NCBI RefSeq assembly: GCF_000211475.1 | Contig: NC_015474.1 | Location: 1,178,001 to 1,242,000, forward strand | Source of the DNA: Pyrococcus sp. NA2 | Lineage (GTDB): Archaea > Methanobacteriota_B > Thermococci > Thermococcales > Thermococcaceae | DNA: 64,000 bases | Direction: 5' to 3' | In this document: piece by piece, positions 1-64,000 of the stretch | How the letters are laid out: the number at the start of each line of letters is the position of its first letter | Numbering within the stretch: the stretch's first letter is position 1 | Translations under genes and position numbers: made by a program | Notes under the pieces: model-generated | What the model saw: only the letters and a program-made list of their open reading frames with translations | The model's database searches: none | What the model was told of the DNA's origin: nothing

Positions 1-49
1 CCAAGGTAAAGGCCACAAATTTAAAAATTGTTTTGGTTAATTTTAAAAT

Positions 50-207
50 GTCCGACCCCGCCCGGAGGCCCGACCGAGGGAGCGTGCCGAGAAAGGCGCG
101 CAATGAACGAGGCGACGTCACCGGGCGGACAGGGCTCGGTCTCCGGGGCCGCCTGAGATTGCCGAGAATGGCGAGCGATGAAGGCGGGCGGATAATCCGA
201 GCCTATA
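50..207 (+). ncRNA. probable double-hairpin H/ACA guide RNA
   Basis: A very GC-rich block in AT-rich DNA folds into two consecutive hairpins. Hairpin 1 closes with 58-65 paired to 121-128 (8 bp) and is followed at once by ACA (129-131). Hairpin 2 closes with about 132-139 paired to 197-204 and is followed by ATA (205-207). Each hairpin carries near its tip GA-rich bulges opposite ATGA (111-116 and 176-181 regions), as expected for L7Ae kink-turns. A TATA-like AATTTAAAAATTG at 18-30 would place the start near 50 on the plus strand. Family knowledge: Pyrococcus H/ACA sRNAs guide rRNA pseudouridylation and are GC-rich. The RNA target and exact ends are not determined; the 3' end abuts the convergent ribK stop. 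Confidence 0.6.
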
Positions 208-844
208 TAATCTCAATTCTCACCCTATCTCCATCCTTCAAATTAAGGGTTTCCCTTAGGCTTACGGGAGCTATTATTTCAGCTATCTTTGGGGGGTGAA
301 CAGTTCTAGATGGAATAACTATCGCACCCTCGATTTCATCGATTTTAACCCTATAAGCTCTAACATCCCCGAAAGTTCTTCCATTCTTCGTAAACCCAGG
401 GATAACTATTGGTCTCGCAGTACAAAGTGCATCAAATATTGTCTTTGGGAAGATTACCCTCACATTAAGAGTTCCTGGATAAGGGTCAAACCCTAGGTAT
501 TCCTTTATTAACGGTGCATATTGTCTAACGTAATAAGCTCCCTCCCCTATTCCAGAAATGACCTCTCCAACTATCACTCCTGAATACAATGCCGATGATA
601 TCTCCTCATACAATTTTTCCAATAATTGTACTCCTTTATCCGTCAGGATGACGAATGTTCCTTTCTTGGATTCCCTCTTTTCTATATATCCGTTTGTCTT
701 TAACTCTTCGAGCCATCTGAGTATTGTCTGAGGAGAGACATCAAGTTCCTTACTTAACTCTCTTAGAGTTATCGAGATTTCCTTTCCAATTCCCCCTCTT
801 TTGGCGAGTTTTATTAGAAGTGTAAGTGTCTTTAACTTCATCAA
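203..844 (-). CDS. ribK: CTP-dependent riboflavin kinase (HTH-RibK fusion)
   Basis: Archaeal riboflavin kinase of the DUF120 family makes FMN from riboflavin using CTP. Residues 1-75 form a winged helix-turn-helix ([19 protein letters not shown]), and residues about 85-213 form the kinase barrel with the family signatures [28 protein letters not shown] and PSRTVHPP. The HTH-kinase architecture and 213-residue length are usual for Euryarchaeota. The HTH may let the protein act as an autoregulator, but nothing here shows it. The start lies 95 nt inside the 3' end of the upstream endonuclease V gene, so the two are probably co-transcribed and translationally coupled. Confidence 0.93.
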
Positions 845-1388
845 ACTTCCCCTTGGATAGTTTGTCAGCCAGTTTTAATGGTTTCGGATAACCTCCTTCG
901 TCAAGTAACTTTTCGACGATACTAACGGCATCGTCAAGCGTAATCAAGTTACCAACACTAACGTAAACTTTCCCAACTTTCCTATAACTATCCGGAGGAG
1001 TTCCACGGAGTAGCTTTTTTGCCACACCAATCGTGGGTTTTCCGAGTAGTAATCCAATGTGAGATGCAAGTCCATATCCCCTTGGATGTGCTTTCCCATG
1101 GCCTTCTACCATTAAGACATCGAACTCTTCTCCCTTTATTGCCAACAATATTGGTCTTGTCTCCCTCAAGAAAAAGAATGTGGGGATGTAAGGATAACTT
1201 ATATTGGTCTCAACGATCTTTGTTCTAAGTATCGTAGGCTTAGGGAAAGAGCAGATAACTAAAGCAGCTCTGGCGGTATTATTTTTATATGAGACATCGA
1301 CAGCGGCAACCTTTTCAACTTTCCCAATTTTTCTCTCCGTTATCTTTGAACTTAACTTTTTCTGAACTTCGGCTATCTTTTTTAGCAT
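750..1388 (-). CDS. nfi: endonuclease V (deoxyinosine 3' endonuclease)
   Basis: Nicks DNA one base 3' of deaminated adenine (inosine), a repair role important at high temperature. The first catalytic aspartate sits in AAVDVSY (near residue 31), the glutamate in FFLRETRP, and the third acidic/His region is [17 protein letters not shown], followed by the conserved GVAKKLL. The N-terminal helix ([15 protein letters not shown]) supports the ATG start. The C-terminal about 30 residues (lysine- and asparagine-rich, ending NSKRVK) are encoded within the ribK start region and look like a non-conserved tail. The start overlaps the end of the translin gene by 74 nt. Confidence 0.92.
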
Positions 1389-1998
1389 TTAAAACACCTT
1401 CAATCTTCTCTTCTAATCTTCTGTTTACCTTAGCCCTAGTCAAATCTTCGAGTGTCCTTTCTAATATATATCTAGCTTGATCCTGCTTTTGTCTGATGTT
1501 AACCAAACCTTTGGGGTACTCTAGGGTCATCAGCTCTTCATATACCCTCTCCATGAAATTATAGGTCTCCTCTGCAACTTTTAGGTTTCCTTTCATCAAG
1601 TTTATTAGGAAGTGTCTCCTCAATTCTCCTATGAAATCTCCCAGCCCAAGAATATAATCTTGGGGTGGCACTTTAAGTTCTTCAAAACTTGGAAAATCTT
1701 TATCAGTGAGATATCTGTATAGAAGCATCGCTTCAACGAACTCTTGATTTGCTGTTTGAACGTATCCTGTGTAATAAAGGTCTTCATGACCCTTTAGAAT
1801 CTCTCTAAGGTTTTTAACAAGTTCATAGGCCTTATCAAGCCTTTCCTTTGCAAGATCTAGTTCCCCTCTGTGGATTGCCTTTATTGCATCTCCGCTCAAC
1901 CTCACAATATCTCTTGTTATTTGAAGTGCTTCCTCCCTAAGTCTGTCCTTTTCGTCCAGAACGCTCTTAGCAATTGATATTACTTCTTCAATCCTCAT
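1315..1998 (-). CDS. translin family protein
   Basis: An all-helical protein of 227 residues with the archaeal translin (COG2178) pattern: an N-terminal amphipathic helix, [21 protein letters not shown], then [15 protein letters not shown] and [17 protein letters not shown]. Family knowledge: translins form ring-like oligomers that bind single-stranded nucleic acid and, with TRAX relatives, act as RNases; the archaeal role is not settled. The last about 25 residues overlap the next gene and are charged and low in complexity. It is the first gene of a translin-endoV-ribK chain, divergent from tfs, with its promoter in the 1999-2078 gap. Confidence 0.85.
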
Positions 1999-2078
1999 CC
2001 TGGACCCTCACCTAGTAGTGAAAAGTTTTTATTTTAAATCTCCTTACCTTGTCCTTGGCTAAATTGGAGGTGAGAGAG

Positions 2079-2411
2079 ATGGTAAAGTTTTGTCCCAAAT
2101 GTGGCAGTATCATGGTTCCCGACAAGAAGAGGGGTGTTTTCGTTTGTAGGCGGTGTGGTTATGAGGAACCAATAAATCCTGAGGATGCTAAGGCATACAA
2201 GAGGACTGAGGAAGTTAAACACAGGCCTGACGAGGGGGTTATCGTTGTTGAGCAAGATTTCTCTACATTACCAACGGCAAAAGTAACATGTCCAAAGTGT
2301 GGCTATCATGAGGCATGGTACTGGGAGTTACAGACAAGGGCAGGAGACGAACCAAGTACAATATTCTTTAAGTGTAAAAGGTGTGGTTACGTATGGAGGA
2401 GTTACGAATAG
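2079..2411 (+). CDS. tfs: transcription factor S (TFIIS/RPB9-like cleavage factor)
   Basis: Archaeal TFS binds RNA polymerase and stimulates cleavage of backtracked RNA. The start chosen (ATG 2079) gives MVKFCPKCGS and has GGAGGTGAGAG just upstream; an earlier in-frame start at 2049 lacks support. The N-terminal zinc ribbon uses CPKC and CRRC. The C-terminal TFIIS-type ribbon uses CPKC and CKRC with the acidic catalytic hairpin RAGDEPST between them. At 110 residues it has the family length. A TATA-like TTTTATTTTAAAT lies near 2027-2039. It heads a cluster with pcn and GINS15. Confidence 0.95.
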   Translation: MVKFCPKCGSIMVPDKKRGVFVCRRCGYEEPINPEDAKAYKRTEEVKHRPDEGVIVVEQDFSTLPTAKVTCPKCGYHEAWYWELQTRAGDEPSTIFFKCKRCGYVWRSYE

Positions 2412-2572
2412 AGGTACTAAAGAGGTTAGCTGAAAGGGCCTTGAAGGATTTGGAGGAGGCTTATAAGCGAATTCCCGAATTTAATAACGGAAAGACTTAT
2501 CTATTAAGAGGTAAAGAAAGGGTTAGGCTTATGCTTAATATCTTAAAGGAGGGGGAAAAAGATGCCATTTGA
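2393..2572 (+). CDS. conserved small helical protein between tfs and pcn
   Basis: A 59-residue, highly charged, helical protein starting at MEELRIEVLKRL, with a conserved-looking YLLRGKERVRLMLNIL. The ATG at 2393 overlaps the tfs stop by 19 nt, and the end overlaps the PCNA start by 11 nt, so it is tightly embedded in the tfs-pcn operon. I do not recognise a function. Its position between TFS and PCNA suggests a conserved operon member rather than a spurious ORF. Confidence 0.7.
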   Translation: MEELRIEVLKRLAERALKDLEEAYKRIPEFNNGKTYLLRGKERVRLMLNILKEGEKDAI

Positions 2573-3311
2573 GATAGTATTTGAGGGAGCAAAGGAGTTT
2601 GCTCAGTTAATCGAGACGGCAAGTAGACTTATCGATGAAGCTGCATTCAAGGTGACATCAGAAGGAATAAGTATGAGGGCAATGGATCCTAGTAGGGTCG
2701 TCCTGATAGATCTCAACCTTCCATCAAGTATCTTCAGCAAGTACGAGGTTGAAGGGGAGGAGACTATTGGAGTCAATATGGACCACCTCAAAAAAGTACT
2801 CAAGAGAGGAAAGGCCAAAGATACACTGATACTCAGAAAGGGAGAGGAAAACTTCCTTGAAATAAGCTTGCAGGGAACTGCAACTAGAACCTTTAGACTT
2901 CCCTTAATAGATGTCGAGGAGATTGAGGTAGAATTACCTGACTTGCCTTACACTGCAAAGGTCGTTGTGCTTGGAGAAGTGCTGAAAGAAGCTGTGAAAG
3001 ATGCTTCTCTCGTCAGTGACTCTTTGAAATTCATAGCTAAAGAGAACGAGTTCATAATGAAGGCTGAAGGTGAAACCCAAGAAGTAGAAGTCAGGCTAAC
3101 TCTGGAAGATGAGGGCTTACTCGACATGGAAGTCCAGGAGGAAACCAAGAGCGCATATGGAGTTAGCTATCTTGCAGATATGGTAAAGGGGATTGGCAAG
3201 GCAGACGAAGTGACAATGAGATTCGGGAACGAGATGCCAATGCAAATGGAGTATTACATTAGAGACGAAGGTAGGCTAACATTCCTACTGGCTCCAAGAG
3301 TTGAAGAGTGA
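2562..3311 (+). CDS. pcn: DNA sliding clamp PCNA
   Basis: A homotrimeric clamp tethering polymerases, ligase, FEN1 and others. The 249-residue protein begins MPFEIVFEGAKEFAQLI and ends with the tail LLAPRVEE that forms part of the PIP-box pocket. The DNA-facing lysine/arginine segment LKRGKAKDTLILRKGEEN and the interdomain connector around VDLIDVEEIEVELPDLP-type sequence are intact. GGAGGGGGAAAAAG precedes the ATG. Sequence matches Pyrococcus PCNAs closely but differs from P. furiosus in many positions. It is followed by GINS15, so clamp and replicative helicase accessory are expressed together. Confidence 0.98.
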   Translation: MPFEIVFEGAKEFAQLIETASRLIDEAAFKVTSEGISMRAMDPSRVVLIDLNLPSSIFSKYEVEGEETIGVNMDHLKKVLKRGKAKDTLILRKGEENFLEISLQGTATRTFRLPLIDVEEIEVELPDLPYTAKVVVLGEVLKEAVKDASLVSDSLKFIAKENEFIMKAEGETQEVEVRLTLEDEGLLDMEVQEETKSAYGVSYLADMVKGIGKADEVTMRFGNEMPMQMEYYIRDEGRLTFLLAPRVEE

Positions 3312-3341
3312 TTTTTCTTTACATATTTTTAGGGGATTGAC

Positions 3342-3902
3342 ATGGATATTGAAGTATTAAGGCGTCTCCTCGAGAGAGAACTTTCTTCAGATGAGCTAAC
3401 AGAGATTGATGAGGAATTTTACAAGGATTTGGCTAGTTTTAGGAAGGCTCTAGAGTTAAATGCAGAGAGACACGAAGAAAGAGGGGAAAACGTTGAAAAA
3501 AGGCTTTACCTAGCTCAACTTTCTCTAGTTCAGAACATAGCTAGGGAAATATTGAAGATAAGGCTTCATAAGATAGTTGACATGGTGTTTGAGGGCGTTC
3601 CTAAGAATCTTGTTGGTGATGAGAAAAAGATATTTGCAATATTATCAGCTTTTGTCAACGGGGAACCTATCTCCCTAGAGTTGGAAGCTGAAGTCCCTGA
3701 GAGTAAAGAGGAGGAGAAAGGTAAAAAAATACCAACATTTGTTGAACTATATCTTATAAAATCAGACATTCCAAAGATAATTGACGAGAGTCTAAATGAG
3801 TATGGTCCTTTTAAATCTGGCGATCTCGTTACCCTGCCAAGGTCAATAGGTAATGTTCTAGTTAAAAGGGAGGTCGCTGAAAGGATAATTGTCAGAATTT
3901 GA
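3342..3902 (+). CDS. gins15: GINS complex subunit Gins15 (Gins51)
   Basis: Subunit of the archaeal GINS tetramer that links MCM helicase and Cdc45/GAN in the replisome. The N-terminal helical A-domain (residues 1-105) precedes a variable acidic linker (about 118-130, PESKEEEKGKK) and a C-terminal small B-domain with FKSGDLVTLPRSIGNVLVKREVAERI. The A-then-B order marks the Sld5/Psf1-like Gins15 class, not Gins23. It lies 30 bp after pcn. Its 3' end overlaps the convergent MFS gene by 11 bp. Confidence 0.85.
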   Translation: MDIEVLRRLLERELSSDELTEIDEEFYKDLASFRKALELNAERHEERGENVEKRLYLAQLSLVQNIAREILKIRLHKIVDMVFEGVPKNLVGDEKKIFAILSAFVNGEPISLELEAEVPESKEEEKGKKIPTFVELYLIKSDIPKIIDESLNEYGPFKSGDLVTLPRSIGNVLVKREVAERIIVRI

Positions 3903-5124
3903 GCGTCAAGATGAAGCCGAGAAGTAAGACGGGTACCGTTGAGTACAACATCATGGTAAATCCAAACTTATCTGCAAGGAACCCTCCAAGTAGGGGTCCT
4001 ATTACCCAACCGAGGGTCATCATTGTACTTAGGAGGCCCATTCCTTGACCTCTCTCGCTTAAAGGAACTCTTTTAGCAACATAAGTTGATGAAGCGCTAG
4101 TTAGCATTGCCCACTTAATCCCGGAAAGTATCGAGACTAAGCTCATGAGGAAGACGCTATTTGCAAAAGTGTAACCTAAGAAGGTTAGGATATATCCAAT
4201 TATAGCTAGCCTGTAAAATACTTTCTCCCCATACTTATCAATTAGTCTCCCAACGAATAATGATCCTATGGCGGCAGCAAGGGAGTCTATTCCAAAGAGA
4301 AAACCAACGTATTCTTCTCCAAATTTCTCCTGGAAGTATACGGAAACGGTGGAGTAAACTTCTCCCGAGGCCATCATAGCTAAAAGAACTGAGATATAGA
4401 ATATTCCAAGTTTACCTGCCATTAACTTTTTAAATGCAAGTCCTCTAAGCTCAACTTTCTCGGATTCTCTTCCCTCTTTCACTATTATTATTCCATTCAA
4501 ATTTCCTCTTGGTCGTCCCCTCTCCCTTATCTGGAGCAAGAATACTAATGAGACTAGGGAAATTATTGATGTTATTATGAATGCACTCTTTATTCCGAAG
4601 CTCTTAACTGCATATCCCCCAAGAAAGTTTCCAGCCATGAATCCCATATTTTCAACGAAGTTAAAGAATCCAAACATCGAACCCACCCTTGGGGAAAGTT
4701 CGGAAATCAAAGCTGAACGTGCTGGTGCGAGAGATGCTCCTATTGTCCCTTGGAATGCTCTCAAAGCTAGAAGAAGTATTGGGGTAGTTATTAAAGCTGC
4801 GAAGCAATATGTAGTCCCAGAGGATAGTACACCTAGGATTATGAAAGGTTTCCTTTTTCCACTCTTATCCGATAAGTAGCCAAAGGGGTACTGAAATACT
4901 GTGGAAGTTAAATTGTAAACAACACTCAACAGACCTACAAAGAGCATGCTCCCTCCAATCAGTTTCATATAGACAGAGAGGTACGGATATCCTATTCCCC
5001 AAGCCATGTCTGCAAAGAACATTCCTACTGCAAAGAATAAGATGTTTCTCTTTATGGTATTTCTCCTAACCTTTCCCGTTTTCTCTCTGATTCCTTGTAT
5101 TAATGTTGCTTCTCTGATCCTCAT
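3892..5124 (-). CDS. MFS transporter
   Basis: A major facilitator superfamily permease of 410 residues with about 12 membrane segments. The signature loop between segments 2 and 3 is visible as GYLSDKSGKRKPFI (near residue 85), and its counterpart in the second half is VGRLIDKYGEKVF. A charged central loop (about 195-230) separates the halves. The first about 28 residues are basic and cytoplasmic. The substrate cannot be inferred from sequence or neighbours; drug or sugar efflux-type members look like this. Confidence 0.85.
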   Translation of the reverse strand: MRIREATLIQGIREKTGKVRRNTIKRNILFFAVGMFFADMAWGIGYPYLSVYMKLIGGSMLFVGLLSVVYNLTSTVFQYPFGYLSDKSGKRKPFIILGVLSSGTTYCFAALITTPILLLALRAFQGTIGASLAPARSALISELSPRVGSMFGFFNFVENMGFMAGNFLGGYAVKSFGIKSAFIITSIISLVSLVFLLQIRERGRPRGNLNGIIIVKEGRESEKVELRGLAFKKLMAGKLGIFYISVLLAMMASGEVYSTVSVYFQEKFGEEYVGFLFGIDSLAAAIGSLFVGRLIDKYGEKVFYRLAIIGYILTFLGYTFANSVFLMSLVSILSGIKWAMLTSASSTYVAKRVPLSERGQGMGLLSTMMTLGWVIGPLLGGFLADKFGFTMMLYSTVPVLLLGFILTLKF

Positions 5125-5207
5125 TGAGATTCACCTCTGAACGTTTAGCTGAATGGCATAATGTAGTAAAGCTTATAAGTTCATCGGAAACTAAGAATTT
5201 ATCGAGT

Positions 5208-5353
5208 GGGGGCGTGGTGTAGCCTGGCCTATCATCGCGGGCTCCAGAGGCCATGAGGATAGGCGGGTTTGCTGACCTCGGGGCGTGATGAACCTTTGGA
5301 GCCCCGAGGGCCGGAGAAACCCGCGGACCGGGGTTCAAATCCCCGCGCCCCCA
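5208..5353 (+). tRNA. tRNA-Trp (CCA anticodon) with a 71-nt intron
   Basis: Acceptor stem 5208-5214 pairs with 5346-5352; discriminator A is at 5353, and an encoded CCA follows at 5354-5356. The anticodon stem 5237-5241 pairs with 5320-5324, with anticodon CCA at 5244-5246. The T arm (CCGGGGTTCAAATCCCCG) is perfect. An intron of about 71 nt (about 5248-5318) interrupts the anticodon loop after position 37, the canonical archaeal site. A TATA-like CTTATAA lies at 5172-5178. Confidence 0.95.
5248..5318 (+). ncRNA. tRNA-Trp intron with box C/D guide features
   Basis: Within the intron are a box C-like ATGAGGA (about 5253-5259), CTGA as box D' (5272-5275), a perfect box C/C' GTGATGA (5285-5291), and a degenerate box D (CCGA near 5304). 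Family knowledge: in Euryarchaeota the pre-tRNA-Trp intron is itself a C/D RNA guiding 2'-O-methylation of tRNA-Trp at C34 and U39. The guide segments flanking these boxes would base-pair with the anticodon region of the same transcript. Exact splice sites are inferred from stem pairing. Confidence 0.8.
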
Positions 5354-5358
5354 CCATT

Positions 5359-6045
5359 TTATTCTTCTAAGGCAAGTTTTACTGCAACTTCAGCGATGAT
5401 ATCCATGGGGTCTATTAATTTTGCTTTAAGGTCTTCCTGGTTTATAACGACACTAACCTCAGTACAACCTGCTATAATACAATCAGCTCCTCTTTCTTCA
5501 AGCTTCTTAGCAATTCCAAGAAGAATCTTCCTTCCAAGCTCCAAGTTACCAGCTTTAACACCTTGATAAATTCCTTTCATAACTTCATCTTGTTCATGCT
5601 CACTTGGTGTTAGTACTTCTATTCCAAGTTTATTAAGCTCGTTGTGATAAACCTTGCTAACTATTGTTCCAGTTGTTGCTATCAATCCAACTTTCTTGCA
5701 TCCCTCGTCTTTAACTCTCTTAGCTGTCTCTTCGATCATGCTAATAACTGGTATTTTCACGCTCTTTCTTATGTCTTCAATAAAGGCATGGGCAGTGTTG
5801 CAGGGCATTACTATAAAGTCTGCTCCACATTCTTCGAGTTTCTTAGCTGTCCAGATCAATTGAGGTCTTGGATCTTCCCCCTTTCCAAGTATGTAAGCCG
5901 TTCTATCTGGAATCTGGGGGTTATTAAAAATTATAATCTTTGGATGATCTTGATCCTTCTCTGCTGGAGTTTTCTCTACTATCCTCCTGAATAGATCAGC
6001 AGTTGCTAAAGGCCCCATTCCACCGAGAATTCCAATTACCCTCAT
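5359..6045 (-). CDS. aspartate racemase (Asp/Glu racemase family)
   Basis: A cofactor-independent racemase interconverting L- and D-aspartate. Both catalytic cysteines are present: Cys82 in MPCNTAH and Cys194 in AGCTEVS, the same positions as in the structurally characterised P. horikoshii enzyme. The N-terminal [11 protein letters not shown] substrate loop is intact. The 228-residue length is typical. Its start overlaps the end of the upstream cobalamin adenosyltransferase gene by 4 bp (ATGA type), so the pair forms an operon. A role for D-Asp in this organism is not evident. Confidence 0.93.
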
Positions 6046-6560
6046 AGCTTGGCCTCCCTTACTTTACCTTCCCTAATCTCGATGTCCCTTGCGAGTAAGT
6101 ACAAGAGGTCACTCAACCTGTTTAGGTATATTAGGGCCTTTCTTCCAAGTCCGAACTCTCTGACAAGAGTTGCAATCTTTCTTTCAGCTCTCCTTGCTAT
6201 CGTTCTACAGATATCTAGTTTTGCACTCTCTACAGTTCCTCCAGGTAAAATAAAGGATCTAAGTTCAATCTTTCCTTCATATTCTTTGATCATATTTTCG
6301 AGCCACTCTATGTCTTCATCTTTAATCCCTTCGATTTCTCCCTTACTTCCGAGATGTCCCATGATCTTGTAAATGTCGAGCTGTATCTTGTCTATTATCT
6401 CCCTGATGTCATCTTTTACGTAGTGTCTGACCTCTCCAAGGAAACTCGTCAACTCATCTAGGGTTCCATTGGCCTCTATTATTGGGGAATCTTTCCAAAC
6501 CTCATCACCCTTAAAGAGTCTCGTTGATCCCTTATCTCCAACCTTCGTCGTGACTCTCAT
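6042..6560 (-). CDS. cob(I)alamin adenosyltransferase, PduO/MMAB type
   Basis: Transfers the adenosyl group of ATP to cob(I)alamin to make coenzyme B12. The ATP-binding N-terminus [19 protein letters not shown] and [10 protein letters not shown] are clear, as is the PduO motif [24 protein letters not shown] near residues 100-125. The rest is a five-helix bundle. 172 residues is the family length. The adenosylcobalamin users in Pyrococcus (methylmalonyl-CoA mutase, ribonucleotide reductase) are outside the window. Confidence 0.93.
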
Positions 6561-6582
6561 AAGTTAACACCAAAATGTTAAT

Positions 6583-7476
6583 CTACTTGGCCAAGAAAAG
6601 CTTAACTACGAGGTTGTCTCCCTTAAGTGAGGTTGATATCCAAAAGACCTTGTATCCATTGACTCTCCTAAGCATGTATTCAACTATGAAACTCACGTAT
6701 TGTTGCATAAACACGCTGTCATACAGTATTCTGAAGTCTTCAAACTCAAAAACCATGATTTTTCTCTCGGTGAAGCCTGTGGGTAACATAATTTCCAGTT
6801 CTCTCCTTGGAAGTAGGCCAGTTCTCCTCCTGAACTCATAGATGAGCATCTTGTTGAATTTCTCAGGATCAATATCTGTCTTATTTAACCTAAAATCTGT
6901 TGGGATTAGGATTTTCAGCTTTGAAACGTTTCCCAGTTCTACTTTATACACCTCTATGAAGGTTATTATTTTTCCCTCTTTTTTGGCAAGTTCAAACCAA
7001 TAAGAGTCAACTCTCTTTGGAGGTAGCTTCTGGTCTAGTATGAACAACTTTCCCGATATGTTAAGGGCTATTGCAGCGTGAAGTGTTGGATTCTCAGCAA
7101 AGTGAAATATCATTAAGTAAACTGGTGTTATGTTAGAGGCCAGGAGGAGGCCCGCTGTGAGAACTGCATAGTCTGTGCAGATCCCCTTTCTCTTCATTAG
7201 GAATTCTGATGGCTTTAATATGATATCACTCTCCTTAGTTTCATCATAGTTAAGGTTTTCATCCTCCCACTTTAGGATGTTCCACACCTTCCACTCTAGG
7301 TTATCTCCAGGGATTTTAGAGGCTTCTTCCCTTAAAAGATAAATTTCTTCAGGTATGTAGCACTTGAGTGCCTGGATTATATCATTGGTTGGTGTGCAAG
7401 AGCTCTCTTCGTGCCTAGATATACATCCAGCGATTAAAACCATCAATGCTATAGCTAGAACTAGGAGACGTCTCAT
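6583..7476 (-). CDS. lipoprotein with transglutaminase-like domain
   Basis: The N-terminus MRRLLVLAIALMVLIAGCIS is a lipoprotein signal with a lipobox cysteine at residue 18. Residues about 60-160 look like a transglutaminase/cysteine-protease fold: FLMKRKGICTDYAVLTAG provides the nucleophile Cys, LHAAIALNI the His, and FILDQKLPP the Asp. The C-terminal half is not recognisable. It is probably anchored to the outer face of the membrane, with its substrate unknown. It lies 2 bp downstream of the exporter genes on the same strand. Confidence 0.75.
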   Translation of the reverse strand: MRRLLVLAIALMVLIAGCISRHEESSCTPTNDIIQALKCYIPEEIYLLREEASKIPGDNLEWKVWNILKWEDENLNYDETKESDIILKPSEFLMKRKGICTDYAVLTAGLLLASNITPVYLMIFHFAENPTLHAAIALNISGKLFILDQKLPPKRVDSYWFELAKKEGKIITFIEVYKVELGNVSKLKILIPTDFRLNKTDIDPEKFNKMLIYEFRRRTGLLPRRELEIMLPTGFTERKIMVFEFEDFRILYDSVFMQQYVSFIVEYMLRRVNGYKVFWISTSLKGDNLVVKLFLAK

Positions 7477-7477
7477 T

Positions 7478-8062
7478 TTATCCCTCCAATGATGCTATCA
7501 TCGGTACTATAACAGGAACAATAAGGGTTAATACGAATCCATGGATGAAGGCTATTACGCTAACTTCCTTTCCCCCAACTTTCGCTATTATTGGAAGTGT
7601 TGAATCCATGGTTGTAGCTCCCCCTATCGATATTGCGACTTCCTTTCCAATTCTTTCACTTAAAATTGGATATGTTATGACGGTCAGTACTTCACGTAGA
7701 AAGTTCGCTAAGAATCCAATGACCCCATACAGTGGAGAAAATTGAGCTAGTACTGCTCCTGTTAGGGAGTACCATCCGACGCCTGCACTGATTGCGAGGG
7801 CCCACTTCATGGATATCCCTGCAAGTATGCTGGCAATTGCACCTCCAATTATGGAACCTAATAGTGTTGCAAACGGGAGCATCAATACCCTTGTAGAAAA
7901 TGTTCTCTTAATGTCACTAATTTTTGCGTTTAGCCCTAAATCTAGGCCAATCACAAATATCAGAGCATATAGAGCTATTTCATAAGAATTCCCTGGATTG
8001 ATGTTGAGCTTTCCGAGAATGAATCCAATTGTTAATGCTATGAGGACTATTATCGTGAACAT
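7478..8062 (-). CDS. LysO-type (DUF340) exporter, large C-terminal part
   Basis: A hydrophobic protein of 194 residues with about 6 membrane segments. It carries the LysO/YbjE hallmarks GVGWYSLTGAVLAQ and ISIGGATTMDSTLPII. The start at 8062 (MFTIIVLIAL) is chosen because GGAGGG precedes it and it sits 1 bp after the stop of the 79-residue upstream partner. In E. coli LysO the two parts are one chain of about 300 residues; here they are two genes. Family function is lysine (amino acid) export. Confidence 0.8.
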   Translation of the reverse strand: MFTIIVLIALTIGFILGKLNINPGNSYEIALYALIFVIGLDLGLNAKISDIKRTFSTRVLMLPFATLLGSIIGGAIASILAGISMKWALAISAGVGWYSLTGAVLAQFSPLYGVIGFLANFLREVLTVITYPILSERIGKEVAISIGGATTMDSTLPIIAKVGGKEVSVIAFIHGFVLTLIVPVIVPMIASLEG

Positions 8063-8063
8063 C

Positions 8064-8303
8064 TCAGTCCCTCCATGTAATTTTTGCAAGGATTAGGCTA
8101 CCTGCTATCGTCATTATCGTAATGACAAGTGAGGATTTTAGAACTTCAATTGCCCTGATTTCAACGCTTCCCGCTTTCATACCCATTAGTAAGACTAGAA
8201 GTACCACAGATGCTGACATAAGTGATTCCGTGTTTACCTTAACTTTTCCCCTAAGCAGATATCCAATCAAGATCCCCAGGATGAGAGGGATTATAATGTT
8301 CAA
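8064..8303 (-). CDS. LysO-type (DUF340) exporter, small N-terminal part
   Basis: A 79-residue membrane protein with three hydrophobic segments (about 2-17, 28-45, 57-75) and the LysO N-terminal motif LLMGMKAGS. It directly precedes the larger part with a 1-bp gap and would assemble with it into a full exporter. The start overlaps the stop of the maturation protease gene by 4 bp. No frameshift is needed to explain the split: both genes have sound starts and ribosome sites. Confidence 0.75.
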   Translation of the reverse strand: MNIIIPLILGILIGYLLRGKVKVNTESLMSASVVLLVLLMGMKAGSVEIRAIEVLKSSLVITIMTIAGSLILAKITWRD

Positions 8304-8749
8304 GCTTTTTCACCCAATATATTTTCTATTAGCTCAACTGCCTTTGGAATTGCTCTCTTAACCTCGTCGCTAATTTCAAGGCCAAGTTTAATCTCCTTTA
8401 TCGTTATCCCAACAAAGTGAATTTCGGCATTTTTTAGTCTATTATCGAGGGCCATTAACAACTTAAGTCCATCTATTGCCCCCATGAAGTGAGCACTCCT
8501 GATCTCAGCCTTCAGTTTCTCAAAGATTTCCTCTCCTTTCAAATGCACGACTTCACCGGGTTTCTCGGATAGAACTGCGTCCACTATTATTATTCTCTTC
8601 TCCCCTTTGTACTTGGCTTGAAGTAAGAATATGTCGGTTCCAAGCTCCTCTACCTTATGCCCTCTCTCTTTTAAAATTCTGCCTACTCTGATTCCTACTC
8701 CATCGTCCCCCATTACTTCATTTCCGAGGGCAACTATTAGGACACTCAT
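8300..8749 (-). CDS. hydrogenase maturation protease family (HycI/HyaD-like)
   Basis: A 149-residue protein with the nickel-hydrogenase maturation endopeptidase fold. N-terminal VLIVALGNEVMGDDGVG carries the metal-binding Glu/Asp, IIIVDAVLS the second Asp, and SAHFMGAIDGL the His. Such enzymes trim the large-subunit C-terminus after Ni insertion. No hydrogenase subunit lies in the window, so the client is unknown. It leads into the LysO gene pair by an ATGA overlap. Confidence 0.85.
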   Translation of the reverse strand: MSVLIVALGNEVMGDDGVGIRVGRILKERGHKVEELGTDIFLLQAKYKGEKRIIIVDAVLSEKPGEVVHLKGEEIFEKLKAEIRSAHFMGAIDGLKLLMALDNRLKNAEIHFVGITIKEIKLGLEISDEVKRAIPKAVELIENILGEKA

Positions 8750-8773
8750 CGAAAAGTTGAAAGAAGAAAAGGG

Positions 8774-9178
8774 TTATTTTAACTTTGGCCTAAACTTGTA
8801 ACCATAGAGAATTATGCCATCTTCGTCGAATTCTCTAATCTTCCTGGTTACCATCTCTACCTCCATGCCCTCCTTAATATCCTCGGGCTCAACATCCGTT
8901 AGCTGAGCGAGAATTATTGGACCTTCCTCAAGTTGTATCAGGGCTATTGGATAGGGTTTATAGTACTCGAATCCACTTGGTGGATTCCTAACGATCGTCC
9001 AGGTAATAACCTTACCTTTCCCACTAAATTCAAAGTCTTCAATATTCCTGCTTCCACAAACTGGACAGACTGGTCTCTTTGGAAAGAAAACGTGACCATT
9101 TTCACACTTTCCTCCAATCAGTCTATACTTCTCCTTGAAATGCCTCCAGTAACGGGAAACCTGCATCGGCCTGCCCAT
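8774..9178 (-). CDS. DUF35 OB-fold/zinc-ribbon protein (thiolase-HMGCS scaffold)
   Basis: A 134-residue protein with a rubredoxin-like zinc ribbon (KCENGHVFFPKRPVCPVCGS, residues 24-43) and a DUF35 OB-fold (GKGKVITWTIVRNPPSGFEYYKPYPIALIQLEEG in pieces). Family knowledge: in archaea the DUF35 protein bridges acetoacetyl-CoA thiolase and HMG-CoA synthase, channelling acetoacetyl-CoA. Here it follows the thiolase gene by 1 bp and the synthase gene lies just upstream, the expected trio. Not catalytic itself. Confidence 0.9.
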   Translation of the reverse strand: MGRPMQVSRYWRHFKEKYRLIGGKCENGHVFFPKRPVCPVCGSRNIEDFEFSGKGKVITWTIVRNPPSGFEYYKPYPIALIQLEEGPIILAQLTDVEPEDIKEGMEVEMVTRKIREFDEDGIILYGYKFRPKLK

Positions 9179-9179
9179 T

Positions 9180-10346
9180 TCAAACCCTCCTTAGAATTGT
9201 CACCGTGATGTTTGAGCCGGTACCTCCTATATTCTGAGTCAAGCCTACATCAGCGTCTGGAACCTGAATTCCATTTGGAGCTTCCCCTCTTAGTTGTAGA
9301 ACGGCTTCTACCGTCTGATAGACGCCAGTTGCTCCAACTGGGTGGCCTCTCGCCTTTAGTCCACCCATTGTCTGTATTGGATAATCACCGTCAATTGCTA
9401 TTTGTCCTTCTTTGGCAAGCTTTGCTCCTTCTCCTTTCTCTGCAGCTCCCAGGGCTTCTAAGCTTAGTGCAGCCATTATCGTGAATGCATCATGAACCTC
9501 AAAGAAATCTATGTCTTCAGGCTTTACATTGGCCATCTTATAAGCTCTCTCTGCTGCTATCCTGGCAGCTTTTAAGGTTAGGAGATCCTCTCTGTTAGCT
9601 AGGTTGATCGTATCTATTGCTCTCCCCATCCCAGCAACTTCCACCCACTTATCTTTTGGTATTCCAAGCTCTCTCGCCTTCTCTGGTGTTGTGATAATAA
9701 CAGCGGCGGCTCCATCACAGACTGGAGAAGCATCGAATAACTTCAATGGATCTGCTATATAGGGACTCTTCATAACAGTTTCTACCGTTATTGGTTTCTT
9801 AAACATTGCATATGGGTTCTTTGCTCCATTTGCATGAGCATTTACAGCAAATAATGCTAAATCCTCCTCTGTATATCCATATGTCTTCATGTAGTACCTC
9901 ATTATTAGTGCGTTAAGGGCCACAAAGCTAACTCCATGGAAAAGTTCCCACTCGGCATCGCTCGCGTAGGCCAGGTACCTGGTGGCGTCACTTGGCCAGG
10001 CATCGGTCATCTTTTCCACTCCTACAACGAGCACAACATCCTCTAATCCGCTTAGAACGGCTTTGACACCTTCTTGGACTGCAGCTCCTCCTGAGGCACA
10101 TGCCGCTTCAATTTTCACAGCTGGAATATTCCCTAATCCTGCCCAATCTGCAATTAGTGCTCCAAGATTTTCTTGTTCAACGAATGCACCAGAGGCCATG
10201 TTACCAACGTAAAGAGAGTCAACTCTGTCTATTCCAGCGTCATCCATGGCATTTAGAATGGCCTCAACGGCCAAATCCCTAAGTGAGGATTTCCAATGTT
10301 CGCCAACTGGAGTCATTCCAACGCCAACTATTATTGCCCTTTCCAT
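9180..10346 (-). CDS. acetyl-CoA acetyltransferase (acetoacetyl-CoA thiolase)
   Basis: Condenses two acetyl-CoA to acetoacetyl-CoA, the first mevalonate-pathway step. Catalytic Cys is in EAACASGGAAVQEG (near residue 85), the His in EVHDAFTI, and the C-terminal GGLKARGHPVGATG supplies the oxyanion/His loop. 388 residues. It belongs to the archaeal thiolase group that works with DUF35 and HMG-CoA synthase, with the DUF35 gene 1 bp downstream and mvaS 10 bp upstream. All three are probably transcribed from the promoter near 11456-11467. Confidence 0.95.
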   Translation of the reverse strand: MERAIIVGVGMTPVGEHWKSSLRDLAVEAILNAMDDAGIDRVDSLYVGNMASGAFVEQENLGALIADWAGLGNIPAVKIEAACASGGAAVQEGVKAVLSGLEDVVLVVGVEKMTDAWPSDATRYLAYASDAEWELFHGVSFVALNALIMRYYMKTYGYTEEDLALFAVNAHANGAKNPYAMFKKPITVETVMKSPYIADPLKLFDASPVCDGAAAVIITTPEKARELGIPKDKWVEVAGMGRAIDTINLANREDLLTLKAARIAAERAYKMANVKPEDIDFFEVHDAFTIMAALSLEALGAAEKGEGAKLAKEGQIAIDGDYPIQTMGGLKARGHPVGATGVYQTVEAVLQLRGEAPNGIQVPDADVGLTQNIGGTGSNITVTILRRV

Positions 10347-10356
10347 TTAGATCACC

Positions 10357-11409
10357 TCAGAGGATGTACTTCCCTCTTGCTTTAGCGTAAAGAGCATAAT
10401 CAATGACTTTTCTCCTCTTGACGTAATCTTCAACTTTTGGAGCTAGATCTCTCTTTTCTTCAATTGCATCCTGTACTACTATACTGAAGGCGTCGCTTCC
10501 AGCTCCTGAACCAAAGCTTACCCAAAGTATTCTATCTCCAGGTTTAGCTATGTCGAGAACAGCCGCAATTCCAACCATCGTTGCTCCGCTGTAGGTGTTT
10601 CCAATCTTGCCTGCTAATAACCCTGGAAGAACTTTCTCCTTTGGTATTCCCAACATTTTAGCAGCTGTTAACGGAAACTTCACGTTTGGCTGATGGAATA
10701 CGGCATAGTCAAAATCATTCGGCGTAAGACCAAGCTCGTCCATCAATGTCTTTGCAGCTGTTATCACGTGGTGGAAATATGCAGGTTCACCAGTAAACCT
10801 GTTTCCATGCCTTGGATAATGTTCATGCTGTCTCCTCCAGAAGTCTGGGGTATCGGTAACGTAGGAGTAGCTACCCTCGAAGTATGCAACGGTCTCTGAA
10901 TTCTTCTCTCCAATTATGAATGCAGCCCCTCCAGCTCCGGCCGTGAATTCTAAATGATCTCCAGGTCTTCCCTGGGCTGTATCGGCTCCTATTGCCATTG
11001 CATATTTTGCCATTCCTGAAGCTACGAATCCTATTGCAGCTTGTAATGCCTCTGTTCCAGCTTTACATGCGAATTCAAAGTCTGCAGCTTCTAGATCTGG
11101 CGTTGCTCCTATTGCTTCTGCTATCACGGTTGAGGAAGGTTTAACGGCATAAGGTTTGCTCTCACTTCCGAACCATATTGCCCTTATCTCTTTTGGATCA
11201 ATCTTTGCCCTCCTTAATGCATTCCTTGCAGCTTCTATGCCTATTGTAATTGCATCCTCGTCGAGTCCAGGAACAGCTTTTTCTTCAATTGGAAAACTGG
11301 AAACACCCCATACTCTTCCTATTTCCTCATTTCTTATTCTATACATTGGCACGTAGGCTCCATAACCTACTATTCCCACGTCCCTGGAAGGTTTCAGAAG
11401 TTTGCCCAT
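10357..11409 (-). CDS. mvaS: hydroxymethylglutaryl-CoA synthase
   Basis: Adds acetyl-CoA to acetoacetyl-CoA to form HMG-CoA for isoprenoid lipid synthesis. The nucleophile Cys lies in [15 protein letters not shown] (near residue 110), with FHQPNVKFP (His) and the C-terminal glycine-rich [14 protein letters not shown] at 11409 (MGKLLKPS) is preferred, since AGGTGG lies upstream; a GTG three codons earlier overlaps that site. A TATA-like CTTTTATAAATA (minus strand, 11456-11467) lies about 50 bp upstream. First gene of the mevalonate-entry trio. Confidence 0.95.
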
Positions 11410-11494
11410 ATTCACCACCTGGGAGCTGTTACCTCATCCACTAAAGCAACTCTCTATTTATAAAAGACTTTCGGTGAAAGCTAAATGCACATTC

Positions 11495-11552
11495 GGCAAT
11501 TGTCGTTTTCTAGAATGATTGTCAAATGTAATGTAAACTTTTGACAATTGCC
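11495..11552. promoter_or_regulatory. inverted-repeat operator between mvaS and the por/vor operon
   Basis: GGCAATTGTC (11495-11504) and its perfect complement GACAATTGCC (11543-11552) are separated by 38 bp. A further half-site, ATTGTCAAA, lies at about 11518-11526. The arrangement lies between the TATA box for mvaS (11456-11467) and the likely promoter of the gamma subunit gene (ACATAAATC near 11582-11590). This is what a shared operator for a divergent pair would look like. The regulator is unknown. Confidence 0.5.
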
Positions 11553-11648
11553 GTAACCAATTATGGCCCCCACCGAAAACTACATAAATCAAGTCTGAAA
11601 ACTCAAAGATGAACCCGGATTAATCGAAAGCTTAAGGGGGCAAAAAAG

Positions 11649-12206
11649 ATGATAGAGGTTCGTTTTCACGGGAGGGGTGGACAGGGTGCAGTTACAGCTG
11701 CTAACATTCTTGCAGAAGCTGCATTCTTAGAAGGAAAATACGTTCAAGCGTTCCCATTCTTCGGTGTTGAAAGAAGAGGAGCACCTGTTACAGCGTTCAC
11801 AAGGATAGATGAGAAGCCAATAAGGATAAAGACCCAGATCTATGAGCCAGATGTTGTAGTTGTCTTAGACCCCTCGTTGCTAGAGACGGTAGATGTAACG
11901 GCAGGACTCAAAGAAGATGGGATTGTTATAGTTAACACAGAAAAGAGCAAGGAGGAAGTTCTTGAGAAGCTTAAAAAGAAGCCCAAGAAATTGGCTTTAG
12001 TTGATGCAACAACAATAGCTCTGGAGACTCTCGGTCTTCCAATAACAAACACAGCAATTCTTGGAGCTGTGGCAAAGGCTACAGGACTGGTTAAGATAGA
12101 GAGCGTCGAGAATGCAATTAAGGATACATTCTCTGGAGAACTTGGAGAGAAGAATGCAAAGGCCGCTAGAGAGGCATTTGAAAAGACTCAGGTCTTTGAA
12201 GTTTAA
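11649..12206 (+). CDS. porG: 2-oxoacid:ferredoxin oxidoreductase, shared gamma subunit
   Basis: The gamma subunit shared by pyruvate and 2-ketoisovalerate ferredoxin oxidoreductases. The domain signature [18 protein letters not shown] opens the protein, with [13 protein letters not shown] next. 185 residues is the Pyrococcus length. Known arrangement: one gamma gene serves both the VOR and POR delta-alpha-beta sets that follow, as seen here. GGGGG precedes the ATG. First gene of the operon. Confidence 0.95.
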
Positions 12207-12238
12207 CCTTTCTTAACATTTTTATGGGGGGAACATCT

Positions 12239-12556
12239 GTGAATACACTATTTGGGAAGATGAAAGAGGAAGCAAAAGTAATATCTCCAAAATCAGTTGA
12301 TGAATATCCTGAGGCTCCTGTAAGCTTAGGGACAACTCTCATTAATTTTACAGGTGATTGGAGAACATTTATGCCAGTTATAGATGAATCCAAGTGTGTA
12401 AAATGTTATATCTGCTGGAAATTCTGTCCTGAGCCTGCTATATATATAAAGGAGGATGGATTTGTTGCAATAGATTACGACTATTGTAAAGGTTGTGGAA
12501 TCTGTGCAAATGAGTGCCCAACTAAGGCAATAACGATGGTTAGGGAAGAGAAGTGA
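12239..12556 (+). CDS. vorD: 2-ketoisovalerate ferredoxin oxidoreductase, delta subunit
   Basis: An 8Fe ferredoxin-type subunit of VOR, carrying electrons to ferredoxin. Two CxxCxxCxxxCP sets are seen: CVKCYICWKFCPEP and CKGCGICANECPTK. GTG at 12239 (V/M-NTLFGKMKEEAK) is chosen over the in-frame ATG at 12224, because GGGGGG lies just before it and the P. furiosus protein begins the same way. About 105 residues. Second gene of the operon. Confidence 0.9.
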   Translation: MNTLFGKMKEEAKVISPKSVDEYPEAPVSLGTTLINFTGDWRTFMPVIDESKCVKCYICWKFCPEPAIYIKEDGFVAIDYDYCKGCGICANECPTKAITMVREEK

Positions 12557-12566
12557 GGTGTTTAGG

Positions 12567-13772
12567 ATGGAGAAAGTTGCTGGTAGCGTTGAATACAAAC
12601 CTATTAAAAAGGTCGTTAGCGGTAATTACGCCGCAGCATACGCTGCACTTCATGCTAGAGTTCAGGTAGTTGCCGCTTATCCGATAACGCCACAGACGAG
12701 TATAATCGAGAAGATAGCTGAATTCATAGCCAATGGCGAGGCTGACATCCAGTATATACCCGTAGAAAGTGAACATTCGGCAATGGCTGCTTGTATAGGT
12801 GCAAGTGCAACGGGGGCTAGAGTTTTCACGGCAACCTCGGCCCAGGGATTAGCCCTGATGCACGAGATGCTCCACTGGGCAGCCGGAGCTAGGCTACCAA
12901 TTGTCATGGTTGATGTAAACAGAGCAATGGCACCCCCCTGGAGCGTCTGGGATGATCAGACAGATAGCTTAGCACAGAGGGATACTGGCTGGATGCAATT
13001 TTACGCTGAAAACAACCAGGAAGTTTACGATGGAGTGCTAATGGCATTTAAGGTCGCTGAAACCGTTAACGTTCCAGCGATGGTAGTTGAGAGTGCCTTC
13101 ATATTGAGTCACACCTACGAGTTAGTTGAAATGATCCCCCAGGAATTGGTTGATGAATTCCTACCTCCAAGGAAGCCCCTATATACTTTGACAGACTTTG
13201 ACAATCCAATAGCCGTTGGAGCTCTCGCAACTCCAGCTGACTACTATGAGTTCAGGTACAAGCTTGCTAAAGCTCACGAAGAGGCTAAGAAGGTCATAAA
13301 AGACGTTGGTAGGGAATTCGGGGAGAGATTTGGAAGAGATTACAGTGAGATGATAGAGAAGGGATACATAGATGATGCAGATTTCGTCTTCATGGGCATG
13401 GGCTCACTTATGGGTACCGTAAAGGAGGCCGTTGAGTTACTTAGGAAAGAAGGTTACAAAGTTGGCTATGCAAAGGTAAGGTGGTTCAGACCCTTCCCGA
13501 GGGAAGAAGTAGTTGAGATAGCTGAGAGCGTCAAGGGAATAGCGGTTCTTGACAGAAACTTCTCGTTCGGACAGGAGGGAATATTATTTACAGAGGCAAA
13601 GGGAGTACTATACAATGAGGGAGTTAGACCAATAATGAAGAACTACATAGTTGGACTTGGTGGAAGGGACTTCACGGTCAAGGATGCTAAGATAATAGCC
13701 GAGGACATGAAGAAGATTATTGAAAGTGGAAAATTGGATAGGGAAATTGAGTGGTATCACCTTAAGAGGTGA
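12567..13772 (+). CDS. vorA: 2-ketoisovalerate ferredoxin oxidoreductase, alpha subunit
   Basis: Alpha subunit of VOR, which oxidatively decarboxylates branched-chain 2-oxoacids to acyl-CoA. The pyrimidine-binding domain motif YPITPQTSIIEKI and the conserved ESEHSAMAA/GASATGARVFTATSAQGLALM region are clear in the N-terminal half. ATG at 12567 with GAGGTG upstream is preferred to a GTG at 12558. The C-terminal transketolase-like domain (VRWFRPFPREEV) is intact. It overlaps the beta gene's ribosome-binding region. Confidence 0.95.
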   Translation: MEKVAGSVEYKPIKKVVSGNYAAAYAALHARVQVVAAYPITPQTSIIEKIAEFIANGEADIQYIPVESEHSAMAACIGASATGARVFTATSAQGLALMHEMLHWAAGARLPIVMVDVNRAMAPPWSVWDDQTDSLAQRDTGWMQFYAENNQEVYDGVLMAFKVAETVNVPAMVVESAFILSHTYELVEMIPQELVDEFLPPRKPLYTLTDFDNPIAVGALATPADYYEFRYKLAKAHEEAKKVIKDVGREFGERFGRDYSEMIEKGYIDDADFVFMGMGSLMGTVKEAVELLRKEGYKVGYAKVRWFRPFPREEVVEIAESVKGIAVLDRNFSFGQEGILFTEAKGVLYNEGVRPIMKNYIVGLGGRDFTVKDAKIIAEDMKKIIESGKLDREIEWYHLKR

Positions 13773-13777
13773 AGAAG

Positions 13778-14713
13778 ATGGAAGTTCCTGAAAACATTAA
13801 AAGGAAGCTCACAATTCCTTTTGAAGAAAATTTCTTTGCAGGCCATACTGCATGTCAGGGTTGTGGGGCCTCTCTTGGTTTGAGATATGTTCTTAAGGCT
13901 TATGGAAAGAAGACGATAATTGCGATACCAGCATGCTGTTCAACTATAATTGCAGGACCGTGGCCATACTCAGCCTTGAACGCTAACCTATTCCATACTG
14001 CTTTCGAGACAACTGGAGCAGTAATAAGTGGTATCGAGGCAGCATTAAAGGCTCTAGGGTATAAGGTTAAAGGGGAAGACGGAATAATGGTTGTAGGTTG
14101 GGCCGGTGACGGTGGAACTGCAGACATAGGCCTGCAGGCATTGAGTGGTTTCATAGAGAGGGGACATGATGCAGTCTATATAATGTATGACAATGAAGCC
14201 TACATGAACACTGGAATTCAGAGGTCAAGTTCAACTCCCTACGGAGCATGGACGACAAACACTCCAGGAGGAAAGAGGCACTTCCTTGAGAAGAGGCATA
14301 AGAAGAAGGTCATTGACATAGTCATAGCTCATAGAATTCCATATGCAGCAACGGCAAGTGTCGCTTATCCAGAGGATTTCATGAGGAAGCTTAAGAAGGC
14401 TCAAAAGATCCCTGGACCAAGCTTCATCCAGCTCTTCGCTCCCTGCCCAACGGGATGGAGAGCTCCAACAGATAAAACCATTGAAATAGCTCGTTTAGCT
14501 GTCCAAACTGCATACTTCCCGCTCTTTGAGTATGAAAATGGAAAATACAAGATAAACATGCCAAATCCAAAGAAAGAACCTAAACCCATTGAAGAATTCC
14601 TAAAGCTTCAGGGCAGATTTAAGTACATGACGAAGGAAGATATTGATGCCCTCCAGAAGTGGGTATTGGAGGAATGGGAAAGGTTGAAGAAGTTGGCTGA
14701 GATATTTGGCTGA
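13778..14713 (+). CDS. vorB: 2-ketoisovalerate ferredoxin oxidoreductase, beta subunit
   Basis: TPP- and 4Fe-4S-binding subunit of VOR. Cluster cysteines are in HTACQGCGASLG and IPACCST, plus a later one in FAPCPTGWRAP. The TPP/Mg motif is [18 protein letters not shown], followed by [21 protein letters not shown] at 13778 (MEVPENIK) has GAGGTG upstream. 311 residues, nearly identical in plan to the POR beta subunit further on, reflecting an old duplication. Confidence 0.95.
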   Translation: MEVPENIKRKLTIPFEENFFAGHTACQGCGASLGLRYVLKAYGKKTIIAIPACCSTIIAGPWPYSALNANLFHTAFETTGAVISGIEAALKALGYKVKGEDGIMVVGWAGDGGTADIGLQALSGFIERGHDAVYIMYDNEAYMNTGIQRSSSTPYGAWTTNTPGGKRHFLEKRHKKKVIDIVIAHRIPYAATASVAYPEDFMRKLKKAQKIPGPSFIQLFAPCPTGWRAPTDKTIEIARLAVQTAYFPLFEYENGKYKINMPNPKKEPKPIEEFLKLQGRFKYMTKEDIDALQKWVLEEWERLKKLAEIFG

Positions 14714-14741
14714 TCTTTTAAAATTTTATGGGGTGGTGAAC

Positions 14742-15059
14742 ATGGCCGAGAGTCCATTTAAGGCCGATATTGAAAGAGCGCAGAAGGAGTTAACGGAGAA
14801 AATGACTCCAGGAGCAATAGTCTATCTCCCAGGAAGTAGCGTAATAAACAAAACTGGTTCCTGGAGAGTTTTTAGGCCAGAATTCAAGAAGGATAAGTGC
14901 GTTAGGTGCTTCCTATGCTACATCTACTGTCCAGAGCCAGCCATATACTTAGACGAGGAAGGATATCCAGTTTTTGACTACGACTATTGTAAGGGTTGTG
15001 GGATCTGTGCTAATGAATGCCCGACAAATGCTATTGAAATGGTTAGAGAGGTTAAGTGA
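14742..15059 (+). CDS. porD: pyruvate ferredoxin oxidoreductase, delta subunit
   Basis: Ferredoxin-type subunit of POR with two 4Fe-4S motifs, CVRCFLCYIYCPEP and CKGCGICANECPTN. ATG at 14742 (MAESPFKADIERAQKEL) is supported by GGGGTGGTG upstream and by the known P. furiosus N-terminus; an upstream ATG at 14706 overlaps vorB. 105 residues. First gene of the POR set; its end overlaps the ribosome site of porA. Confidence 0.95.
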   Translation: MAESPFKADIERAQKELTEKMTPGAIVYLPGSSVINKTGSWRVFRPEFKKDKCVRCFLCYIYCPEPAIYLDEEGYPVFDYDYCKGCGICANECPTNAIEMVREVK

Positions 15060-15070
15060 GGTGGTGGAAG

Positions 15071-16258
15071 ATGCCAATTAGAACCGTTATGAAGGCTAAT
15101 GAGGCAGCTGCATGGGCTGCAAAGCTTGCAAAGCCAAAGGTAATTGCCGCTTTTCCAATAACACCCTCAACTCTTGTTCCAGAGAAGATAAGTGAGTTCG
15201 TTGCAAATGGTGAACTTGATGCCGAGTTCATAAAGGTGGAAAGTGAACACTCAGCTATATCGGCCTTAGTTGGAGCTGCGGCCGCTGGGGTTAGAACGTT
15301 TACAGCCACAGCCTCTCAGGGTTTAGCCTTGATGCATGAGATACTATTCATTGCAGCTGGAATGAGGTTGCCAATAGTAATGGCAATAGGTAACAGAGCT
15401 TTAAGTGCTCCAATCAACATCTGGAATGACTGGCAGGACACAATAAGCCAGAGAGACACCGGTTGGATACAGTTCTATGCTGAGAACAACCAGGAAGCTC
15501 TTGACCTGATACTCCTGGCATACAAGGTCGCGGAGAATGAGAACGTTCTTCTACCGGCAATGGTTGGCTTTGACGCGTTCATACTAACTCACACCGTTGA
15601 ACCTGTGGAGATACCGGACCAAGAGTTAGTTGATGAGTTCCTTGGAGAGTACGAGCCCAAGCACGCTTACCTCGATCCAAAGAGACCCATAACCCAGGGT
15701 ACTCTAGCCTTCCCGGCCCACTACATGGAGGCAAGGTATCTAGTTTGGGAGGCCATGGAGAAGGCAAAGAAGGTAATTGATGAAGCGTTTGCGGAGTTTG
15801 AGAAGAAGTTTGGAAGGAAGTACCAGAAGATTGAGGAGTACAGGACTGAAGATGCCGAGATAATCTTCGTCACGATGGGTTCACTCGCTGGAACCCTAAA
15901 GGACTGGGTCGACAAGAAGAGGGAAGAGGGATATAAAGTAGGAGCGGCAAAGATGACCGTTTACAGGCCATTCCCAGTTGAGGAGATAAGGGAGCTTGCC
16001 AAGAAGACCAAAGTTCTGGCATTTATAGAGAAGGACATAAGCATGGGGCTCTACGGTGCAGTATTTACAGATGCATCCGCCGCACTAATTAACGAGAGCG
16101 AGAAGCCGCTAATGCTCGACTTCATAGCTGGACTCGGTGGAAGAGACGTTACATTTGGCCAGCTCGACGAGGCATTGAAGATAGCCAAGGAAGCCCTGGA
16201 GAAGGGTAAGGTTGAGAAGCCAATTCACTGGATTGGATTGAGGAAGGAGTTGTTGTGA
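15071..16258 (+). CDS. porA: pyruvate ferredoxin oxidoreductase, alpha subunit
   Basis: Alpha subunit of POR, the enzyme converting pyruvate to acetyl-CoA with reduction of ferredoxin in the peptide and sugar fermentation of Pyrococcus. Motifs [16 protein letters not shown] and [19 protein letters not shown] parallel those in vorA. ATG at 15071 ([14 protein letters not shown]) follows GAGGTGG. 395 residues. It lies between porD and porB with gaps of about 10 bp. Confidence 0.95.
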
Positions 16259-16268
16259 GGTGGTTAAG

Positions 16269-17264
16269 ATGGCGGCTAGAAAGCCTCCCATTACCACTCG
16301 TGAATATTGGGCTCCCGGTCACGCTGCATGTGCAGGTTGCGGATGTGCCACGGCTTTGAGGCTCGCAACCAAAGCTTTTAGCGAGGCCATGGAAGAAAAG
16401 TATGGTGATCCAAACGCCTTTGCCATAGCCCAGGCAACTGGATGTATGGAGGTAGTCTCAGCTGTGTTCCCATACACCGCTTGGAAGGTTCCATGGATCC
16501 ATGTAGCCTTCGAAAATGCTGCTGCAGCTGCCTCTGGTATTGAGGCTGCATGGAAGAGGAAGGGAATCAAGGGCAAGATCTTGGCTATAGCCGGAGATGG
16601 TGGTACTGCAGATATTGGATTGCAGGCCTTGTCTGGAATGCTCGAGAGGGGACACAACGTAGTCTATCTCATGTACGATAACGAGGCTTACATGAACACT
16701 GGAATTCAGAGGTCTTCATCGACTCCCTACGGAGCATGGACAACAACTTCACCCCCAGGAAAGTATTCAATAGGTGAAGACAGGCCAAAGAAGTGGGTAG
16801 CCTTGATAGCTGCAGCCCACATGGTTCCATATGTTGCCACGGCAAGCATAGGAAATCCATTCGACTTCGTGAAGAAGGTCAAGAAGGCTGCAAAGGTCGA
16901 TGGTCCAGCATTCATACAGGTTCACTGTACATGTCCAACTGGTTGGAGGACACCATTAGAGAAGGGAGTTGAGATAGCAAGGCTCGCAATTGAAACTGGA
17001 ATGTGGCCACTGTTCGAGATAGAAAACGGAGACATTTGGAACATAAAGATCCAGCCTCCAGGAGGAGGGGCTAAGGTTTACAAGGAAGGTGGAAGGGTTG
17101 TCAGGATAGAGTTCAAGAAGCCCATTGAAGAGTATCTCAAATACCAGGGAAGATTCAAGCACCTCTTCAAGAGACCCGAAGCTATAGACGAGCTAAGGAA
17201 CCAGATTAGGGCCATGTGGAAAGTCCTTGGAGTTGAGGCAATTCTTCCAAAGCCAGAGGAGTAA
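16269..17264 (+). CDS. porB: pyruvate ferredoxin oxidoreductase, beta subunit
   Basis: TPP-binding subunit of POR. Iron-sulfur cysteines lie in [22 protein letters not shown] and [11 protein letters not shown]; the TPP motif is [20 protein letters not shown] at 16269 ([17 protein letters not shown]) with GAGGTGG upstream. 331 residues, with an insertion relative to VorB around [15 protein letters not shown]. Last gene of the seven-gene operon; the next gene has its own promoter-like sequence. Confidence 0.95.
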
Positions 17265-17292
17265 GTTTTTAACCCTTTTCCTTACCTTTTTT

Positions 17293-18111
17293 ATGATGCG
17301 GGTTGCCATAATAACAAGTGATCCAAGGGTTTATTATATCGCTTCAAAAGTCCTAAAGGAAAATAAGATTCCCTTCTACAGCCTAAAATTGACGGATGAA
17401 ATTCCTTTTGATGTTGAAGTCGTGCTAACATCTGAGAAGGACTATGAGAAGGTGAAGTTCCCAACAAAGATAATAGTTAGGGATGAAACGTTCATAGATG
17501 AATTATTGTTGAAACTTGAAGGCAAACCAAGGTTTAACAACGTTTTCATAGCCATTGATCCAGGAGAGAGACCAGGAGTCAGCGTCGTTGCAGACAATAG
17601 GGTTCTCGAGGTTTACCACCTTAAGAGTCCAAAGGATGTTGATGTGATAATCCAGCTTCTTGAAAAATATCCTGGTGCTAAGATAAAGATAGGACACGGA
17701 GCTAGGAGACATAGGGTATTGATGCTCAAGAGCCTTGCGAAAATTCTTGGAGAGGATTATCCAATAATAATTGTCAATGAGAAGGGTACAACCCCAAGGG
17801 TTGGGGGAGTTGAAGCCTGGGCAATTCAAGATATAGTTGCATCGATAAATATAGGGCTTAGAGAGGGAAGAGAGACCACCATAAGGGAATTAATCAAAGG
17901 GGACAAAGTTACTAAGGGGGAGATAGAAAATATTAAAGCAAGGAGTAGAATATTGAGTGGGGGTAAGATAACGATATCCTCTGAGTTGGCTAGAGAGGTT
18001 GCCCTCGGAAACCTCACGATTGAGGAGGCTATTGAAATTCAAAAAAGAAAGAGGGAGATGAAAAATGATACTTGGAAAGAGCGAGGATCAAAAGGGGGAA
18101 GTCAGGCTTAG
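17293..18111 (+). CDS. conserved protein with RNase H/RuvC-like core
   Basis: A 272-residue protein starting at [11 protein letters not shown] (17293), preceded by TTTTTTT and a TATA-like GTTTTTAACC, so probably leaderless. The N-terminal third (1-75) resembles a small alpha/beta domain. Next comes [16 protein letters not shown], a first-strand acidic motif typical of RNase H-fold nucleases and resolvases; [15 protein letters not shown] and IIVNEKGTT follow. A C-terminal helical region runs into the Cdc48 start (47-nt overlap). I do not know its function. The coupling to cdc48 is the main clue. Confidence 0.7.
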
Positions 18112-20587
18112 GGTTGCTGAGGCCCTTAAAAGAGACGTTGGTAGGGGGATAGTTAGATTTGATAGGCGTTATCAGAGAATGATAGGTGTCGAACCCGGAG
18201 ATATAGTGGAAATAGAGGGGGAGAGAATAACCGCCGCAATAGTTGCAAATCCACATCCTGATGATAGAGGACTCGATATAATCAGGATGGATGGTTACAT
18301 AAGGAGAAACGCCGGAGTCACCATCGGAGATTACGTAACCGTTAGAAGAGCTCAAGTTAGGGAAGCAAAGAAGGTTGTCATCGCCCCAGCTCAAAAAGGA
18401 GTAATAGTCCAAATCCCTGGTGATGTCATAAAGAACAATCTACTTGGAAGACCTGTGGTAAAGGGAGACATAATAGTTGCAAGTGGAAGAAGTGAGCTTT
18501 ACTACTCTGGAGGCACTCCATTTGATGAGTTCTTCAGAGGATTCTTCGAGGCAATGTCAGTAGGGTTTGGTGAGCTGAAGTTCGTTGTAGTGAATACCAT
18601 TCCAAAGGGCATAGTTCAGATAACCTATAACACAGAGGTTGAAGTTCTACCTCAGGCCGTTGAGGTCAGAGAAGAGAAGATACCCGAGGTAACCTACGAG
18701 GACATAGGTGGCCTTAAGGATGCCATAGAGAAGATAAGGGAGATGGTGGAGCTACCTCTCAAACATCCAGAGCTATTTGAAAGGCTCGGTATAGAGCCTC
18801 CTAAGGGTGTTCTTCTTTATGGTCCGCCGGGTACTGGTAAGACGCTGTTAGCTAAGGCTGTGGCTAATGAGGCTAACGCTTACTTCATCGCGATAAACGG
18901 GCCAGAGATAATGAGCAAGTATTATGGAGAGAGCGAAGAGAGGCTTAGGGAGATATTCAAGGAGGCTGAGGAGAACGCTCCAGCAATAATATTCATAGAT
19001 GAGATAGATGCAATAGCACCAAAGAGAGAGGAGGTCGTTGGAGAGGTTGAGAAGAGGGTTGTCTCTCAGCTATTGACATTGATGGATGGTCTTAAGAGTA
19101 GAGGAAAGGTCATAGTAATAGCGGCAACTAACAGACCTGATGCTCTTGATCCTGCTTTGAGGAGGCCGGGTAGGTTTGATAGGGAGATTGAGGTTGGAGT
19201 CCCGGACAAGAAGGGCAGGAAGGAAATACTCCAAATACACACAAGAGGAATGCCAATAGAACCGGACTTTGAGAAGGAGGCCGTTATCAAGGCATTGAAA
19301 GAGCTTGAAAAGGACGAAAGGTTCAACAAGGAGAAGATAAGGGAACTCATTGAAAGAGTGAATAAGGCAAAAGATGAGGAGGAGATTAAGGAGATTCTCA
19401 AGGAGGACAGAAATATATACATAGAGATCAAGAACAAGCTCATCGATAAATTGCTCGATGAGCTTGCCGAGGTTACCCATGGATTCGTCGGTGCAGACCT
19501 AGCTGCCCTGGCAAGAGAAGCGGCGATGGTAGTGTTAAGGAGGCTCATAAAGGAAGGTAAGATAAACCCAGAGGCTGAAACAATTCCCAGGGAAGTTCTT
19601 GAAGAATTAAAGGTAACTAGAGCTGACTTTTATGAGGCTTTGAAGATGGTTGAGCCTTCTGCTCTTAGGGAGGTGCTCATTGAGGTTCCAAACGTTCACT
19701 GGGACGACATAGGAGGCCTAGAAGAAGTGAAGCAACAACTAAGAGAAGCTGTGGAATGGCCATTAAAATTCCCCAAGGCATTCAAAAGGCTTGGAATTAC
19801 TCCGCCTAAGGGAATCCTACTGTATGGGCCTCCAGGAACTGGTAAAACGCTGTTAGCTAAGGCAGTTGCAACTGAGAGTCAGGCAAACTTCATAGCCATA
19901 AGAGGACCTGAGGTTCTAAGCAAGTGGGTTGGTGAAAGCGAGAAGAGGATTAGGGAGATATTTAGAAAGGCTAGGCAAGCAGCTCCTGCGATAATATTCA
20001 TAGATGAAATAGATGCGATAGCACCAGCAAGGGGAACTACTGAGGGTGAAAGGGTTACGGATAGAATTATCAATCAGTTGCTCACGGAAATGGATGGTCT
20101 CGTCGAGAACAGCGGGGTAGTTGTTATTGCTGCTACTAATAGGCCTGATATTTTGGATCCTGCTTTGTTGAGGCCTGGGCGTTTTGATAGGCTTATACTG
20201 GTTCCTGCTCCTGATGAGAGGGCTAGGTTTGAGATTTTCAAGGTTCATACTAGGAACATGCCGTTGGGCGAGGATGTTGACTTGAGGGAACTGGCAAGAA
20301 GAACAGAAGGCTACACAGGAGCAGACATAGCAGCAGTCTGCAGAGAAGCAGCAATGAATGCTCTTAGGAGGGTCGTTAAGAGGTTACCTGCCGAGGAGCT
20401 TGAAAATGAGGATGACAAATTCATTAAGAGTCTTGTAGTTACTAAGAAAGACTTTGAGGAGGCGTTAAAGAAAGTTAAGCCAAGCGTTACTAAGTACATG
20501 ATGGAGTACTATAGACAATTTGAGGAGTTGAGAAAGAGGATGAGTGGAGAATCTACAGGGAGGGAACCAGATTACTTTACTGGATAG
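18065..20587 (+). CDS. Cdc48/p97/VAT AAA+ ATPase
   Basis: An 840-residue unfoldase that extracts and threads proteins for degradation. The N-domain (1-190) has the double-psi barrel. AAA domain D1 has Walker [18 protein letters not shown] near residue 250 and Walker [16 protein letters not shown] near 307; D2 has [17 protein letters not shown] near 588 and [15 protein letters not shown] near 642. Arginine fingers ([20 protein letters not shown]) are present. D1 contains a charged helical insertion (about 405-465). There is no intein. A T-rich tract follows the stop. Confidence 0.95.
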
Positions 20588-20841
20588 CTTTTTCTTTTGT
20601 TTTTATCATTGTTTCTTAGGGCAAGGGTTTTCAAAAGAAAAAGTAATCAACCTTAAACATGGTTCCAAGACGCTTTAATCCAGCAACTAAAACTTGTCTG
20701 TCGCTGTCAGAATATAAATTTTTGAACAAAGTATTATTTGTTGGTCTTTATTACTGTCTAGATAAATAATCCACATGTGTATCTTATTTTTGCAGAAAAA
20801 GTTATAAACAATTTCAAGTATAAAGAATTTGGTGGTTACTG

Positions 20842-21432
20842 GTGTTAAGAAATATCCTTATACTAGTATTGGGGATTGTCATTCGAAGTGGAATAGTTGG
20901 TGCGGCAAATGGAACCATAAATCCAGAATATTTCGATCCAGGCACGGGGGGAGGTGATGTTGTATACCTCTGAATACGGTAATACTGGAGTTGAAGATCA
21001 CAATGGATTATTCCATATAAAACAGAATAAATACTATCTGGGAAGTTCTCAGAAGGTATCAACATCTATTGAGTCATTTGCTTTTGGAGATGTTATAACA
21101 TGTGCAAAGGCTGGAGGAGAAGGAACAGCCTATGCTACCCTGGAGATACCAATAAAAATTAGCGGAGATGTAAGTCTAAGTTTTGGAGAAGCATCGTATA
21201 AAGTTGATGTTTGCTAAAAGACCTTACAACAGGATCTATAGCATGCTTTAATGTCGATAGTCTAGACTTTTCCCACGTTGGAAACAAGGATATAGATAGG
21301 CAAATATTGTACAGAACTCCTGGATATATGTTAAAAAGTGGACACAGATATGTGGTCTATGTAAAACTGATATCTAGGGTATCTTCAGATGGAAGATATA
21401 GTTATGCGTCCATATATGTTGATTTTCCATAG
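20842..21432 (+). pseudogene. frameshifted small secreted protein
   Basis: Three adjacent reading-frame fragments make one plausible secreted protein of about 195 residues. Fragment 1 (20842-20973, GTG start) is a signal peptide, LRNILILVLGIVIRSGIVG, then FDPGTGGGDVVYL. Fragment 2 (20954-21217, shifted +1) continues with YGNTGVEDHNGLFHIKQN. Fragment 3 (21211-21432, shifted back) carries SIACFNVDSLDFSHVGN to the stop. The two compensating shifts suggest decay, or sequencing error. I do not recognise the family. It lies between cdc48 and the left end of the provirus. Confidence 0.55.
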
Positions 21433-21447
21433 CAGGAGGGTTAGCTT

Positions 21448-21677
21448 ATGAGAAATGTGCTCTGCATCCTCTTTCCCTTTTATTGGCACTGGCATACAGT
21501 ACAATAACATTTCTAGTTTGGATAAGGTGGTTTATTACTAGACTTCCAGACTCAATCAATCTCATTATAGGGATTTCCATCAATGTTGTCCCAATAATTG
21601 GCGGGATAATAAGCTTTTACAGGCTGTGCAAAGAAAGTTGCAGGCAAAGCTCTCAAGAAGATTATACTAGAACTTGA
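21448..21677 (+). pseudogene. frameshifted small membrane protein abutting attL
   Basis: ATG at 21448, after GGAGGG, begins MRNVLCILFP. A shift at a T-rich stretch (about 21476-21483) is needed to continue into a second frame with LALAYSTITFLVWIRWFITRL and a further hydrophobic segment (LIIGISINVVPIIGGII). The reading frame stops exactly at the left attachment repeat, so the C-terminus may have been changed by the integration. Two membrane segments, unknown function. Confidence 0.4.
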
Positions 21678-21723
21678 ATGGTGGGCCCGCGGGGATTTGA
21701 ACCCCGGACCTCCACCTTGTCAG
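21677..21723. repeat. attL, 47-bp tRNA-Val-derived direct repeat
   Basis: Begins AATGGTGGGCCCGCGGGG and is identical over 47 bp to 43768-43814. It is the 3' part of tRNA-Val on the minus strand (T arm to anticodon loop) left behind at the distal end, without the 5' half, so it is not a functional tRNA. It also encodes the int(C) start MVGPRGFEPRTSTLS. Confidence 0.95.
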
Positions 21724-22541
21724 AGAAACTCAATGATTTGTGGTCCTTTTACAAAATACAGTTCTCAGAATGGCTCTCTGGACAAATAACGGAAGTAGTG
21801 AGGAAAGACTACATAAAGGCGCTTGATAAGTTCTTTGATAGGCATGAGATAGTAACATACCAGGACTTGGAGAGGGCTCTTAAGTTCGAAAATTACACCG
21901 ATAGGTTGGTCAAGGGGCTTAGGAAATTTGTAACATTCCTAGAGGAGGAACACATACTTGACTTCAGGAGGGCGGATGATCTCAGGAGAATCATTAAATT
22001 GAGGAGGGAAACTCGGATCAGGGATGTGTTCATAAGTGATGAGGAGCTGAGGATTGCGTATGAGAAAGTCAAACAGAAAGAACTAGTAAAGGTTGTATTG
22101 TTTGAGTTGCTGGTTTTCTCTGGAATCAGGCTTAGTCATGCTGTCCAGTTGCTGAATTCCTTTGATGAATCAAAATTGTTCAGGATAAATGATAAGATTG
22201 CTAGATATCCGCTCTTTGCTATATCTAGGGGAAAGAAGAGGGGCTTTTGGGCATATGCTCCAGTAGAGTTATTCGAAAAAATAATGTCTATTGGGAGGCA
22301 GAATATCAACTACAAGACGGCTCAGGATTGGGTGACTTATGGGAAGGTTTCAGCTAATACCATTAGGAAATGGCATTATACTTTCATGATCCGCCAGGGG
22401 GTTCCAGCTGAGATAGCTGACTTTATTCAGGGAAGGGCAAGCAGAACCGTAGGTCCTACACATTACTTGAACAAGACTATCCTGGCTGATGAGTGGTATT
22501 CTGTTATCGTTGATGAGCTGAAAAAAGTTTTGGAGGGTTGA
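21678..22541 (+). CDS. int(C): C-terminal part of SSV-type tyrosine integrase
   Basis: 287 codons with the catalytic domain. The first Arg is in LVFSGIRLSHAVQLL (near residue 152), the second-Arg region is IRKWHYTFMIRQGVP with FIQGRASRTVG, and the tyrosine nucleophile lies in THYLNKTI near the end. The first about 15 residues are encoded by the att repeat. On excision this part rejoins int(N), whose reading frame enters the repeat in the same phase, to give an enzyme of about 374 residues. In the integrated state it lacks its own proper start, so it is probably inactive. Confidence 0.9.
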   Translation: MVGPRGFEPRTSTLSEKLNDLWSFYKIQFSEWLSGQITEVVRKDYIKALDKFFDRHEIVTYQDLERALKFENYTDRLVKGLRKFVTFLEEEHILDFRRADDLRRIIKLRRETRIRDVFISDEELRIAYEKVKQKELVKVVLFELLVFSGIRLSHAVQLLNSFDESKLFRINDKIARYPLFAISRGKKRGFWAYAPVELFEKIMSIGRQNINYKTAQDWVTYGKVSANTIRKWHYTFMIRQGVPAEIADFIQGRASRTVGPTHYLNKTILADEWYSVIVDELKKVLEG

Positions 22542-22544
22542 GTG

Positions 22545-22661
22545 ATGTTTACTCTTGTCAAGTTTGTTTTTGTGTTTGTTATTTTGACCCTTGTGTTTGT
22601 GTTGGGTTCTTTGTTTTATTTTGAGCTGTCCTGGTGGCTTGAGAGGCGTGAAAAACTTTGA
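22545..22661 (+). CDS. 38-residue single-pass membrane protein
   Basis: ATG at 22545, 3 bp after int(C). One long hydrophobic helix (LVKFVFVFVILTLVFVLGSLFYF in pieces) is followed by WWLERREKL. GGAGGGTTGAGTG precedes it. A tiny membrane protein of unknown function, typical of archaeal viruses. Confidence 0.5.
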   Translation: MFTLVKFVFVFVILTLVFVLGSLFYFELSWWLERREKL

Positions 22662-22675
22662 GGGGGTGGTGTTGG

Positions 22676-22834
22676 TTGGCTCAGAAGATCGAAAAAACAT
22701 ATGTTTGGTCATTTAGCATTGATAAGGAGACACACATGATGATTAGGAAATTGGCAAAGCACCTTGGGATAAATAATTCTGCGATAGTTAGGATGGCAGT
22801 TAGAAAGTTATACATGGAAATATTGAAGAAGTGA
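22676..22834 (+). CDS. small ribbon-helix-helix DNA-binding protein
   Basis: A TTG-initiated ORF (GGGGGTGG upstream) of 52 codons reading AQKIEKTYVWSFSIDKETH followed by MMIRKLAKHLGINNSAIV and a basic end. The beta-strand (VWSFSID) then helix-turn-helix (LAKHLGINNSAIVRMAV) matches the CopG/MetJ-like ribbon-helix-helix fold. It lies upstream of the structural operon and just before a palindromic promoter, so it could be that operon's repressor. Recognised from sequence alone; the start codon is weak. Confidence 0.6.
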   Translation: MAQKIEKTYVWSFSIDKETHMMIRKLAKHLGINNSAIVRMAVRKLYMEILKK

Positions 22835-22839
22835 AGTGA

Positions 22840-22916
22840 TGCTTATATAAGGATTATAAAGGCCTTATAAAGCTTCTTTTAAATATTCTTAAATATTTTC
22901 GTTTAAATTTCTGATT
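22840..22916 (+). promoter_or_regulatory. promoter region with near-palindromes before the structural operon
   Basis: A very AT-rich stretch containing CTTATATAAGG, the near-palindrome TTATAAAGGCCTTATAA (about 22856-22872), and several TTTAAATATT-like TATA candidates (22876-22905). It lies between the small ribbon-helix-helix gene and the first operon gene. The palindrome overlapping TATA elements suggests repression by a small DNA-binding protein. Exact transcription start not defined. Confidence 0.5.
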
Positions 22917-22931
22917 TTGGGTGGTTATAGC

Positions 22932-23099
22932 TTGGATCCTGTTGAAAGAATTGTGAAGAAACTGAGAAAGTTGGAAAAGAGGCGATATGAGCTACAGAAG
23001 ACAATTCACATGACTCAAGAGGAACTTGTGAGGGTTGAACGAGAAATCGGACAACTACAACAAGAATTAAAGAAAATAAAGCAGGTGATGACAGTATGA
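22932..23099 (+). CDS. small coiled-coil protein
   Basis: About 55 residues from a TTG start (GGTGG upstream), LDPVERIVKKLRKLEKRR, then a continuous heptad-like charged helix to QQELKKIKQVMTV. A dimeric or trimeric coiled coil is expected. Overlaps the next gene by 4 bp (ATGA). First gene of the long rightward operon; function unknown. Confidence 0.6.
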   Translation: MDPVERIVKKLRKLEKRRYELQKTIHMTQEELVRVEREIGQLQQELKKIKQVMTV

Positions 23100-23455
23100 A
23101 GGCAAAGAGCTTTGCTCAGCTTGTTATTTTCATTCTGATAGTTGTATTCTTTGGTCATGTTGCTTGGGATAGTGTAACGAAGGAAGCGGCGTTCTTTGGG
23201 GCTTTGGGTGGGCTTACCCTGCATTGGCTCCTAACTAACAAGGGGAATAGGAATGTTGTTTACATCAAGCCATTCACGGCAGGTTGGAGAGTGCTGATTT
23301 ATGACATACTGTTGTTAACATGGCTTATCACAATCTATCAGAGTGCTGGAAGCTTTAATGCTTTTCTAGACTCCTTGTCTGCCTTGAATGAAAAAACAGC
23401 GCTTCTTATTGCTTTGCTTGGCGGGATTGGAATTGACTACAGTATAGGAGGGTGA
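23096..23455 (+). CDS. 119-residue multi-pass membrane protein
   Basis: Four hydrophobic segments (about 7-25, 32-46, 66-84, 98-116) with short loops; it begins MKAKSFAQLVIFILIVVFFG. Starts by ATGA overlap with the coiled-coil gene and ends 4 bp before the large surface protein gene. Could be a membrane anchor or virion membrane component; no recognised family. Confidence 0.6.
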   Translation: MKAKSFAQLVIFILIVVFFGHVAWDSVTKEAAFFGALGGLTLHWLLTNKGNRNVVYIKPFTAGWRVLIYDILLLTWLITIYQSAGSFNAFLDSLSALNEKTALLIALLGGIGIDYSIGG

Positions 23456-23459
23456 AAAG

Positions 23460-25370
23460 ATGAGGCGGTTCGGGTTTGTGCTCGCTCTTATTGTGCTTTT
23501 AGCTTCGATGGGCACGGTTAGGGCTGATATTGTTAGTTATGAGGTAAACTTTACAGGGATGGTTGAGGGGACTGAGTTCTCTGGTACTGTTCCTTCTGGT
23601 TGGTCAAGTGCGGGACAATACTTCAGGGCGTATCATTATGCGGGTACATTCAGGGATGTAACGCTTACTGTTTCAAATGATGATTTGACGGACATGACGA
23701 AGTTAGAGATTTCAACTGGTGGTGGTTATTGGCAGTATATTGTGGTAGAGTACAACCAAACAATTCCGTATTTTCCAGGAGCTCAGATTAAAGTCAACGT
23801 TGGGGCTTCGGGGAATAATTATGGTGTTGGTGTGCTTGTTATCACGAAATCAGGCAATAAGTATGCTACTATCCATTTTTACGGGAAGGATGATGGACAT
23901 AATGACAATTTGAACGCTAAGTACCCTGACGTGACTAATGTAGTGTATGAGGACTTCCCTGTTGGGGGTGGGGAGTTCACGTTTAACCCTGTTGAAGACT
24001 TGCAGAAGTCGGGGATTGCGATTTCTGAGCAGGATGTTGCTTTTATACGCTTTTTTGTTGAAACAGTAGTGGAAACACACTATAATGCTAAAACGACGTT
24101 CACGTTAGGTTATTTGCGGGTGCTTTCGCCGTCAGGGATTGTAACATTCAACATAAAAGACGCTTTGAGCGGTCAGCCATTAAGTGAAGTAACGGTGAAG
24201 GAAGGGGACACGGTTCTCGGCACGGTGGACGATGGCGGTTCGCTGGAGCTCACGAGAGGTACGCACACGCTCACTTTTGAGAAACCTGGTTACTGGAGCG
24301 TTACAAAGACGGTGGACGTTCAGGGGGATATGAGTGTTTCAGTAGAAATGTATCCGGATACTGCAGCATTCGAGTTCGAAAACTTTCCCTCTGAGATAAA
24401 AATCCCTGAGAACACGATTTACGAGCTAACGTTCACGCTAAGTCCAATCACAACTCAGGCAACTTACAACACTTATCTTTCCATTAGTGGGCTCCAGGAT
24501 ATCCTGGAAGTCAAGAAGGATGGTCAAGTAGTATCTCCAGAATCTGGAAAATACTACTTAGGAGATATTTCAGAAGATACGCAAGTTAGCATCAAATTCA
24601 AGGCTGGCTCAATTGGTACTCATGCTTTTACAATCACTATAACGAGTAATGATGCGATAGCGTCTAAGACTTACTCTGCTACAAAACAGGTAACTTATAA
24701 GGTTGAGCCACTCCCGTTTAGCGTTCAGATGCCTTCGGAATGGCAAGTGGGAGTAAACGAACTTCGCATCTCTGAAAGTTCTGGCCGGAGTTATATTATC
24801 ACGGCTATTTTGAAGGATAGTAAAGGCAATGAGGTCTGGAGTGATTCTCATGCGTTTGGTCCGTATGAGGCTTACTCATTCCAAGTAAATGTTCCTGGAG
24901 AAGGGGAGTATGTCTTGGAACTCCAGTTTCAAGGCAAGACTGCCGTTTATGACATCACCGTGAACCCTGCCATCACTTTGAAAACTAAGACCCTCACCGT
25001 GCAGAAGGGTGGTGAGGGGACGATTGTCCTCCACTTCAAGAATCCGTCAAATTCTGTACAGTATTATACAATCAAAGTTTCTGGAGGGTTCTTGCCGACA
25101 GAGATAAACCAGAGTATTTCAGTCGCCCCTCTTGCTGAGAAGGATGTCAGTATAGCCTTTGCCGTGCCAAATAATCTAACCTATGATGCCTATGAACTCC
25201 AAGTGCAGGTTCTCCAAGGAGACAACGTTGTCTTCCAGGATAAAATCGCAGTAACAATAACAGATTCTGGAGGATTCAGTCTGCTTGGCGGTGGAGATAG
25301 TAATTGGCTCCTCTATGGGATAGTGGGCTTGCTCATAATTGCTATTTTGATAGCCCTTGCAAGGAGGTGA
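23460..25370 (+). CDS. large secreted/surface protein with C-terminal membrane anchor
   Basis: 636 residues. Signal peptide 1-22 (FVLALIVLLASMGTVRA). Residues about 25-225 are rich in beta-strands with aromatic/Gly pattern and could be a concanavalin/LamG-like jelly roll. At about 228-300 lies a PEGA/carboxypeptidase-regulatory-like repeat (VTFNIKDALSGQPLSEVTVK, GTHTLTFEKPGYWSV). Two or three Ig-like domains follow (about 310-610). The C-terminal helix YGIVGLLIIAILIALARR anchors it. PAV1-like viruses encode comparable LamG-type proteins, so a virion spike or host-binding role is inferred, not shown. Confidence 0.65.
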   Translation: MRRFGFVLALIVLLASMGTVRADIVSYEVNFTGMVEGTEFSGTVPSGWSSAGQYFRAYHYAGTFRDVTLTVSNDDLTDMTKLEISTGGGYWQYIVVEYNQTIPYFPGAQIKVNVGASGNNYGVGVLVITKSGNKYATIHFYGKDDGHNDNLNAKYPDVTNVVYEDFPVGGGEFTFNPVEDLQKSGIAISEQDVAFIRFFVETVVETHYNAKTTFTLGYLRVLSPSGIVTFNIKDALSGQPLSEVTVKEGDTVLGTVDDGGSLELTRGTHTLTFEKPGYWSVTKTVDVQGDMSVSVEMYPDTAAFEFENFPSEIKIPENTIYELTFTLSPITTQATYNTYLSISGLQDILEVKKDGQVVSPESGKYYLGDISEDTQVSIKFKAGSIGTHAFTITITSNDAIASKTYSATKQVTYKVEPLPFSVQMPSEWQVGVNELRISESSGRSYIITAILKDSKGNEVWSDSHAFGPYEAYSFQVNVPGEGEYVLELQFQGKTAVYDITVNPAITLKTKTLTVQKGGEGTIVLHFKNPSNSVQYYTIKVSGGFLPTEINQSISVAPLAEKDVSIAFAVPNNLTYDAYELQVQVLQGDNVVFQDKIAVTITDSGGFSLLGGGDSNWLLYGIVGLLIIAILIALARR

Positions 25371-25374
25371 TTTT

Positions 25375-27597
25375 GTGCCGTTTCATTTATTTTTGAGGAG
25401 GAAAAGAGAGAAGAATAAGGAAGAAAAGGAGGAAGAAAAGAAGGAGCGAAAAGGAGGCCGTAAGAAGGCTATTGCAAGCATTGCGATAATGCTAATGCTT
25501 CTTGTTAGTGTTTACGCTGAACCAGTAAGTGCTGGTTGGTTTGATGGTGTTAAGGAGAAGGTTGGCAATTTCGTTAACACGCTTAAAAACAACGTCTTGG
25601 GAGGTGGTGTGGGTGCTTTAGCTGGAGCTAAGGCCGGCGCCTCAATCGGGGCTTTAATTGGAGGGCCTATTGGAGCTGCCATTGGGGCTTTAATCGGTGG
25701 AATTGTAGGATACGTTGTGGGAGCCAATATTGAGCAGAAGATAAAGGATAAAGTGTGTAATTCAGCGCTTGGGAAGTTTTTGTGTACAAGCAAGACTGAA
25801 GAGGAAAAAGACTTTATGAGGTTTATTGATACTGGAAAGAATGTTACTTTAGCCAATTTTACCGATGATCATTATATTAGAAAGTCACTCGTCAGGAATC
25901 TCACAAGAGAGGCTGATGTGGCTGCATTCCAGGACTTACAACTCCTGGTCTCAAAATTGAGGAGTGGTATGATTAGTTATGACTTCCAAGCGAGTGGAGA
26001 TAGTGGAGAATTTTCAGAGATTGAGCTGAGGGGTCCAGAAAAGATCTATGGCTTTAGTGCTTTTCCAATAGAACTTAGGTTAAAGCCAAGAGGAAATTCA
26101 GAAGTTAAAGATCCAGTCTGTATCACAAGCGTTAGGATTTATGTTAAGGACACAAATGGTAGCATTTATTGGACAAGGACGTGGAAGTTTGAGAAGGATA
26201 AAGAATGTCTCGAACCACCGACAAGTACTGTATGGACGTTTTCAACAATCCTTAAGGGGCCAGATCCATACTCAGGCTATATAGATTACATCTTGAACGG
26301 TCAGGCCAATGAGCAATTAATCAACGAAATATTTAGTGCCAAGCCTCAGGAATTCGAAATTGTAGCTGAGGTTTCTGGATACAGAAAAATATACTATGAT
26401 GATGGGAGTGGAAACTGGACTTTTGACCATGATGAACCCATTCATGCAGTATTCACAAGTCTAAGCGCCTACAGGCATATTGGAGGTGGCACTTATGTAA
26501 TTTCAGGATTTGCTGGAAGCTTACCAGTTTACTATCAAGACGCTCCAGAAGCAAGCGAATTTACAGCATTTCAAATGAAAGCTGCTGGAGCTTCATCAAA
26601 TTTGGTTGCAAGGCTCTGGAGTTCACCGATACATATCCTAAGTGCAACTTCGCCTTACAGGGTATATATCCAAGGAAATCCTGGCTACTTCGGAGGGCTT
26701 GATCCAAAGATAATAGATGAGGCCAGGATTGTAGTATATAGGATAACAAAAGATGGACATTGGGAGCTCGCAGCGGCTCTTCCCCTAGATGGGGTTGCAA
26801 GTCTAGGTGACCTATCAACTGGAAAACTCTTACAAGGATCAGTCACATACCATGCTGATAACAACACAGTCTCATACAGGGCTTTTGTTGCAATTAAAGC
26901 GTTTGTAAGTAGAGATGACGGAGCAAATATCCCAATTTGGGTTCTTGTTGAACCAGCAATTGCTCCAGTAGATCCAACAAGAAAAGTCGTTATGGATAGG
27001 TACATAGAAGAAATAGGAGACCTAGTTGGAGATAAATCAATAACACTTGAGGAAGCACAAAGGCTCAAGGCGATCGGTGATAGCCTAATTAGCTCATTAC
27101 AAAGTAAGATCGATGTTGCTCAGTATTGGAAAGAAAAAGGTGAAGCTGAGAACAAAGATTTAGTTGTAGAATACGCTTCTAAAGCAATTTACCACTACAA
27201 GGAAGCAATAAAATACGCTGAAAAGCTCAAGAGTGCTGATAATTCCCAAGATGTCCTAAAGTATGCCGAAATTGTAAAGGAGGAAGAGGTTGTTGGTGAT
27301 TATTACTTAAGAGCTGCAGAGCTTGCCTATTACAATCAAGATGAACAGGCACAAGCTCTTGTTGAGGATGCAGCCAGGATAGAGCAGAATGTCAAAGAAA
27401 TTAAAGGAACGAGCTTAGCAGCAATCATTCCAGACTTAAGAGACACACAAGGCCTTATACAGTTCATTATCAAGATAATAATCTCACTAGCAGCAATATA
27501 CATTTCAAAAAGGCTTCTCGGTTCGTTTGGTGCAATGATAGTCACAATACTAATCGTGATTTGGTGGATAGGCCCAATGTTTGGAATACACTTGTGA
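25375..27597 (+). CDS. large membrane protein with glycine-zipper segment
   Basis: About 740 residues from GTG 25375; the strong ribosome site AAGGAGGTGA contains the previous gene's stop. A very basic N-terminus (RRKREKNKEEKEEEKKERK) precedes a hydrophobic segment ending in AEPVSAGW, which looks like a signal. Residues about 75-120 are a Gly/Ala-rich small-residue stretch (GALAGAKAGASIGALIGGP and similar), a glycine zipper that could insert into membranes. A large extracellular-looking domain follows, then helices, and two C-terminal membrane segments (IKIIISLAAIYI, MIVTILIVIWWIG). Candidate virion or membrane-remodelling protein; inference. Confidence 0.6.
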   Translation: MPFHLFLRRKREKNKEEKEEEKKERKGGRKKAIASIAIMLMLLVSVYAEPVSAGWFDGVKEKVGNFVNTLKNNVLGGGVGALAGAKAGASIGALIGGPIGAAIGALIGGIVGYVVGANIEQKIKDKVCNSALGKFLCTSKTEEEKDFMRFIDTGKNVTLANFTDDHYIRKSLVRNLTREADVAAFQDLQLLVSKLRSGMISYDFQASGDSGEFSEIELRGPEKIYGFSAFPIELRLKPRGNSEVKDPVCITSVRIYVKDTNGSIYWTRTWKFEKDKECLEPPTSTVWTFSTILKGPDPYSGYIDYILNGQANEQLINEIFSAKPQEFEIVAEVSGYRKIYYDDGSGNWTFDHDEPIHAVFTSLSAYRHIGGGTYVISGFAGSLPVYYQDAPEASEFTAFQMKAAGASSNLVARLWSSPIHILSATSPYRVYIQGNPGYFGGLDPKIIDEARIVVYRITKDGHWELAAALPLDGVASLGDLSTGKLLQGSVTYHADNNTVSYRAFVAIKAFVSRDDGANIPIWVLVEPAIAPVDPTRKVVMDRYIEEIGDLVGDKSITLEEAQRLKAIGDSLISSLQSKIDVAQYWKEKGEAENKDLVVEYASKAIYHYKEAIKYAEKLKSADNSQDVLKYAEIVKEEEVVGDYYLRAAELAYYNQDEQAQALVEDAARIEQNVKEIKGTSLAAIIPDLRDTQGLIQFIIKIIISLAAIYISKRLLGSFGAMIVTILIVIWWIGPMFGIHL

Positions 27598-27607
27598 GGT
27601 GATTTGA

Positions 27608-28075
27608 ATGGATAGGCAAGCTCTCCTCTCCAATTTGTTTTATAGGATCTTTATTGTTGGGGTAATGGCAGGGTTAGCCTGGTATGCTCAAAAACACAGT
27701 CTCACAGTTGCTGACTTCAACGCAGCCTATGCGAGGATTCCACTTGCAGTCGTACTCATTGCAACAATATTCGACTACTACCTTGATACTGGCACCCTCT
27801 ACAGAAAGTTGTGGGGTAAAAGAAACGGAGGGCCTTTACTCGCAATTGGAACTGCTGGAATATTCTTCATTACAATGGTTTGGCTAATTGCAGGCTCAAT
27901 AACACTAAACCTTGGAACAGTAAGCCCACATGCAGTTATTGCAGCTGGAATGCTGTCATTACTAGCACTATTACCAAAAACTGGAACTACTGAAATCGGC
28001 CTTCTGTATTACATTGCAACACAAATCGTTACTGGATTTGAATATTTCACGATTCTCCCGGGGGTGATGTTCTGA
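27608..28075 (+). CDS. 155-residue multi-pass membrane protein (paralogue A)
   Basis: Four hydrophobic segments. Shares a pattern with the next gene: a first membrane helix, then (T/I)xxDF-(N/T)xAxAxxPL, a middle (A/T)GSITL/TGTLAL turn, then PKTG/PETG followed by E-x-LL-YIAT. This supports tandem duplication. GAGGTGATTTG precedes the ATG, and the stop overlaps the start of paralogue B. Function unknown; part of the presumed virion gene block. Confidence 0.6.
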   Translation: MDRQALLSNLFYRIFIVGVMAGLAWYAQKHSLTVADFNAAYARIPLAVVLIATIFDYYLDTGTLYRKLWGKRNGGPLLAIGTAGIFFITMVWLIAGSITLNLGTVSPHAVIAAGMLSLLALLPKTGTTEIGLLYYIATQIVTGFEYFTILPGVMF

Positions 28076-28605
28076 TGCAAGCCCCACGTAAGTTAAAGAG
28101 TGCGAATTATTTGATAAAAATAGTTATTGTGGCGGCATTTGGTGGGTGGGCACTCCGTTGGGCAATGAACCACAATGCAACTATTAGCGACTTCACAACA
28201 GCAGTAGCAATGACTCCACTATGGTTACTCATAGGAATAGAACTCTTTGACAAAATAGCTGACAAAAAAGACTATGACTGGTTAGGATTCATTAACTCAA
28301 GCAAATACGGTGGGAGTTCCTGGATGTGGGGAGTGATACTTGGAGTATTAGTCTTCTTTGCTGTCCTCTATATAATGACTGGAACATTAGCCCTAACAGT
28401 TGGGGAAAGAAATCCCGGGGTTTTCTTAGCAGCAGTTGTATACTCACTATATATAATCGCGCCAGAGACAGGAGATGACGAACTCCTATTATTCCTATGG
28501 CTAGCTGCAACAGTCGCAACTAAAGGAGCCTATCTGCACCAGAGCGTATTCGCACTCCCAACAAACTTCCTCAATGTGGGAGCAATGGTGCTATTACTAC
28601 TCTGA
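28075..28605 (+). CDS. 176-residue multi-pass membrane protein (paralogue B)
   Basis: Paralogue of the upstream 155-residue protein. It has the same order of motifs (ISDFTTAVAMTPLWLL, MTGTLALTVGE, IAPETGDDELLLFLWLAAT) with a charged insertion in the first loop. Four or five membrane segments. Overlapping stop-start with paralogue A suggests coupled translation and perhaps hetero-oligomer formation. Confidence 0.6.
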   Translation: MQAPRKLKSANYLIKIVIVAAFGGWALRWAMNHNATISDFTTAVAMTPLWLLIGIELFDKIADKKDYDWLGFINSSKYGGSSWMWGVILGVLVFFAVLYIMTGTLALTVGERNPGVFLAAVVYSLYIIAPETGDDELLLFLWLAATVATKGAYLHQSVFALPTNFLNVGAMVLLLL

Positions 28606-28617
28606 GGGGGTGAAACA

Positions 28618-28953
28618 TTGAGCGTGAGCATGCAGAGACTCCTTATTGCTTTCATCTTTTACATCTTGAACATCACAGTCATGAGAAGCATCCTTGTAAC
28701 CTCGCTTACAATCCTAGGGCTACCAACAACGTATCCCTGGATAATTGGATTAGCAATATTCCTCACACTAGCATTCCTAAGGTTCATCTCTCCAGAATGG
28801 GGGTTACTTGACTTATTCGCACTCGGTTCAATAGCAACAATTTACCTCATAGCAATCTACCACAACCCAAAGCTAGTAGTTGCAGAGCTCTTGAAAAGCG
28901 TCGTAGGTTTCGCAACAGCTGGAATTCTCATGGGTCTGGCATCCAGGAGGTGA
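28618..28953 (+). CDS. 111-residue hydrophobic membrane protein
   Basis: TTG start with GGGGGTGAAAC upstream. About four hydrophobic helices, starting MQRLLIAFIFYILNITVM after a short leader; ends LMGLASRR. No recognised family. Lies in the run of small membrane-protein genes. Confidence 0.55.
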   Translation: MSVSMQRLLIAFIFYILNITVMRSILVTSLTILGLPTTYPWIIGLAIFLTLAFLRFISPEWGLLDLFALGSIATIYLIAIYHNPKLVVAELLKSVVGFATAGILMGLASRR

Positions 28954-28959
28954 AGAAAC

Positions 28960-29202
28960 ATGAGTATTATCGAGACAATACAAAACACCGCCCAAAACCA
29001 TCCATACCTTGCACTCGCAATGCTACTCCTCCTCTTTGGAATGATAATCTCAAACAAGCTGATATCCTATGTGTTATACTTCCTGGCATTCCTGGCAATC
29101 TTGAAAGAGTTTGGGCTAATTGACGTGCTGATCTCGTTCTTGAAAGCTCTCCCCTCAATACTCTCAAAACTCTCAAGCGTATTTGGGGGTGTAGGTCAAT
29201 GA
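28960..29202 (+). CDS. 80-residue two-helix membrane protein (capsid-protein-like size)
   Basis: Two hydrophobic helices (about 17-31 and 34-50) with a C-terminal amphipathic stretch (FLKALPSILSKLSSVFG). Length and two-helix hairpin topology are like the major capsid proteins of spindle-shaped archaeal viruses (SSV VP1 family), but there is no sequence signature I can confirm. Overlaps the next gene by 4 bp. Confidence 0.5.
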   Translation: MSIIETIQNTAQNHPYLALAMLLLLFGMIISNKLISYVLYFLAFLAILKEFGLIDVLISFLKALPSILSKLSSVFGGVGQ

Positions 29203-29999
29203 AGAATGAAAATTTAGTTATCGGGTTATTCCTGGTTGGATTGGTTATAGTAGGATATTTTGTCGTGGCAAAAGGAGATGGAGGCTTCATCAACCTTAGC
29301 GACTTGCTAAGCAAAGACAACAACACTACTGAGAGTAACGAGAACGTTACTGCAAGCGTCAGCGTTTCAGATATCCAAGCAAAAGTGCTTGAGACTGGAG
29401 AAACAGTAATCAGCTTCAAAGTCATCTCAAACAACGCCAACATATCGAATGTAACTGTGAATTATGGTCTCAACGTTGCCGATCCAGAAAACGCTACATA
29501 CGCTTCCCTTGAAGCCAGCCAGGAAAGTGAAACATATGAAGCGAAGGTACCCACGGAGTTCGGAGATGCACTATATTACTACATAGAAGTTACCTACACG
29601 GCTGGAAACGAGACTAGGACCTACAGGACCGAGACATACCACCTCCAGGTCAAGGACACTTACCCACCAACTATCAATAGTGTGTCAATAGACTATAACG
29701 GAACGGCTAGGCAGTTCGTGATAAGCTTCAATGCAACTGATAATGATGCAATTGCAAAATACTATGTTTATTGGGCAGATCTTGGCACGAATAACACTGT
29801 TACAAACACAACCACGTTCATTGTAATAAACTCTACCACCATTCCAATAACAATTACAAATATCACAGATGGCAACTACTACGCATTCTACTTCAAGATA
29901 GAAGATCTATCAGGCAATATAGCAACGCTATTCAACGAAACAGATCCATTAATCTTACAGGCAAATACCTCTTCTACATGGCCAGTAACAGTTTCTTAG
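29199..29999 (+). CDS. membrane-anchored beta-sandwich protein, N-glycosylation-rich
   Basis: N-terminal anchor (LVIGLFLVGLVIVGYFVV, residues 6-23) facing outward. Two fibronectin/Ig-like beta domains follow (about 55-150 and 155-255). Many Asn-X-Ser/Thr sequons (NNTT, NVT, NIS, NAT, NGT, NTT) suggest heavy N-glycosylation outside the cell. 266 residues. Likely a virion surface or pilus-like component; inference. Confidence 0.55.
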   Translation: MKNENLVIGLFLVGLVIVGYFVVAKGDGGFINLSDLLSKDNNTTESNENVTASVSVSDIQAKVLETGETVISFKVISNNANISNVTVNYGLNVADPENATYASLEASQESETYEAKVPTEFGDALYYYIEVTYTAGNETRTYRTETYHLQVKDTYPPTINSVSIDYNGTARQFVISFNATDNDAIAKYYVYWADLGTNNTVTNTTTFIVINSTTIPITITNITDGNYYAFYFKIEDLSGNIATLFNETDPLILQANTSSTWPVTVS

Positions 30000-30010
30000 G
30001 GGGGAGGTAA

Positions 30011-30538
30011 ATGGCCCTCTCCCCATACACAATTTCTAGGAGAGAACCTAGCCTAGGAAGAATTTTGCTAGTGCTATTTATTTTTACAACGCTGACGATT
30101 TACGCAGTTAAGTATTATCTTGACAACCGCCTAAGCCCGATTGAAAAGAGACTTTACGAGCTCGGTTACCCGAGGAAAGGCTTCATAGCAACAAAAGAAA
30201 ACAGCTCCTTGGTTATCAAATACGCTGATGGTTCTATTGTTCTCAAAACAGGGATGCACATTGACTACTATCCAGTAACGGCAGAGGAGGCACTATTACT
30301 CGCAAGACAGCACTTTGCGCCAATAAACCAGAGACTAAAAGAGTATGGTTTGAAGATTAGGTTCTTCATAAAGGAAAAGACCTTGACTGAAAAAGTCAAA
30401 GGAGATCAACGCTACTGGTGTTTTGAAGTCTGGCAAGATAGAGACGGCACAAAGCTGAACACATACAACTACATTTGCGTGAACAGACAAACAAAAGCCG
30501 TTATTATTGAGAGTCCATTCTCAATATCACTTAGTTAA
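30011..30538 (+). CDS. membrane-anchored protein of unknown function
   Basis: 175 residues. One membrane helix near residues 18-37 (ILLVLFIFTTLTIYAVKYYL), then a soluble extracytoplasmic domain with RRxG-free sequence of mixed alpha/beta type, containing two cysteines (YWCFEV, YICVN) that could form a disulfide. GGGGGGAGGT precedes the ATG. No family recognised. Confidence 0.55.
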   Translation: MALSPYTISRREPSLGRILLVLFIFTTLTIYAVKYYLDNRLSPIEKRLYELGYPRKGFIATKENSSLVIKYADGSIVLKTGMHIDYYPVTAEEALLLARQHFAPINQRLKEYGLKIRFFIKEKTLTEKVKGDQRYWCFEVWQDRDGTKLNTYNYICVNRQTKAVIIESPFSISLS

Positions 30539-30550
30539 GGGGTGATCACA

Positions 30551-30979
30551 ATGAAAAAAGCCCTCATACTTGTTTTGGTTGGGCTGATTGTCTTATCAGC
30601 TGGTTGCATCAAAAAAGAAGGCTCAACTATAATCATAGACCTAGGTAACCTGACAGAAATACTAAACAACAATCAAACAACGAACCAGACTACAACACCA
30701 ACTCCAAAACCCTACATTTATGAAGAACTAGTTCAAGTCGGTGGAAACTTAACAATTAAGGAACTTAACCTTACGATTAGGCCAGATTATGACCCTGCAA
30801 AGGATAGATTCTTCTTCATAACTCCAGGAGGTCTATATTGGGAACCAATGAACATCACGGTAAGCGATGTAAAAATTCTTGGGAGAGGTTACTTCGTTGG
30901 AACTACGATCTACATAGCTAATATCACCATAATCAGCCCAAGAGAGCTTACAATCACCGTAAACAACCCGGAGGGATGA
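30551..30979 (+). CDS. small lipoprotein
   Basis: Starts at ATG 30551 (GGGGTGATC upstream). The signal ALILVLVGLIVLSAGC ends in a lipobox Cys. A Thr/Asn/Pro-rich linker (NNQTTNQTTTPTPKP) leads to a small beta domain. About 142 residues. Probably displayed on the outer membrane face. Confidence 0.6.
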   Translation: MKKALILVLVGLIVLSAGCIKKEGSTIIIDLGNLTEILNNNQTTNQTTTPTPKPYIYEELVQVGGNLTIKELNLTIRPDYDPAKDRFFFITPGGLYWEPMNITVSDVKILGRGYFVGTTIYIANITIISPRELTITVNNPEG

Positions 30980-30983
30980 GAAT

Positions 30984-31799
30984 ATGAAGCACCTTCTTGT
31001 ATCCCTAATATTCCTAATATTGTTATTAGGAACACAAGTCCACGCATCAAGTTGGTCATATATAGGCTACTTTAAAGCTGGAGACAAGTTAGTAATCAAT
31101 GAAAACACCACGATAACAATAGATTATGACAAACACAAGCACGTTTACTTTGCAATTATCGAAAATCCTGACAAAAAGCAGGTTATTGTGATAAACGACA
31201 CGAGAGATGTTTACATACCAAAAGTCATGATTAGGTTCACAGAATTCAACAACCAAACTGTCATCTCAATCCAAAGTGAGAATCCACTAAGTATTGTTGT
31301 GAACCCTAAGGAAAGCTCAATTAGCAAATACATTTCAGAAATTTCAAAGCTGAAAAACAAAATTGCAGAGCTTACGAAAGAAAATGAGCAGTTGAATGAG
31401 AAAATTAAGGAATTAAACCAGAAGCTGAGTCAAAATGGCAAACAACAATCTACCCAAACAAAGCAACCTCAAAATTTTAACCAATTACAATTGAAGATCC
31501 TAAACCTTACAAAGGAGAATAGAAAACTGAAAGAGGAACTTGCAAACCTCACAAAGAAGTACAATGCGCTGAAAGGCGAGAACCAATACTTAAAAGAGCA
31601 ATTAAAGACATATCAGGCAGTCTTCTCTGGATTAGTATCACGAGTTGAGCAACATGCAGAAAGTGATTATATAGAGCAGGCAAAGAAATCAAAAAAGACA
31701 GCTGAAAGATTATTTATATCAATAATTCTAAGTGGACTCTTTGTTGGTGGTTTTGGCCTCTTATTATATCGCAAGAAGCGTAAGTATTACCTAGAATAA
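30984..31799 (+). CDS. secreted coiled-coil protein with C-terminal membrane anchor
   Basis: 271 residues. Signal peptide 1-21 (LVSLIFLILLLGTQVHA), a beta-rich head (22-108), a long interrupted coiled coil (about 115-215), and a C-terminal anchor (FISIILSGLFVGGFGLLLY) followed by basic residues. The layout resembles archaeal surface stalk proteins. Last gene of the block before a 131-bp gap. Confidence 0.6.
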   Translation: MKHLLVSLIFLILLLGTQVHASSWSYIGYFKAGDKLVINENTTITIDYDKHKHVYFAIIENPDKKQVIVINDTRDVYIPKVMIRFTEFNNQTVISIQSENPLSIVVNPKESSISKYISEISKLKNKIAELTKENEQLNEKIKELNQKLSQNGKQQSTQTKQPQNFNQLQLKILNLTKENRKLKEELANLTKKYNALKGENQYLKEQLKTYQAVFSGLVSRVEQHAESDYIEQAKKSKKTAERLFISIILSGLFVGGFGLLLYRKKRKYYLE

Positions 31800-31930
31800 C
31801 TAGTAAAAGATAACACAATCGGAGGTGCCTGATTTGAATGAAAGAAGGCACGTGGAGAAAGCTTCGTGAAGAAACATTATGTGTGTGAGGAGGGATTGTT
31901 TATTTTCATTAGAAAAATGGAGGGATTAGA

Positions 31931-33340
31931 GTGGAGTCTGTAAAAGAAGCAGACACGTGGAAACCCATTACAAAAGGCAGACTCAACGAAATTTATCTTG
32001 GCAGGGGTGTTAAGAGCGTAAACGGTACACTAGACAGATGGTTAAAGATAAATGAAGATGATGCTAACCACATGCTGTTTCTCGGACCAAGTGGCTTCCA
32101 AAAGACGACTACAATGAAAGCCATTCTCCAGGAGATTTGGTTAAACACCCGTTGGGGTAGAAACCAAGAACCCCCACTCATAATAATTTTCGAGAGAAAA
32201 TACGACAGAGCAAAGGCGCAATTAGTCAAGAGAGCATTTTATGAGCTAATTAATGAAAGAGGGGAGAGCTGGTTAAAAGCCAGAATAAGCCAAATTACTG
32301 AACTCAGTTTATACATTCAAATGCTAGAATCTCCTGCTTACGAAGGTCAACTAGGTCTTATGGGGGACTTTGCCCTAGGATGGGAAAACATTCTAGGATT
32401 GCTCAAGTATGACAGACAACACACCCTCTTTAGCCTCTTTGGCATAGAACCAATGGCATTCCCAACAAGAAGATTTGTCTTTAACCCAACAAGAGAACCT
32501 CACTATATAGCCCTCGATTCTGGTCCCGAGACAGAGGTTATAGCAACATTCATCAGATATGAACGGCTTGATTTTGAAGACCTTGTAAAAGTCATAAACA
32601 TAAATCCAAACACTATCTACGCACAAATCATTAAAACAGCGTGGGATGAAGAGAAAGTAAGAAATCCAGACGAACTAATAATTGAAGCCAAGAGAATTTA
32701 CAATGAAATGCTTGAATTTCTCGAAGTTGAAAACAAAAAACCCCCAACAAGCTTGTGGGGAGTATACAATGTTGCAAAGAGCTTGAAGAAAGTTACATGG
32801 CTAAAAGCTAATGGTGAGGATCTATTTGACATCATAGACAATACAAAGATCAACGTAGTGGACTTTAGCCAAAACTCCGATTTAACAGAGTCTGCAAAGA
32901 ACATTATCTTCAAGAAGGTTATTGAGTGGGTTCTGAAAAAGTATGTTCAAGAAAAAGAAACTGCAGTTTTCATAGCAGGGGATGAAATACAGAACTACCT
33001 AAGATCCCATTGGGGTAGAAATATAATTGCAAAACTATTTAGAGAAGGCCGTTCAAACCAAGTAAACTTCCTGGTGGCTACACAGTATTTGCACAGCTTA
33101 CCAGCTGAGATAGTATATGGAGCCAGTCATATTGCAATACTAGGAACCCTGGCCTCAGCTGATGACTATAACCTTCTCAAGAAAGTTGTCCCTGATTTTG
33201 ATGTTAATTTTGAGAGAATAGTTGCTACTTCCCTGGAAGAAGTTGAGATACTAAAGAAAAAGAACCGTGGAAAAGGCTATTTCATTTATAATAAGTTCTT
33301 CACTGAGCGAATTCATTTTAGGCCCTCCCAAACACTTTAG
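31931..33340 (+). CDS. HerA/FtsK-like P-loop ATPase with variant Walker A
   Basis: 469 residues from a GTG start (ATGGAGGG upstream). The P-loop MLFLGPSGFQKTTTMKAIL (near residue 55) has Gln where the usual motif GxxxxGK[ST] has Gly. Walker B is AVFIAGDEIQNYL (near 345). A C-terminal FREGRSNQVNFLVATQYLHSLP is like the sensor/arginine region of HerA/VirB4/packaging ATPases. Spindle-shaped viruses and A32-type packaging systems encode such ATPases, so a DNA translocation or assembly role is likely. Confidence 0.7.
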   Translation: MESVKEADTWKPITKGRLNEIYLGRGVKSVNGTLDRWLKINEDDANHMLFLGPSGFQKTTTMKAILQEIWLNTRWGRNQEPPLIIIFERKYDRAKAQLVKRAFYELINERGESWLKARISQITELSLYIQMLESPAYEGQLGLMGDFALGWENILGLLKYDRQHTLFSLFGIEPMAFPTRRFVFNPTREPHYIALDSGPETEVIATFIRYERLDFEDLVKVININPNTIYAQIIKTAWDEEKVRNPDELIIEAKRIYNEMLEFLEVENKKPPTSLWGVYNVAKSLKKVTWLKANGEDLFDIIDNTKINVVDFSQNSDLTESAKNIIFKKVIEWVLKKYVQEKETAVFIAGDEIQNYLRSHWGRNIIAKLFREGRSNQVNFLVATQYLHSLPAEIVYGASHIAILGTLASADDYNLLKKVVPDFDVNFERIVATSLEEVEILKKKNRGKGYFIYNKFFTERIHFRPSQTL

Positions 33341-33352
33341 GAGGTGTTTTGC

Positions 33353-34144
33353 ATGTTTAGACTATTTGGAAAGAAGAAAAGACGTGAAGGAGGCCTCCCA
33401 AAGAGAAAATATGACGAACCAGGAATTATTGAAGAGAAGCTAATTCCAATTGCGGAAGAGAGAGTTGAAAGAATAGCCAAGGAAGAAACTCCAATAGAAG
33501 AATACAAAGCAGAAAAAGAAACATACGAAGACGTATTCAAACAGCTCGACTTTAGGAAAACCCACCACACCATTATCAAAATCTTGTTCAAAAGACCAGA
33601 AACCAGGAAAAAAGAAATTATAACTCTCGGTTATGTCCAGGGAGTAGCCCTAGCTCCAAACGGCCTTGTTGCCATTGCCTACCTCCCTAGGGCACCTTCC
33701 TGGCTAGACGAATTCTTCATGACCATTACCAGAACAGTAAGCAAATACAAACACCTGAAAGTCCTATGGGGCTTTGAACCCTTCGTCCACCTACCAGTCC
33801 TAGACCACACCATAATAGTAGAAGCAAGTGAAATAAGAGAAAGCCCATACGGGAGAATAGCCGTCCCTCCATTTGAGCATGAAGATGAAAAAACACTCTT
33901 CGAAGCAATTTACGCAAAAGCAACAACACTAGAAGAACTAGTAAAGACATTAATCGAGCAAGAAATGAAAGAACTCGTGAACTCAGCCCTCAAAATAAAC
34001 CCCTATATGAAGAGCTATAAGTTACTTGAAAAGGCCAGGAACGAGAGAAAGAAAGAAGAGAAATTCAAGATCGCTGAAGGTGGAGAAATCACCTTGATCG
34101 ACATGAGCAAGAAGGAAGATATTTGGAGGGACTTTGAACTATGA
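33353..34144 (+). CDS. unknown protein downstream of the ATPase
   Basis: 263 residues from ATG 33353 (GGAGGTG upstream). A basic N-terminus (FRLFGKKKRREGGLPKRK), an acidic helical region, then an alpha/beta core (ITLGYVQGVALAPNGLVAIAYL) and a helical C-terminus. 4-bp overlap with the next gene. It may be a partner of the ATPase, as the pair is adjacent. No family recognised. Confidence 0.55.
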   Translation: MFRLFGKKKRREGGLPKRKYDEPGIIEEKLIPIAEERVERIAKEETPIEEYKAEKETYEDVFKQLDFRKTHHTIIKILFKRPETRKKEIITLGYVQGVALAPNGLVAIAYLPRAPSWLDEFFMTITRTVSKYKHLKVLWGFEPFVHLPVLDHTIIVEASEIRESPYGRIAVPPFEHEDEKTLFEAIYAKATTLEELVKTLIEQEMKELVNSALKINPYMKSYKLLEKARNERKKEEKFKIAEGGEITLIDMSKKEDIWRDFEL

Positions 34145-34482
34145 ACGAGAACACAGTATCAGCAAAAGACGTATTCAACCAAATAGCCGAACAGATGAAC
34201 ATCACACTAGAAGAAAAAACCAAAGAAGTTGAAAAAATCGAAAAACAAGAAGTGCTCCAGGAAGAAATTGAAGTTAAGAAAAGAAAATACATAGGAAAGA
34301 GCGCAAGAATAAATGCCGAGCTCATGAAAGAAGCGCTAAGAGAGCTCAAGAAAGCCCACGAGAGAAGCTACCAGCCCGAGGTAACCCAAGCCATTGAAAG
34401 AGCCGTGAGGCTACTAAAAGTAATTATAAAAGAAAATGAAGAAATGTTTCCTAGAGTGCTAAGGTCTAACACCAGTGATTAA
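34141..34482 (+). CDS. small helical protein
   Basis: 113 residues, strongly charged and helical: QIAEQMNITLEEKTKEVEK, then KRKYIGKSARINAELMKEAL. Starts by ATGA overlap with the previous gene. Last gene of the rightward operon, facing the convergent leftward pair. Function unknown. Confidence 0.5.
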   Translation: MNENTVSAKDVFNQIAEQMNITLEEKTKEVEKIEKQEVLQEEIEVKKRKYIGKSARINAELMKEALRELKKAHERSYQPEVTQAIERAVRLLKVIIKENEEMFPRVLRSNTSD

Positions 34483-34490
34483 AAACACCC

Positions 34491-35225
34491 TTATTTTCTT
34501 TTTATTCTAAGTCTCCAAAGAATGTAATCAATCAAAGACATCCTCGACTTATATAAGACATTAACAGTCCAATCCTCTTTAGTTGTTCCACGTACAAAAT
34601 TACATTCATCAAGAAATACTTCAACAGTAGTAGCCTTTGAGAGAATATTTATTATATATTCTCTTAAATTTTTAAAACTCTCTATCAATTCCTGTCGTTG
34701 TTTATCTGTCAGCATTGAGTTATTTAAAGATATGATAACTCCCGTAAACTCCTCCCACAATTGTTCGAGTATAGGGATATGATTTTCAATTAAATCATAG
34801 AATAAATCCTTATTATAAGGTCTAAAGTCGAAATGATCTATTAATATTTTCAGAACATCCTTAAGTGTCTCAAAACCTGACATAGGTAATGATAAATCTC
34901 TAAGAAATATCTCAACATTTCCATCATCATTCACGCCAATACTTTTGAAAAATGATAATAAAGGCCTAATGACTTCTTCCTGGAGTTTCTTTGTGTGTTC
35001 TCTCATAACAGGAAACATAATTAAGGATCTCTGATATTCGAGATTTTCAGCATTTAGGGCAGCTTGAAGAAGTGCGATAACTGCAAGTATAACTGTCGCA
35101 ATTGCAGAAGCTATCTGAAATCTATTACTAAGACTAATTTTCAAAAGATAAATAAATAAAATTAAAGTTGCAATATTTACAGCAACAATAATTAATGTAT
35201 TGATATAGAATTTCCTTGATCTCAT
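34491..35225 (-). CDS. membrane protein with cytoplasmic helical domain
   Basis: 244 residues. Two N-terminal membrane helices (about 9-28 and 35-54) and a long helical soluble part with FPVMREHTKKLQEEV near its start. AT-rich codon use differs from the flanking genes (many ATT, AAA), which suggests a separate origin. Lies 10 bp downstream of the other leftward gene. Confidence 0.55.
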   Translation of the reverse strand: MRSRKFYINTLIIVAVNIATLILFIYLLKISLSNRFQIASAIATVILAVIALLQAALNAENLEYQRSLIMFPVMREHTKKLQEEVIRPLLSFFKSIGVNDDGNVEIFLRDLSLPMSGFETLKDVLKILIDHFDFRPYNKDLFYDLIENHIPILEQLWEEFTGVIISLNNSMLTDKQRQELIESFKNLREYIINILSKATTVEVFLDECNFVRGTTKEDWTVNVLYKSRMSLIDYILWRLRIKRK

Positions 35226-35235
35226 AGCAGACCCC

Positions 35236-36027
35236 CTATGGCACTTCTCCTATTTTCTTCCCATCAAGCACAAATTCCCATTTCCATGTCCAAATTACAG
35301 AGAACTTCCTTTTGATATTCAAAATATATTCATCATTTGGACCCACTCTAAAAGTTGCCTCTTTATCCACCCTCTCCTTTACCTCCACACCATTCACCCT
35401 AATCTTAAGAGAACCCCACCAAGGCTCAAACTCGTAGGTATCCTCTCCAATTCTAAGAATAAGAGCCCTAGTATTTCCAAAAACCACATTCAAGAAACTA
35501 CCAATTATTAAGGCCACACCCGCCAAAATCCACTCCAAAGCCCAAAATTGAAACTCCTTAGTGTAAAGGGAAGCCGTTGCATAGACCTTCTTTGGAACTA
35601 ACATGCTGAAAGTATTATCAAAGTACACCGTATAGTTGCCAGAACCAGGAACTAAGAACCTGATCCTAATAGGGCTAACAAGTTTTCCAAAGTCCTTGAC
35701 CCTCCTACCATTTTCGTCCACGATATATATTATTATATCCCCATTCCCACCATGAACTACTGCACTAATTTCCAAAATACTTTCCTTCCCAAAATGCCAA
35801 GACCAAGACTGAGTATCCTTGGGAAGGATCGTAAATTCCTCCCTCCAAGTCTTATAGTATTCATAGGAATACAAGTTTTGATAACCATAAAATACCATTA
35901 AAATCCCAATAATTAGAAGAGCCACATTAACCCCCCACCTCCGAACGGGTCTCTTTTCAACATTAACATTCGGAGGCAAACCATTTTTAGCCACTAACCT
36001 TTTTAAACTCCTAACTCTACTATCCAT
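35236..36027 (-). CDS. membrane protein with beta-sandwich (GOLD-like) domain
   Basis: About 263 residues from ATG 36027 (GGGGGTGGGAG upstream). A membrane helix (WGVNVALLIIGILMVFYGY) is followed by an external beta domain with WSWHFGKESILEISAVVHGG and SGNYTVYFDN, reminiscent of GOLD/p24-type sandwiches. A second helix (ALEWILAGVALIIGSFL) precedes a cytoplasmic beta domain ending WEFVLDGKKIGEVP. Opposite in direction to the structural operon. Function unknown. Confidence 0.5.
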   Translation of the reverse strand: MDSRVRSLKRLVAKNGLPPNVNVEKRPVRRWGVNVALLIIGILMVFYGYQNLYSYEYYKTWREEFTILPKDTQSWSWHFGKESILEISAVVHGGNGDIIIYIVDENGRRVKDFGKLVSPIRIRFLVPGSGNYTVYFDNTFSMLVPKKVYATASLYTKEFQFWALEWILAGVALIIGSFLNVVFGNTRALILRIGEDTYEFEPWWGSLKIRVNGVEVKERVDKEATFRVGPNDEYILNIKRKFSVIWTWKWEFVLDGKKIGEVP

Positions 36028-36193
36028 TGAATCTCCCACCCCCACCCTTCTTCCAAGCTCTCTAAACTATCGAACAAAACAATAAAACCCTTTCTCCCCC
36101 CATTGCCAAGCCCACGACAATCCGAAAACATTACTATTAAAAGAAGAAAGAAAAATGCATGAGAGTGCAACGCCCTGAGATGTCTGCCCCCTC

Positions 36194-36240
36194 TTTCTAC
36201 GGTAGAAAACTTTATAAGGTAAAACTTTCTACCGTATAAG
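36194..36240 (+). promoter_or_regulatory. operator pair flanking a TATA box
   Basis: TTTCTACGGTAGAAA (36194-36208) is a 7-bp-arm palindrome around one base. A second copy TTTCTACCGTATAAG (36226-36240) keeps the left half-site. Their centres are 32 bp apart, about three helical turns, with the TATA-like CTTTATAAGG (36210-36219) between. A repressor bound at both would occlude TBP/TFB. The gene at 36242 begins just after, so its mRNA is probably leaderless. Confidence 0.65.
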
Positions 36241-36241
36241 G

Positions 36242-36451
36242 GTGGGGAGGGTGCTCAAGGTCCAAATCCACAAACAAATCAAGAGGCAGAAAAAGAGAGG
36301 TAAAATCTATAACGTCGAGCAAAGGCTTATCTACATCCCGTCTAAAGCCAAGCTCCCTGATGAAGTTTACATCCTCACTCCAGAAGAACTCAAAGAGCTA
36401 GTCGACCTAATCCCGGCTGAAAAGAGACCAAGCTGGCTGGTGGTGGAATGA
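36242..36451 (+). CDS. small basic protein behind the operator pair
   Basis: 69 residues, GTG start, basic N-terminus (VQIHKQIKRQKKRGKIYNV), then RLIYIPSKAKLPDEVYILTPEELKEL. The latter could be a swapped-hairpin/AbrB-like or SHS2-like fold, but I am not certain. The stop overlaps the next start by 4 bp. Being directly behind an operator it may be autoregulatory. Confidence 0.5.
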   Translation: MGRVLKVQIHKQIKRQKKRGKIYNVEQRLIYIPSKAKLPDEVYILTPEELKELVDLIPAEKRPSWLVVE

Positions 36452-36937
36452 AAGACATAATCATAGCGCTTGATAGGAGCATAGGAAAACGTAAAATATA
36501 CTCTCTTGTGATAATAAACGAGGCCAATCTCCCTCAATTTAACCAAAAAGCCTCTTGGCTCAAACACATCTCAGAACTGCCAAAAAGAGAACGCGCATCA
36601 TATCTTCGAAAGTTTCCTGAGCGGTACCAAGATCTCAAACCACTTCTCCATAAAGTTGAGCTAACTCCTTTTTTTCAGCGATATCGCCCCCACTATTGAA
36701 AGTTCAATCCCCTCAGTAGGCCTTGTGATCATAGACGATGCAGTACTCAACAAGCAATTGAAAGCGTACTCCAACCGGAAGAATATTTTAAGAGAAAGCA
36801 TTGCAAAGAACAGGAGAAAATTCCGGTTGCTCGTTTTATTAGCCGACAACCTCGCCTATTATGGGAGAGAAGTCTTTGAGAACACAAAAACTCTCACTGC
36901 GTTTAAAAGAGAACTTAGAAGACGAGGTATACTATAA
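36448..36937 (+). pseudogene. gene split by a +1 frameshift in a T7 run
   Basis: Frame 1 runs 36448-36699 (MKDIIIALDRSIGKRKIYSL). At TTTTTTT (36669-36675) the sensible sequence continues in another frame: FSDIAPTIESSIPSVGLVII, then the segment 36725-36937 (LLVLLADNLAYYGREVFEN). Removing one T restores one protein of about 163 residues. The start DRSIGKRKIYSLVIINEA and the later VGLVIIDDAV suggest one alpha/beta domain with acidic strand ends. Either a mutation, a sequencing error, or programmed slippage. Confidence 0.6.
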
Positions 36938-36952
36938 AAAGACGTCTTACAC

Positions 36953-37017
36953 GGGCCCCTCTCACGGTGCGTCCCCGGCTTCATGAGCATCTGCCAGGGC
37001 CACCACTCGAAGGGCCC
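36953..37017 (-). ncRNA. provirus-encoded structured small RNA
   Basis: A GC-rich island in AT-rich DNA with nested stems: 36953-36961 pairs with 37009-37017 (9 bp, one G-U), 36966-36969 with 37001-37004, and 36973-36979 with 36993-36999 (7 bp). On the minus strand TATA-like elements (TTATATAAC near 37026-37034 and TTTTATAAGG near 37044-37053) lie upstream, and a T5 run follows (36936-36940), like an archaeal terminator. Family unknown. Transcription on the plus strand cannot be excluded. Confidence 0.5.
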
Positions 37018-37090
37018 CCTCACTAGTTATATAACTTGTACAACCTTATAAAACTTTGCCAACCACGACACCCGCCGAAAGCCCACCCTT

Positions 37091-37115
37091 GTTCATTCTG
37101 TATGTAAGAATGAAC
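37091..37115. repeat. inverted repeat, 9-bp arms
   Basis: GTTCATTCT (37091-37099) and its perfect complement AGAATGAAC (37107-37115) with a 7-bp spacer. A hairpin or a protein-binding site in the provirus control region. Confidence 0.6.
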
Positions 37116-37165
37116 ACACTTGAACAACAAAAAAGCCTTATCCCGCCTTTTCTATATGCAACCAA

Positions 37166-37200
37166 GTAGGACCTACAGGGGAGGACCTTGTAGGTCCTAC
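37166..37200. repeat. inverted repeat, 11-bp arms
   Basis: GTAGGACCTAC (37166-37176) and GTAGGTCCTAC (37190-37200) are exact reverse complements with a 13-bp spacer that itself contains GAGGACCTT, a related half-site. Each arm is nearly palindromic. Candidate binding sites for a plasmid/virus regulator. Confidence 0.6.
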
Positions 37201-37399
37201 ACAACCCCCAACCCAAGAGCACGTGAAAATCCTCAGAAAAACCAAAAAAGAAAAAAGAAAACCAGAAAAATCGTCGAAAATTACTATCAAAAGAAGTAAA
37301 TCCGTGAGGATAAGCCCACTCCAGAATTGGTTTATAAACTAACTAATACAATACTCATATATAAATATCTCGGGAAAATAAAACAAAGGAGGAAACAGC

Positions 37400-37831
37400 A
37401 TGCCAGAAGAAACACCAGAACCACTAGCAAAATTCCACGCCCAAGTTTACCGAAACGGAAGAATAGCCATACCTAAGAACGAAAGAGACTACTTTGGAAT
37501 AGACCAACATGACATAGTCGAGCTAATAGTGAGAAAAATTGTTAATAACAAAATCGTTGGAAGAGGGTGGTTTTTAGCACAGCTTACAGTAAGGGGAGTA
37601 TTAACAATTCCCTTAGGACTTAGAAAAGAACTTGAGATAAGAGATGGTGATTTTGTCGAGGTTCTTCTACTTGGTTTCATTAGAATCGAAGATATGATTG
37701 GTGAAAAAGGACTCAAAATAATGAAAGCACTAAGAGCTAATGAGTATAGAGTCATTTCAGAAGATGACGAAAAGAGACTTTTATCTATAGTTGCTAGGGG
37801 TATATATAATAATGACATACTTTTTATTTAG
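37400..37831 (+). CDS. double AbrB/SpoVT-like transcription regulator
   Basis: 143 residues with two swapped-hairpin (AbrB-like) units: KFHAQVYRNGRIAIPKNERD (about 11-30) and FLAQLTVRGVLTIPLGLRKE (about 58-77), each followed by a D-x-V-E-L/V strand. Such proteins bind DNA as dimers; here one chain carries two units. GGAGG precedes the ATG. The stop codon lies inside the left arm of the 38-bp inverted repeat. A regulator of the element is likely. Confidence 0.75.
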   Translation: MPEETPEPLAKFHAQVYRNGRIAIPKNERDYFGIDQHDIVELIVRKIVNNKIVGRGWFLAQLTVRGVLTIPLGLRKELEIRDGDFVEVLLLGFIRIEDMIGEKGLKIMKALRANEYRVISEDDEKRLLSIVARGIYNNDILFI

Positions 37832-38097
37832 GCAATAAATTGTTAGTTAAACAATTTATTTAGGTGTTTGGAGCGCTTTATTATCCTAATACTCCCCTCT
37901 CTATGGCTTGTTATTTATAAATCAATTTCCTGTTAGGAAATCCTGGCAGTTTACCTTGTTGCAGAGTAATATACTTGAGTTTTCTGTTAAAATATCTATT
38001 TATAAATAACAAGGCTTTTTCAAAGCAGAATATGCAGAATAAAGCCCTATGAACGCTAGAATAAATTGTTTAACTAACAATTTATTGCCTAAATAAA
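37823..38097. repeat. nested inverted repeats, candidate replication origin
   Basis: A 38-bp perfect inverted repeat (37823-37860 and 38060-38097) encloses a second 16-bp perfect one (37907-37922, CTTGTTATTTATAAAT, and 37998-38013). Each outer arm itself contains AATAAATTGTT and AACAATTTATT about 5 bp apart, so the motif occurs four times. The AT-rich region lies between the AbrB-like gene and the ribbon-helix-helix/MCM operon. Iterons and inverted repeats beside an MCM gene are what an origin would show. No ORF lies in 37832-38225. Confidence 0.6.
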
Positions 38098-38225
38098 GAG
38101 TATATTCTTTACGCTATTCTCGGCTTCCAGCACCATTGTTTAGAGATGTCTCTTTTAGTGCACGAAAAGTTTTTAAATAAATAACAACAAAATTGTTATA
38201 GCGAAAATATTGTTAGGTGATTAGG

Positions 38226-38393
38226 ATGCCAAGGCCAAGAAAGTATGAGTATGGTCCTGCATTACTTACAATTTCAGTATCTCCTGAAGTCGCGAAAGAG
38301 TTTGAGCGTAGGAGGAAAGAGCTTGGAATGACTCGCGGTGAGTTTCTTGCATGGCTTTTGGAAAAAGTGAGTTTTGCACAAAGAGAAGGGTGA
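38226..38393 (+). CDS. ribbon-helix-helix protein
   Basis: 55 residues from ATG 38226 (GTTAGGTGATTAGG upstream): ALLTISVSPEVAKEFERRRK then LGMTRGEFLAWLLEKV, the strand-helix-helix of CopG-type repressors. Followed 6 bp later by another ribbon-helix-helix-like gene and MCM. Likely autoregulates the replication operon or binds the neighbouring repeats. Confidence 0.75.
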   Translation: MPRPRKYEYGPALLTISVSPEVAKEFERRRKELGMTRGEFLAWLLEKVSFAQREG

Positions 38394-38399
38394 GGATTT

Positions 38400-38981
38400 A
38401 TGGCGAGAAAACCTGAATACAGGAATCCGCGCACATTTTCGGTGACTCTTGAAGCTGAGATAAAAGAAGAAATTGATGAAGCTAGGGGTGGACTTAGTTA
38501 TGGTAAATTCTTCACCATACTTTGGCGTGCCTATAAAGGAGAAGTTGTTGATGCTGTTGAGTTGGAGACTCTCAGGAGGGAAAATGAGGAATTGAGGAAG
38601 CAAAATAGGGAGCTTCTTGAGCGTGTTGAGAAGCTTCAGCGGGAAATTGAGAGGTTGAGGGTTAGGCTTGAGGGTAGGTCTGCTGTGGAGTCGGGTCTTG
38701 TTGAGAGGATTAATGCTTTGTTTTCGAAGAGGGATGAGTTCAAGTTTGCTCTGTTTCTTAGGGAGCTTGGTTTTAGGGAGAGGGGTGATAGGCTTGAGGA
38801 GAGGGCTCTTGAGTTCGTTAGGAAGTATTTTACTGATGAGGGTGATGTTCTTGTTTCAAGGAGTCTTTCTCTTGTGATTGTTAAGGATTCGGATAAGGTG
38901 CTTGCTTGGAAGGTTAGGCGCCTTGGTGATGGTTCCTTTCGAGGGGGTGAAGTAGGGGAGGTGGTGGAGGATGGATTATGA
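38400..38981 (+). CDS. ribbon-helix-helix and coiled-coil protein
   Basis: 193 residues. The N-terminus RTFSVTLEAEIKEEIDEARG resembles a ribbon-helix-helix domain, followed by a long coiled coil (about 60-100, ELETLRRENEELRKQNRELL) and a C-terminal alpha/beta domain (FKFALFLRELGFRERGDRL). It overlaps the MCM start by 11 bp. Could be the initiator that links origin DNA to MCM; inference from position. Confidence 0.65.
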   Translation: MARKPEYRNPRTFSVTLEAEIKEEIDEARGGLSYGKFFTILWRAYKGEVVDAVELETLRRENEELRKQNRELLERVEKLQREIERLRVRLEGRSAVESGLVERINALFSKRDEFKFALFLRELGFRERGDRLEERALEFVRKYFTDEGDVLVSRSLSLVIVKDSDKVLAWKVRRLGDGSFRGGEVGEVVEDGL

Positions 38982-40989
38982 GGAGATGGTGGGGAGGTTT
39001 GTTGAGTTTTTTAGGGAATATAATGATGATAGGAACTACATTGAGGAGTTGAAGGATCTCTTGGTCATTAGGGGAGGTAGGTTGCTACTTGTTGATTTCC
39101 ATAATTTGTTAAGTTATGATTTTGAGCTTGCGGATGAGCTGAGGTCTGATCCTGATACTGTTATTAGGGCTGCGAATGAGGCTATTTCAATAGTTTTGAG
39201 GGAGGATCTTCGTAGGGAGGATGTTGATGTTAAGGTTGCTTTTGTTAATTATACTAAGACGTTCACTCCAAGGCAGTTGAATAGTTCTATGATTGGAAGT
39301 TTTGTTCAAGTTAGGGGGGTTGTTGCGGCTGTTGCTGAGGGGGAGAGGACTAATGGTTTGAAGGGTTTTGTGAAGAGGTCTGTGTTTGTGTGTAAGAATT
39401 GTGGGGAGGAGATTGTAATTCAGCAGGATCCTTATTCTAATGGTTCTAATAAGCCTGAGAAGTGCCCTGTTTGTGGTGGGAATAAGTTTGAGTTATCGCT
39501 TGAGAAGAGTGAGGTTGTTGATATGCGTGAGATTTTTGTCCAGGATCCTCTTGAGGTCCTGTCGAATGTTGGTAATGCGTCCTATGTGAGGGTTGTTCTT
39601 TTTGATGAGCTTGCGAGGGCAAATATAAATCCTGGAGACGAGGTCTTGATTACTGGAATTATCAGGGGGATTTCCAAGAAGAAGAATTCAAAGGTGCTTG
39701 ATTGGGTACTTGAGGCTAATGGTGTTGTAAAGCTTACAAAGGATATTGAGGATATCGAAATATCTGGTGATGAAGCTCAGCTGTTTGAGGAGTTTGCGAG
39801 GGCCAAGGATTTTGAACAGCGGTTCATTGATTCTATAGCGCCTTCGATAGTTGGGATGGATATTGAGAAGAAGGTTATTGCATGGGCGTTGTTTAGTGGG
39901 GATGACCTTGATACCCCTGCTGGCCATGTTAGGAAGAGGGTTCATGTGTTGCTGTTTGGGGATGCTGGTACTGGTAAGAGCGAGATAATCAAGTTTGCTG
40001 CTGAGATTGCGCCGAAGGGTGTTTGGGTTTCTGGAACTCATTCTAGTGGAGTTGGTTTGACTGCTGCAATTGATTCAATGGATGGTAAGAGGGTTCTTAG
40101 GGCTGGAGCGCTGGTTATCGGGGATAGGGGTGTTGTTGCTCTTGATGAGTTAGACAAGATGAAGGATGAGGATCATGATAAGTTGCTTGATGCTCTTGAG
40201 CATGGTAGGTTCCCATTTAACAAGGGTGGATTTCATACAGTATTAATGGCGAGGGCTGTTGTTCTTGCAGCTGCTAATCCTCCTGGGGGCAGGTTTGATT
40301 TGAATATAAAAACACCCCTTGAGGAGCTTATGAGGACTTTTGATCAGCCACTTTACAGCCGTTTTGATGTTATAATGCCTGTGTTTAAGAACAAGTCTAA
40401 CTTGGAGGAAATAGCTAGGGCTATACTTGATAAGCATGAGGGGAAGATTAGGCCTCCTTTTGGAAAGGATTTCCTGACTAGATATATTGTGTATGCTAAG
40501 AGAAAGATTAGGAGGGTTGAGATTCCAGATGAGTTGAAGAGGTTGTTGCTTGATTATATGGTTAAACTTGGTTCTGTTAGTGATTTAACAGCTACGAGGC
40601 TTATGGAGGGGATGATACGCCTTATTGAGGCGAGGGCTAGGATGCATTTAAGGAGTAGGGCTACTATCCAGGATTTCCTGGAGGTCAGGAGGGTTTACAA
40701 TGAGATGCTGAAGAGGCTTGTGCTGTCAGAAGATGAAGAAAGATGGAAGGATGCTTTGAATGCCTTGGGCGGTGTTATATGGACTAATGAGGAGAAGGAG
40801 AAGGTTGAGATTCTATTGCAGATTATCAGGTTCTTTGAGGGGGATAATGGTGCCTACCTTGAAGATATTGTAGAGGAGGCAAAATTGCAGGGAATAGAAA
40901 GAGATGAAGTTCTCAAGTTGCTTGAGGAGATGGTTCGCTCTGGCTTGGTGAAACAAGTTGGACCGAAGAGATTCGTAACTAAGAGGTGA
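38971..40989 (+). CDS. mcm: MCM replicative helicase of the provirus
   Basis: 672 residues. N-terminal domain with a zinc site, CKNCGEE (near 140) and CPVCGG (near 164). The AAA+ core has Walker A LLFGDAGTGKSEIIKFA (near 328), Walker B VVALDELDKM (near 388), and the arginine finger LYSRFDVIM (near 462). A C-terminal winged helix (about 600-672) is present. No intein. Complete in all core motifs, so probably active as the element's own helicase. Codon use (many GGT, GAT, TTG) differs from the host genes. Confidence 0.95.
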   Translation: MDYEEMVGRFVEFFREYNDDRNYIEELKDLLVIRGGRLLLVDFHNLLSYDFELADELRSDPDTVIRAANEAISIVLREDLRREDVDVKVAFVNYTKTFTPRQLNSSMIGSFVQVRGVVAAVAEGERTNGLKGFVKRSVFVCKNCGEEIVIQQDPYSNGSNKPEKCPVCGGNKFELSLEKSEVVDMREIFVQDPLEVLSNVGNASYVRVVLFDELARANINPGDEVLITGIIRGISKKKNSKVLDWVLEANGVVKLTKDIEDIEISGDEAQLFEEFARAKDFEQRFIDSIAPSIVGMDIEKKVIAWALFSGDDLDTPAGHVRKRVHVLLFGDAGTGKSEIIKFAAEIAPKGVWVSGTHSSGVGLTAAIDSMDGKRVLRAGALVIGDRGVVALDELDKMKDEDHDKLLDALEHGRFPFNKGGFHTVLMARAVVLAAANPPGGRFDLNIKTPLEELMRTFDQPLYSRFDVIMPVFKNKSNLEEIARAILDKHEGKIRPPFGKDFLTRYIVYAKRKIRRVEIPDELKRLLLDYMVKLGSVSDLTATRLMEGMIRLIEARARMHLRSRATIQDFLEVRRVYNEMLKRLVLSEDEERWKDALNALGGVIWTNEEKEKVEILLQIIRFFEGDNGAYLEDIVEEAKLQGIERDEVLKLLEEMVRSGLVKQVGPKRFVTKR

Positions 40990-41028
40990 TTTTGACGCTT
41001 ATCTTCAAAAATTTGGGGGGTGGTTTGG

Positions 41029-41241
41029 GTGGCTAAGGTGTTGGTGTTTCCTGGAGATGTGTTAGCTATTGAGAAGATGGAAAGTGGTGGTTTGGAGGAG
41101 TTGTTGTTGGAGGAGCTGAGGAGGGTTCAGAGAAGGAAGGAGGAGGCTTTGAGGAATGAGGCGTTCGAGGAGTTTTACTATTGGAGTGGGTATGCTGGAG
41201 CGATCTATGATGTGTTATCACTACTCAGGAGGAGGGGGTAA
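41029..41241 (+). CDS. small helical protein
   Basis: About 70 residues from GTG 41029 (GGGGGGTGG upstream). MESGGLEELLLEELRRVQRR in the middle is an amphipathic helix, then EEFYYWSGYAGAIYDVLSLL. Unknown function; first of a run of tightly packed small genes after MCM. Confidence 0.5.
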   Translation: MAKVLVFPGDVLAIEKMESGGLEELLLEELRRVQRRKEEALRNEAFEEFYYWSGYAGAIYDVLSLLRRRG

Positions 41242-41243
41242 GG

Positions 41244-41468
41244 GTGCCGAGGAGGAGGCCTAGGCCCGGTGATGTTGTTTCCTTAAAGGATCTTTTTAGG
41301 TTTAAGACGACGTGGACTGTTTGGGTTAAGACTCGGGATGGGAAGGTCAGGGAGTATGGTAGGAGTGGGAAGTACTCGGAGGAGGAGTTGGGGAGGAAAG
41401 TGAAAGTGAAGGATGTTTGGATCCTCTACAAGGTAAACTGGCTGTACATCTGCGAGGAGGTGGTTTAA
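41244..41468 (+). CDS. small basic beta-rich protein
   Basis: 74 residues, GTG start (GGAGGGGG upstream), basic N-terminus PRRRPRPGDVVSLKDLFRF, then WTVWVKTRDGKVREYG. Possibly nucleic-acid binding. The TAA stop shares its final A with the next ATG. Unknown family. Confidence 0.5.
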   Translation: MPRRRPRPGDVVSLKDLFRFKTTWTVWVKTRDGKVREYGRSGKYSEEELGRKVKVKDVWILYKVNWLYICEEVV

Positions 41469-41998
41469 TGGCCTCAAGGACGGCTTTTGTTTATAATTTT
41501 TCTGTTTCTTTGGATTTGGTGGAGGAGTTTATGTATAGGCATTCGAGGGATGTTGTGAATAGGCTCAGGCTTAGTAGGATTCTTGAGGAGGCCAGGAGGT
41601 TGGCTCCTCAGAGGGTGCCTGTCTATGTTTCAGACGTTGATTCTCTAATGAGGCAGTATTATGACAATGGTAGGAGGAGGCGTTTCATTGGCTTTGAGTT
41701 CAAGAACATGCGTCCTGGTGTTGGGCTCAGGGGTTCCTGGCTTAAGGTGAATGGGAAGCAGTATGAGTTGCACTATTACTTTAGCCAAATGGCTGGAATT
41801 GACTTTTACTATATTGTCAGGGTTGGGGATTCATACTATGTTTGGGATGTGAAGAGGACGCCAGTTGATTTCAAGTGGATGGGCGATAAGTCCAGGAACA
41901 CTTACGATTACTACGCCCTAATACCACGGGAATTCACGGCAAAAGTCGAGGACGAGGAACTTGCATTATTCCTCTCAGAATTAGTCTTCAAAGGGTGA
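41468..41998 (+). CDS. unknown protein, possible nuclease-like fold
   Basis: 176 residues from ATG 41468 (GAGGTGG upstream). A helical N-terminus and a beta-rich C-terminal half with DFYYIVRVGDSYYVWDVKRT, where D...(Y)xWDVKR is loosely like a PD-(D/E)xK core; I am not confident. A 4-bp overlap links it to the next gene. Confidence 0.45.
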   Translation: MASRTAFVYNFSVSLDLVEEFMYRHSRDVVNRLRLSRILEEARRLAPQRVPVYVSDVDSLMRQYYDNGRRRRFIGFEFKNMRPGVGLRGSWLKVNGKQYELHYYFSQMAGIDFYYIVRVGDSYYVWDVKRTPVDFKWMGDKSRNTYDYYALIPREFTAKVEDEELALFLSELVFKG

Positions 41999-42225
41999 TG
42001 GAAATGCTCAAAATATACATTGTAGCATTCGAATTCCTGGATGAGAGTTTGGCAAGGACTGCAATTGAGAATGTGGAGGAGGAGTTGAAGAATCTTGTAA
42101 TTCAAAACGGCTCCCATTGGTTGAGTGTCGAGGGTTACTTGCTGGCCGATGTGGAAAAACTCCTGGAGGACAAGGAGGTTAAGAAGAAGATTGCCAAGGT
42201 AGTCCAGGATAAAATGATAAGGTGA
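41995..42225 (+). CDS. small helical protein
   Basis: 76 residues; strand MLKIYIVAFEFLDE then charged helices (ENVEEELKNLVIQ, VEKLLEDKEVKKKIAKVVQ). Starts with an overlap of 4 bp, and its end overlaps the longest possible frame of the zinc-ribbon gene. Unknown function. Confidence 0.5.
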   Translation: MMEMLKIYIVAFEFLDESLARTAIENVEEELKNLVIQNGSHWLSVEGYLLADVEKLLEDKEVKKKIAKVVQDKMIR

Positions 42226-42245
42226 TAAGAGAGTTGGGGGTGGGG

Positions 42246-42410
42246 ATGATGGAGGATTTGAGGCCGGAATGGAAGTGTTTGGATTGTTGTTTTGAATGGA
42301 AGCAATTGTCGGTTCCAGATAAATGTCCACGGTGTGGTTCGAAGAACATAGTTGTCTGGCCACAATGGGGAATAGATTGTAGGCAGGGGCGTGGTGATGG
42401 TGATGACTGA
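42246..42410 (+). CDS. small zinc-ribbon protein
   Basis: About 54 residues from ATG 42246 (GGGGGTGGGG upstream). Zinc-ribbon cysteines: WKCLDCCFEWKQ and CPRCGSKNI. Such tiny proteins in archaeal mobile elements often bind DNA or partner replication proteins. Overlaps the next gene's 5' end. Confidence 0.6.
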   Translation: MMEDLRPEWKCLDCCFEWKQLSVPDKCPRCGSKNIVVWPQWGIDCRQGRGDGDD

Positions 42411-42753
42411 TGTTCTCTACTTCCAAATAGGGGCTTGGAAGCCGATTGTAAACAAATTGTCAATCGACGATGAAGAGGAGATCTACGGAGTGCTTGGTTT
42501 CAAAGACTGGATAGATTTCGGTGAGAAGGCTAAGAGGTACAGGGATCCTAGGGGGACGGCATGGTACGCCGAGAATGGAGGCTTAGTTCTAATTGAGGGC
42601 TACATGTGGGACACAGTGATTCACGATCACGGGGATTGGGAGGAGTATAAGAGGGCACTAGTATTCTACAGAACTGTGATCACTAAGAGGTTGTTTGAGG
42701 AAGCTAAAAGAGACCCTATAAGGGCTATAGAGTTGGCGAAGGCTAAGGTCTGA
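42403..42753 (+). CDS. unknown 116-residue protein
   Basis: Starts at one of several consecutive GTG/ATG codons (42391-42405; the ATG at 42403 is my choice). Contains GVLGFKDWIDFGEKAKRYRD, then ENGGLVLIEGYMWDTVIHDH. Acidic and soluble. No recognised family. Confidence 0.45.
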   Translation: MTDVLYFQIGAWKPIVNKLSIDDEEEIYGVLGFKDWIDFGEKAKRYRDPRGTAWYAENGGLVLIEGYMWDTVIHDHGDWEEYKRALVFYRTVITKRLFEEAKRDPIRAIELAKAKV

Positions 42754-42779
42754 GGAGGCGTGGGTGAGGGTGGTTCAGA

Positions 42780-42971
42780 ATGAGGCCGGTTGCGTTTGAT
42801 AGGTATGCGTTTAGGGCGGTTGTGGGGCACAAAATAGAAGATGTTACCTTTGAAGGTGATCGGTGCGGGGGTTATGTTATCGTAGTTAAACTCTCGGGTG
42901 GCTTTGTTTTGCGTATTGAAAGCGACACAGAACCAACAGCAATACTTTATAAGGTGATGCACCATGTATAA
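42780..42971 (+). CDS. small beta-rich protein
   Basis: 63 residues, ATG with GGGTGGTTCAG upstream. MRPVAFDRYAFRAVVGHKI, then VIVVKLSGGFVLRIESD. Last gene of the post-MCM cluster. Unknown function. Confidence 0.45.
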   Translation: MRPVAFDRYAFRAVVGHKIEDVTFEGDRCGGYVIVVKLSGGFVLRIESDTEPTAILYKVMHHV

Positions 42972-43146
42972 TAACACTCCTATGTTATTATCGTTTTCTT
43001 CAAATTCTTTCTCTTGTGTAAGCAACCTTACACGGAACAAATCCAAAATAATAGCACCCCAATGCAGTATCACCCAACAACTCCCTCACCACGCCTCCAG
43101 GGATAATTTTAAGCTTATTGCAGTTAATAACTGAGGTGGTGTCATT

Positions 43147-43500
43147 ATGCCACGGAGGAGAAGACTACCCGATGTCGTGACTATTAAAGTGCCTGTCCTA
43201 GTTCAACCTCGTGATGTGTTCGAGGTCGTATTTGAAAGCGAGGAAGCCAGGAAGATGGCTGAAGAAATTGTTGAGTATATAAAGAAAAACGGCAGAATGG
43301 GTTGGGATGAGTATAAGAAACTATTCCCGCCAGAGAAACACTACCTATACTTTAGGGTCATCAAGAGACTAGAGGCGTTAGGATTTATCTCAAGAGGAGC
43401 ATACCACACATACATTCTCTCAAAAAAGTTTACAGATAGGATGGAATACCTAGGCAAACTCTGGCTATTCAAAATGGGCAAAGTCGAGGAAATCTGGTGA
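43147..43500 (+). CDS. winged-helix DNA-binding protein
   Basis: 117 residues, GAGGTGG upstream and a TATA-like TTAAGCTTATT near 43111-43121. A basic N-terminus (MPRRRRLPDVV), then a winged helix: MAEEIVEYIKKNGRMGWDEYK, with recognition-helix-like FRVIKRLEALGFISRGA and a wing. Sits just before int(N) and may regulate integration/excision. Inference. Confidence 0.65.
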   Translation: MPRRRRLPDVVTIKVPVLVQPRDVFEVVFESEEARKMAEEIVEYIKKNGRMGWDEYKKLFPPEKHYLYFRVIKRLEALGFISRGAYHTYILSKKFTDRMEYLGKLWLFKMGKVEEIW

Positions 43501-43507
43501 TCTCACC

Positions 43508-43814
43508 ATGCCCACAAGCATGATAACCCACACCTTTTCACATCACTTTTGGTGGGTCAATGTGGGCCAGAGTGGGCCGCATGAAAAGAGGCTCTCACCA
43601 AGGAATACTCGGCGAAATAAGGGAAAGAAATATCGGATTCACCTATATCTTGATAGGATTTGGGTGGAGGAAGCTAAAAAGGAGGGCTATAATCTATCAG
43701 CTCTTGTTAATAAGCTCTTAAAAGAGCATTTGGAGAAGGTGATAGTTATGGAATGTCCTTCTCAAGAAATGGTGGGCCCGCGGGGATTTGAACCCCGGAC
43801 CTCCACCTTGTCAG
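43508..43814 (+). CDS. int(N): N-terminal part of the split integrase
   Basis: The reading frame begins MPTSMITHTFSHHFWW and runs into the right att repeat, ending its element-specific part at MVGPRGFEPRTSTLS in the same phase as int(C). It contains RIHLYLDRIWVEEAKKEGYN and LSALVNKLLKEHLEK, which look like a ribbon-helix-helix domain. Beyond 43814 the frame runs through the tRNA genes to 44002 and is meaningless. On circularisation the full integrase is reformed with its own promoter. Confidence 0.85.
43768..43814. repeat. attR, 47-bp tRNA-Val direct repeat
   Basis: Identical to 21677-21723 and overlapping the 3' half of the intact tRNA-Val. The crossover probably lies within the anticodon-arm/T-arm part, as known for SSV-type integrases. 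Confidence 0.95.
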
Positions 43815-43847
43815 GGTGGCGTCATAACCAGTCTAGACCACGGGCCC
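43773..43847 (-). tRNA. tRNA-Val (GAC anticodon)
   Basis: On the minus strand the acceptor GGGCCCG (43841-43847) pairs with CGGGCCC (43774-43780), discriminator A at 43773, encoded CCA at 43770-43772. The anticodon loop is CTGACAA, so the anticodon is GAC. Intact 75 nt. It is the integration target; the integrated element lies on its 3' side, and the repeat restores its 3' half. Cotranscribed with tRNA-Ala, 15 bp upstream. Confidence 0.97.
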
Positions 43848-43862
43848 GCCCAAAGTTTGTGG

Positions 43863-43937
<75 letters not shown>

Positions 43938-44057
43938 ACCTTCAAACGCCAATTACGTATCCTAGAGTCAACTTTAAAAACTTTACGCCAAATCTTTTTT
44001 AAACACTTAGTCCTCCTTATTGCACTCTTTATGGGAGGTATTTTACATCCTAGATAG

Positions 44058-44324
44058 CTAAGCGATGATAATTCCTTCTCTTAACGCTTCTCTAACTATT
44101 CCACAAGCTTTTTTCTTTCTCTCAAATTCTTCTGGAGTGTAGCACAAGATTTCAAAATCCCCTATAACACCTGAGCTCAACAAGACCCTTAGAACCTCAC
44201 TAGACCTCTCAGTAAAGTGTTTTCCTTTAAAAGCCTCAGAAACAACAATAATATCGTAGTCACTATCTTTAAGGTAGTCTCTTATGGCCCTTGCAATTTT
44301 CAAAGCCCAAGCTTCCGTCTGCAA
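44058..44324 (-). pseudogene. MNT nucleotidyltransferase, damaged N-terminus
   Basis: The C-terminal part matches MNT proteins: SDYDIIVVSEAFKGKHFTER and CYTPEEFERKKKACGIVREA. The N-terminal region with the catalytic GSxARG motif is missing: where it should be, the sequence reads KIARAIRDYLKDSDYD from a TTG start inside the HEPN gene. It is probably inactive or trimmed by deletion. Overlaps the HEPN gene by 25 bp. Confidence 0.65.
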
Positions 44325-44686
44325 AATTCGATCACCCTTTTGGCTTTCTCAAGATGTTCAATGGCCATTCTCTCATTGTAAATCTTTGCCGGAACCTCAT
44401 TTGCAGCATTAGGGCATCTGGTAACTATGTACTCGGGATTCAAGTCGAGAACAGCATCAATAATATCTTCGTCCTTAATTTCAAGTTCATTCGATAGTCT
44501 TAATAAGCTGTGCGTTTTCGGAGGAAACTCCCTCTTAACCTCAATATACAAAGCTTTTAGGGCTTTCTCAGCAGCTTGCTGGGAAAAGAATACACTTGCA
44601 TAGTATCTCTTGACTCTAATTAATATTTCAGCGGTCTTTAGATCCTCTAGTGCCTGTTCCCAGAGTAGTCTTGCTTCTTCCCTCAT
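44300..44686 (-). CDS. HEPN domain protein
   Basis: About 128 residues from ATG 44686. A helical bundle with EDLKTAEILIRVKRYYASVF and FSQQAAEKALKALYI, then PEYIVTRCPNAANEVPAKIY, the classic HEPN pattern (PF05168). HEPN RNases pair with MNT antitoxins that inactivate them. Here the partner is damaged (see the neighbouring gene). The Rx4-6H active site is not obvious, so it might not be a nuclease. Confidence 0.8.
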   Translation of the reverse strand: MREEARLLWEQALEDLKTAEILIRVKRYYASVFFSQQAAEKALKALYIEVKREFPPKTHSLLRLSNELEIKDEDIIDAVLDLNPEYIVTRCPNAANEVPAKIYNERMAIEHLEKAKRVIEFCRRKLGL

Positions 44687-44749
44687 TATTATCAAATTAT
44701 ATAGCAAACAAATTTAACTCTTCCCTTTTGTTATTCAGTTGTTTTGAAG

Positions 44750-44945
44750 CCAGTTCTGTGGGAAACCTCATAATTGGATGAGGTTTGTTCGTGGTTCATT
44801 CAAGTGTCCTACAGAAGGTTAAAAGAATGCCGAGTAGAGGTAATTGGCCGGAAACCTGCTAGAGGAGTCCTAATGAGGCCCCTCAAACTTCCACACCAAT
44901 TGTGAGGGACTAACAGTTGGGAACCCTCGTCTCAAAAAGGCAGGA
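44750..44945. mobile_element. possible IS200/IS605-type end or guide-RNA remnant
   Basis: A gene-free 250-bp region with hairpins (AACCTCAT and ATGAGGTT near 44766-44790) and GTTGGGAACCCTCG near 44918-44931. The 10 bp GGAACCCTCG recur on the minus strand at 46691-46700, where a Pyrococcus IS605-like end appears. No transposase or TnpB ORF remains here. Weak evidence; it could also be a non-coding RNA. Confidence 0.35.
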
Positions 44946-44961
44946 ATTGCGATGTTCCACT

Positions 44962-45330
44962 TTATTCAACCCTCTTCAAATTGATTTTCAACTTTTCTAC
45001 ATACCATTTAAAGCCCTCTTCATCAACTATGTGGAACTCAAAGGGATGATAATCAGGTAAACCAGCAAGCTCCTCTATTTTAGCCTTAAGTTCGGCCCTT
45101 TCTCGGGGACTTTTAGGAGCTCTTGGAACCTTTATTAGCAAATCAACGTCACTTCCAGCGGTGAATTTTCCTGTTAGGACACTTCCAAATACATAGACCT
45201 CACAACTACCAAAAATACTATTACAAGCCTTCTTTATTGCTGGTAAGTAGAGGTGGTAGTTTTTTATCATGATGTATCTCTTTCTTCCACGCTCAATTAT
45301 CGAGTTGATTAATTTTTCTTTCAAACTCAT
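44962..45330 (-). CDS. MNT nucleotidyltransferase
   Basis: About 122 residues from ATG 45330 (MSLKEKLINSI). The minimal nucleotidyltransferase motif VYVFGSVLTGKFTAGSDVDL is complete, with the downstream HIVDEEGF Asp. Family: MNT proteins adenylylate their HEPN partner, neutralising it. The start overlaps the end of the HEPN gene by 38 bp. Complete module, unlike the neighbouring one. Confidence 0.85.
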   Translation of the reverse strand: MSLKEKLINSIIERGRKRYIMIKNYHLYLPAIKKACNSIFGSCEVYVFGSVLTGKFTAGSDVDLLIKVPRAPKSPRERAELKAKIEELAGLPDYHPFEFHIVDEEGFKWYVEKLKINLKRVE

Positions 45331-45718
45331 TTGAAAGTCCCTCCACAAAACCAATTACCTTGACAACGAATTCGATAAGATCTTCAGCATCTTCGCGAGA
45401 GTATTGCTTAGGTTCGTACCTTGCATCGATATACGCATCTTCAAGCTCTCTAAGCAGTGTCCGATTAGACTTTATAAACTCTGCAACTTTTTCTTCTGCC
45501 TCAAACACCTTTCCAATGTTTACCAGGAGTTCCCTTATTGAATGAGTCTTCAATCGCAAGTCAGCATACTTAATTAGTATGGCTTTTAAGTAAAGCTGGA
45601 GGGCCTGTTCTGCAAGAAAAATTGCCACGTCAAACTTTCCTTCTTTGAAGGCAACGTTCGCTAAACTTCTATAGTCTTTTGACCTGCGGAGGAGAACTTC
45701 AACTTCATCATAGTGCAT
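45293..45718 (-). CDS. HEPN domain protein (second module)
   Basis: 141 residues, helical bundle: VLLRRSKDYRSLANVAFKEG, FLAEQALQLYLKAILI, then LKTHSIRELLVNIGKVF and DAYIDARYEP. The order HEPN then MNT fits a HEPN-MNT toxin-antitoxin operon. The usual Rx4-6H RNase site is not clear. Overlaps the MNT gene. Confidence 0.8.
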   Translation of the reverse strand: MHYDEVEVLLRRSKDYRSLANVAFKEGKFDVAIFLAEQALQLYLKAILIKYADLRLKTHSIRELLVNIGKVFEAEEKVAEFIKSNRTLLRELEDAYIDARYEPKQYSREDAEDLIEFVVKVIGFVEGLSNEFERKINQLDN

Positions 45719-45769
45719 TCTCTCACCATATCATCCTGTTTTTTGAATGTATTAACATTTTTGATTTAA

Positions 45770-46600
45770 CTAGAGAGCCTTTCCAAGGATAACATTCTCA
45801 CCTATGACTCTTCCAAGCTGAAGGTTACCACATGTCATGATTTTCTGAAAGTAGTTTCCAGCTCTCTTAAGTACACTTGGAACATCTTCACGCTTCCCCC
45901 AAATATAGATTGCTCCCTTTCCATTTGGTAGCTTTCTAAGGATGTAGTATGATTCACCCACGATTCCAGTTTCGATTATTCTCTTGGTATCGATACCGAA
46001 TATCACGTCAACGAAGTTTGAGAACCAGTGATAGTAAGAGCTCTGAAACCTTCCAGCTATCATCTCTAGTCCTTTTATATCCTCCCAGGAAAACTCTGTC
46101 TTCTCGGCTTTTGCGTCACCTCCCTTAACTTCAATCTCAATAATTTTCTCCTTAAACAAAACTTCATACCCTAATTTCATGTAAAATCCTTTTGCCCTCT
46201 CCTCTGGAGTTACCGTTATTAATTCACATCCCTTTTCCCTGGCGATTTCCTCAGCTTTCATCATTAGGGTTTTTCCTATTCCTATTCCCCGATGTTTTCT
46301 GTGAACCATCAAAATGTTCACATGACATATCTTCCTAACTTTTCCCAGAAACATCTCTTCGCTGATTAGCATTTCAAGCTCGCCGAGGATTCTTCCATTT
46401 TCCTCGGCAACTAATACTGGATGACTATGGAGTAGTAGATTGTTTACATGAATCGCACAGGTTTCAACGCTCATCCATGGACCTCCGTAGCTGTACCTCT
46501 CCTCAATCTTCAACTCTTCATATCCTGGAATCTCCACATCCGAAAGGTGAACTTTTGTTATTCCTTGAACATCATCTAAAGTTGCTTCTCTGATTTTCAT
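45770..46600 (-). CDS. GNAT family N-acetyltransferase
   Basis: 276 residues. The acetyl-CoA loop is visible in VHRKHRGIGIGKTLMMKAEE (motif A, R/Q-x-x-G-x-G), with KGFYMKLGYEVLFKE following. A C-terminal about 120-residue domain (from GGDAKAEKTEFSWED) is unusual for a simple GNAT. Substrate unknown. A TATA-like CAAAAATTTAAAAG lies upstream at about 46627-46640 on the minus strand. Confidence 0.85.
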   Translation of the reverse strand: MKIREATLDDVQGITKVHLSDVEIPGYEELKIEERYSYGGPWMSVETCAIHVNNLLLHSHPVLVAEENGRILGELEMLISEEMFLGKVRKICHVNILMVHRKHRGIGIGKTLMMKAEEIAREKGCELITVTPEERAKGFYMKLGYEVLFKEKIIEIEVKGGDAKAEKTEFSWEDIKGLEMIAGRFQSSYYHWFSNFVDVIFGIDTKRIIETGIVGESYYILRKLPNGKGAIYIWGKREDVPSVLKRAGNYFQKIMTCGNLQLGRVIGENVILGKAL

Positions 46601-46671
46601 AGATTATTTGTCCTCAGTTTCAACTTTTAAATTTTTGATACAAAATCACGCAATATCACGACGCTCCTTTT

Positions 46672-46790
46672 TTGACATCCTCCGTGAGGGCGAGGGTTCC
46701 AGCGAGGAAGTTTATGGGCTTCATTATGTTCAGCCTGAGGGTTATCTTAAGCAATTACCCCCCACCTGCCGTTAAACTCGGCAGGCTCGG
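46672..46790 (-). mobile_element. IS200/IS605-like right-end remnant
   Basis: On the minus strand, GGAACCCTCGCCCTCACGG then AGGATGTCA (46672-46700) has the form of the hairpin-bearing right end of Pyrococcales IS200/IS605-family elements, recognised from memory. A hairpin (CCTGCCG and CGGCAGG, 46765-46771 and 46779-46785) lies 65 bp further. No transposase remains. It truncates the ATPase gene at the 3' side. Confidence 0.5.
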
Positions 46791-46795
46791 GCTGT

Positions 46796-47226
46796 TTTGT
46801 GACCCTCTAAGATACTGAACCTCGTCAAAGGCCAGAACGACGTTGTATCCCTCCAGCTCTCGGAAAAGGGAAATAAGATCTGTTTTCTCCTCTTCCCATG
46901 AGAAGCTCACGCCAAAGCCGAGCACTTTTAGGTCTGAGATGTTTTTGAGGTCTTCTTTGATATCCTCCCAGATTCCACGGTTCTCACGGAAAAACGTATT
47001 GATGGCACTCTCTATCCTCTTGTAGACATCCATGCGGGAGTTTGGGTTAACTCCTCGGAAGTCCACGAGGACATAGGGAAGGTTAAGCTCGTTTAGGCCA
47101 ACGAGGAGAAGAGAAGTCTTTCCTAGCCGTCTTATGCCTGTAATAACCGTTAGAGGATTTCCCAACCTAAGGGACTTCTCGAAGTCTCCAGCTCCTCTTC
47201 CCTATCGTACAGGTCCTCTCTTTCTC
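46796..47226 (-). pseudogene. truncated archaeal ATPase (Arch_ATPase family)
   Basis: The readable frame has Walker A VITGIRRLGKTSLLLVGLN and Walker B VVLAFDEVQYLRG, after which homology is lost into IS-like sequence, so the C-terminal half is gone. Upstream a sensible N-terminus (REDLYDREEELE) is in another frame, needing a shift near 47175-47190 to join FEKSLRLGNPLTV. Two lesions: a dead gene. Its promoter-proximal palindrome (47255-47282) remains. Confidence 0.75.
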
Positions 47227-47254
47227 TTTGGGCGGGTATCAAAATACACAACTA

Positions 47255-47282
47255 CTACCCCAGTAGTTAACTACTGGGGTAG
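47255..47282. promoter_or_regulatory. 28-bp perfect palindrome in the promoter of the broken ATPase
   Basis: The palindrome centres on GTTAAC (47266-47271) with arms CTACCCCAGTA and TACTGGGGTAG. On the minus strand a TATA-like CTTTATAACTT lies at about 47284-47294, so the palindrome covers the expected start site. It is probably the operator of a repressor. It survives although the gene behind it is dead. Confidence 0.65.
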
Positions 47283-47338
47283 AAGTTATAAAGGTTTTTG
47301 AAGCTTCTCTGATCACCCAAAAATTTGAGAAAAAGGGA

Positions 47339-48994
47339 TCATTCCCGAAAAACGGCCCCAGTGTATGCAGATGTTACCAAGCTGGAGTATCTCTTAAGGT
47401 ATCCCCTTACGTCTTTGACTTTTGGTTTCCATTTTGCCCTTCTTCTCTTTAATTCTTCCTCATCAACGAGTAAATCTATTCTTTTCGCCTCAATATCTAT
47501 CCTTATTATGTCACCATCTTCAACTAGAGCTATGGGTCCTCCTTCTGCAGCCTCTGGTGAGACGTGACCAATTGAAAGCCCCCTAGTTGCTCCTGAAAAC
47601 CTTCCATCTGTTACAAGGGCGACATCTCTATCTAGCCCCATCCCTACTATTGCCGATGTTGGTGCTAGCATCTCTCTCATTCCAGGACCTCCTTTAGGAC
47701 CCTCGTATCTTATAACGACGACATCTCCTTTCTCAATTTTTCCGTTGAGTATTGCATCTACGGCATCTTCCTCGCTGTCAAATACCTTTGCAGTCCCTTC
47801 GAATATCTTTATTTCTGGAATTGCTGATACCTTTAATACAGCTCCAGCCGGTGCTAGGCTACCATAAAGGATCATTATTCCTCCCCGTTTAAGATAGGGA
47901 TTGGTGACTGGCCTTATGACGTCCTCTCTGATAATTTTAGCTTCTTTAAGTAGTTCTCCCACCGTTTTTAGGCTAACTGTTATTCTTTCTTCATGTATTA
48001 AGTTGAGTTCACTTAGCCTCTTCATAACTCCCAGCACTCCACCGGCCTCGTATAGGTCAATCACAAAATGTTTTCCTGCTGGGCTTATTTTGACCAAGGT
48101 AGGAGTCTTTTCGCTGATCTCATCAAAGGTGTCTAAAGTGAGTTTCACTCCAGCCTCCTTTGCAATGGCCATTAGATGTAGTATTGTGTTAGTTGAACCC
48201 CCAAGTGCCATGTCCACAGCTATGGCATCTTCAAATGCCTCTAAGGTTAGGATATCGCTAGGCTTAATGTTCTCCTCAACAAGCTTCATAATCTGCATTC
48301 CTGTTTGCTTTGCTATTCTAATTCTGTGAGCATAAACGGCTGGGGCTGTTCCATTCCATGGTAATGACACTCCCAATGCCTCACTCAGGGCATTCATTGT
48401 GTTTGCTGTGAACATACCTGCACAGCTTCCGCATCCTGGACATGCAAAATCTTCGAGCATTTTAAGCTCTTCGTGACTCATCTTTCCAGCTTTTACAGCA
48501 CCGACTGCTTCAAACACGGTTTTAACGTCAACGTACTCTCCTTTGAACCTTCCTGGAAGCATGGGACCTCCCGAAATGAATATTGCAGGTATGTCTAGCC
48601 TGGCCATGGCCATTAGCATCCCTGGGATTATCTTATCGCACGATGCTATCATGACCATGCCATCAAAGTTATACGCCTCTGCTACAGTTTCAATTGAGTC
48701 CGCTATTAGTTCTCTTGATGGGAGAGAGTATCTCATTCCTTTATGGCCCATTGCTATTCCGTCGCATATTCCTATTGTGGAAAATTCTAGGGGAGTCCCT
48801 CCAGCCATTCTTATGCCAGCTTTAACAGCTTCAGCTATCCTTCTTAAGTGTATATGCCCTGGAATTAGCTCATTGAAAGAATTTGCAATTCCAATTAATG
48901 GTCTGTCTATCTCCTCATCAGTGAGCCCCATGGCCTTAAAGAGTGAACGGTGAGGGGCCCTTTCTATCCCCCTCTTTACAATATCACTTCTCAT
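47339..48994 (-). CDS. ilvD: dihydroxy-acid dehydratase
   Basis: Dehydrates dihydroxy-isovalerate and -methylvalerate to the 2-oxoacids of valine and isoleucine. Iron-sulfur cysteines are in ASCDKIIPG and [17 protein letters not shown]. Substrate motifs [13 protein letters not shown] and [17 protein letters not shown] are intact, as are [20 protein letters not shown] and the C-terminus. 551 residues. Last gene of the operon; its ATG overlaps the end of the citramalate synthase gene by 4 bp. Confidence 0.97.
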
Positions 48995-50562
48995 TTTTCA
49001 TCCCTCTTCATGAGCCAGTACTCTATGCTATCAACTATTGCATTTAAGCTAGCTTCGATGATATTTGTCGAGACGCCAACTGTGCCCCAAGTTCTTTTAC
49101 CATCGCTAGTTTGTACGAGAACTCTAACCTTTGCCCCGGTTCCCTTATCGCTTCCTAGAACCCTAACTTTATAGTCAACTAGTTTTACTTCCTTAATCTC
49201 AGGATAGAGCTCCATTAGGGCCTTTCTCAATGCGAGATCGAGAGCATTTACGGGACCATTACCTTCTGAGGCTGAGAGGACATTTCTCCCTTTCACCCTT
49301 AGAACCACTGTCGCTTCCGAAATTGGGGGTTTATCCGGGAATATCTCAGTTATAACTCTCGCACGCTCTAACTCAAAGGAGGGTCTATATTCCCCTTTAA
49401 CCTTCTTAATCAGCAGTTCCAGCGAACCTTCAGCTGCCTCAAAGTGATACCCCTTGAACTCAAGCTCTTTTATCTTCTTCACGATATTAGGCAAGCTCGG
49501 GTCATCTTCGTCTAGTTTTATTCCTAACTCTCTGGCCTTGTATATTAAGTTGCTCTTTCCAGAGAGCTCAGAAACTACTACTTTTCTCCTGTTTCCAACT
49601 AGTTCTGGATCTATATGCTCATATGTCCTTGGATCCCTCAAGACGGCTGAAACATGAACCCCTCCTTTGTGGGCAAAGGCGCTATCTCCAACATATGGTT
49701 GATTTCTTGGGATTTCCATGTTTGCAAGCTCAGCAACGAAGTGAGCAAGTTCCTTCAATTTCTTTAGTTTCTCTTTTCCAACGACTTTAACTCCGTACTT
49801 TAACTCCAGAGCTGGAATTATTGATATTAAATTCGCATTTCCGCATCTTTCACCGTAGCCATTTATCGTCCCCTGTATTTGAACAACTCCTGCTTCAAAT
49901 GCCATGAGTGAATTTGCAACCGCCAGTTCAGAATCGTTGTGAGCGTGTATTCCTAAGGGAACTTTTATTTCTTTTTTGACTTCTTCAACGACTTTCTTTA
50001 CAAAGGAGGGTAAGGAACCGCCATTGGTGTCTGCAAGGATTATCCTCTCTGCTCCTGCCTCTTCAGCTACCTTTATAGTTTGCATTGCATACTCTGGGTT
50101 CGCTCTGTATCCATCAAAGAAGTGTTCGGCATCGTAAAACACGGTCATGCCATGCTCCCTGAGGTACTCTATTGACTCGGCTATCATTTGTAGGTTATTT
50201 TCGAGTGTAGTTCTTAGGGCCTCAGTAACGTGGAGATCCCAGCTTTTTCCAAATATTGTTGCTATTGTAGCTTCCGACTCGATTAGGGCATTTAAATTTG
50301 GATCTTCACTGACCTTAACTCTTGGTCTTCTTGTACTACCAAAAGCTGCTATCTTGGCGTTTTCTAGTGGAAGATCCTTGACGGCCTTGAAGTATTCTAT
50401 ATCTTTCGGGTTAGAACCGGGCCATCCTCCTTCTATATAGTGGATCCCAAATTCGTCAAGTTTCTCGGTTATCTTTAGCTTGTCCTCCAGGGAAAAGCTT
50501 ATTCCTTCCATTTGGGAGCCGTCTCTTAAGGTTGTATCGTATAGCTCAACCCTTCTATTCAT
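48991..50562 (-). CDS. cimA: (R)-citramalate synthase
   Basis: A 523-residue DRE-TIM metallolyase ([19 protein letters not shown], residues 6-24). [13 protein letters not shown]-type metal site: [16 protein letters not shown], and [12 protein letters not shown]. The sequence is of the CimA type (TIGR00977-like) rather than LeuA, so it should condense pyruvate and acetyl-CoA to citramalate, leading to 2-oxobutyrate for isoleucine. The C-terminal regulatory LeuA-like domain is present. 8-bp overlap with the preceding dehydrogenase gene. Confidence 0.88.
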
Positions 50563-51610
50563 CCCACAACACCTCTAGGGCATTAACCACAGCATTCCCA
50601 ACTTCATTAGTCTTGAATTTACCACCTAAATCTGGAGTGACTTTGTTCTCTTCTATAACTTTAGTAACGGCCTTTTCCACTAATCTTGACTCTCTTTTTA
50701 GTCCTAGAAAATCTAACATCAAAGAAACAGTTAAAATAGCGGCTAGAGGATTAGCAATTCCTTTTCCAGCTATATCCGGCGCGGATCCGTGCACTGGTTC
50801 GAACATTGAAACTCCTCTGGGATTTATATTTCCAGATGCCGCTAATCCCAGTCCTCCAACGATTTCTGCACCTAGGTCAGTTAGGATATCTCCAAACATG
50901 TTAGGTGTTACAACTACATCAAAAATCTCTGGAGAGCGGATCATTTTCATTGCCATTGCGTCAACATAATAATGATCTGTATCAATTTCTGGATACTCAA
51001 GGGAAACTTCTGAGAACACCCTTTGCCAAAGGTCATGGGCGTATGTAAGAACGTTGGCCTTATCAACTAGGGTTACTTTCTTCCTTCCATTTTCCCTGGC
51101 GTATTCAAATGCAAATCTAATAACTCTCTCGACGCCAAATCTTGTGTTTATCATTTCTTGAATTGCGATTTCATGTTTAGTTCCCTTTCTAAGGAATCCC
51201 CCAGCTCCCGAGTAGAGCCCCTCTGTATTCTCCCTGATGAAGATCATGTCTATTCTAGTCTTCCCTTTTAATGGAGTTAGTTTTGGATGATAAAGCTTTA
51301 CAGGTCTTAGATTAATATAAAGATCCAAGGAGAAGCGGAGCTTTAGTAAGATTCCACGTTCCAATATTCCAGGTTTTACTCTGGGATCTCCAATTGCCCC
51401 AAAATATATTGCATCGTATTCTCTAAGTTCTTCCAGGGCCCAATCTGGTAAGAGTTCTCCCGTTTTTAGGTAATGTTTTGCTCCAAAGGGATATTCGTGG
51501 AGATCAAACTTGATTCCGCTAAGTTCCTCGATCTTCTCAAGAACCTTGACACCCTCCTCAACAACTTCCTTTCCTATACCATCCCCAGGAATTACAGCTA
51601 TCTTTATCAT
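50555..51610 (-). CDS. leuB: 3-isopropylmalate/3-methylmalate dehydrogenase
   Basis: 351-residue beta-decarboxylating dehydrogenase: [45 protein letters not shown], and [21 protein letters not shown] are family motifs. It would serve leucine (isopropylmalate) and, with CimA and LeuCD, citramalate-derived methylmalate. Overlaps leuD by 4 bp. NAD is the likely cofactor ([18 protein letters not shown]). Confidence 0.93.
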
Positions 51611-52101
51611 TTTCTTAACCTCCTTTTAGCCCATTCTATGAGCCCTCCAGCTTTTATTATGGACATGATGAAAGGAGGAAATGGATTGGCCCTGTAAACT
51701 TCTCCCTTTGTCAGATTTTCTATAATTCCGTTCGAAAAGTCGACGAGAAGTTCGTCTCCGGTCTCTATTCTCTCAACTGCTTCAGGAGATTCGAGTATGG
51801 GAAGTCCTATGTTTATTGCATTCCTATAGAATATTCTCGCGAAGCTCTTTGCTATAACACATGAAACTCCAGCTGCCTTTATGGCTAAGGGAGCATGCTC
51901 TCTGGAACTTCCACATCCAAAGTTCTCTCCAGCAACTATGATATCTCCGGGTTTCATTTTCTTCCTAAACTCAGGGTCAAGATCTTCGAGAACATGCTTG
52001 GCAAGTTCTCTTGGGTCCGAGGTATTTAGGTATCTGGCAGGTATTATGACATCTGTATCAATGTTATCTCCATATTTCCACGCTCTTCCTCTAACTTTCA
52101 T
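51607..52101 (-). CDS. leuD: 3-isopropylmalate dehydratase small subunit
   Basis: 164 residues with the swivelling-domain signature [18 protein letters not shown] and [13 protein letters not shown]. Partner of LeuC for isomerising 2- to 3-isopropylmalate and, in the citramalate route, citramalate to methylmalate. Overlaps leuC by 4 bp. Complete. Confidence 0.95.
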
Positions 52102-53369
52102 TTTACCACCTCCTCTGGAGAAGCTATCCTACCCAGAACAGCTGAAGCTGCAGCTACATATGGGCTCGCGAGGTAAACTTCACTCTTTGGATGCCCCATT
52201 CTTCCAACAAAATTTCTGTTTGTAGTTGAGACTGCTCTTTCACCACTTGCTAAAACTCCCATATGTCCTCCAAGGCAGGGACCACATGTTGGAGGGCCAA
52301 TAACGGCACCAGCTTCCAGGAATATCTCCAGTATTCCCTCTTTCATAGCCTTCCAATAGACCGTTGGAGAACAGGGAATTACTATTAATCTGACCCACGG
52401 AGCAACTTCGTGTCCCTCTAGAACTTCAGCTGCCATTTTTAGATCTTCTAACCTTCCATTTGTGCAAGATCCTATGAAAACTTGATCTATCTTTATGTTC
52501 ATCTTGGAGGCCTTGCTTATGGGCACGGTATTCTCTGGTAAGTGAGGAAACGCTACCTGTGGCTCTATTTTACTGACGTCATACTCTATTACCTTTGAAT
52601 ACTTTGCATCTTCATCACTCTTGTATAACTTGAACCTCCTTTTTGCCCTGTCTTTTACATATCTGATTGTCTTCCGATCAGGTTCTATTATTCCAGTCTT
52701 TGCTCCAGCCTCAATTGCCATATTCGTCATTGTCATTCTCTGTTCCACTGAAAGCTTTTGAATGACCTCTCCAGAGAATTCCATTACCTTATAGAGAGCC
52801 CCATTAACTCCAATGTCTCCGATGGTGTAAAGTATTAGGTCCTTCGAGGTGACCCATGGCTGGAGATCCCCCTCGTACACAAATTTAATCGTCTCAGGAA
52901 CCCTGAACCAAGCTTCCCCAGTGGCCATTGCAACCGCTAAGTCTGTGCTTCCGACGCCAGTAGCAAAGGCCCCTAATGCTCCATAGGTGCAGGTATGCGA
53001 ATCAGCTCCAATTATGAGATCCCCAGGTAGGACTAATCCTAATTCTGGGAGAAGACAATGCTCGACACCAACATTCCCTCCTTCGAAGAACCACTTTATT
53101 CCCATTTCTCTAGCGAACTCCCTTGAGAACTTGCACTGTTCAGCCGCTTTTATGTCTTTATTTGGAGTGAAGTGGTCAAGCACTATGGCTATCCTTTCCC
53201 TATCAAAAACCTCATTTACTCCGAGTTCTCTAAACTTTTTTATTGCTAATGGCATCGTCACGTCATTCCCGAAGACAAAATCGAGTTTAGCAATGACTAT
53301 ATCTCCTGGCCTAACTTCTTCCCTTCCAGAGTGTGCCGCGAGTATCTTTTCGGCTATTGTCATTCCCAT
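52098..53369 (-). CDS. leuC: 3-isopropylmalate dehydratase large subunit
   Basis: About 423 residues; ATG at 53369 follows GAGGTGAG (the longer GTG form begins in that site). 4Fe-4S cysteines are in [12 protein letters not shown] and [32 protein letters not shown] and [11 protein letters not shown] are intact. Complete and presumably active. Follows the truncated leuA by 5 bp. Confidence 0.96.
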
Positions 53370-53374
53370 TATTC

Positions 53375-53707
53375 TCACCTCATCAGGGCGTTAAGATAGG
53401 CCTCCGCACTCGCCTCGAGAATATTTGTGCTTAGACCTCTTCCGACGGAGATCTTTCCTCCAACTTCAACCCTTACGAGAACTTCACCTAAAGCATCTTT
53501 ACCGGAACCGACTGAGGAGACACGGTACTCAAGAAGCTTTGCCTTAATTCCAAGGGCGCTGTTTATAGCTGAAAAAATGGCGTCTATTGGTTCATTCTTT
53601 GACCATGCAACTTTTGCTATTTCGACCTTCTCGTTGACGGTTAAACTCACCCCGGGAGTCTGCTCTCCGTCCCTGAGTGTTGTATCAAACACCTTGATAT
53701 TTCTCAT
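53375..53707 (-). pseudogene. leuA: internally deleted 2-isopropylmalate synthase
   Basis: Only 110 codons (normal about 500). Residues 1-32 are the LeuA N-terminus ([20 protein letters not shown]), and from residue about 33 the sequence jumps in frame to the C-terminal allosteric domain ([20 protein letters not shown] to [16 protein letters not shown]). The whole TIM barrel with catalytic residues is missing, about 1.15 kb. The junction reads [10 protein letters not shown], so the deletion may have used short homology around it. Start, GGGGTGG site and stop are normal. The product cannot catalyse the LeuA reaction. Confidence 0.9.
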
Positions 53708-53736
53708 TAGAACCACCCCTGAAAAGAAAAAGAGAA

Positions 53737-54726
53737 TTAGTCCTCAAGTCCCGACATTTTCCTAATGAACTTTCCAGTTCTCTCGATTTCATGTTCCTCT
53801 ATGGGCTTCATAAGCTCCTTAAGAACTTCCTTCGCTCTCTCTGCTTTAGATATCCATTCCCTTGCGAATTCGCCATTTCTAACTCTTTCTGCTGCCTTTT
53901 TCATGTTCTCCTTGACATGCTCGTCTATGACTTTAGGTCCAACGGTTAATCCCCCGTACTTTGCAGTGTCAGACACTGCCTTGAGCATTCCAGTGAAACC
54001 TCTCTCATAAATTAGATCCATTATGAGCTTGGCTTCGTTACAGGCTTCGAAGTATGCTAATTCAGGGGGATAACCAAGCTCTACAAGGACTTCAAATCCT
54101 TTCTTAATCAACTCAATTAATCCACCTACGAGAACAATTTGTTCACCAATTAGATCACTTTCGGTCTCGTCTTTAAATGTAGTTTCGATGACACCTGCTC
54201 TTGTGCATCCTATGGCCTTGGCCATCGCTAGAGCTAGTTCTTTTGCCTTTCCACTATAATCCTGATACACAGCTATCAAGGCTGGAACACCAAAGCCTTC
54301 AAGGTATTTTTCTCTAACTCTCTTCCCTGGACTCTTAGGGGCAACCATGATAACGTCCACGTATTCTGGAGGGACTATCTGTTTGTAATGAACGTTAAAG
54401 CCATGGGAGAATCCTAAGGCTTGGCCTTCTCTGAGGTAGGGCTCTATTTTTTCCCTGTAAACTTTCGGTTGAACGAGGTCTGGTATTAGGATATGCACAA
54501 TGTCGGCTCTTTTGACTGCATCTTCTATAGTATAAACCTCGAAGCCATCTTTTTCAGCCCTCTTCCAAGAGTTTCCTCCTGGTCTGAGTCCGAGAATTAC
54601 ATGCACTCCTGAGTCTCTCATGTTTTTTGCCTGGGCTTCTCCCTGGTTGCCATACCCAATAATGGCAACCGTCTTGTCTTTCAGTACTTCCATACTAACA
54701 TCCTTATCGTAGTACACCTTCACCAT
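53737..54726 (-). CDS. ilvC: ketol-acid reductoisomerase
   Basis: 329-residue class I KARI from ATG 54726 (GAGGTGG upstream). Rossmann motif [20 protein letters not shown] (near residue 25); catalytic [14 protein letters not shown] and [16 protein letters not shown] with the Mg-binding Asp/Glu. Converts acetolactate and acetohydroxybutyrate to the dihydroxy acids. Lies 10 bp after ilvB. Confidence 0.96.
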
Positions 54727-54736
54727 TTCCACCACC

Positions 54737-56431
54737 TCAGTAGCGGGTCACAACTTTCGAGATATGTTCACCAGGTGGAACCATTGGCAGAACGTCATCT
54801 TCGGGATGAATTGGAACATCAATAACAGTGGGCACTTCAGACTTCATCCCCTCTTTAACGGCTTTGATGAGTTCATCCATAGTTTCGGCCCTGAATCCTT
54901 GAGCTCCATAAACCTCTGCAAGCTTTGCAAAATCAGGATTCTTCTTGTAGTACGTTGCAATATAGCGCCTATTGTAGAACATTCTCTGCCATTGAGCTAC
55001 CATCCCCAAAGAGGAGTTGTTAAAAATGACAACAATTACGGGAATGTCCTCATTAACGGCTGTTGCAAGTTCTCTTTCCGACATCATGAAGCTTCCGTCA
55101 CCAGCGATGTCAATAACGATTCTCTCAGGTTTTGCAACTTTTGCTCCAATTGCCGCTGGGAATCCGAACCCCATTGTTCCAAGGCCACCCGAAGTTAGGA
55201 ATGTTCTTGGCTTTAGGATTGGAAAGTATAGGGCAACCCACATCTGATTTTGACCGACTTCGGTTGCAACTATTGTGTCTGGTGGTAGAATCTTTCTCAA
55301 CTCTTTGAGAATTTCTGGAGGCCTCAAATAGTTGCCGTCTATTGGTACGAGCTCTTCTCTATATTTTTCTTTGAATTCCTTAACTTTTTGAAGCCATGGC
55401 CAGCTTTCCCTTTTCCTTACTCTCCTTTTAATTTCTTCATATATTGACCTGAGAACTCTCTTTGCATCTCCAATTATTCCAAGGTCAACCTTCACATTCT
55501 TGCCAACTTCCCTGGGATCTATGTCAATGTGTATTATCTTAGCATCAGGAGCAAAGTTTTCAAATTCGCTAACGGTTCTATCACTCCACCTCATTCCAAC
55601 GGCTATTATTAGGTCTGTCTCTGGAAGTAGTTTATTGGCGGCTATTCTGCCGTGCATTCCTAAGTTACCTACGTACAATGGATGATTTTCTGGAACTGCT
55701 CCCTTTCCCATGAACGTTGCCATGATTGGTATCAATAGATACTCAGCTATCGCGAGAACCTCATCCGTTGCTCCCGACCAAATGACACCCCCGCCGACTA
55801 TGAATACTGGTCTTTCGGCAGATAGTATCATATCAACGGCTTTCTTGACTTCTTCAGGACAAGCATCGAGTTTTGGAGGCTTCCAGGGATTTATTTCTTG
55901 AGAGATGTCTACGTCAAATTCAACTTCTCCTTCTCCAGTTTGAACATCTTTTGGGAAGTCTAGCAGAGTTGGTCCAGGTCTTCCAAGCATTGCAATTGTA
56001 AATGCCTTTTTAACTGCCTTTGGGACTTCTTCAGGTTTTCTTATCTGATAATTCCATTTTGTTATTGGCTTGGTTATGTTTATTATGTCCGTCTCTTGGA
56101 ATGCCATTTTGCCGATCATGTATGTAGGCACTTGTCCCGTTATAGCCACGATTGGAGAAGAGTCCATATAGGCCGTTGCAATACCGGTGACAAGGTTGGT
56201 TGCCCCAGGGCCTGAGGTAGTTATCGCAACACCAGGCTTTCCAGAGACTCTTGCATATCCATCTGCTGCATGTGCAGCACTCTGTTCATGCCTCGTTGTT
56301 ATATGCCTTATATTGCTATCCAGGAGCTCATCGAATACTGGCATTATACTTCCACCTATTATGCCAAACATGTGCTTTACTCCTTCCCTCTCCAGCGCCT
56401 TTACGAGGGCCCTTGCACCCGACATGGACAT
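54737..56431 (-). CDS. ilvB: acetolactate synthase large subunit
   Basis: 564 residues from ATG 56431 ([21 protein letters not shown] upstream). TPP-dependent: [15 protein letters not shown] with [17 protein letters not shown], Mg/TPP motif [18 protein letters not shown] and [14 protein letters not shown]/central domain intact. No small regulatory subunit gene (ilvH) is next to it. A longer frame exists from TTG 56497 but lacks conserved sequence. First structural gene of the operon, behind the leader ORF. Confidence 0.95.
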
Positions 56432-56493
56432 GGAAACACCCCCAAGAAAGTTTTGAAGACCAAAAAGACGGTTAAAATGAATTGTGAGCGTGA

Positions 56494-56583
56494 TCAAGCC
56501 CTAATAATAATTATAATGATGACTAGGATGACAATAAGAAGAGTCTGTAAGATTGTTCTTGGATGGAGGTTTAGGGTGTTCAT
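56494..56583 (-). CDS. ilv leader peptide (candidate attenuator), 29 residues
   Basis: ATG at 56583, TGA at 56496-56494. The peptide begins MNTLNLHPRT, and residues 15-27 (LLIVILVIIIIII) are all branched-chain: 9 Ile, 6 Leu and 2 Val in 29 residues overall. It lies 63 bp before ilvB (ATG 56431) and only about 13 nt after the start site predicted from the TATA box at 56615-56629. Between it and ilvB is a T/C-rich stretch (about 56440-56480). Its composition and position match bacterial ilv leader peptides, whose translation senses charged Ile/Val/Leu tRNAs. An archaeal attenuation mechanism is inference. Confidence 0.7.
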   Translation of the reverse strand: MNTLNLHPRTILQTLLIVILVIIIIIIRA

Positions 56584-56614
56584 AGTTTATCCCAAGGTTT
56601 TGGTGTTATGTCAT

Positions 56615-56629
56615 CTTATAATAAATTTT
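56615..56629 (-). promoter_or_regulatory. TATA box of the ilv-leu operon
   Basis: On the minus strand AAAATTTATTATAAG, about 33-45 nt before the leader ATG. With the usual archaeal spacing the RNA would begin near 56596, so the leader ORF is nearly leaderless. Confidence 0.6.
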
Positions 56630-56745
56630 CGCTAATTTTGTTGAATTTTTGACAAATTGATAAATATTCTAAAAGCTAGAAAAATCTAGAAAAATCATGA
56701 AAATTTTAAATACATGAGGTTATTTCAAACAAGGTGACAAAGGTA

Positions 56746-57129
56746 TTAGTATCTGGCCATCATGTTTCTCAAAGCTATGTCAAGTATTAGATCATCGCTA
56801 ACCATGTCGATGATCGTGTAGAGTTCCGTTTTTGCCTCTCTTTCGTTCTTATCTTCAACTTTCACTATCCTATCATCGTTTGAGAGTACCCATTTCACTA
56901 TCAGGGCTTTCTTGTTCTTCTCTCCTTGAATTTCTAATAGAGCTACTCCATACGCTACTGCCCCCCACCAGTTGGCCTTAAAGCTGACTTTCCAGCCTTC
57001 CTTAGCTAGAGCTTTCTCAAGTTCTTGAATTAGGCTTGTTGGTCCGGATTTAGTTTTTGCTGTTATGCTTACCCATTTTCTTCCGTTCTCCACGGTTCTG
57101 ATCACATCCTTCAAGCCTTCAACGCCCAT
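56746..57129 (-). CDS. conserved protein of unknown function
   Basis: 127 residues from ATG 57129 (MGVEGLKDVIRTVENG; AGGTGG upstream). An alpha/beta protein: KWVSITAKTKSGPTSLIQEL, then WWGAVAYGVALLEIQG and LILDIALRNMMARY at the end. Length and strand pattern suggest a compact single domain. No family recognised. Own transcription unit between ilv and XPD. Confidence 0.6.
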   Translation of the reverse strand: MGVEGLKDVIRTVENGRKWVSITAKTKSGPTSLIQELEKALAKEGWKVSFKANWWGAVAYGVALLEIQGEKNKKALIVKWVLSNDDRIVKVEDKNEREAKTELYTIIDMVSDDLILDIALRNMMARY

Positions 57130-57144
57130 ACAGACCACCTCCAA

Positions 57145-57484
57145 GGGAGTTCAACAACAAAAGGAAAAAGCACAAGGAAGAGCATGATACAAACTTAAAT
57201 GCTTGAAAATGTCTTCAAGCTATAATGATAATGAGAATAATAAGAATAGTAACAACTATGTTGTTAAGGATGTTAGCATGAGACTGTGAAAGGTTGAGCT
57301 TATTGTTATTCAGCATCATTGCAGAGGAAAGGTGCATTTAATGTATATAAATTTTTTGACCTATATTTGGATGATCATACAAAAATTTAAGGACATGTAA
57401 TGACAGCGTTGGGGATGTGTATTGTCTCTTGTTCATCTCCCCAATTGATTTAAATTTGAGAAAGGTTAGAATTTTAAGGAGGTT
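57145..57484. other. 340-bp intergenic region before XPD
   Basis: Contains a TATA-like AAACTTAAATGC (57191-57202) shared by both directions, a tiny ORF (57225-57281), the stronger TATA-like ATGTATATAAATT near 57340-57352, and AAGGAGGTTG before XPD. No gene of normal size. No stable hairpins seen. Confidence 0.5.
57225..57281 (+). CDS. 18-residue leader-like ORF
   Basis: ATG at 57225, TGA at 57279-57281. The peptide MIMRIIRIVTTMLLRMLA is rich in Ile, Leu and Met, and lies about 25-30 bp after a TATA-like element at 57191-57202, so it may be leaderless. No amino acid gene follows on the plus strand; the next gene is XPD, 204 bp on. It may be chance or a relic. Confidence 0.3.
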   Translation: MIMRIIRIVTTMLLRMLA

Positions 57485-57487
57485 GTG

Positions 57488-59404
57488 ATGCTCGAATACT
57501 TTCCCTATAAAACCCTCAGACCAAATCAGAAGGAGTTTATAGAGCTCGTTAGAGAGAGCGTTAGGAAAGGTGAAAACATAATAATTGAGGCTCCCACAGG
57601 TTTTGGGAAGACAATTAGCGTTTTAGCTGGTGTTCTGCCTTATGCAATATCCTTGGGATATAAGGTTATTTACCTTGCTAGAACGCACAAGCAGATGGAT
57701 AGAGTCATAGAAGAGCTGAAGATGATTAGGGAAATAGCTAGGGTAAGTGGAATAGAATTTAGAAGTAGGCGAGATCTCTGCCTTCACACTTACTTGAAGA
57801 ACTTTGCACAAGATGCTTATACAAGCATGATCGTATGTAAAACGCTTAGAAAACTTGGGAAATGCAAATTCTTTGAAAATATAAAGGAGAAGAAAGATAG
57901 TGTAAGAGAGATAATAGAGTTCTTCCTGGAAAGTCCGTCTTTTCCCTGGGAGGTCATTGAATATTCAAGCCTCCTAGAATTGTGTCCATATGAGGTAACG
58001 AGAAAAGTTGGTGAGAAAGCAAATGTTATCGTGGCAAGCTACCTCTACATGATAAATCCCTGGATCAGGCAGGCCTTTATGGAGAGCCTTGGACTTGACT
58101 ACAGTGACCTCATAGTGATATTTGATGAGGCTCATAACATACCCGATCAGGCGATCTCAGCTTTGAGTGATAGGTTGAGCATAAGGACAATTGAGAGGGC
58201 AATAAAAGAAGCCGAGGAATACGGAGAGAAAGATATAGCAAATTTCCTTTCAATATTCCTCAGAGGGCTGGAGATACTCTACAGGGAGAAGCTAGAGAAT
58301 TATGAGATTCAAGAGGTGCCACTATCCCCAATGGAGATATTTTCACATGTAGCTTCAATTCTCGGATTTGAGACAAGGGATATACTAATGGTTCTAAATG
58401 ATATGGTCGAGATAGGGGATGCAATAAGAGAGGACAGGATAGAGAGAAACTTACCTCCGAGAAGTTACATCGGTAGAACTGGAGAGTTTCTCCTTAACTG
58501 GCTTTCCCTTATGGACAGATCCGATTACATTCACTTATTTAGCAAAGAGAGAGGGCCAGCCTTGGAGTTAGTTGCCCTTGATCCCTCGATTGCACTGGAT
58601 TTTTTGAACGATGTTCATTCGGCGATATTCATGTCTGGAACCTTAACTCCCCTTGAAGCGTTTAGAGACATAATCGGAGTTCAGGCTAAACTTAAGAAGT
58701 TTCCAAGGATTGTTAAGTCTGAAAATGCAATAGTTCTAGTTGCGAGAGATGTCTCAACTAGAGGAGAAGAGAGGACCCCTGCTCTTTATAAAAAACTTGC
58801 CGAGTACGTCTTTGAAGCGGTCAAGATCATCCCAAAGAACGTTGGAGTCTTTACGGCATCTTATGAAGTCCTGGAGGGTCTTTTATCTACGAACGTACAT
58901 ATAAAAATTGAGGAGGAGATTGGGAAGAGGGTCTTCATAGAGAAGAGGGATGCTAGCTCAGCCGAGAACGATGCGATGGTTGCTGAGTTCAAGGCTGAAG
59001 CTAAAGGTAGGGGAGGAGTTCTCTTTGGAGTGATGGGTGGAAGGAACAGTGAGGGGCAAGATTACAGTGGAGACGAGATGAATGGTGTCGTTCTAGTGGG
59101 TATTCCCTACGCGAAGCCAACACCAAGGGTTCAGGCCCAGATAAGGTATTATGAAAAGAAGTTCCCTGGTAAGGGAAGGTATTATGGTTACCTCCTCCCA
59201 GCCCATAGAAAACTTGCTCAAGCAGCTGGTAGGGTGCACAGAAGTGAGGAGGAGAGGGGTAGCATAGTGATACTTGATTACAGGGTTCTCTGGAATACAG
59301 TTAAAAGGGATCTCCCCGATTGGATTGTTGAGGCAATTCAACCGGTGACGTTACCCCTGATGAGGATTAAGCTGAGGAGGTTCTGGAATGAAAAAGCTGG
59401 CTGA
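57488..59404 (+). CDS. xpd: XPD/Rad3-family iron-sulfur DNA helicase
   Basis: 638 residues from ATG 57488 (a GTG one codon before is also possible). Walker A EAPTGFGKTISVLAG (near residue 35), DEAH box IFDEAHNIPD (near 212), and the iron-sulfur cysteines in RRDLCLH, IVCKTLRKLGKC and LELCPYEV (residues about 98-168). Helicase motifs V and VI: RNSEGQDYSGDEM, QAAGRVHRSEEERG. 5'-3' helicase of repair and replication. Complete. Last codons overlap the next gene. Confidence 0.93.
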   Translation: MLEYFPYKTLRPNQKEFIELVRESVRKGENIIIEAPTGFGKTISVLAGVLPYAISLGYKVIYLARTHKQMDRVIEELKMIREIARVSGIEFRSRRDLCLHTYLKNFAQDAYTSMIVCKTLRKLGKCKFFENIKEKKDSVREIIEFFLESPSFPWEVIEYSSLLELCPYEVTRKVGEKANVIVASYLYMINPWIRQAFMESLGLDYSDLIVIFDEAHNIPDQAISALSDRLSIRTIERAIKEAEEYGEKDIANFLSIFLRGLEILYREKLENYEIQEVPLSPMEIFSHVASILGFETRDILMVLNDMVEIGDAIREDRIERNLPPRSYIGRTGEFLLNWLSLMDRSDYIHLFSKERGPALELVALDPSIALDFLNDVHSAIFMSGTLTPLEAFRDIIGVQAKLKKFPRIVKSENAIVLVARDVSTRGEERTPALYKKLAEYVFEAVKIIPKNVGVFTASYEVLEGLLSTNVHIKIEEEIGKRVFIEKRDASSAENDAMVAEFKAEAKGRGGVLFGVMGGRNSEGQDYSGDEMNGVVLVGIPYAKPTPRVQAQIRYYEKKFPGKGRYYGYLLPAHRKLAQAAGRVHRSEEERGSIVILDYRVLWNTVKRDLPDWIVEAIQPVTLPLMRIKLRRFWNEKAG

Positions 59405-59618
59405 AATTGCGATAAACATTGGGGAGTCGATTGTACTGGGATGGTTCGTCTATGCCCTTTCGTATCAAAACTATCTCCTCTATAAGTGGCATAGGGGAAT
59501 TCCATTACCCTCAAAATTACCCTTTGTAGCTCTGGGCATTGTCTCAGCACTTATCTTCCTCACATGGAAGTATAGGGGGTGTTTAGAATGTGTAAGGAGG
59601 AAGTTGAAAGAACTTTAG
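59388..59618 (+). CDS. small two-helix membrane protein
   Basis: 76 residues: two hydrophobic segments ([18 protein letters not shown] and [15 protein letters not shown]) with a basic C-terminus ([14 protein letters not shown]). Starts 17 bp before the XPD stop and ends 31 bp inside the NDK gene, so it is coupled on both sides. Function unknown. Confidence 0.6.
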
Positions 59619-60067
59619 TTATTATAAAGCCAGATGCTGTTGTCAGGGGATTGATAGGAGAAATAATTAGCAGGTTTGAAAGGAAAGGACTGAAGATAGT
59701 TGGAATGAAGATGATGTGGATAAGCAGGGAACTTGCGGAGAAGCATTACGAGGAGCATAGGAACAAACCATTCTTTGAGGCTTTGGTCAACTACATAACG
59801 AAAACGCCAGTTGTCGTCATGGTCGTTGAGGGAAGATGTGCAATAGAGGTTGTTAGGAAGATGGCAGGAGCTACCGATCCGAAGGATGCAGAGCCCGGAA
59901 CGATTAGAGGTGACCTGGCTCTCGATATAAGCGATGCGATATGCAATGTCATTCATGCTAGCGATTCAAAAGAAAGTGCAGAAAGAGAGATAAGCCTGTT
60001 CTTCAAGCCTGAAGAGATATTTGATTATCCAAAGGCCGCCGATTGGTTCTATAGGAAAGGTATTTAA
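59588..60067 (+). CDS. ndk: nucleoside diphosphate kinase
   Basis: 159 residues from ATG 59588 ([27 protein letters not shown] upstream). Phosphorylated His is in NVIHASDS; nucleotide site [18 protein letters not shown]. Makes NTPs from NDPs. The gene lies between a small membrane protein and threonyl-tRNA synthetase. Confidence 0.96.
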
Positions 60068-60101
60068 AAATGGGGGATGTAGGGAAAGGAAGGTGATAAT
60101 T

Positions 60102-61979
60102 ATGAGGATGCTCCTTATCCATAGTGACTACATAGAATACGAGGTCAAAGACAAGGCCATAAAGAATCCTGAGCCAATTAGCGATGAAGAGAAGAAGGGA
60201 AGAATGGATGAGGTTCTAGTTGCATTCATAAGCGTTGAGAAGGTTGACGAGAAGAATCCAGATGAGGTCGTTGATAAAGCCATCGAGGAGATAATCAAGG
60301 TTGCTGGGCAGGTCAAGGCAGAGAACATATTCGTTTATCCATTTGCTCACCTAAGCAGTGAACTCGCAAAGCCCTCAACTGCCCAGGAAGTTCTAAGAAA
60401 GATATACGAGGGAATTAAGAACAGAGGATACAAAGTTGGAAAGGCTCCCTTTGGATACTATAAGGCGTTCAAGATAAGCTGCAAAGGTCACCCACTTGCA
60501 GAGCTAAGCAGAACAATAGTTCCAGAAGCGGCTAAAGAAGAGGAAGTGCCAGAAGCTTTAAAGAAGGAAGAAAAGGAACTTGTCAGCTACTGGTACATAT
60601 TAACTCCGGAAGGAGAGTTGATAGAGGTTGACAAGTTCGACTTCACGGGCTACGAGAACCTGAGGAAGTTTGCGAACTATGAGATAAGCAAGAGTAGGAT
60701 AGCCGAGAAGGAACCACCACACGTTAAGCTAATGCTCGAGCATGAATTAGTGGATTATGAACCAGGAAGCGATCCAGGAAACTTGAGGTACTATCCAAAG
60801 GGTAGGCTAATAAAGTCACTCCTCGAGCAGTACGTTACCGAGAAGGTCATAGAGTACGGTGCCATGGAAGTTGAAACCCCCGTCATGTATGACTTCGAGC
60901 ATCCAGCCCTTGAGAAGTATCTAAATCGTTTCCCAGCTAGACAGTACATAGTTCTAAGTGGAGACAAGAGGTACTTCCTTAGGTTCGCAGCCTGCTTCGG
61001 TCAGTTCCTCATAAGCAAGGATGCCGTGATAAGCTATAAGCATTTGCCGCTTAGAATGTACGAGTTAACTAGATATTCTTTCAGGAGGGAGAAGAGAGGG
61101 GAACTATCCGGATTGAGGAGATTAAGGGCCTTCACGATGCCCGATATGCATACGCTAGCTAAGGATCTTGAGCAGGCTAAAGAGGAGTTCAAGAAGCAGT
61201 TCAAACTTAGCATGGAGGTTCTGGAAGGAGTTGGGCTAACCCCTGATGATTACGAAGTTGCAATAAGATTTACTGAGGACTTCTGGAAGGAGAACAGAGA
61301 TTTCATAATTGAACTCGTTAAGCTGATTGGAAAGCCGGTTCTGATAGAGATGTGGAAGCAGAGGTTCTTCTACTTCATCTTGAAGTTCGAGTTCAACTTC
61401 GTTGATAACCTGGATAAGGCCGCAGCCTTGAGCACGGTACAAATTGACGTTGAAAACGCTGAGAGGTTTGGAATAAAGTATTACGATGAGAACGGTGAGG
61501 AAAGGTATCCCTTAATTCTTCACTGCTCCCCCAGCGGTGCAATCGAGAGGGTAATGTACGCGATCCTCGAAAAGCAGGCAAAGCTTATGCAACAGGGTAA
61601 GAAGCCAATGCTCCCAGTATGGCTAAGCCCAATTCAGGTGAGAGTTATTCCAGTTAGCAATGATTTCCTAGATTATGCACTCTACGTCGCTGGTAAGCTG
61701 GAAGGAGCTAAGATAAGGGTCGACGTTGACGATGAGGATGAGAGGTTGAACAAGAAGATAAGGAGAGCTGAGAAGGAATGGATACCTTACATAGTCGTAG
61801 TTGGGGCTAAGGAAAAGGAGACCGGCACTATAATGGTGAGGAGAAGAGAAGATGGAAAGCAGTATGAGACGAGGATTGAAGAGTTGATAAGGGAAATCAA
61901 AGAGAAAACAGAGGGCTTCCCCTACAAGCCAAGACCCCTACCATTGCTCCTTTCAAAGAGGCCAAAGTTCAGGGGATGA
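60102..61979 (+). CDS. thrS: threonyl-tRNA synthetase (archaeal type)
   Basis: 625 residues from ATG 60102 ([23 protein letters not shown] upstream). The N-terminal about 140 residues form the archaeal DTD-like editing domain that removes serine. The class II catalytic core has [30 protein letters not shown] and the motif-3-type [14 protein letters not shown], with zinc ligands Cys/His (ACFGQ, LHCSPSG). The anticodon domain follows ([13 protein letters not shown] onward). Complete. Ends 58 bp into the convergent MFS gene. Confidence 0.95.
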
Positions 61980-63235
61980 CCTCCCTTAACCTTTTTTGAT
62001 GCAATATACATCGCTGGGATCATCGCGCTAAGGCCAAAGGCAATATCCGCCTGTATGCCAAAGTTCGATGTTACGTATCCCCCTCCAAAACTTCCAATTA
62101 TAGCTCCAGTGGAGCATACTAGGTTATAGGAGCCAAACATTTTCCCTCTTTTGCTTTCAGGAGTTTTAGATGAAATTATTGAAGAGGAGGAAACGCTTAC
62201 TATGGCCCAGCTGTAACCGAGGATGATGTAGGTGATTATGGATGCTACAAGGAATGTCCCTGGAGGCAATAGTGTTGTAACTAAAATTCCTCCAAGTCCG
62301 AGGCCTCTTAGCAGTAAACCCGATGCATAATTTAGTAAACCTGTACCTATTATCGAGTTTGCAACTCTCTGGTACGTTAGGGCAGATGTTATGGAGCTCG
62401 AGATGCTGACCAAATACAATGTCTCGCCATCAAGTCCCTTATCCCTGGCTAATGTTGGGAATTGGGTCATGACTGCCATTGAGCCTAGCCAAAATAGAAA
62501 CGAAGATAGGAAGACTATTTTGACCTCTTCATCTTTGAAACTGGGTTTGGTGAGTGATATTTTCCGTGGATTAAATGTGAAGAGTGCTGGAAGTGAGAAT
62601 CTAGCACCTTTTATGTGCAAAGGGGCCTCTCTAATTACTTTTATCGTTAGGATTCCAGATACAATTCCCATACTTCCCAGGATTAGGATTGCAATTTTCG
62701 GATTTGCTAGGGTTATGAGGAGAAGTCCAAGGATTAGACCGCCGACCCATCCCAAACCTCCGAGTTTGTTGAATTTTCCAATTGCTCCATTGACTTCATA
62801 TCTCCTGAACTCCCTGGAGATTAAAGCTAAAGGCAAGGGTATTGTTGCCGCCAAGAAGAACATGTAGAGGACGTTCATTAAAATGATCCAGGTTATTGAG
62901 GTGTCAATGTTCATAACCAATGCCGAGAATGAACTTCCAAGTATTCCAGCGATTAAAAATATCTTCCTTCTCTTCAATCTATCGCTGAGTCTGCCCCAGA
63001 ATACACCTCCAATCATTGAGGCGAGGCTTCCTAACCCACTTGCAAGTCCAATATCTCCAGGACTTCCTCCTTCATTAACGATCATCGTTGGTATCAAGGG
63101 GGCCATTCCACCCGAAAATACCTTGAATGGAATGAATGAATAAAACCACTTACCCTTCTTTGTGGCCTTATGGGAATATTTTGCCTTTTCCCTTGATTTA
63201 AGCATGACTATAGTCTGCTTCCTCATATTTTCCAC
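61922..63235 (-). CDS. MFS transporter
   Basis: 437 residues, 12 hydrophobic segments. The MFS loop motif [18 protein letters not shown] (near residue 90) is clear. A basic N-terminus ([17 protein letters not shown]) precedes segment 1. Resembles sugar/drug permeases; substrate unknown. Its last 19 residues overlap thrS on the other strand. TATA-like TTTATATAC upstream near 63262-63270. Confidence 0.85.
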
Positions 63236-63375
63236 CAGTGTTGAAGGGGGCCGATGTCATCTGAGTATATAAACTCTTCGAAAGAGGTATTAAAAATGAA
63301 TGACTTTATAAAGAAGAGAAGCCATTTCAACAACGTTAATTGAAAAATAATAAAGAAGGTGGCACAGCTGGATAT

Positions 63376-64000
63376 TTAAGGTTTTGCAAGATCATTAAAT
63401 AGTTTTCTCAAGTTCCTCTTAAATGGAGGCCAAACGACACCTCTATCGGTTATTATTCCAGTTAAATACTTATGAGGCGTCACATCGAATGCTGGGTTAT
63501 AAACTGGAACGTCAGGAGCTATCTTGCAGCCCCCACATGTCAAAACTTCCTCTGGAGACCTCTCTTCAATGGGTATCTCCTTTCCGTTCTTCAGATTCAT
63601 GTCTATACTTGAGAGCGGAGCAACGGCAAAGAATGGTATTCCATGTTCCCTAGCTAACACCGCTAGCATGTACGTTCCTATCTTATTTGCAAAGTCACCA
63701 TTAGCAACTATTCTATCTGCTCCAACTATTACCGCATCAACCAACCCCTGTTGCATTACGAATGCTGCTGCATTGTCAACTATCAACTTAACGTTCAGGC
63801 CATCGTAGCTATATTCCCAAGCTGATAGTCTGGCTCCCTGGAGAACGGGTCTCGTCTCGTCTAGCCATAGAAGTTTTAGCGTTCCCTCTTTATGCATCAC
63901 TCTCACGACGGCTCCAACTGTTCCAAGATGGACTGTAGCTAAGCTACCCGCATTACAGTGCGTTAGAATATTACCTTCTGGAAGAACTTCAGCTCCATAG
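63376..64000 (-). CDS. mtnA: methylthioribose-1-phosphate isomerase, 5' end outside window
   Basis: The frame is open to the window edge. It contains the catalytic-Cys motif ILTHCNAGSLATV (about 63935-63975), the Asp motif VDAVIVGADRIVANGDFANKIGTY in pieces, and IPFFAVAPLSSIDM. Family: isomerises MTR-1-P to ribulose-1-P in methionine salvage (or related ribose-1,5-bisphosphate isomerisation in archaea). The first about 140 residues are missing only because the window ends. Confidence 0.9.
   Translation of the reverse strand, partial: YGAEVLPEGNILTHCNAGSLATVHLGTVGAVVRVMHKEGTLKLLWLDETRPVLQGARLSAWEYSYDGLNVKLIVDNAAAFVMQQGLVDAVIVGADRIVANGDFANKIGTYMLAVLAREHGIPFFAVAPLSSIDMNLKNGKEIPIEERSPEEVLTCGGCKIAPDVPVYNPAFDVTPHKYLTGIITDRGVVWPPFKRNLRKLFNDLAKP

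Follow-up and report, generated by a model that had tools for sequence, protein, structure and literature searches.

We analysed a 64,000-nucleotide stretch of Pyrococcus sp. NA2 DNA (hereafter, the window). An ilv operon lies on its minus strand. Within this, ilvB (positions 54737 to 56431; Pfam TPP_enzyme_N/M/C), for the acetolactate synthase large subunit, is followed by ilvC (53737 to 54735; Pfam KARI_N/KARI_C), for ketol-acid reductoisomerase. The remainder of the operon, between positions 47339 and 53378 of the same strand, comprises leuC-, leuD-, leuB-, isopropylmalate/citramalate synthase- and ilvD-like genes; these names rest on ORF translations and gene order rather than a family search. 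Note that an in-frame ORF of 110 aa is found between ilvC and leuC (53375-53707, minus strand). This resembles the N- and C-termini of 2-isopropylmalate synthase (leuA), fused, with the middle deleted.

A 29-codon ORF, here called leader 2, precedes ilvB on the minus strand (56583-56494). It encodes MNTLNLHPRTILQTLLIVILVIIIIIIRA, then TGA. Residues 15-27 are 13 consecutive Ile, Leu or Val (I/L/V) residues, and 17 of all 29 residues are I/L/V; translation confirmed these counts, first given in a sequence-only reading of the region, as exact. The plus strand yielded no sensible ORF between 56494 and 56583; the feature belongs to the minus strand. A spacer of 62 nt (56432-56493, minus strand; CATTTTAACCGTCTTTTTGGTCTTCAAAACTTTCTT) separates leader 2 from the ilvB ATG at 56431. 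The spacer is U/C-rich (Y = 0.70) and G-poor (G = 0.08), has a GGGGGTG ribosome-binding site at its 3' end, and is our proposed termination zone. Further upstream, at about 56632-56617 on the minus strand, is a BRE/TATA-like element (GCGAAAATTTATTATA) conserved in alignment A1. From this we predict a start site at ~56596, ~13 nt 5' of the leader 2 ATG. Leader 2 would hence lie almost at the mRNA 5' end, as previously supposed. Directly upstream of the promoter element, a palindrome (TTGTCAAAAATTCAACAA; 56638-56655, minus strand) is conserved in four aligned genus-mates. This candidate site suggests additional transcription factor action.

The locus contains a second I/L/V ORF, absent from the sequence-only reading. 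This ORF, leader 1, is encoded by the minus strand between 57215 and 57319, or 57337 if an extra in-frame ATG is used, and reads MMLNNNKLNLSQSHANILNNIVVTILIILIIIIA before a TGA stop. The ATG at 57337 probably lies upstream of the transcription start site. In the leader 1 spacer (57130-57214, minus strand), folding places a GCTTGAA/TTCAAGC hairpin at the stop codon (local z = -2.85), followed by a U/C-rich tract; the best 40 nt are 82% pyrimidine. Nowhere else in the window does a short ORF have 10 or more I/L/V among its final 14 residues. Between the leaders is orf127 (56746-57129, minus strand; start ATG at 57129), which encodes a conserved 127-aa protein that may act as an ilv regulator or as an enzyme partner. 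A paralogue occurs elsewhere in nearly every genome searched, including genomes without ilvB. There were no matches to orf127 in Pfam, NCBIfam or the PDB, and an AlphaFold model built without an alignment (pLDDT 45) was too poor for use.

Among 94 Thermococcaceae genomes, seven encode ilvB. One of these has an ilvB fragment, without upstream sequence, and was excluded; the other six were compared. In all six, orf127 is upstream of ilvB and leader 1 precedes orf127. Leader 2 precedes ilvB in five (its counterparts are in G004, G005, G008 and G021), bringing the total to 11 leader ORFs, with two at each of five loci. In the sixth genome, G068, the gap between orf127 and ilvB is only about 40 nt, and both genes share leader 1. 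In G021, leader 2 begins right behind the orf127 stop codon and has no promoter of its own. The tails of leader 2 are LIVILVIIIIIIRA, LLLILIIIGLIILL, LVLLSIIIGLIILL, ILILLVIIIIIILI and GVSAIAVIIGIIIL; those of leader 1 are IVVTILIILIIIIA, IIKLLVIILVLLIL, LLLISIVIIIVIIL, IIRLLVIILILLIL, LLLILLLLILVLII and LLLIAIDIILIIIL. Every leader stops at TGA, 46-89 nt from the next start codon, and the N-termini and lengths (29-52 aa) diverge widely. Hence, across 11 leader ORFs and six species, the I/L/V frame is kept and the exact bases are not, which is the pattern of conservation that the sequence-only reading had proposed to look for.

Across the 11 leaders, I/L/V account for 137 of the 154 residues that make up the final 14 positions; Phe is absent. 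The other reading frames of the tails give mixed residues and stops. When each region was shuffled, preserving dinucleotides, the observed I/L/V density was never reached for 10 of the leaders (for leader 2 of the window, 0 of 1000 shuffles) and P = 0.001 for the last. Note that a run of I/L/V codons before a stop is not evidence alone; a genome search with this pattern gave 16 matches, four of which are at the ilvB locus (two in G004, one each in G005 and G068), and the total was no higher than for a reversed-pattern control. As is characteristic of ribosome-mediated attenuation, the short ORFs precede a biosynthetic operon and are enriched in codons for its end products, and their frame and control codons are kept while the remaining sequence has diverged. 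Both leader ORFs of the locus are under selection at the codon level. The ORF at 56494-56583 is thus, very probably, a regulatory leader peptide.

Searches of Thermococcaceae upstream of trpC for W-rich leaders, and upstream of hisG for H-rich ones, found none. In genomes of a sister order (L161, L164, L176, L177, L159 and L166), a short ORF ending SIILSCTAHHH lies just before hisG, with tail variants HHQ and YHHN. A small hairpin (ACGCC/GGCGG) then covers the ribosome-binding site. This ORF is a possible histidine leader, for which the close relationship of the sister-order sequences makes the support weak.

The sequence-only reading also likened leader 2 to the ilv leader of E. coli. While the leader-ORF principle stands, a conserved terminator/antiterminator hairpin does not. 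Folding found no hairpin common to the 11 Thermococcales leaders. Terminator-like hairpins occur at two (0.97 expected), which is not clearly above expectation, and we rejected an E. coli-type attenuator with mutually exclusive hairpins. Folding of the whole spacer is ordinary (z between -1.2 and +1.2) for 10 leaders of the 11. Hairpins at the stop codon are confined to single loci: leader 1 of the window and leader 2 of both G008 and G021. Rfam covariance models had no credible match, either between 56300 and 57500 or at eight Archaeoglobi loci. Instead, 10 of the 11 leaders are followed by a U/C-rich spacer containing runs of 4-7 U; the exception is G021 leader 2, where the spacer is not U-rich. 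Such pyrimidine richness is moderately unusual, with Y at or above 0.70 in 4% of intergenic 50-mers. The richest U/C stretch begins 6-32 nt beyond the leader stop, so all but its first part would lie beyond the cover of a stalled ribosome. Since a conserved hairpin pair is lacking, we prefer to view the T-rich stretch before ilvB as a zone of termination that depends on a factor (FttA) or on U tracts.

We also sought leaders at ilvB loci of other archaea. A leader was counted if an ATG-initiated ORF ended 12-130 nt before ilvB and held six or more I/L/V within ten residues. In Archaeoglobi, such an ORF was present at 46 of 50 loci (shuffle expectation 2.8). Raising the threshold to seven left 39 (0.7 expected). 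The Thermoplasmata order of G119 has leaders at all 21 loci with either threshold (expectations of 1.0 and 0.1 respectively). For the Thaumarchaeota class of G118, the equivalent figures are 17 of 30 loci (2.9 expected) and 15 (0.9 expected). Note that genomes inside each set are related, so the leader loci counted are not independent events. Between lineages, the leader sequences are unrelated: examples are MSATLELNNFGVVLGVVLIVVVVLLL, MQTMLNLPVVVVC, a leader ending SAGQGGLVPILVVLGVLVDLRILRP, and MSERMSASPSSVALIVLLIVV. Leaders also precede ilvB in a DHVE2 archaeon (L015; MENQKNPERELTNALFAGHLLLSVLVILLIIIVQ) and an uncultured archaeon (L020). The latter leader ends VLVVPLLVLLL, and its stop is followed directly by GCGGCC-loop-GGCCGC-TTTTTT. 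No leaders were seen before ilvB of Bathyarchaeota, Methanosarcinales-type, Methanofastidiosales-like and most bacterial loci; hence, the archaeal distribution is patchy. At one Archaeoglobi locus (L262), a tail reading VPVVVLF before the stop is kept 12-80 nt before ilvB, in a frame without ATG. This may be a decayed leader, use of another start codon, or an assembly error.

RNA structure accompanies some of these leaders. In the G118 class, a terminator-like hairpin and U run come after 4 of the 17 leaders (0.07 expected), with the leader stop codon inside the 5' arm (GTGCTGTAA...TACAGCGCATTTTT). In Archaeoglobi, terminator-like hairpins follow 6 of 46 leader stops (0.77 expected). The Thermoplasmata leaders have a hairpin over the stop codon, with no U run behind, that is paired in 97% of cells; ten cells are changed on both sides, which none of 500 shuffles matched. 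Five Archaeoglobi loci share a 12-bp helix inside the leader, with its 3' arm in the I/L/V tail. All cells are paired and two pairs covary, with modest shuffle support (29/500). In Archaeoglobi, structure emerged when two leader groups were aligned separately; a joint alignment (A3) gave none. We also observed, in some leaders of the Archaeoglobi set L218-L234, an internal hairpin (e.g. ATGGCTACCGGC with GCCGGTAGCCGT) with its 3' arm in the I/L/V tail and compensatory changes among species. Leader-internal hairpins of L300, L301 and L303 (GGTCTACTTGTAGTAGACC, GGTCTACTTCAAGTAGACC and CCTACTTGATGTAGG) keep their pairing despite base changes.

Considered together, the leaders and their spacers make ribosome-mediated attenuation of the ilv operon likely, with an FttA/U-tract termination zone in the U/C-rich spacer as the proposed switch. 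For the parts of this reading, our confidence differs. That the leader peptide acts through transcription termination is moderately well favoured. Naming FttA as the termination factor is tentative. For Thermococcales, an FttA-type termination zone rich in U and C is a more probable switch than a conserved hairpin. FttA binds U-rich RNA, which optimally trails the 3' end of the transcript by about 30-36 nt (PMC11616081); U/C-rich spacers fit this factor. The leader tail itself is also U-rich and pyrimidine-rich, because its codons prefer pyrimidine endings.

We infer, from the arrangement of these elements, how leader translation, stalling and premature termination might be connected, and the sign of the response. 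The ribosome would initiate on the leader within a few nt of the mRNA 5' end, then enter an uninterrupted run of Ile, Leu and Val codons right before the stop. With ample charged Ile-, Leu- and Val-tRNA, the ribosome would complete the leader and be released at the TGA, leaving the U/C-rich spacer bare. FttA (aCPSF1), aided by the U tracts, would then end transcription before ilvB. If charged Ile-, Leu- or Val-tRNA were scarce, the ribosome would stall in the tail and shield both the spacer and Spt5/RNA polymerase from FttA. Mutually exclusive binding of the ribosome and FttA to Spt5 is a hypothesis in PMC11616081 and PMC8116511. With FttA shielded, transcription would continue into ilvB-ilvC-leu-ilvD. 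Leader 1 would control orf127 and, in some species, everything downstream too. In the sequence-only reading, a run of Ile codons would sense Ile-tRNA. The control tail is instead a mixture of Ile, Leu and Val, so would sense all three amino acids, not Ile alone. Where a hairpin and U run overlap the leader stop, as at some loci of the Thaumarchaeota class, a stalled ribosome would cover the 5' arm; this would be a simpler version of the same device.

The main rival retains the leader peptide but places control at translation initiation. By stalling, the ribosome would open structure that otherwise masks the G-rich site for ribosome binding at ilvB or orf127, much as for erm-type leaders. In keeping with this, the U/C-rich spacer shows partial complementarity to the G-rich Shine-Dalgarno sequence (GGGGGTGG, GGAGGTGG), which predicted folds often include. 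Leader 2 of G021, directly behind orf127 and promoterless, and the covarying Thermoplasmata hairpin, with no U run, also agree with such control. However, the pairings predicted are unconserved and, for a hyperthermophile, weak; the tracts also contain much U in addition to C. We consider this explanation unlikely.

Other explanations dispense with a regulatory leader. One is that the ORF product is a functional small membrane protein, with a single transmembrane helix, co-expressed with the operon. Indeed, a hydrophobic run of 13-20 residues could span a membrane. The composition, restricted to I/L/V, lacking Phe and almost free of Ala and Gly, is nonetheless unlike membrane segments. By comparison, I/L/V make up 53% and Phe 6.8% of the hydrophobic 14-mers taken from ordinary proteins in the window; of 239 such 14-mers, not one contains as many as 11 I/L/V. 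The unconserved N-termini and lengths, the two copies per locus, and unrelated I/L/V-biased sequences at the same place in other archaea also argue against a membrane protein, which we regard as very improbable. Equally improbable is selection on the RNA, for a long pyrimidine-rich tract, binding a protein or FttA, that reads as I/L/V by chance. The tail codons do end in pyrimidine: ATT/ATC, CTT/CTC and GTC are favoured, and ATA accounts for 14%, against 56% in genes of the window (chi-square p about 1e-11). However, of 154 codons, 100 start with A or G and 137 have T in second place, and both first and third positions vary. Furthermore, Archaeoglobi leaders use GTA-rich Val codons instead. 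The three-base rhythm, in frame with ATG and TGA in 11 of 11 leaders, points to translation. Finally, a conventional DNA-binding regulator at TTGTCAAAAATTCAACAA, with the leader ORF incidental, would account for the palindrome being kept upstream of the TATA box in genus-mates, but leaves the I/L/V frame, its second copy, and the promoterless G021 leader 2 unexplained, so is highly unlikely as a sole explanation, though such a regulator and leader control may coexist.

Returning to attenuation by a stalled ribosome, similar I/L/V ORFs before ilv genes in many archaea suggest that archaea probably sense amino-acid shortage in this way. On balance, we lean slightly towards leader-peptide attenuation of the ilv operon being a widespread archaeal mode, arisen or maintained in several phyla, and coupled to different switches. 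These would be FttA/U-tract zones in Thermococcales and covarying hairpins in Thermoplasmata, with the Thaumarchaeota class and part of the Archaeoglobi using hairpins that overlap the stop codon and carry U runs; this assignment we favour to the same small degree. If attenuation does occur, archaea read tRNA charging directly at a biosynthetic operon. The leader would also make it possible to test, in a natural setting open to genetics, whether FttA is kept out by a ribosome coupled to Spt5/RNA polymerase (PMC11616081, PMC8116511). Were the mode widespread, archaeal coupling of ribosome and RNA polymerase would be tight enough for codon-level control of transcription. For annotation, short I/L/V-rich ORFs before archaeal ilvB should be treated as regulatory features, not noise.

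In bacteria, attenuation through translation of a leader peptide is textbook knowledge, and ilvL, ivbL and leuL of E. coli are ilv/leu examples. Like these, the archaeal leaders are short ORFs, rich in Ile, Val and Leu codons, at the mRNA 5' end right before an ilv operon; the sequence changes fast and the control residues are conserved. The archaeal leaders differ in host and promoter, and their control run is immediately before the stop. Furthermore, Thermococcales have two leaders per locus and no conserved terminator/antiterminator pair. No sequence relationship to the E. coli leaders is shown. Leader-peptide attenuation can also depend on Rho, tnaC being an example. As there, a ribosome halted at the leader end would protect a downstream, unstructured, pyrimidine-rich region for factor loading, but the proposed factor here is FttA (aCPSF1). 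This is analogous, not homologous, to Rho (PMC11616081). Internal and U-tract termination by aCPSF1/FttA similarly involves U-rich RNA and regulated read-through between genes, but without a leader peptide or amino-acid sensing (PMC8716108, PMC10450193); the words 'attenuation' and 'leader' are absent from PMC10450193. In the literature searched, which did not extend to subscription papers or preprints, we found no description of archaeal leader-peptide attenuation, so the claim that the mechanism is undescribed for the Thermococcales ilv operon held to that extent. The closest report speculates on transcription attenuation in Pyrococcus abyssi mRNA leaders, from 5'UTR-derived ncRNAs (PMC3124441). 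These RNAs share with our leaders possible attenuation within a Pyrococcus mRNA leader, but are riboswitch-like and beside other genes, and ilv, leader peptides and isoleucine are unmentioned. What would be new here is the bacterial attenuation principle at work in archaea, with Thermococcales using a terminator of another kind.
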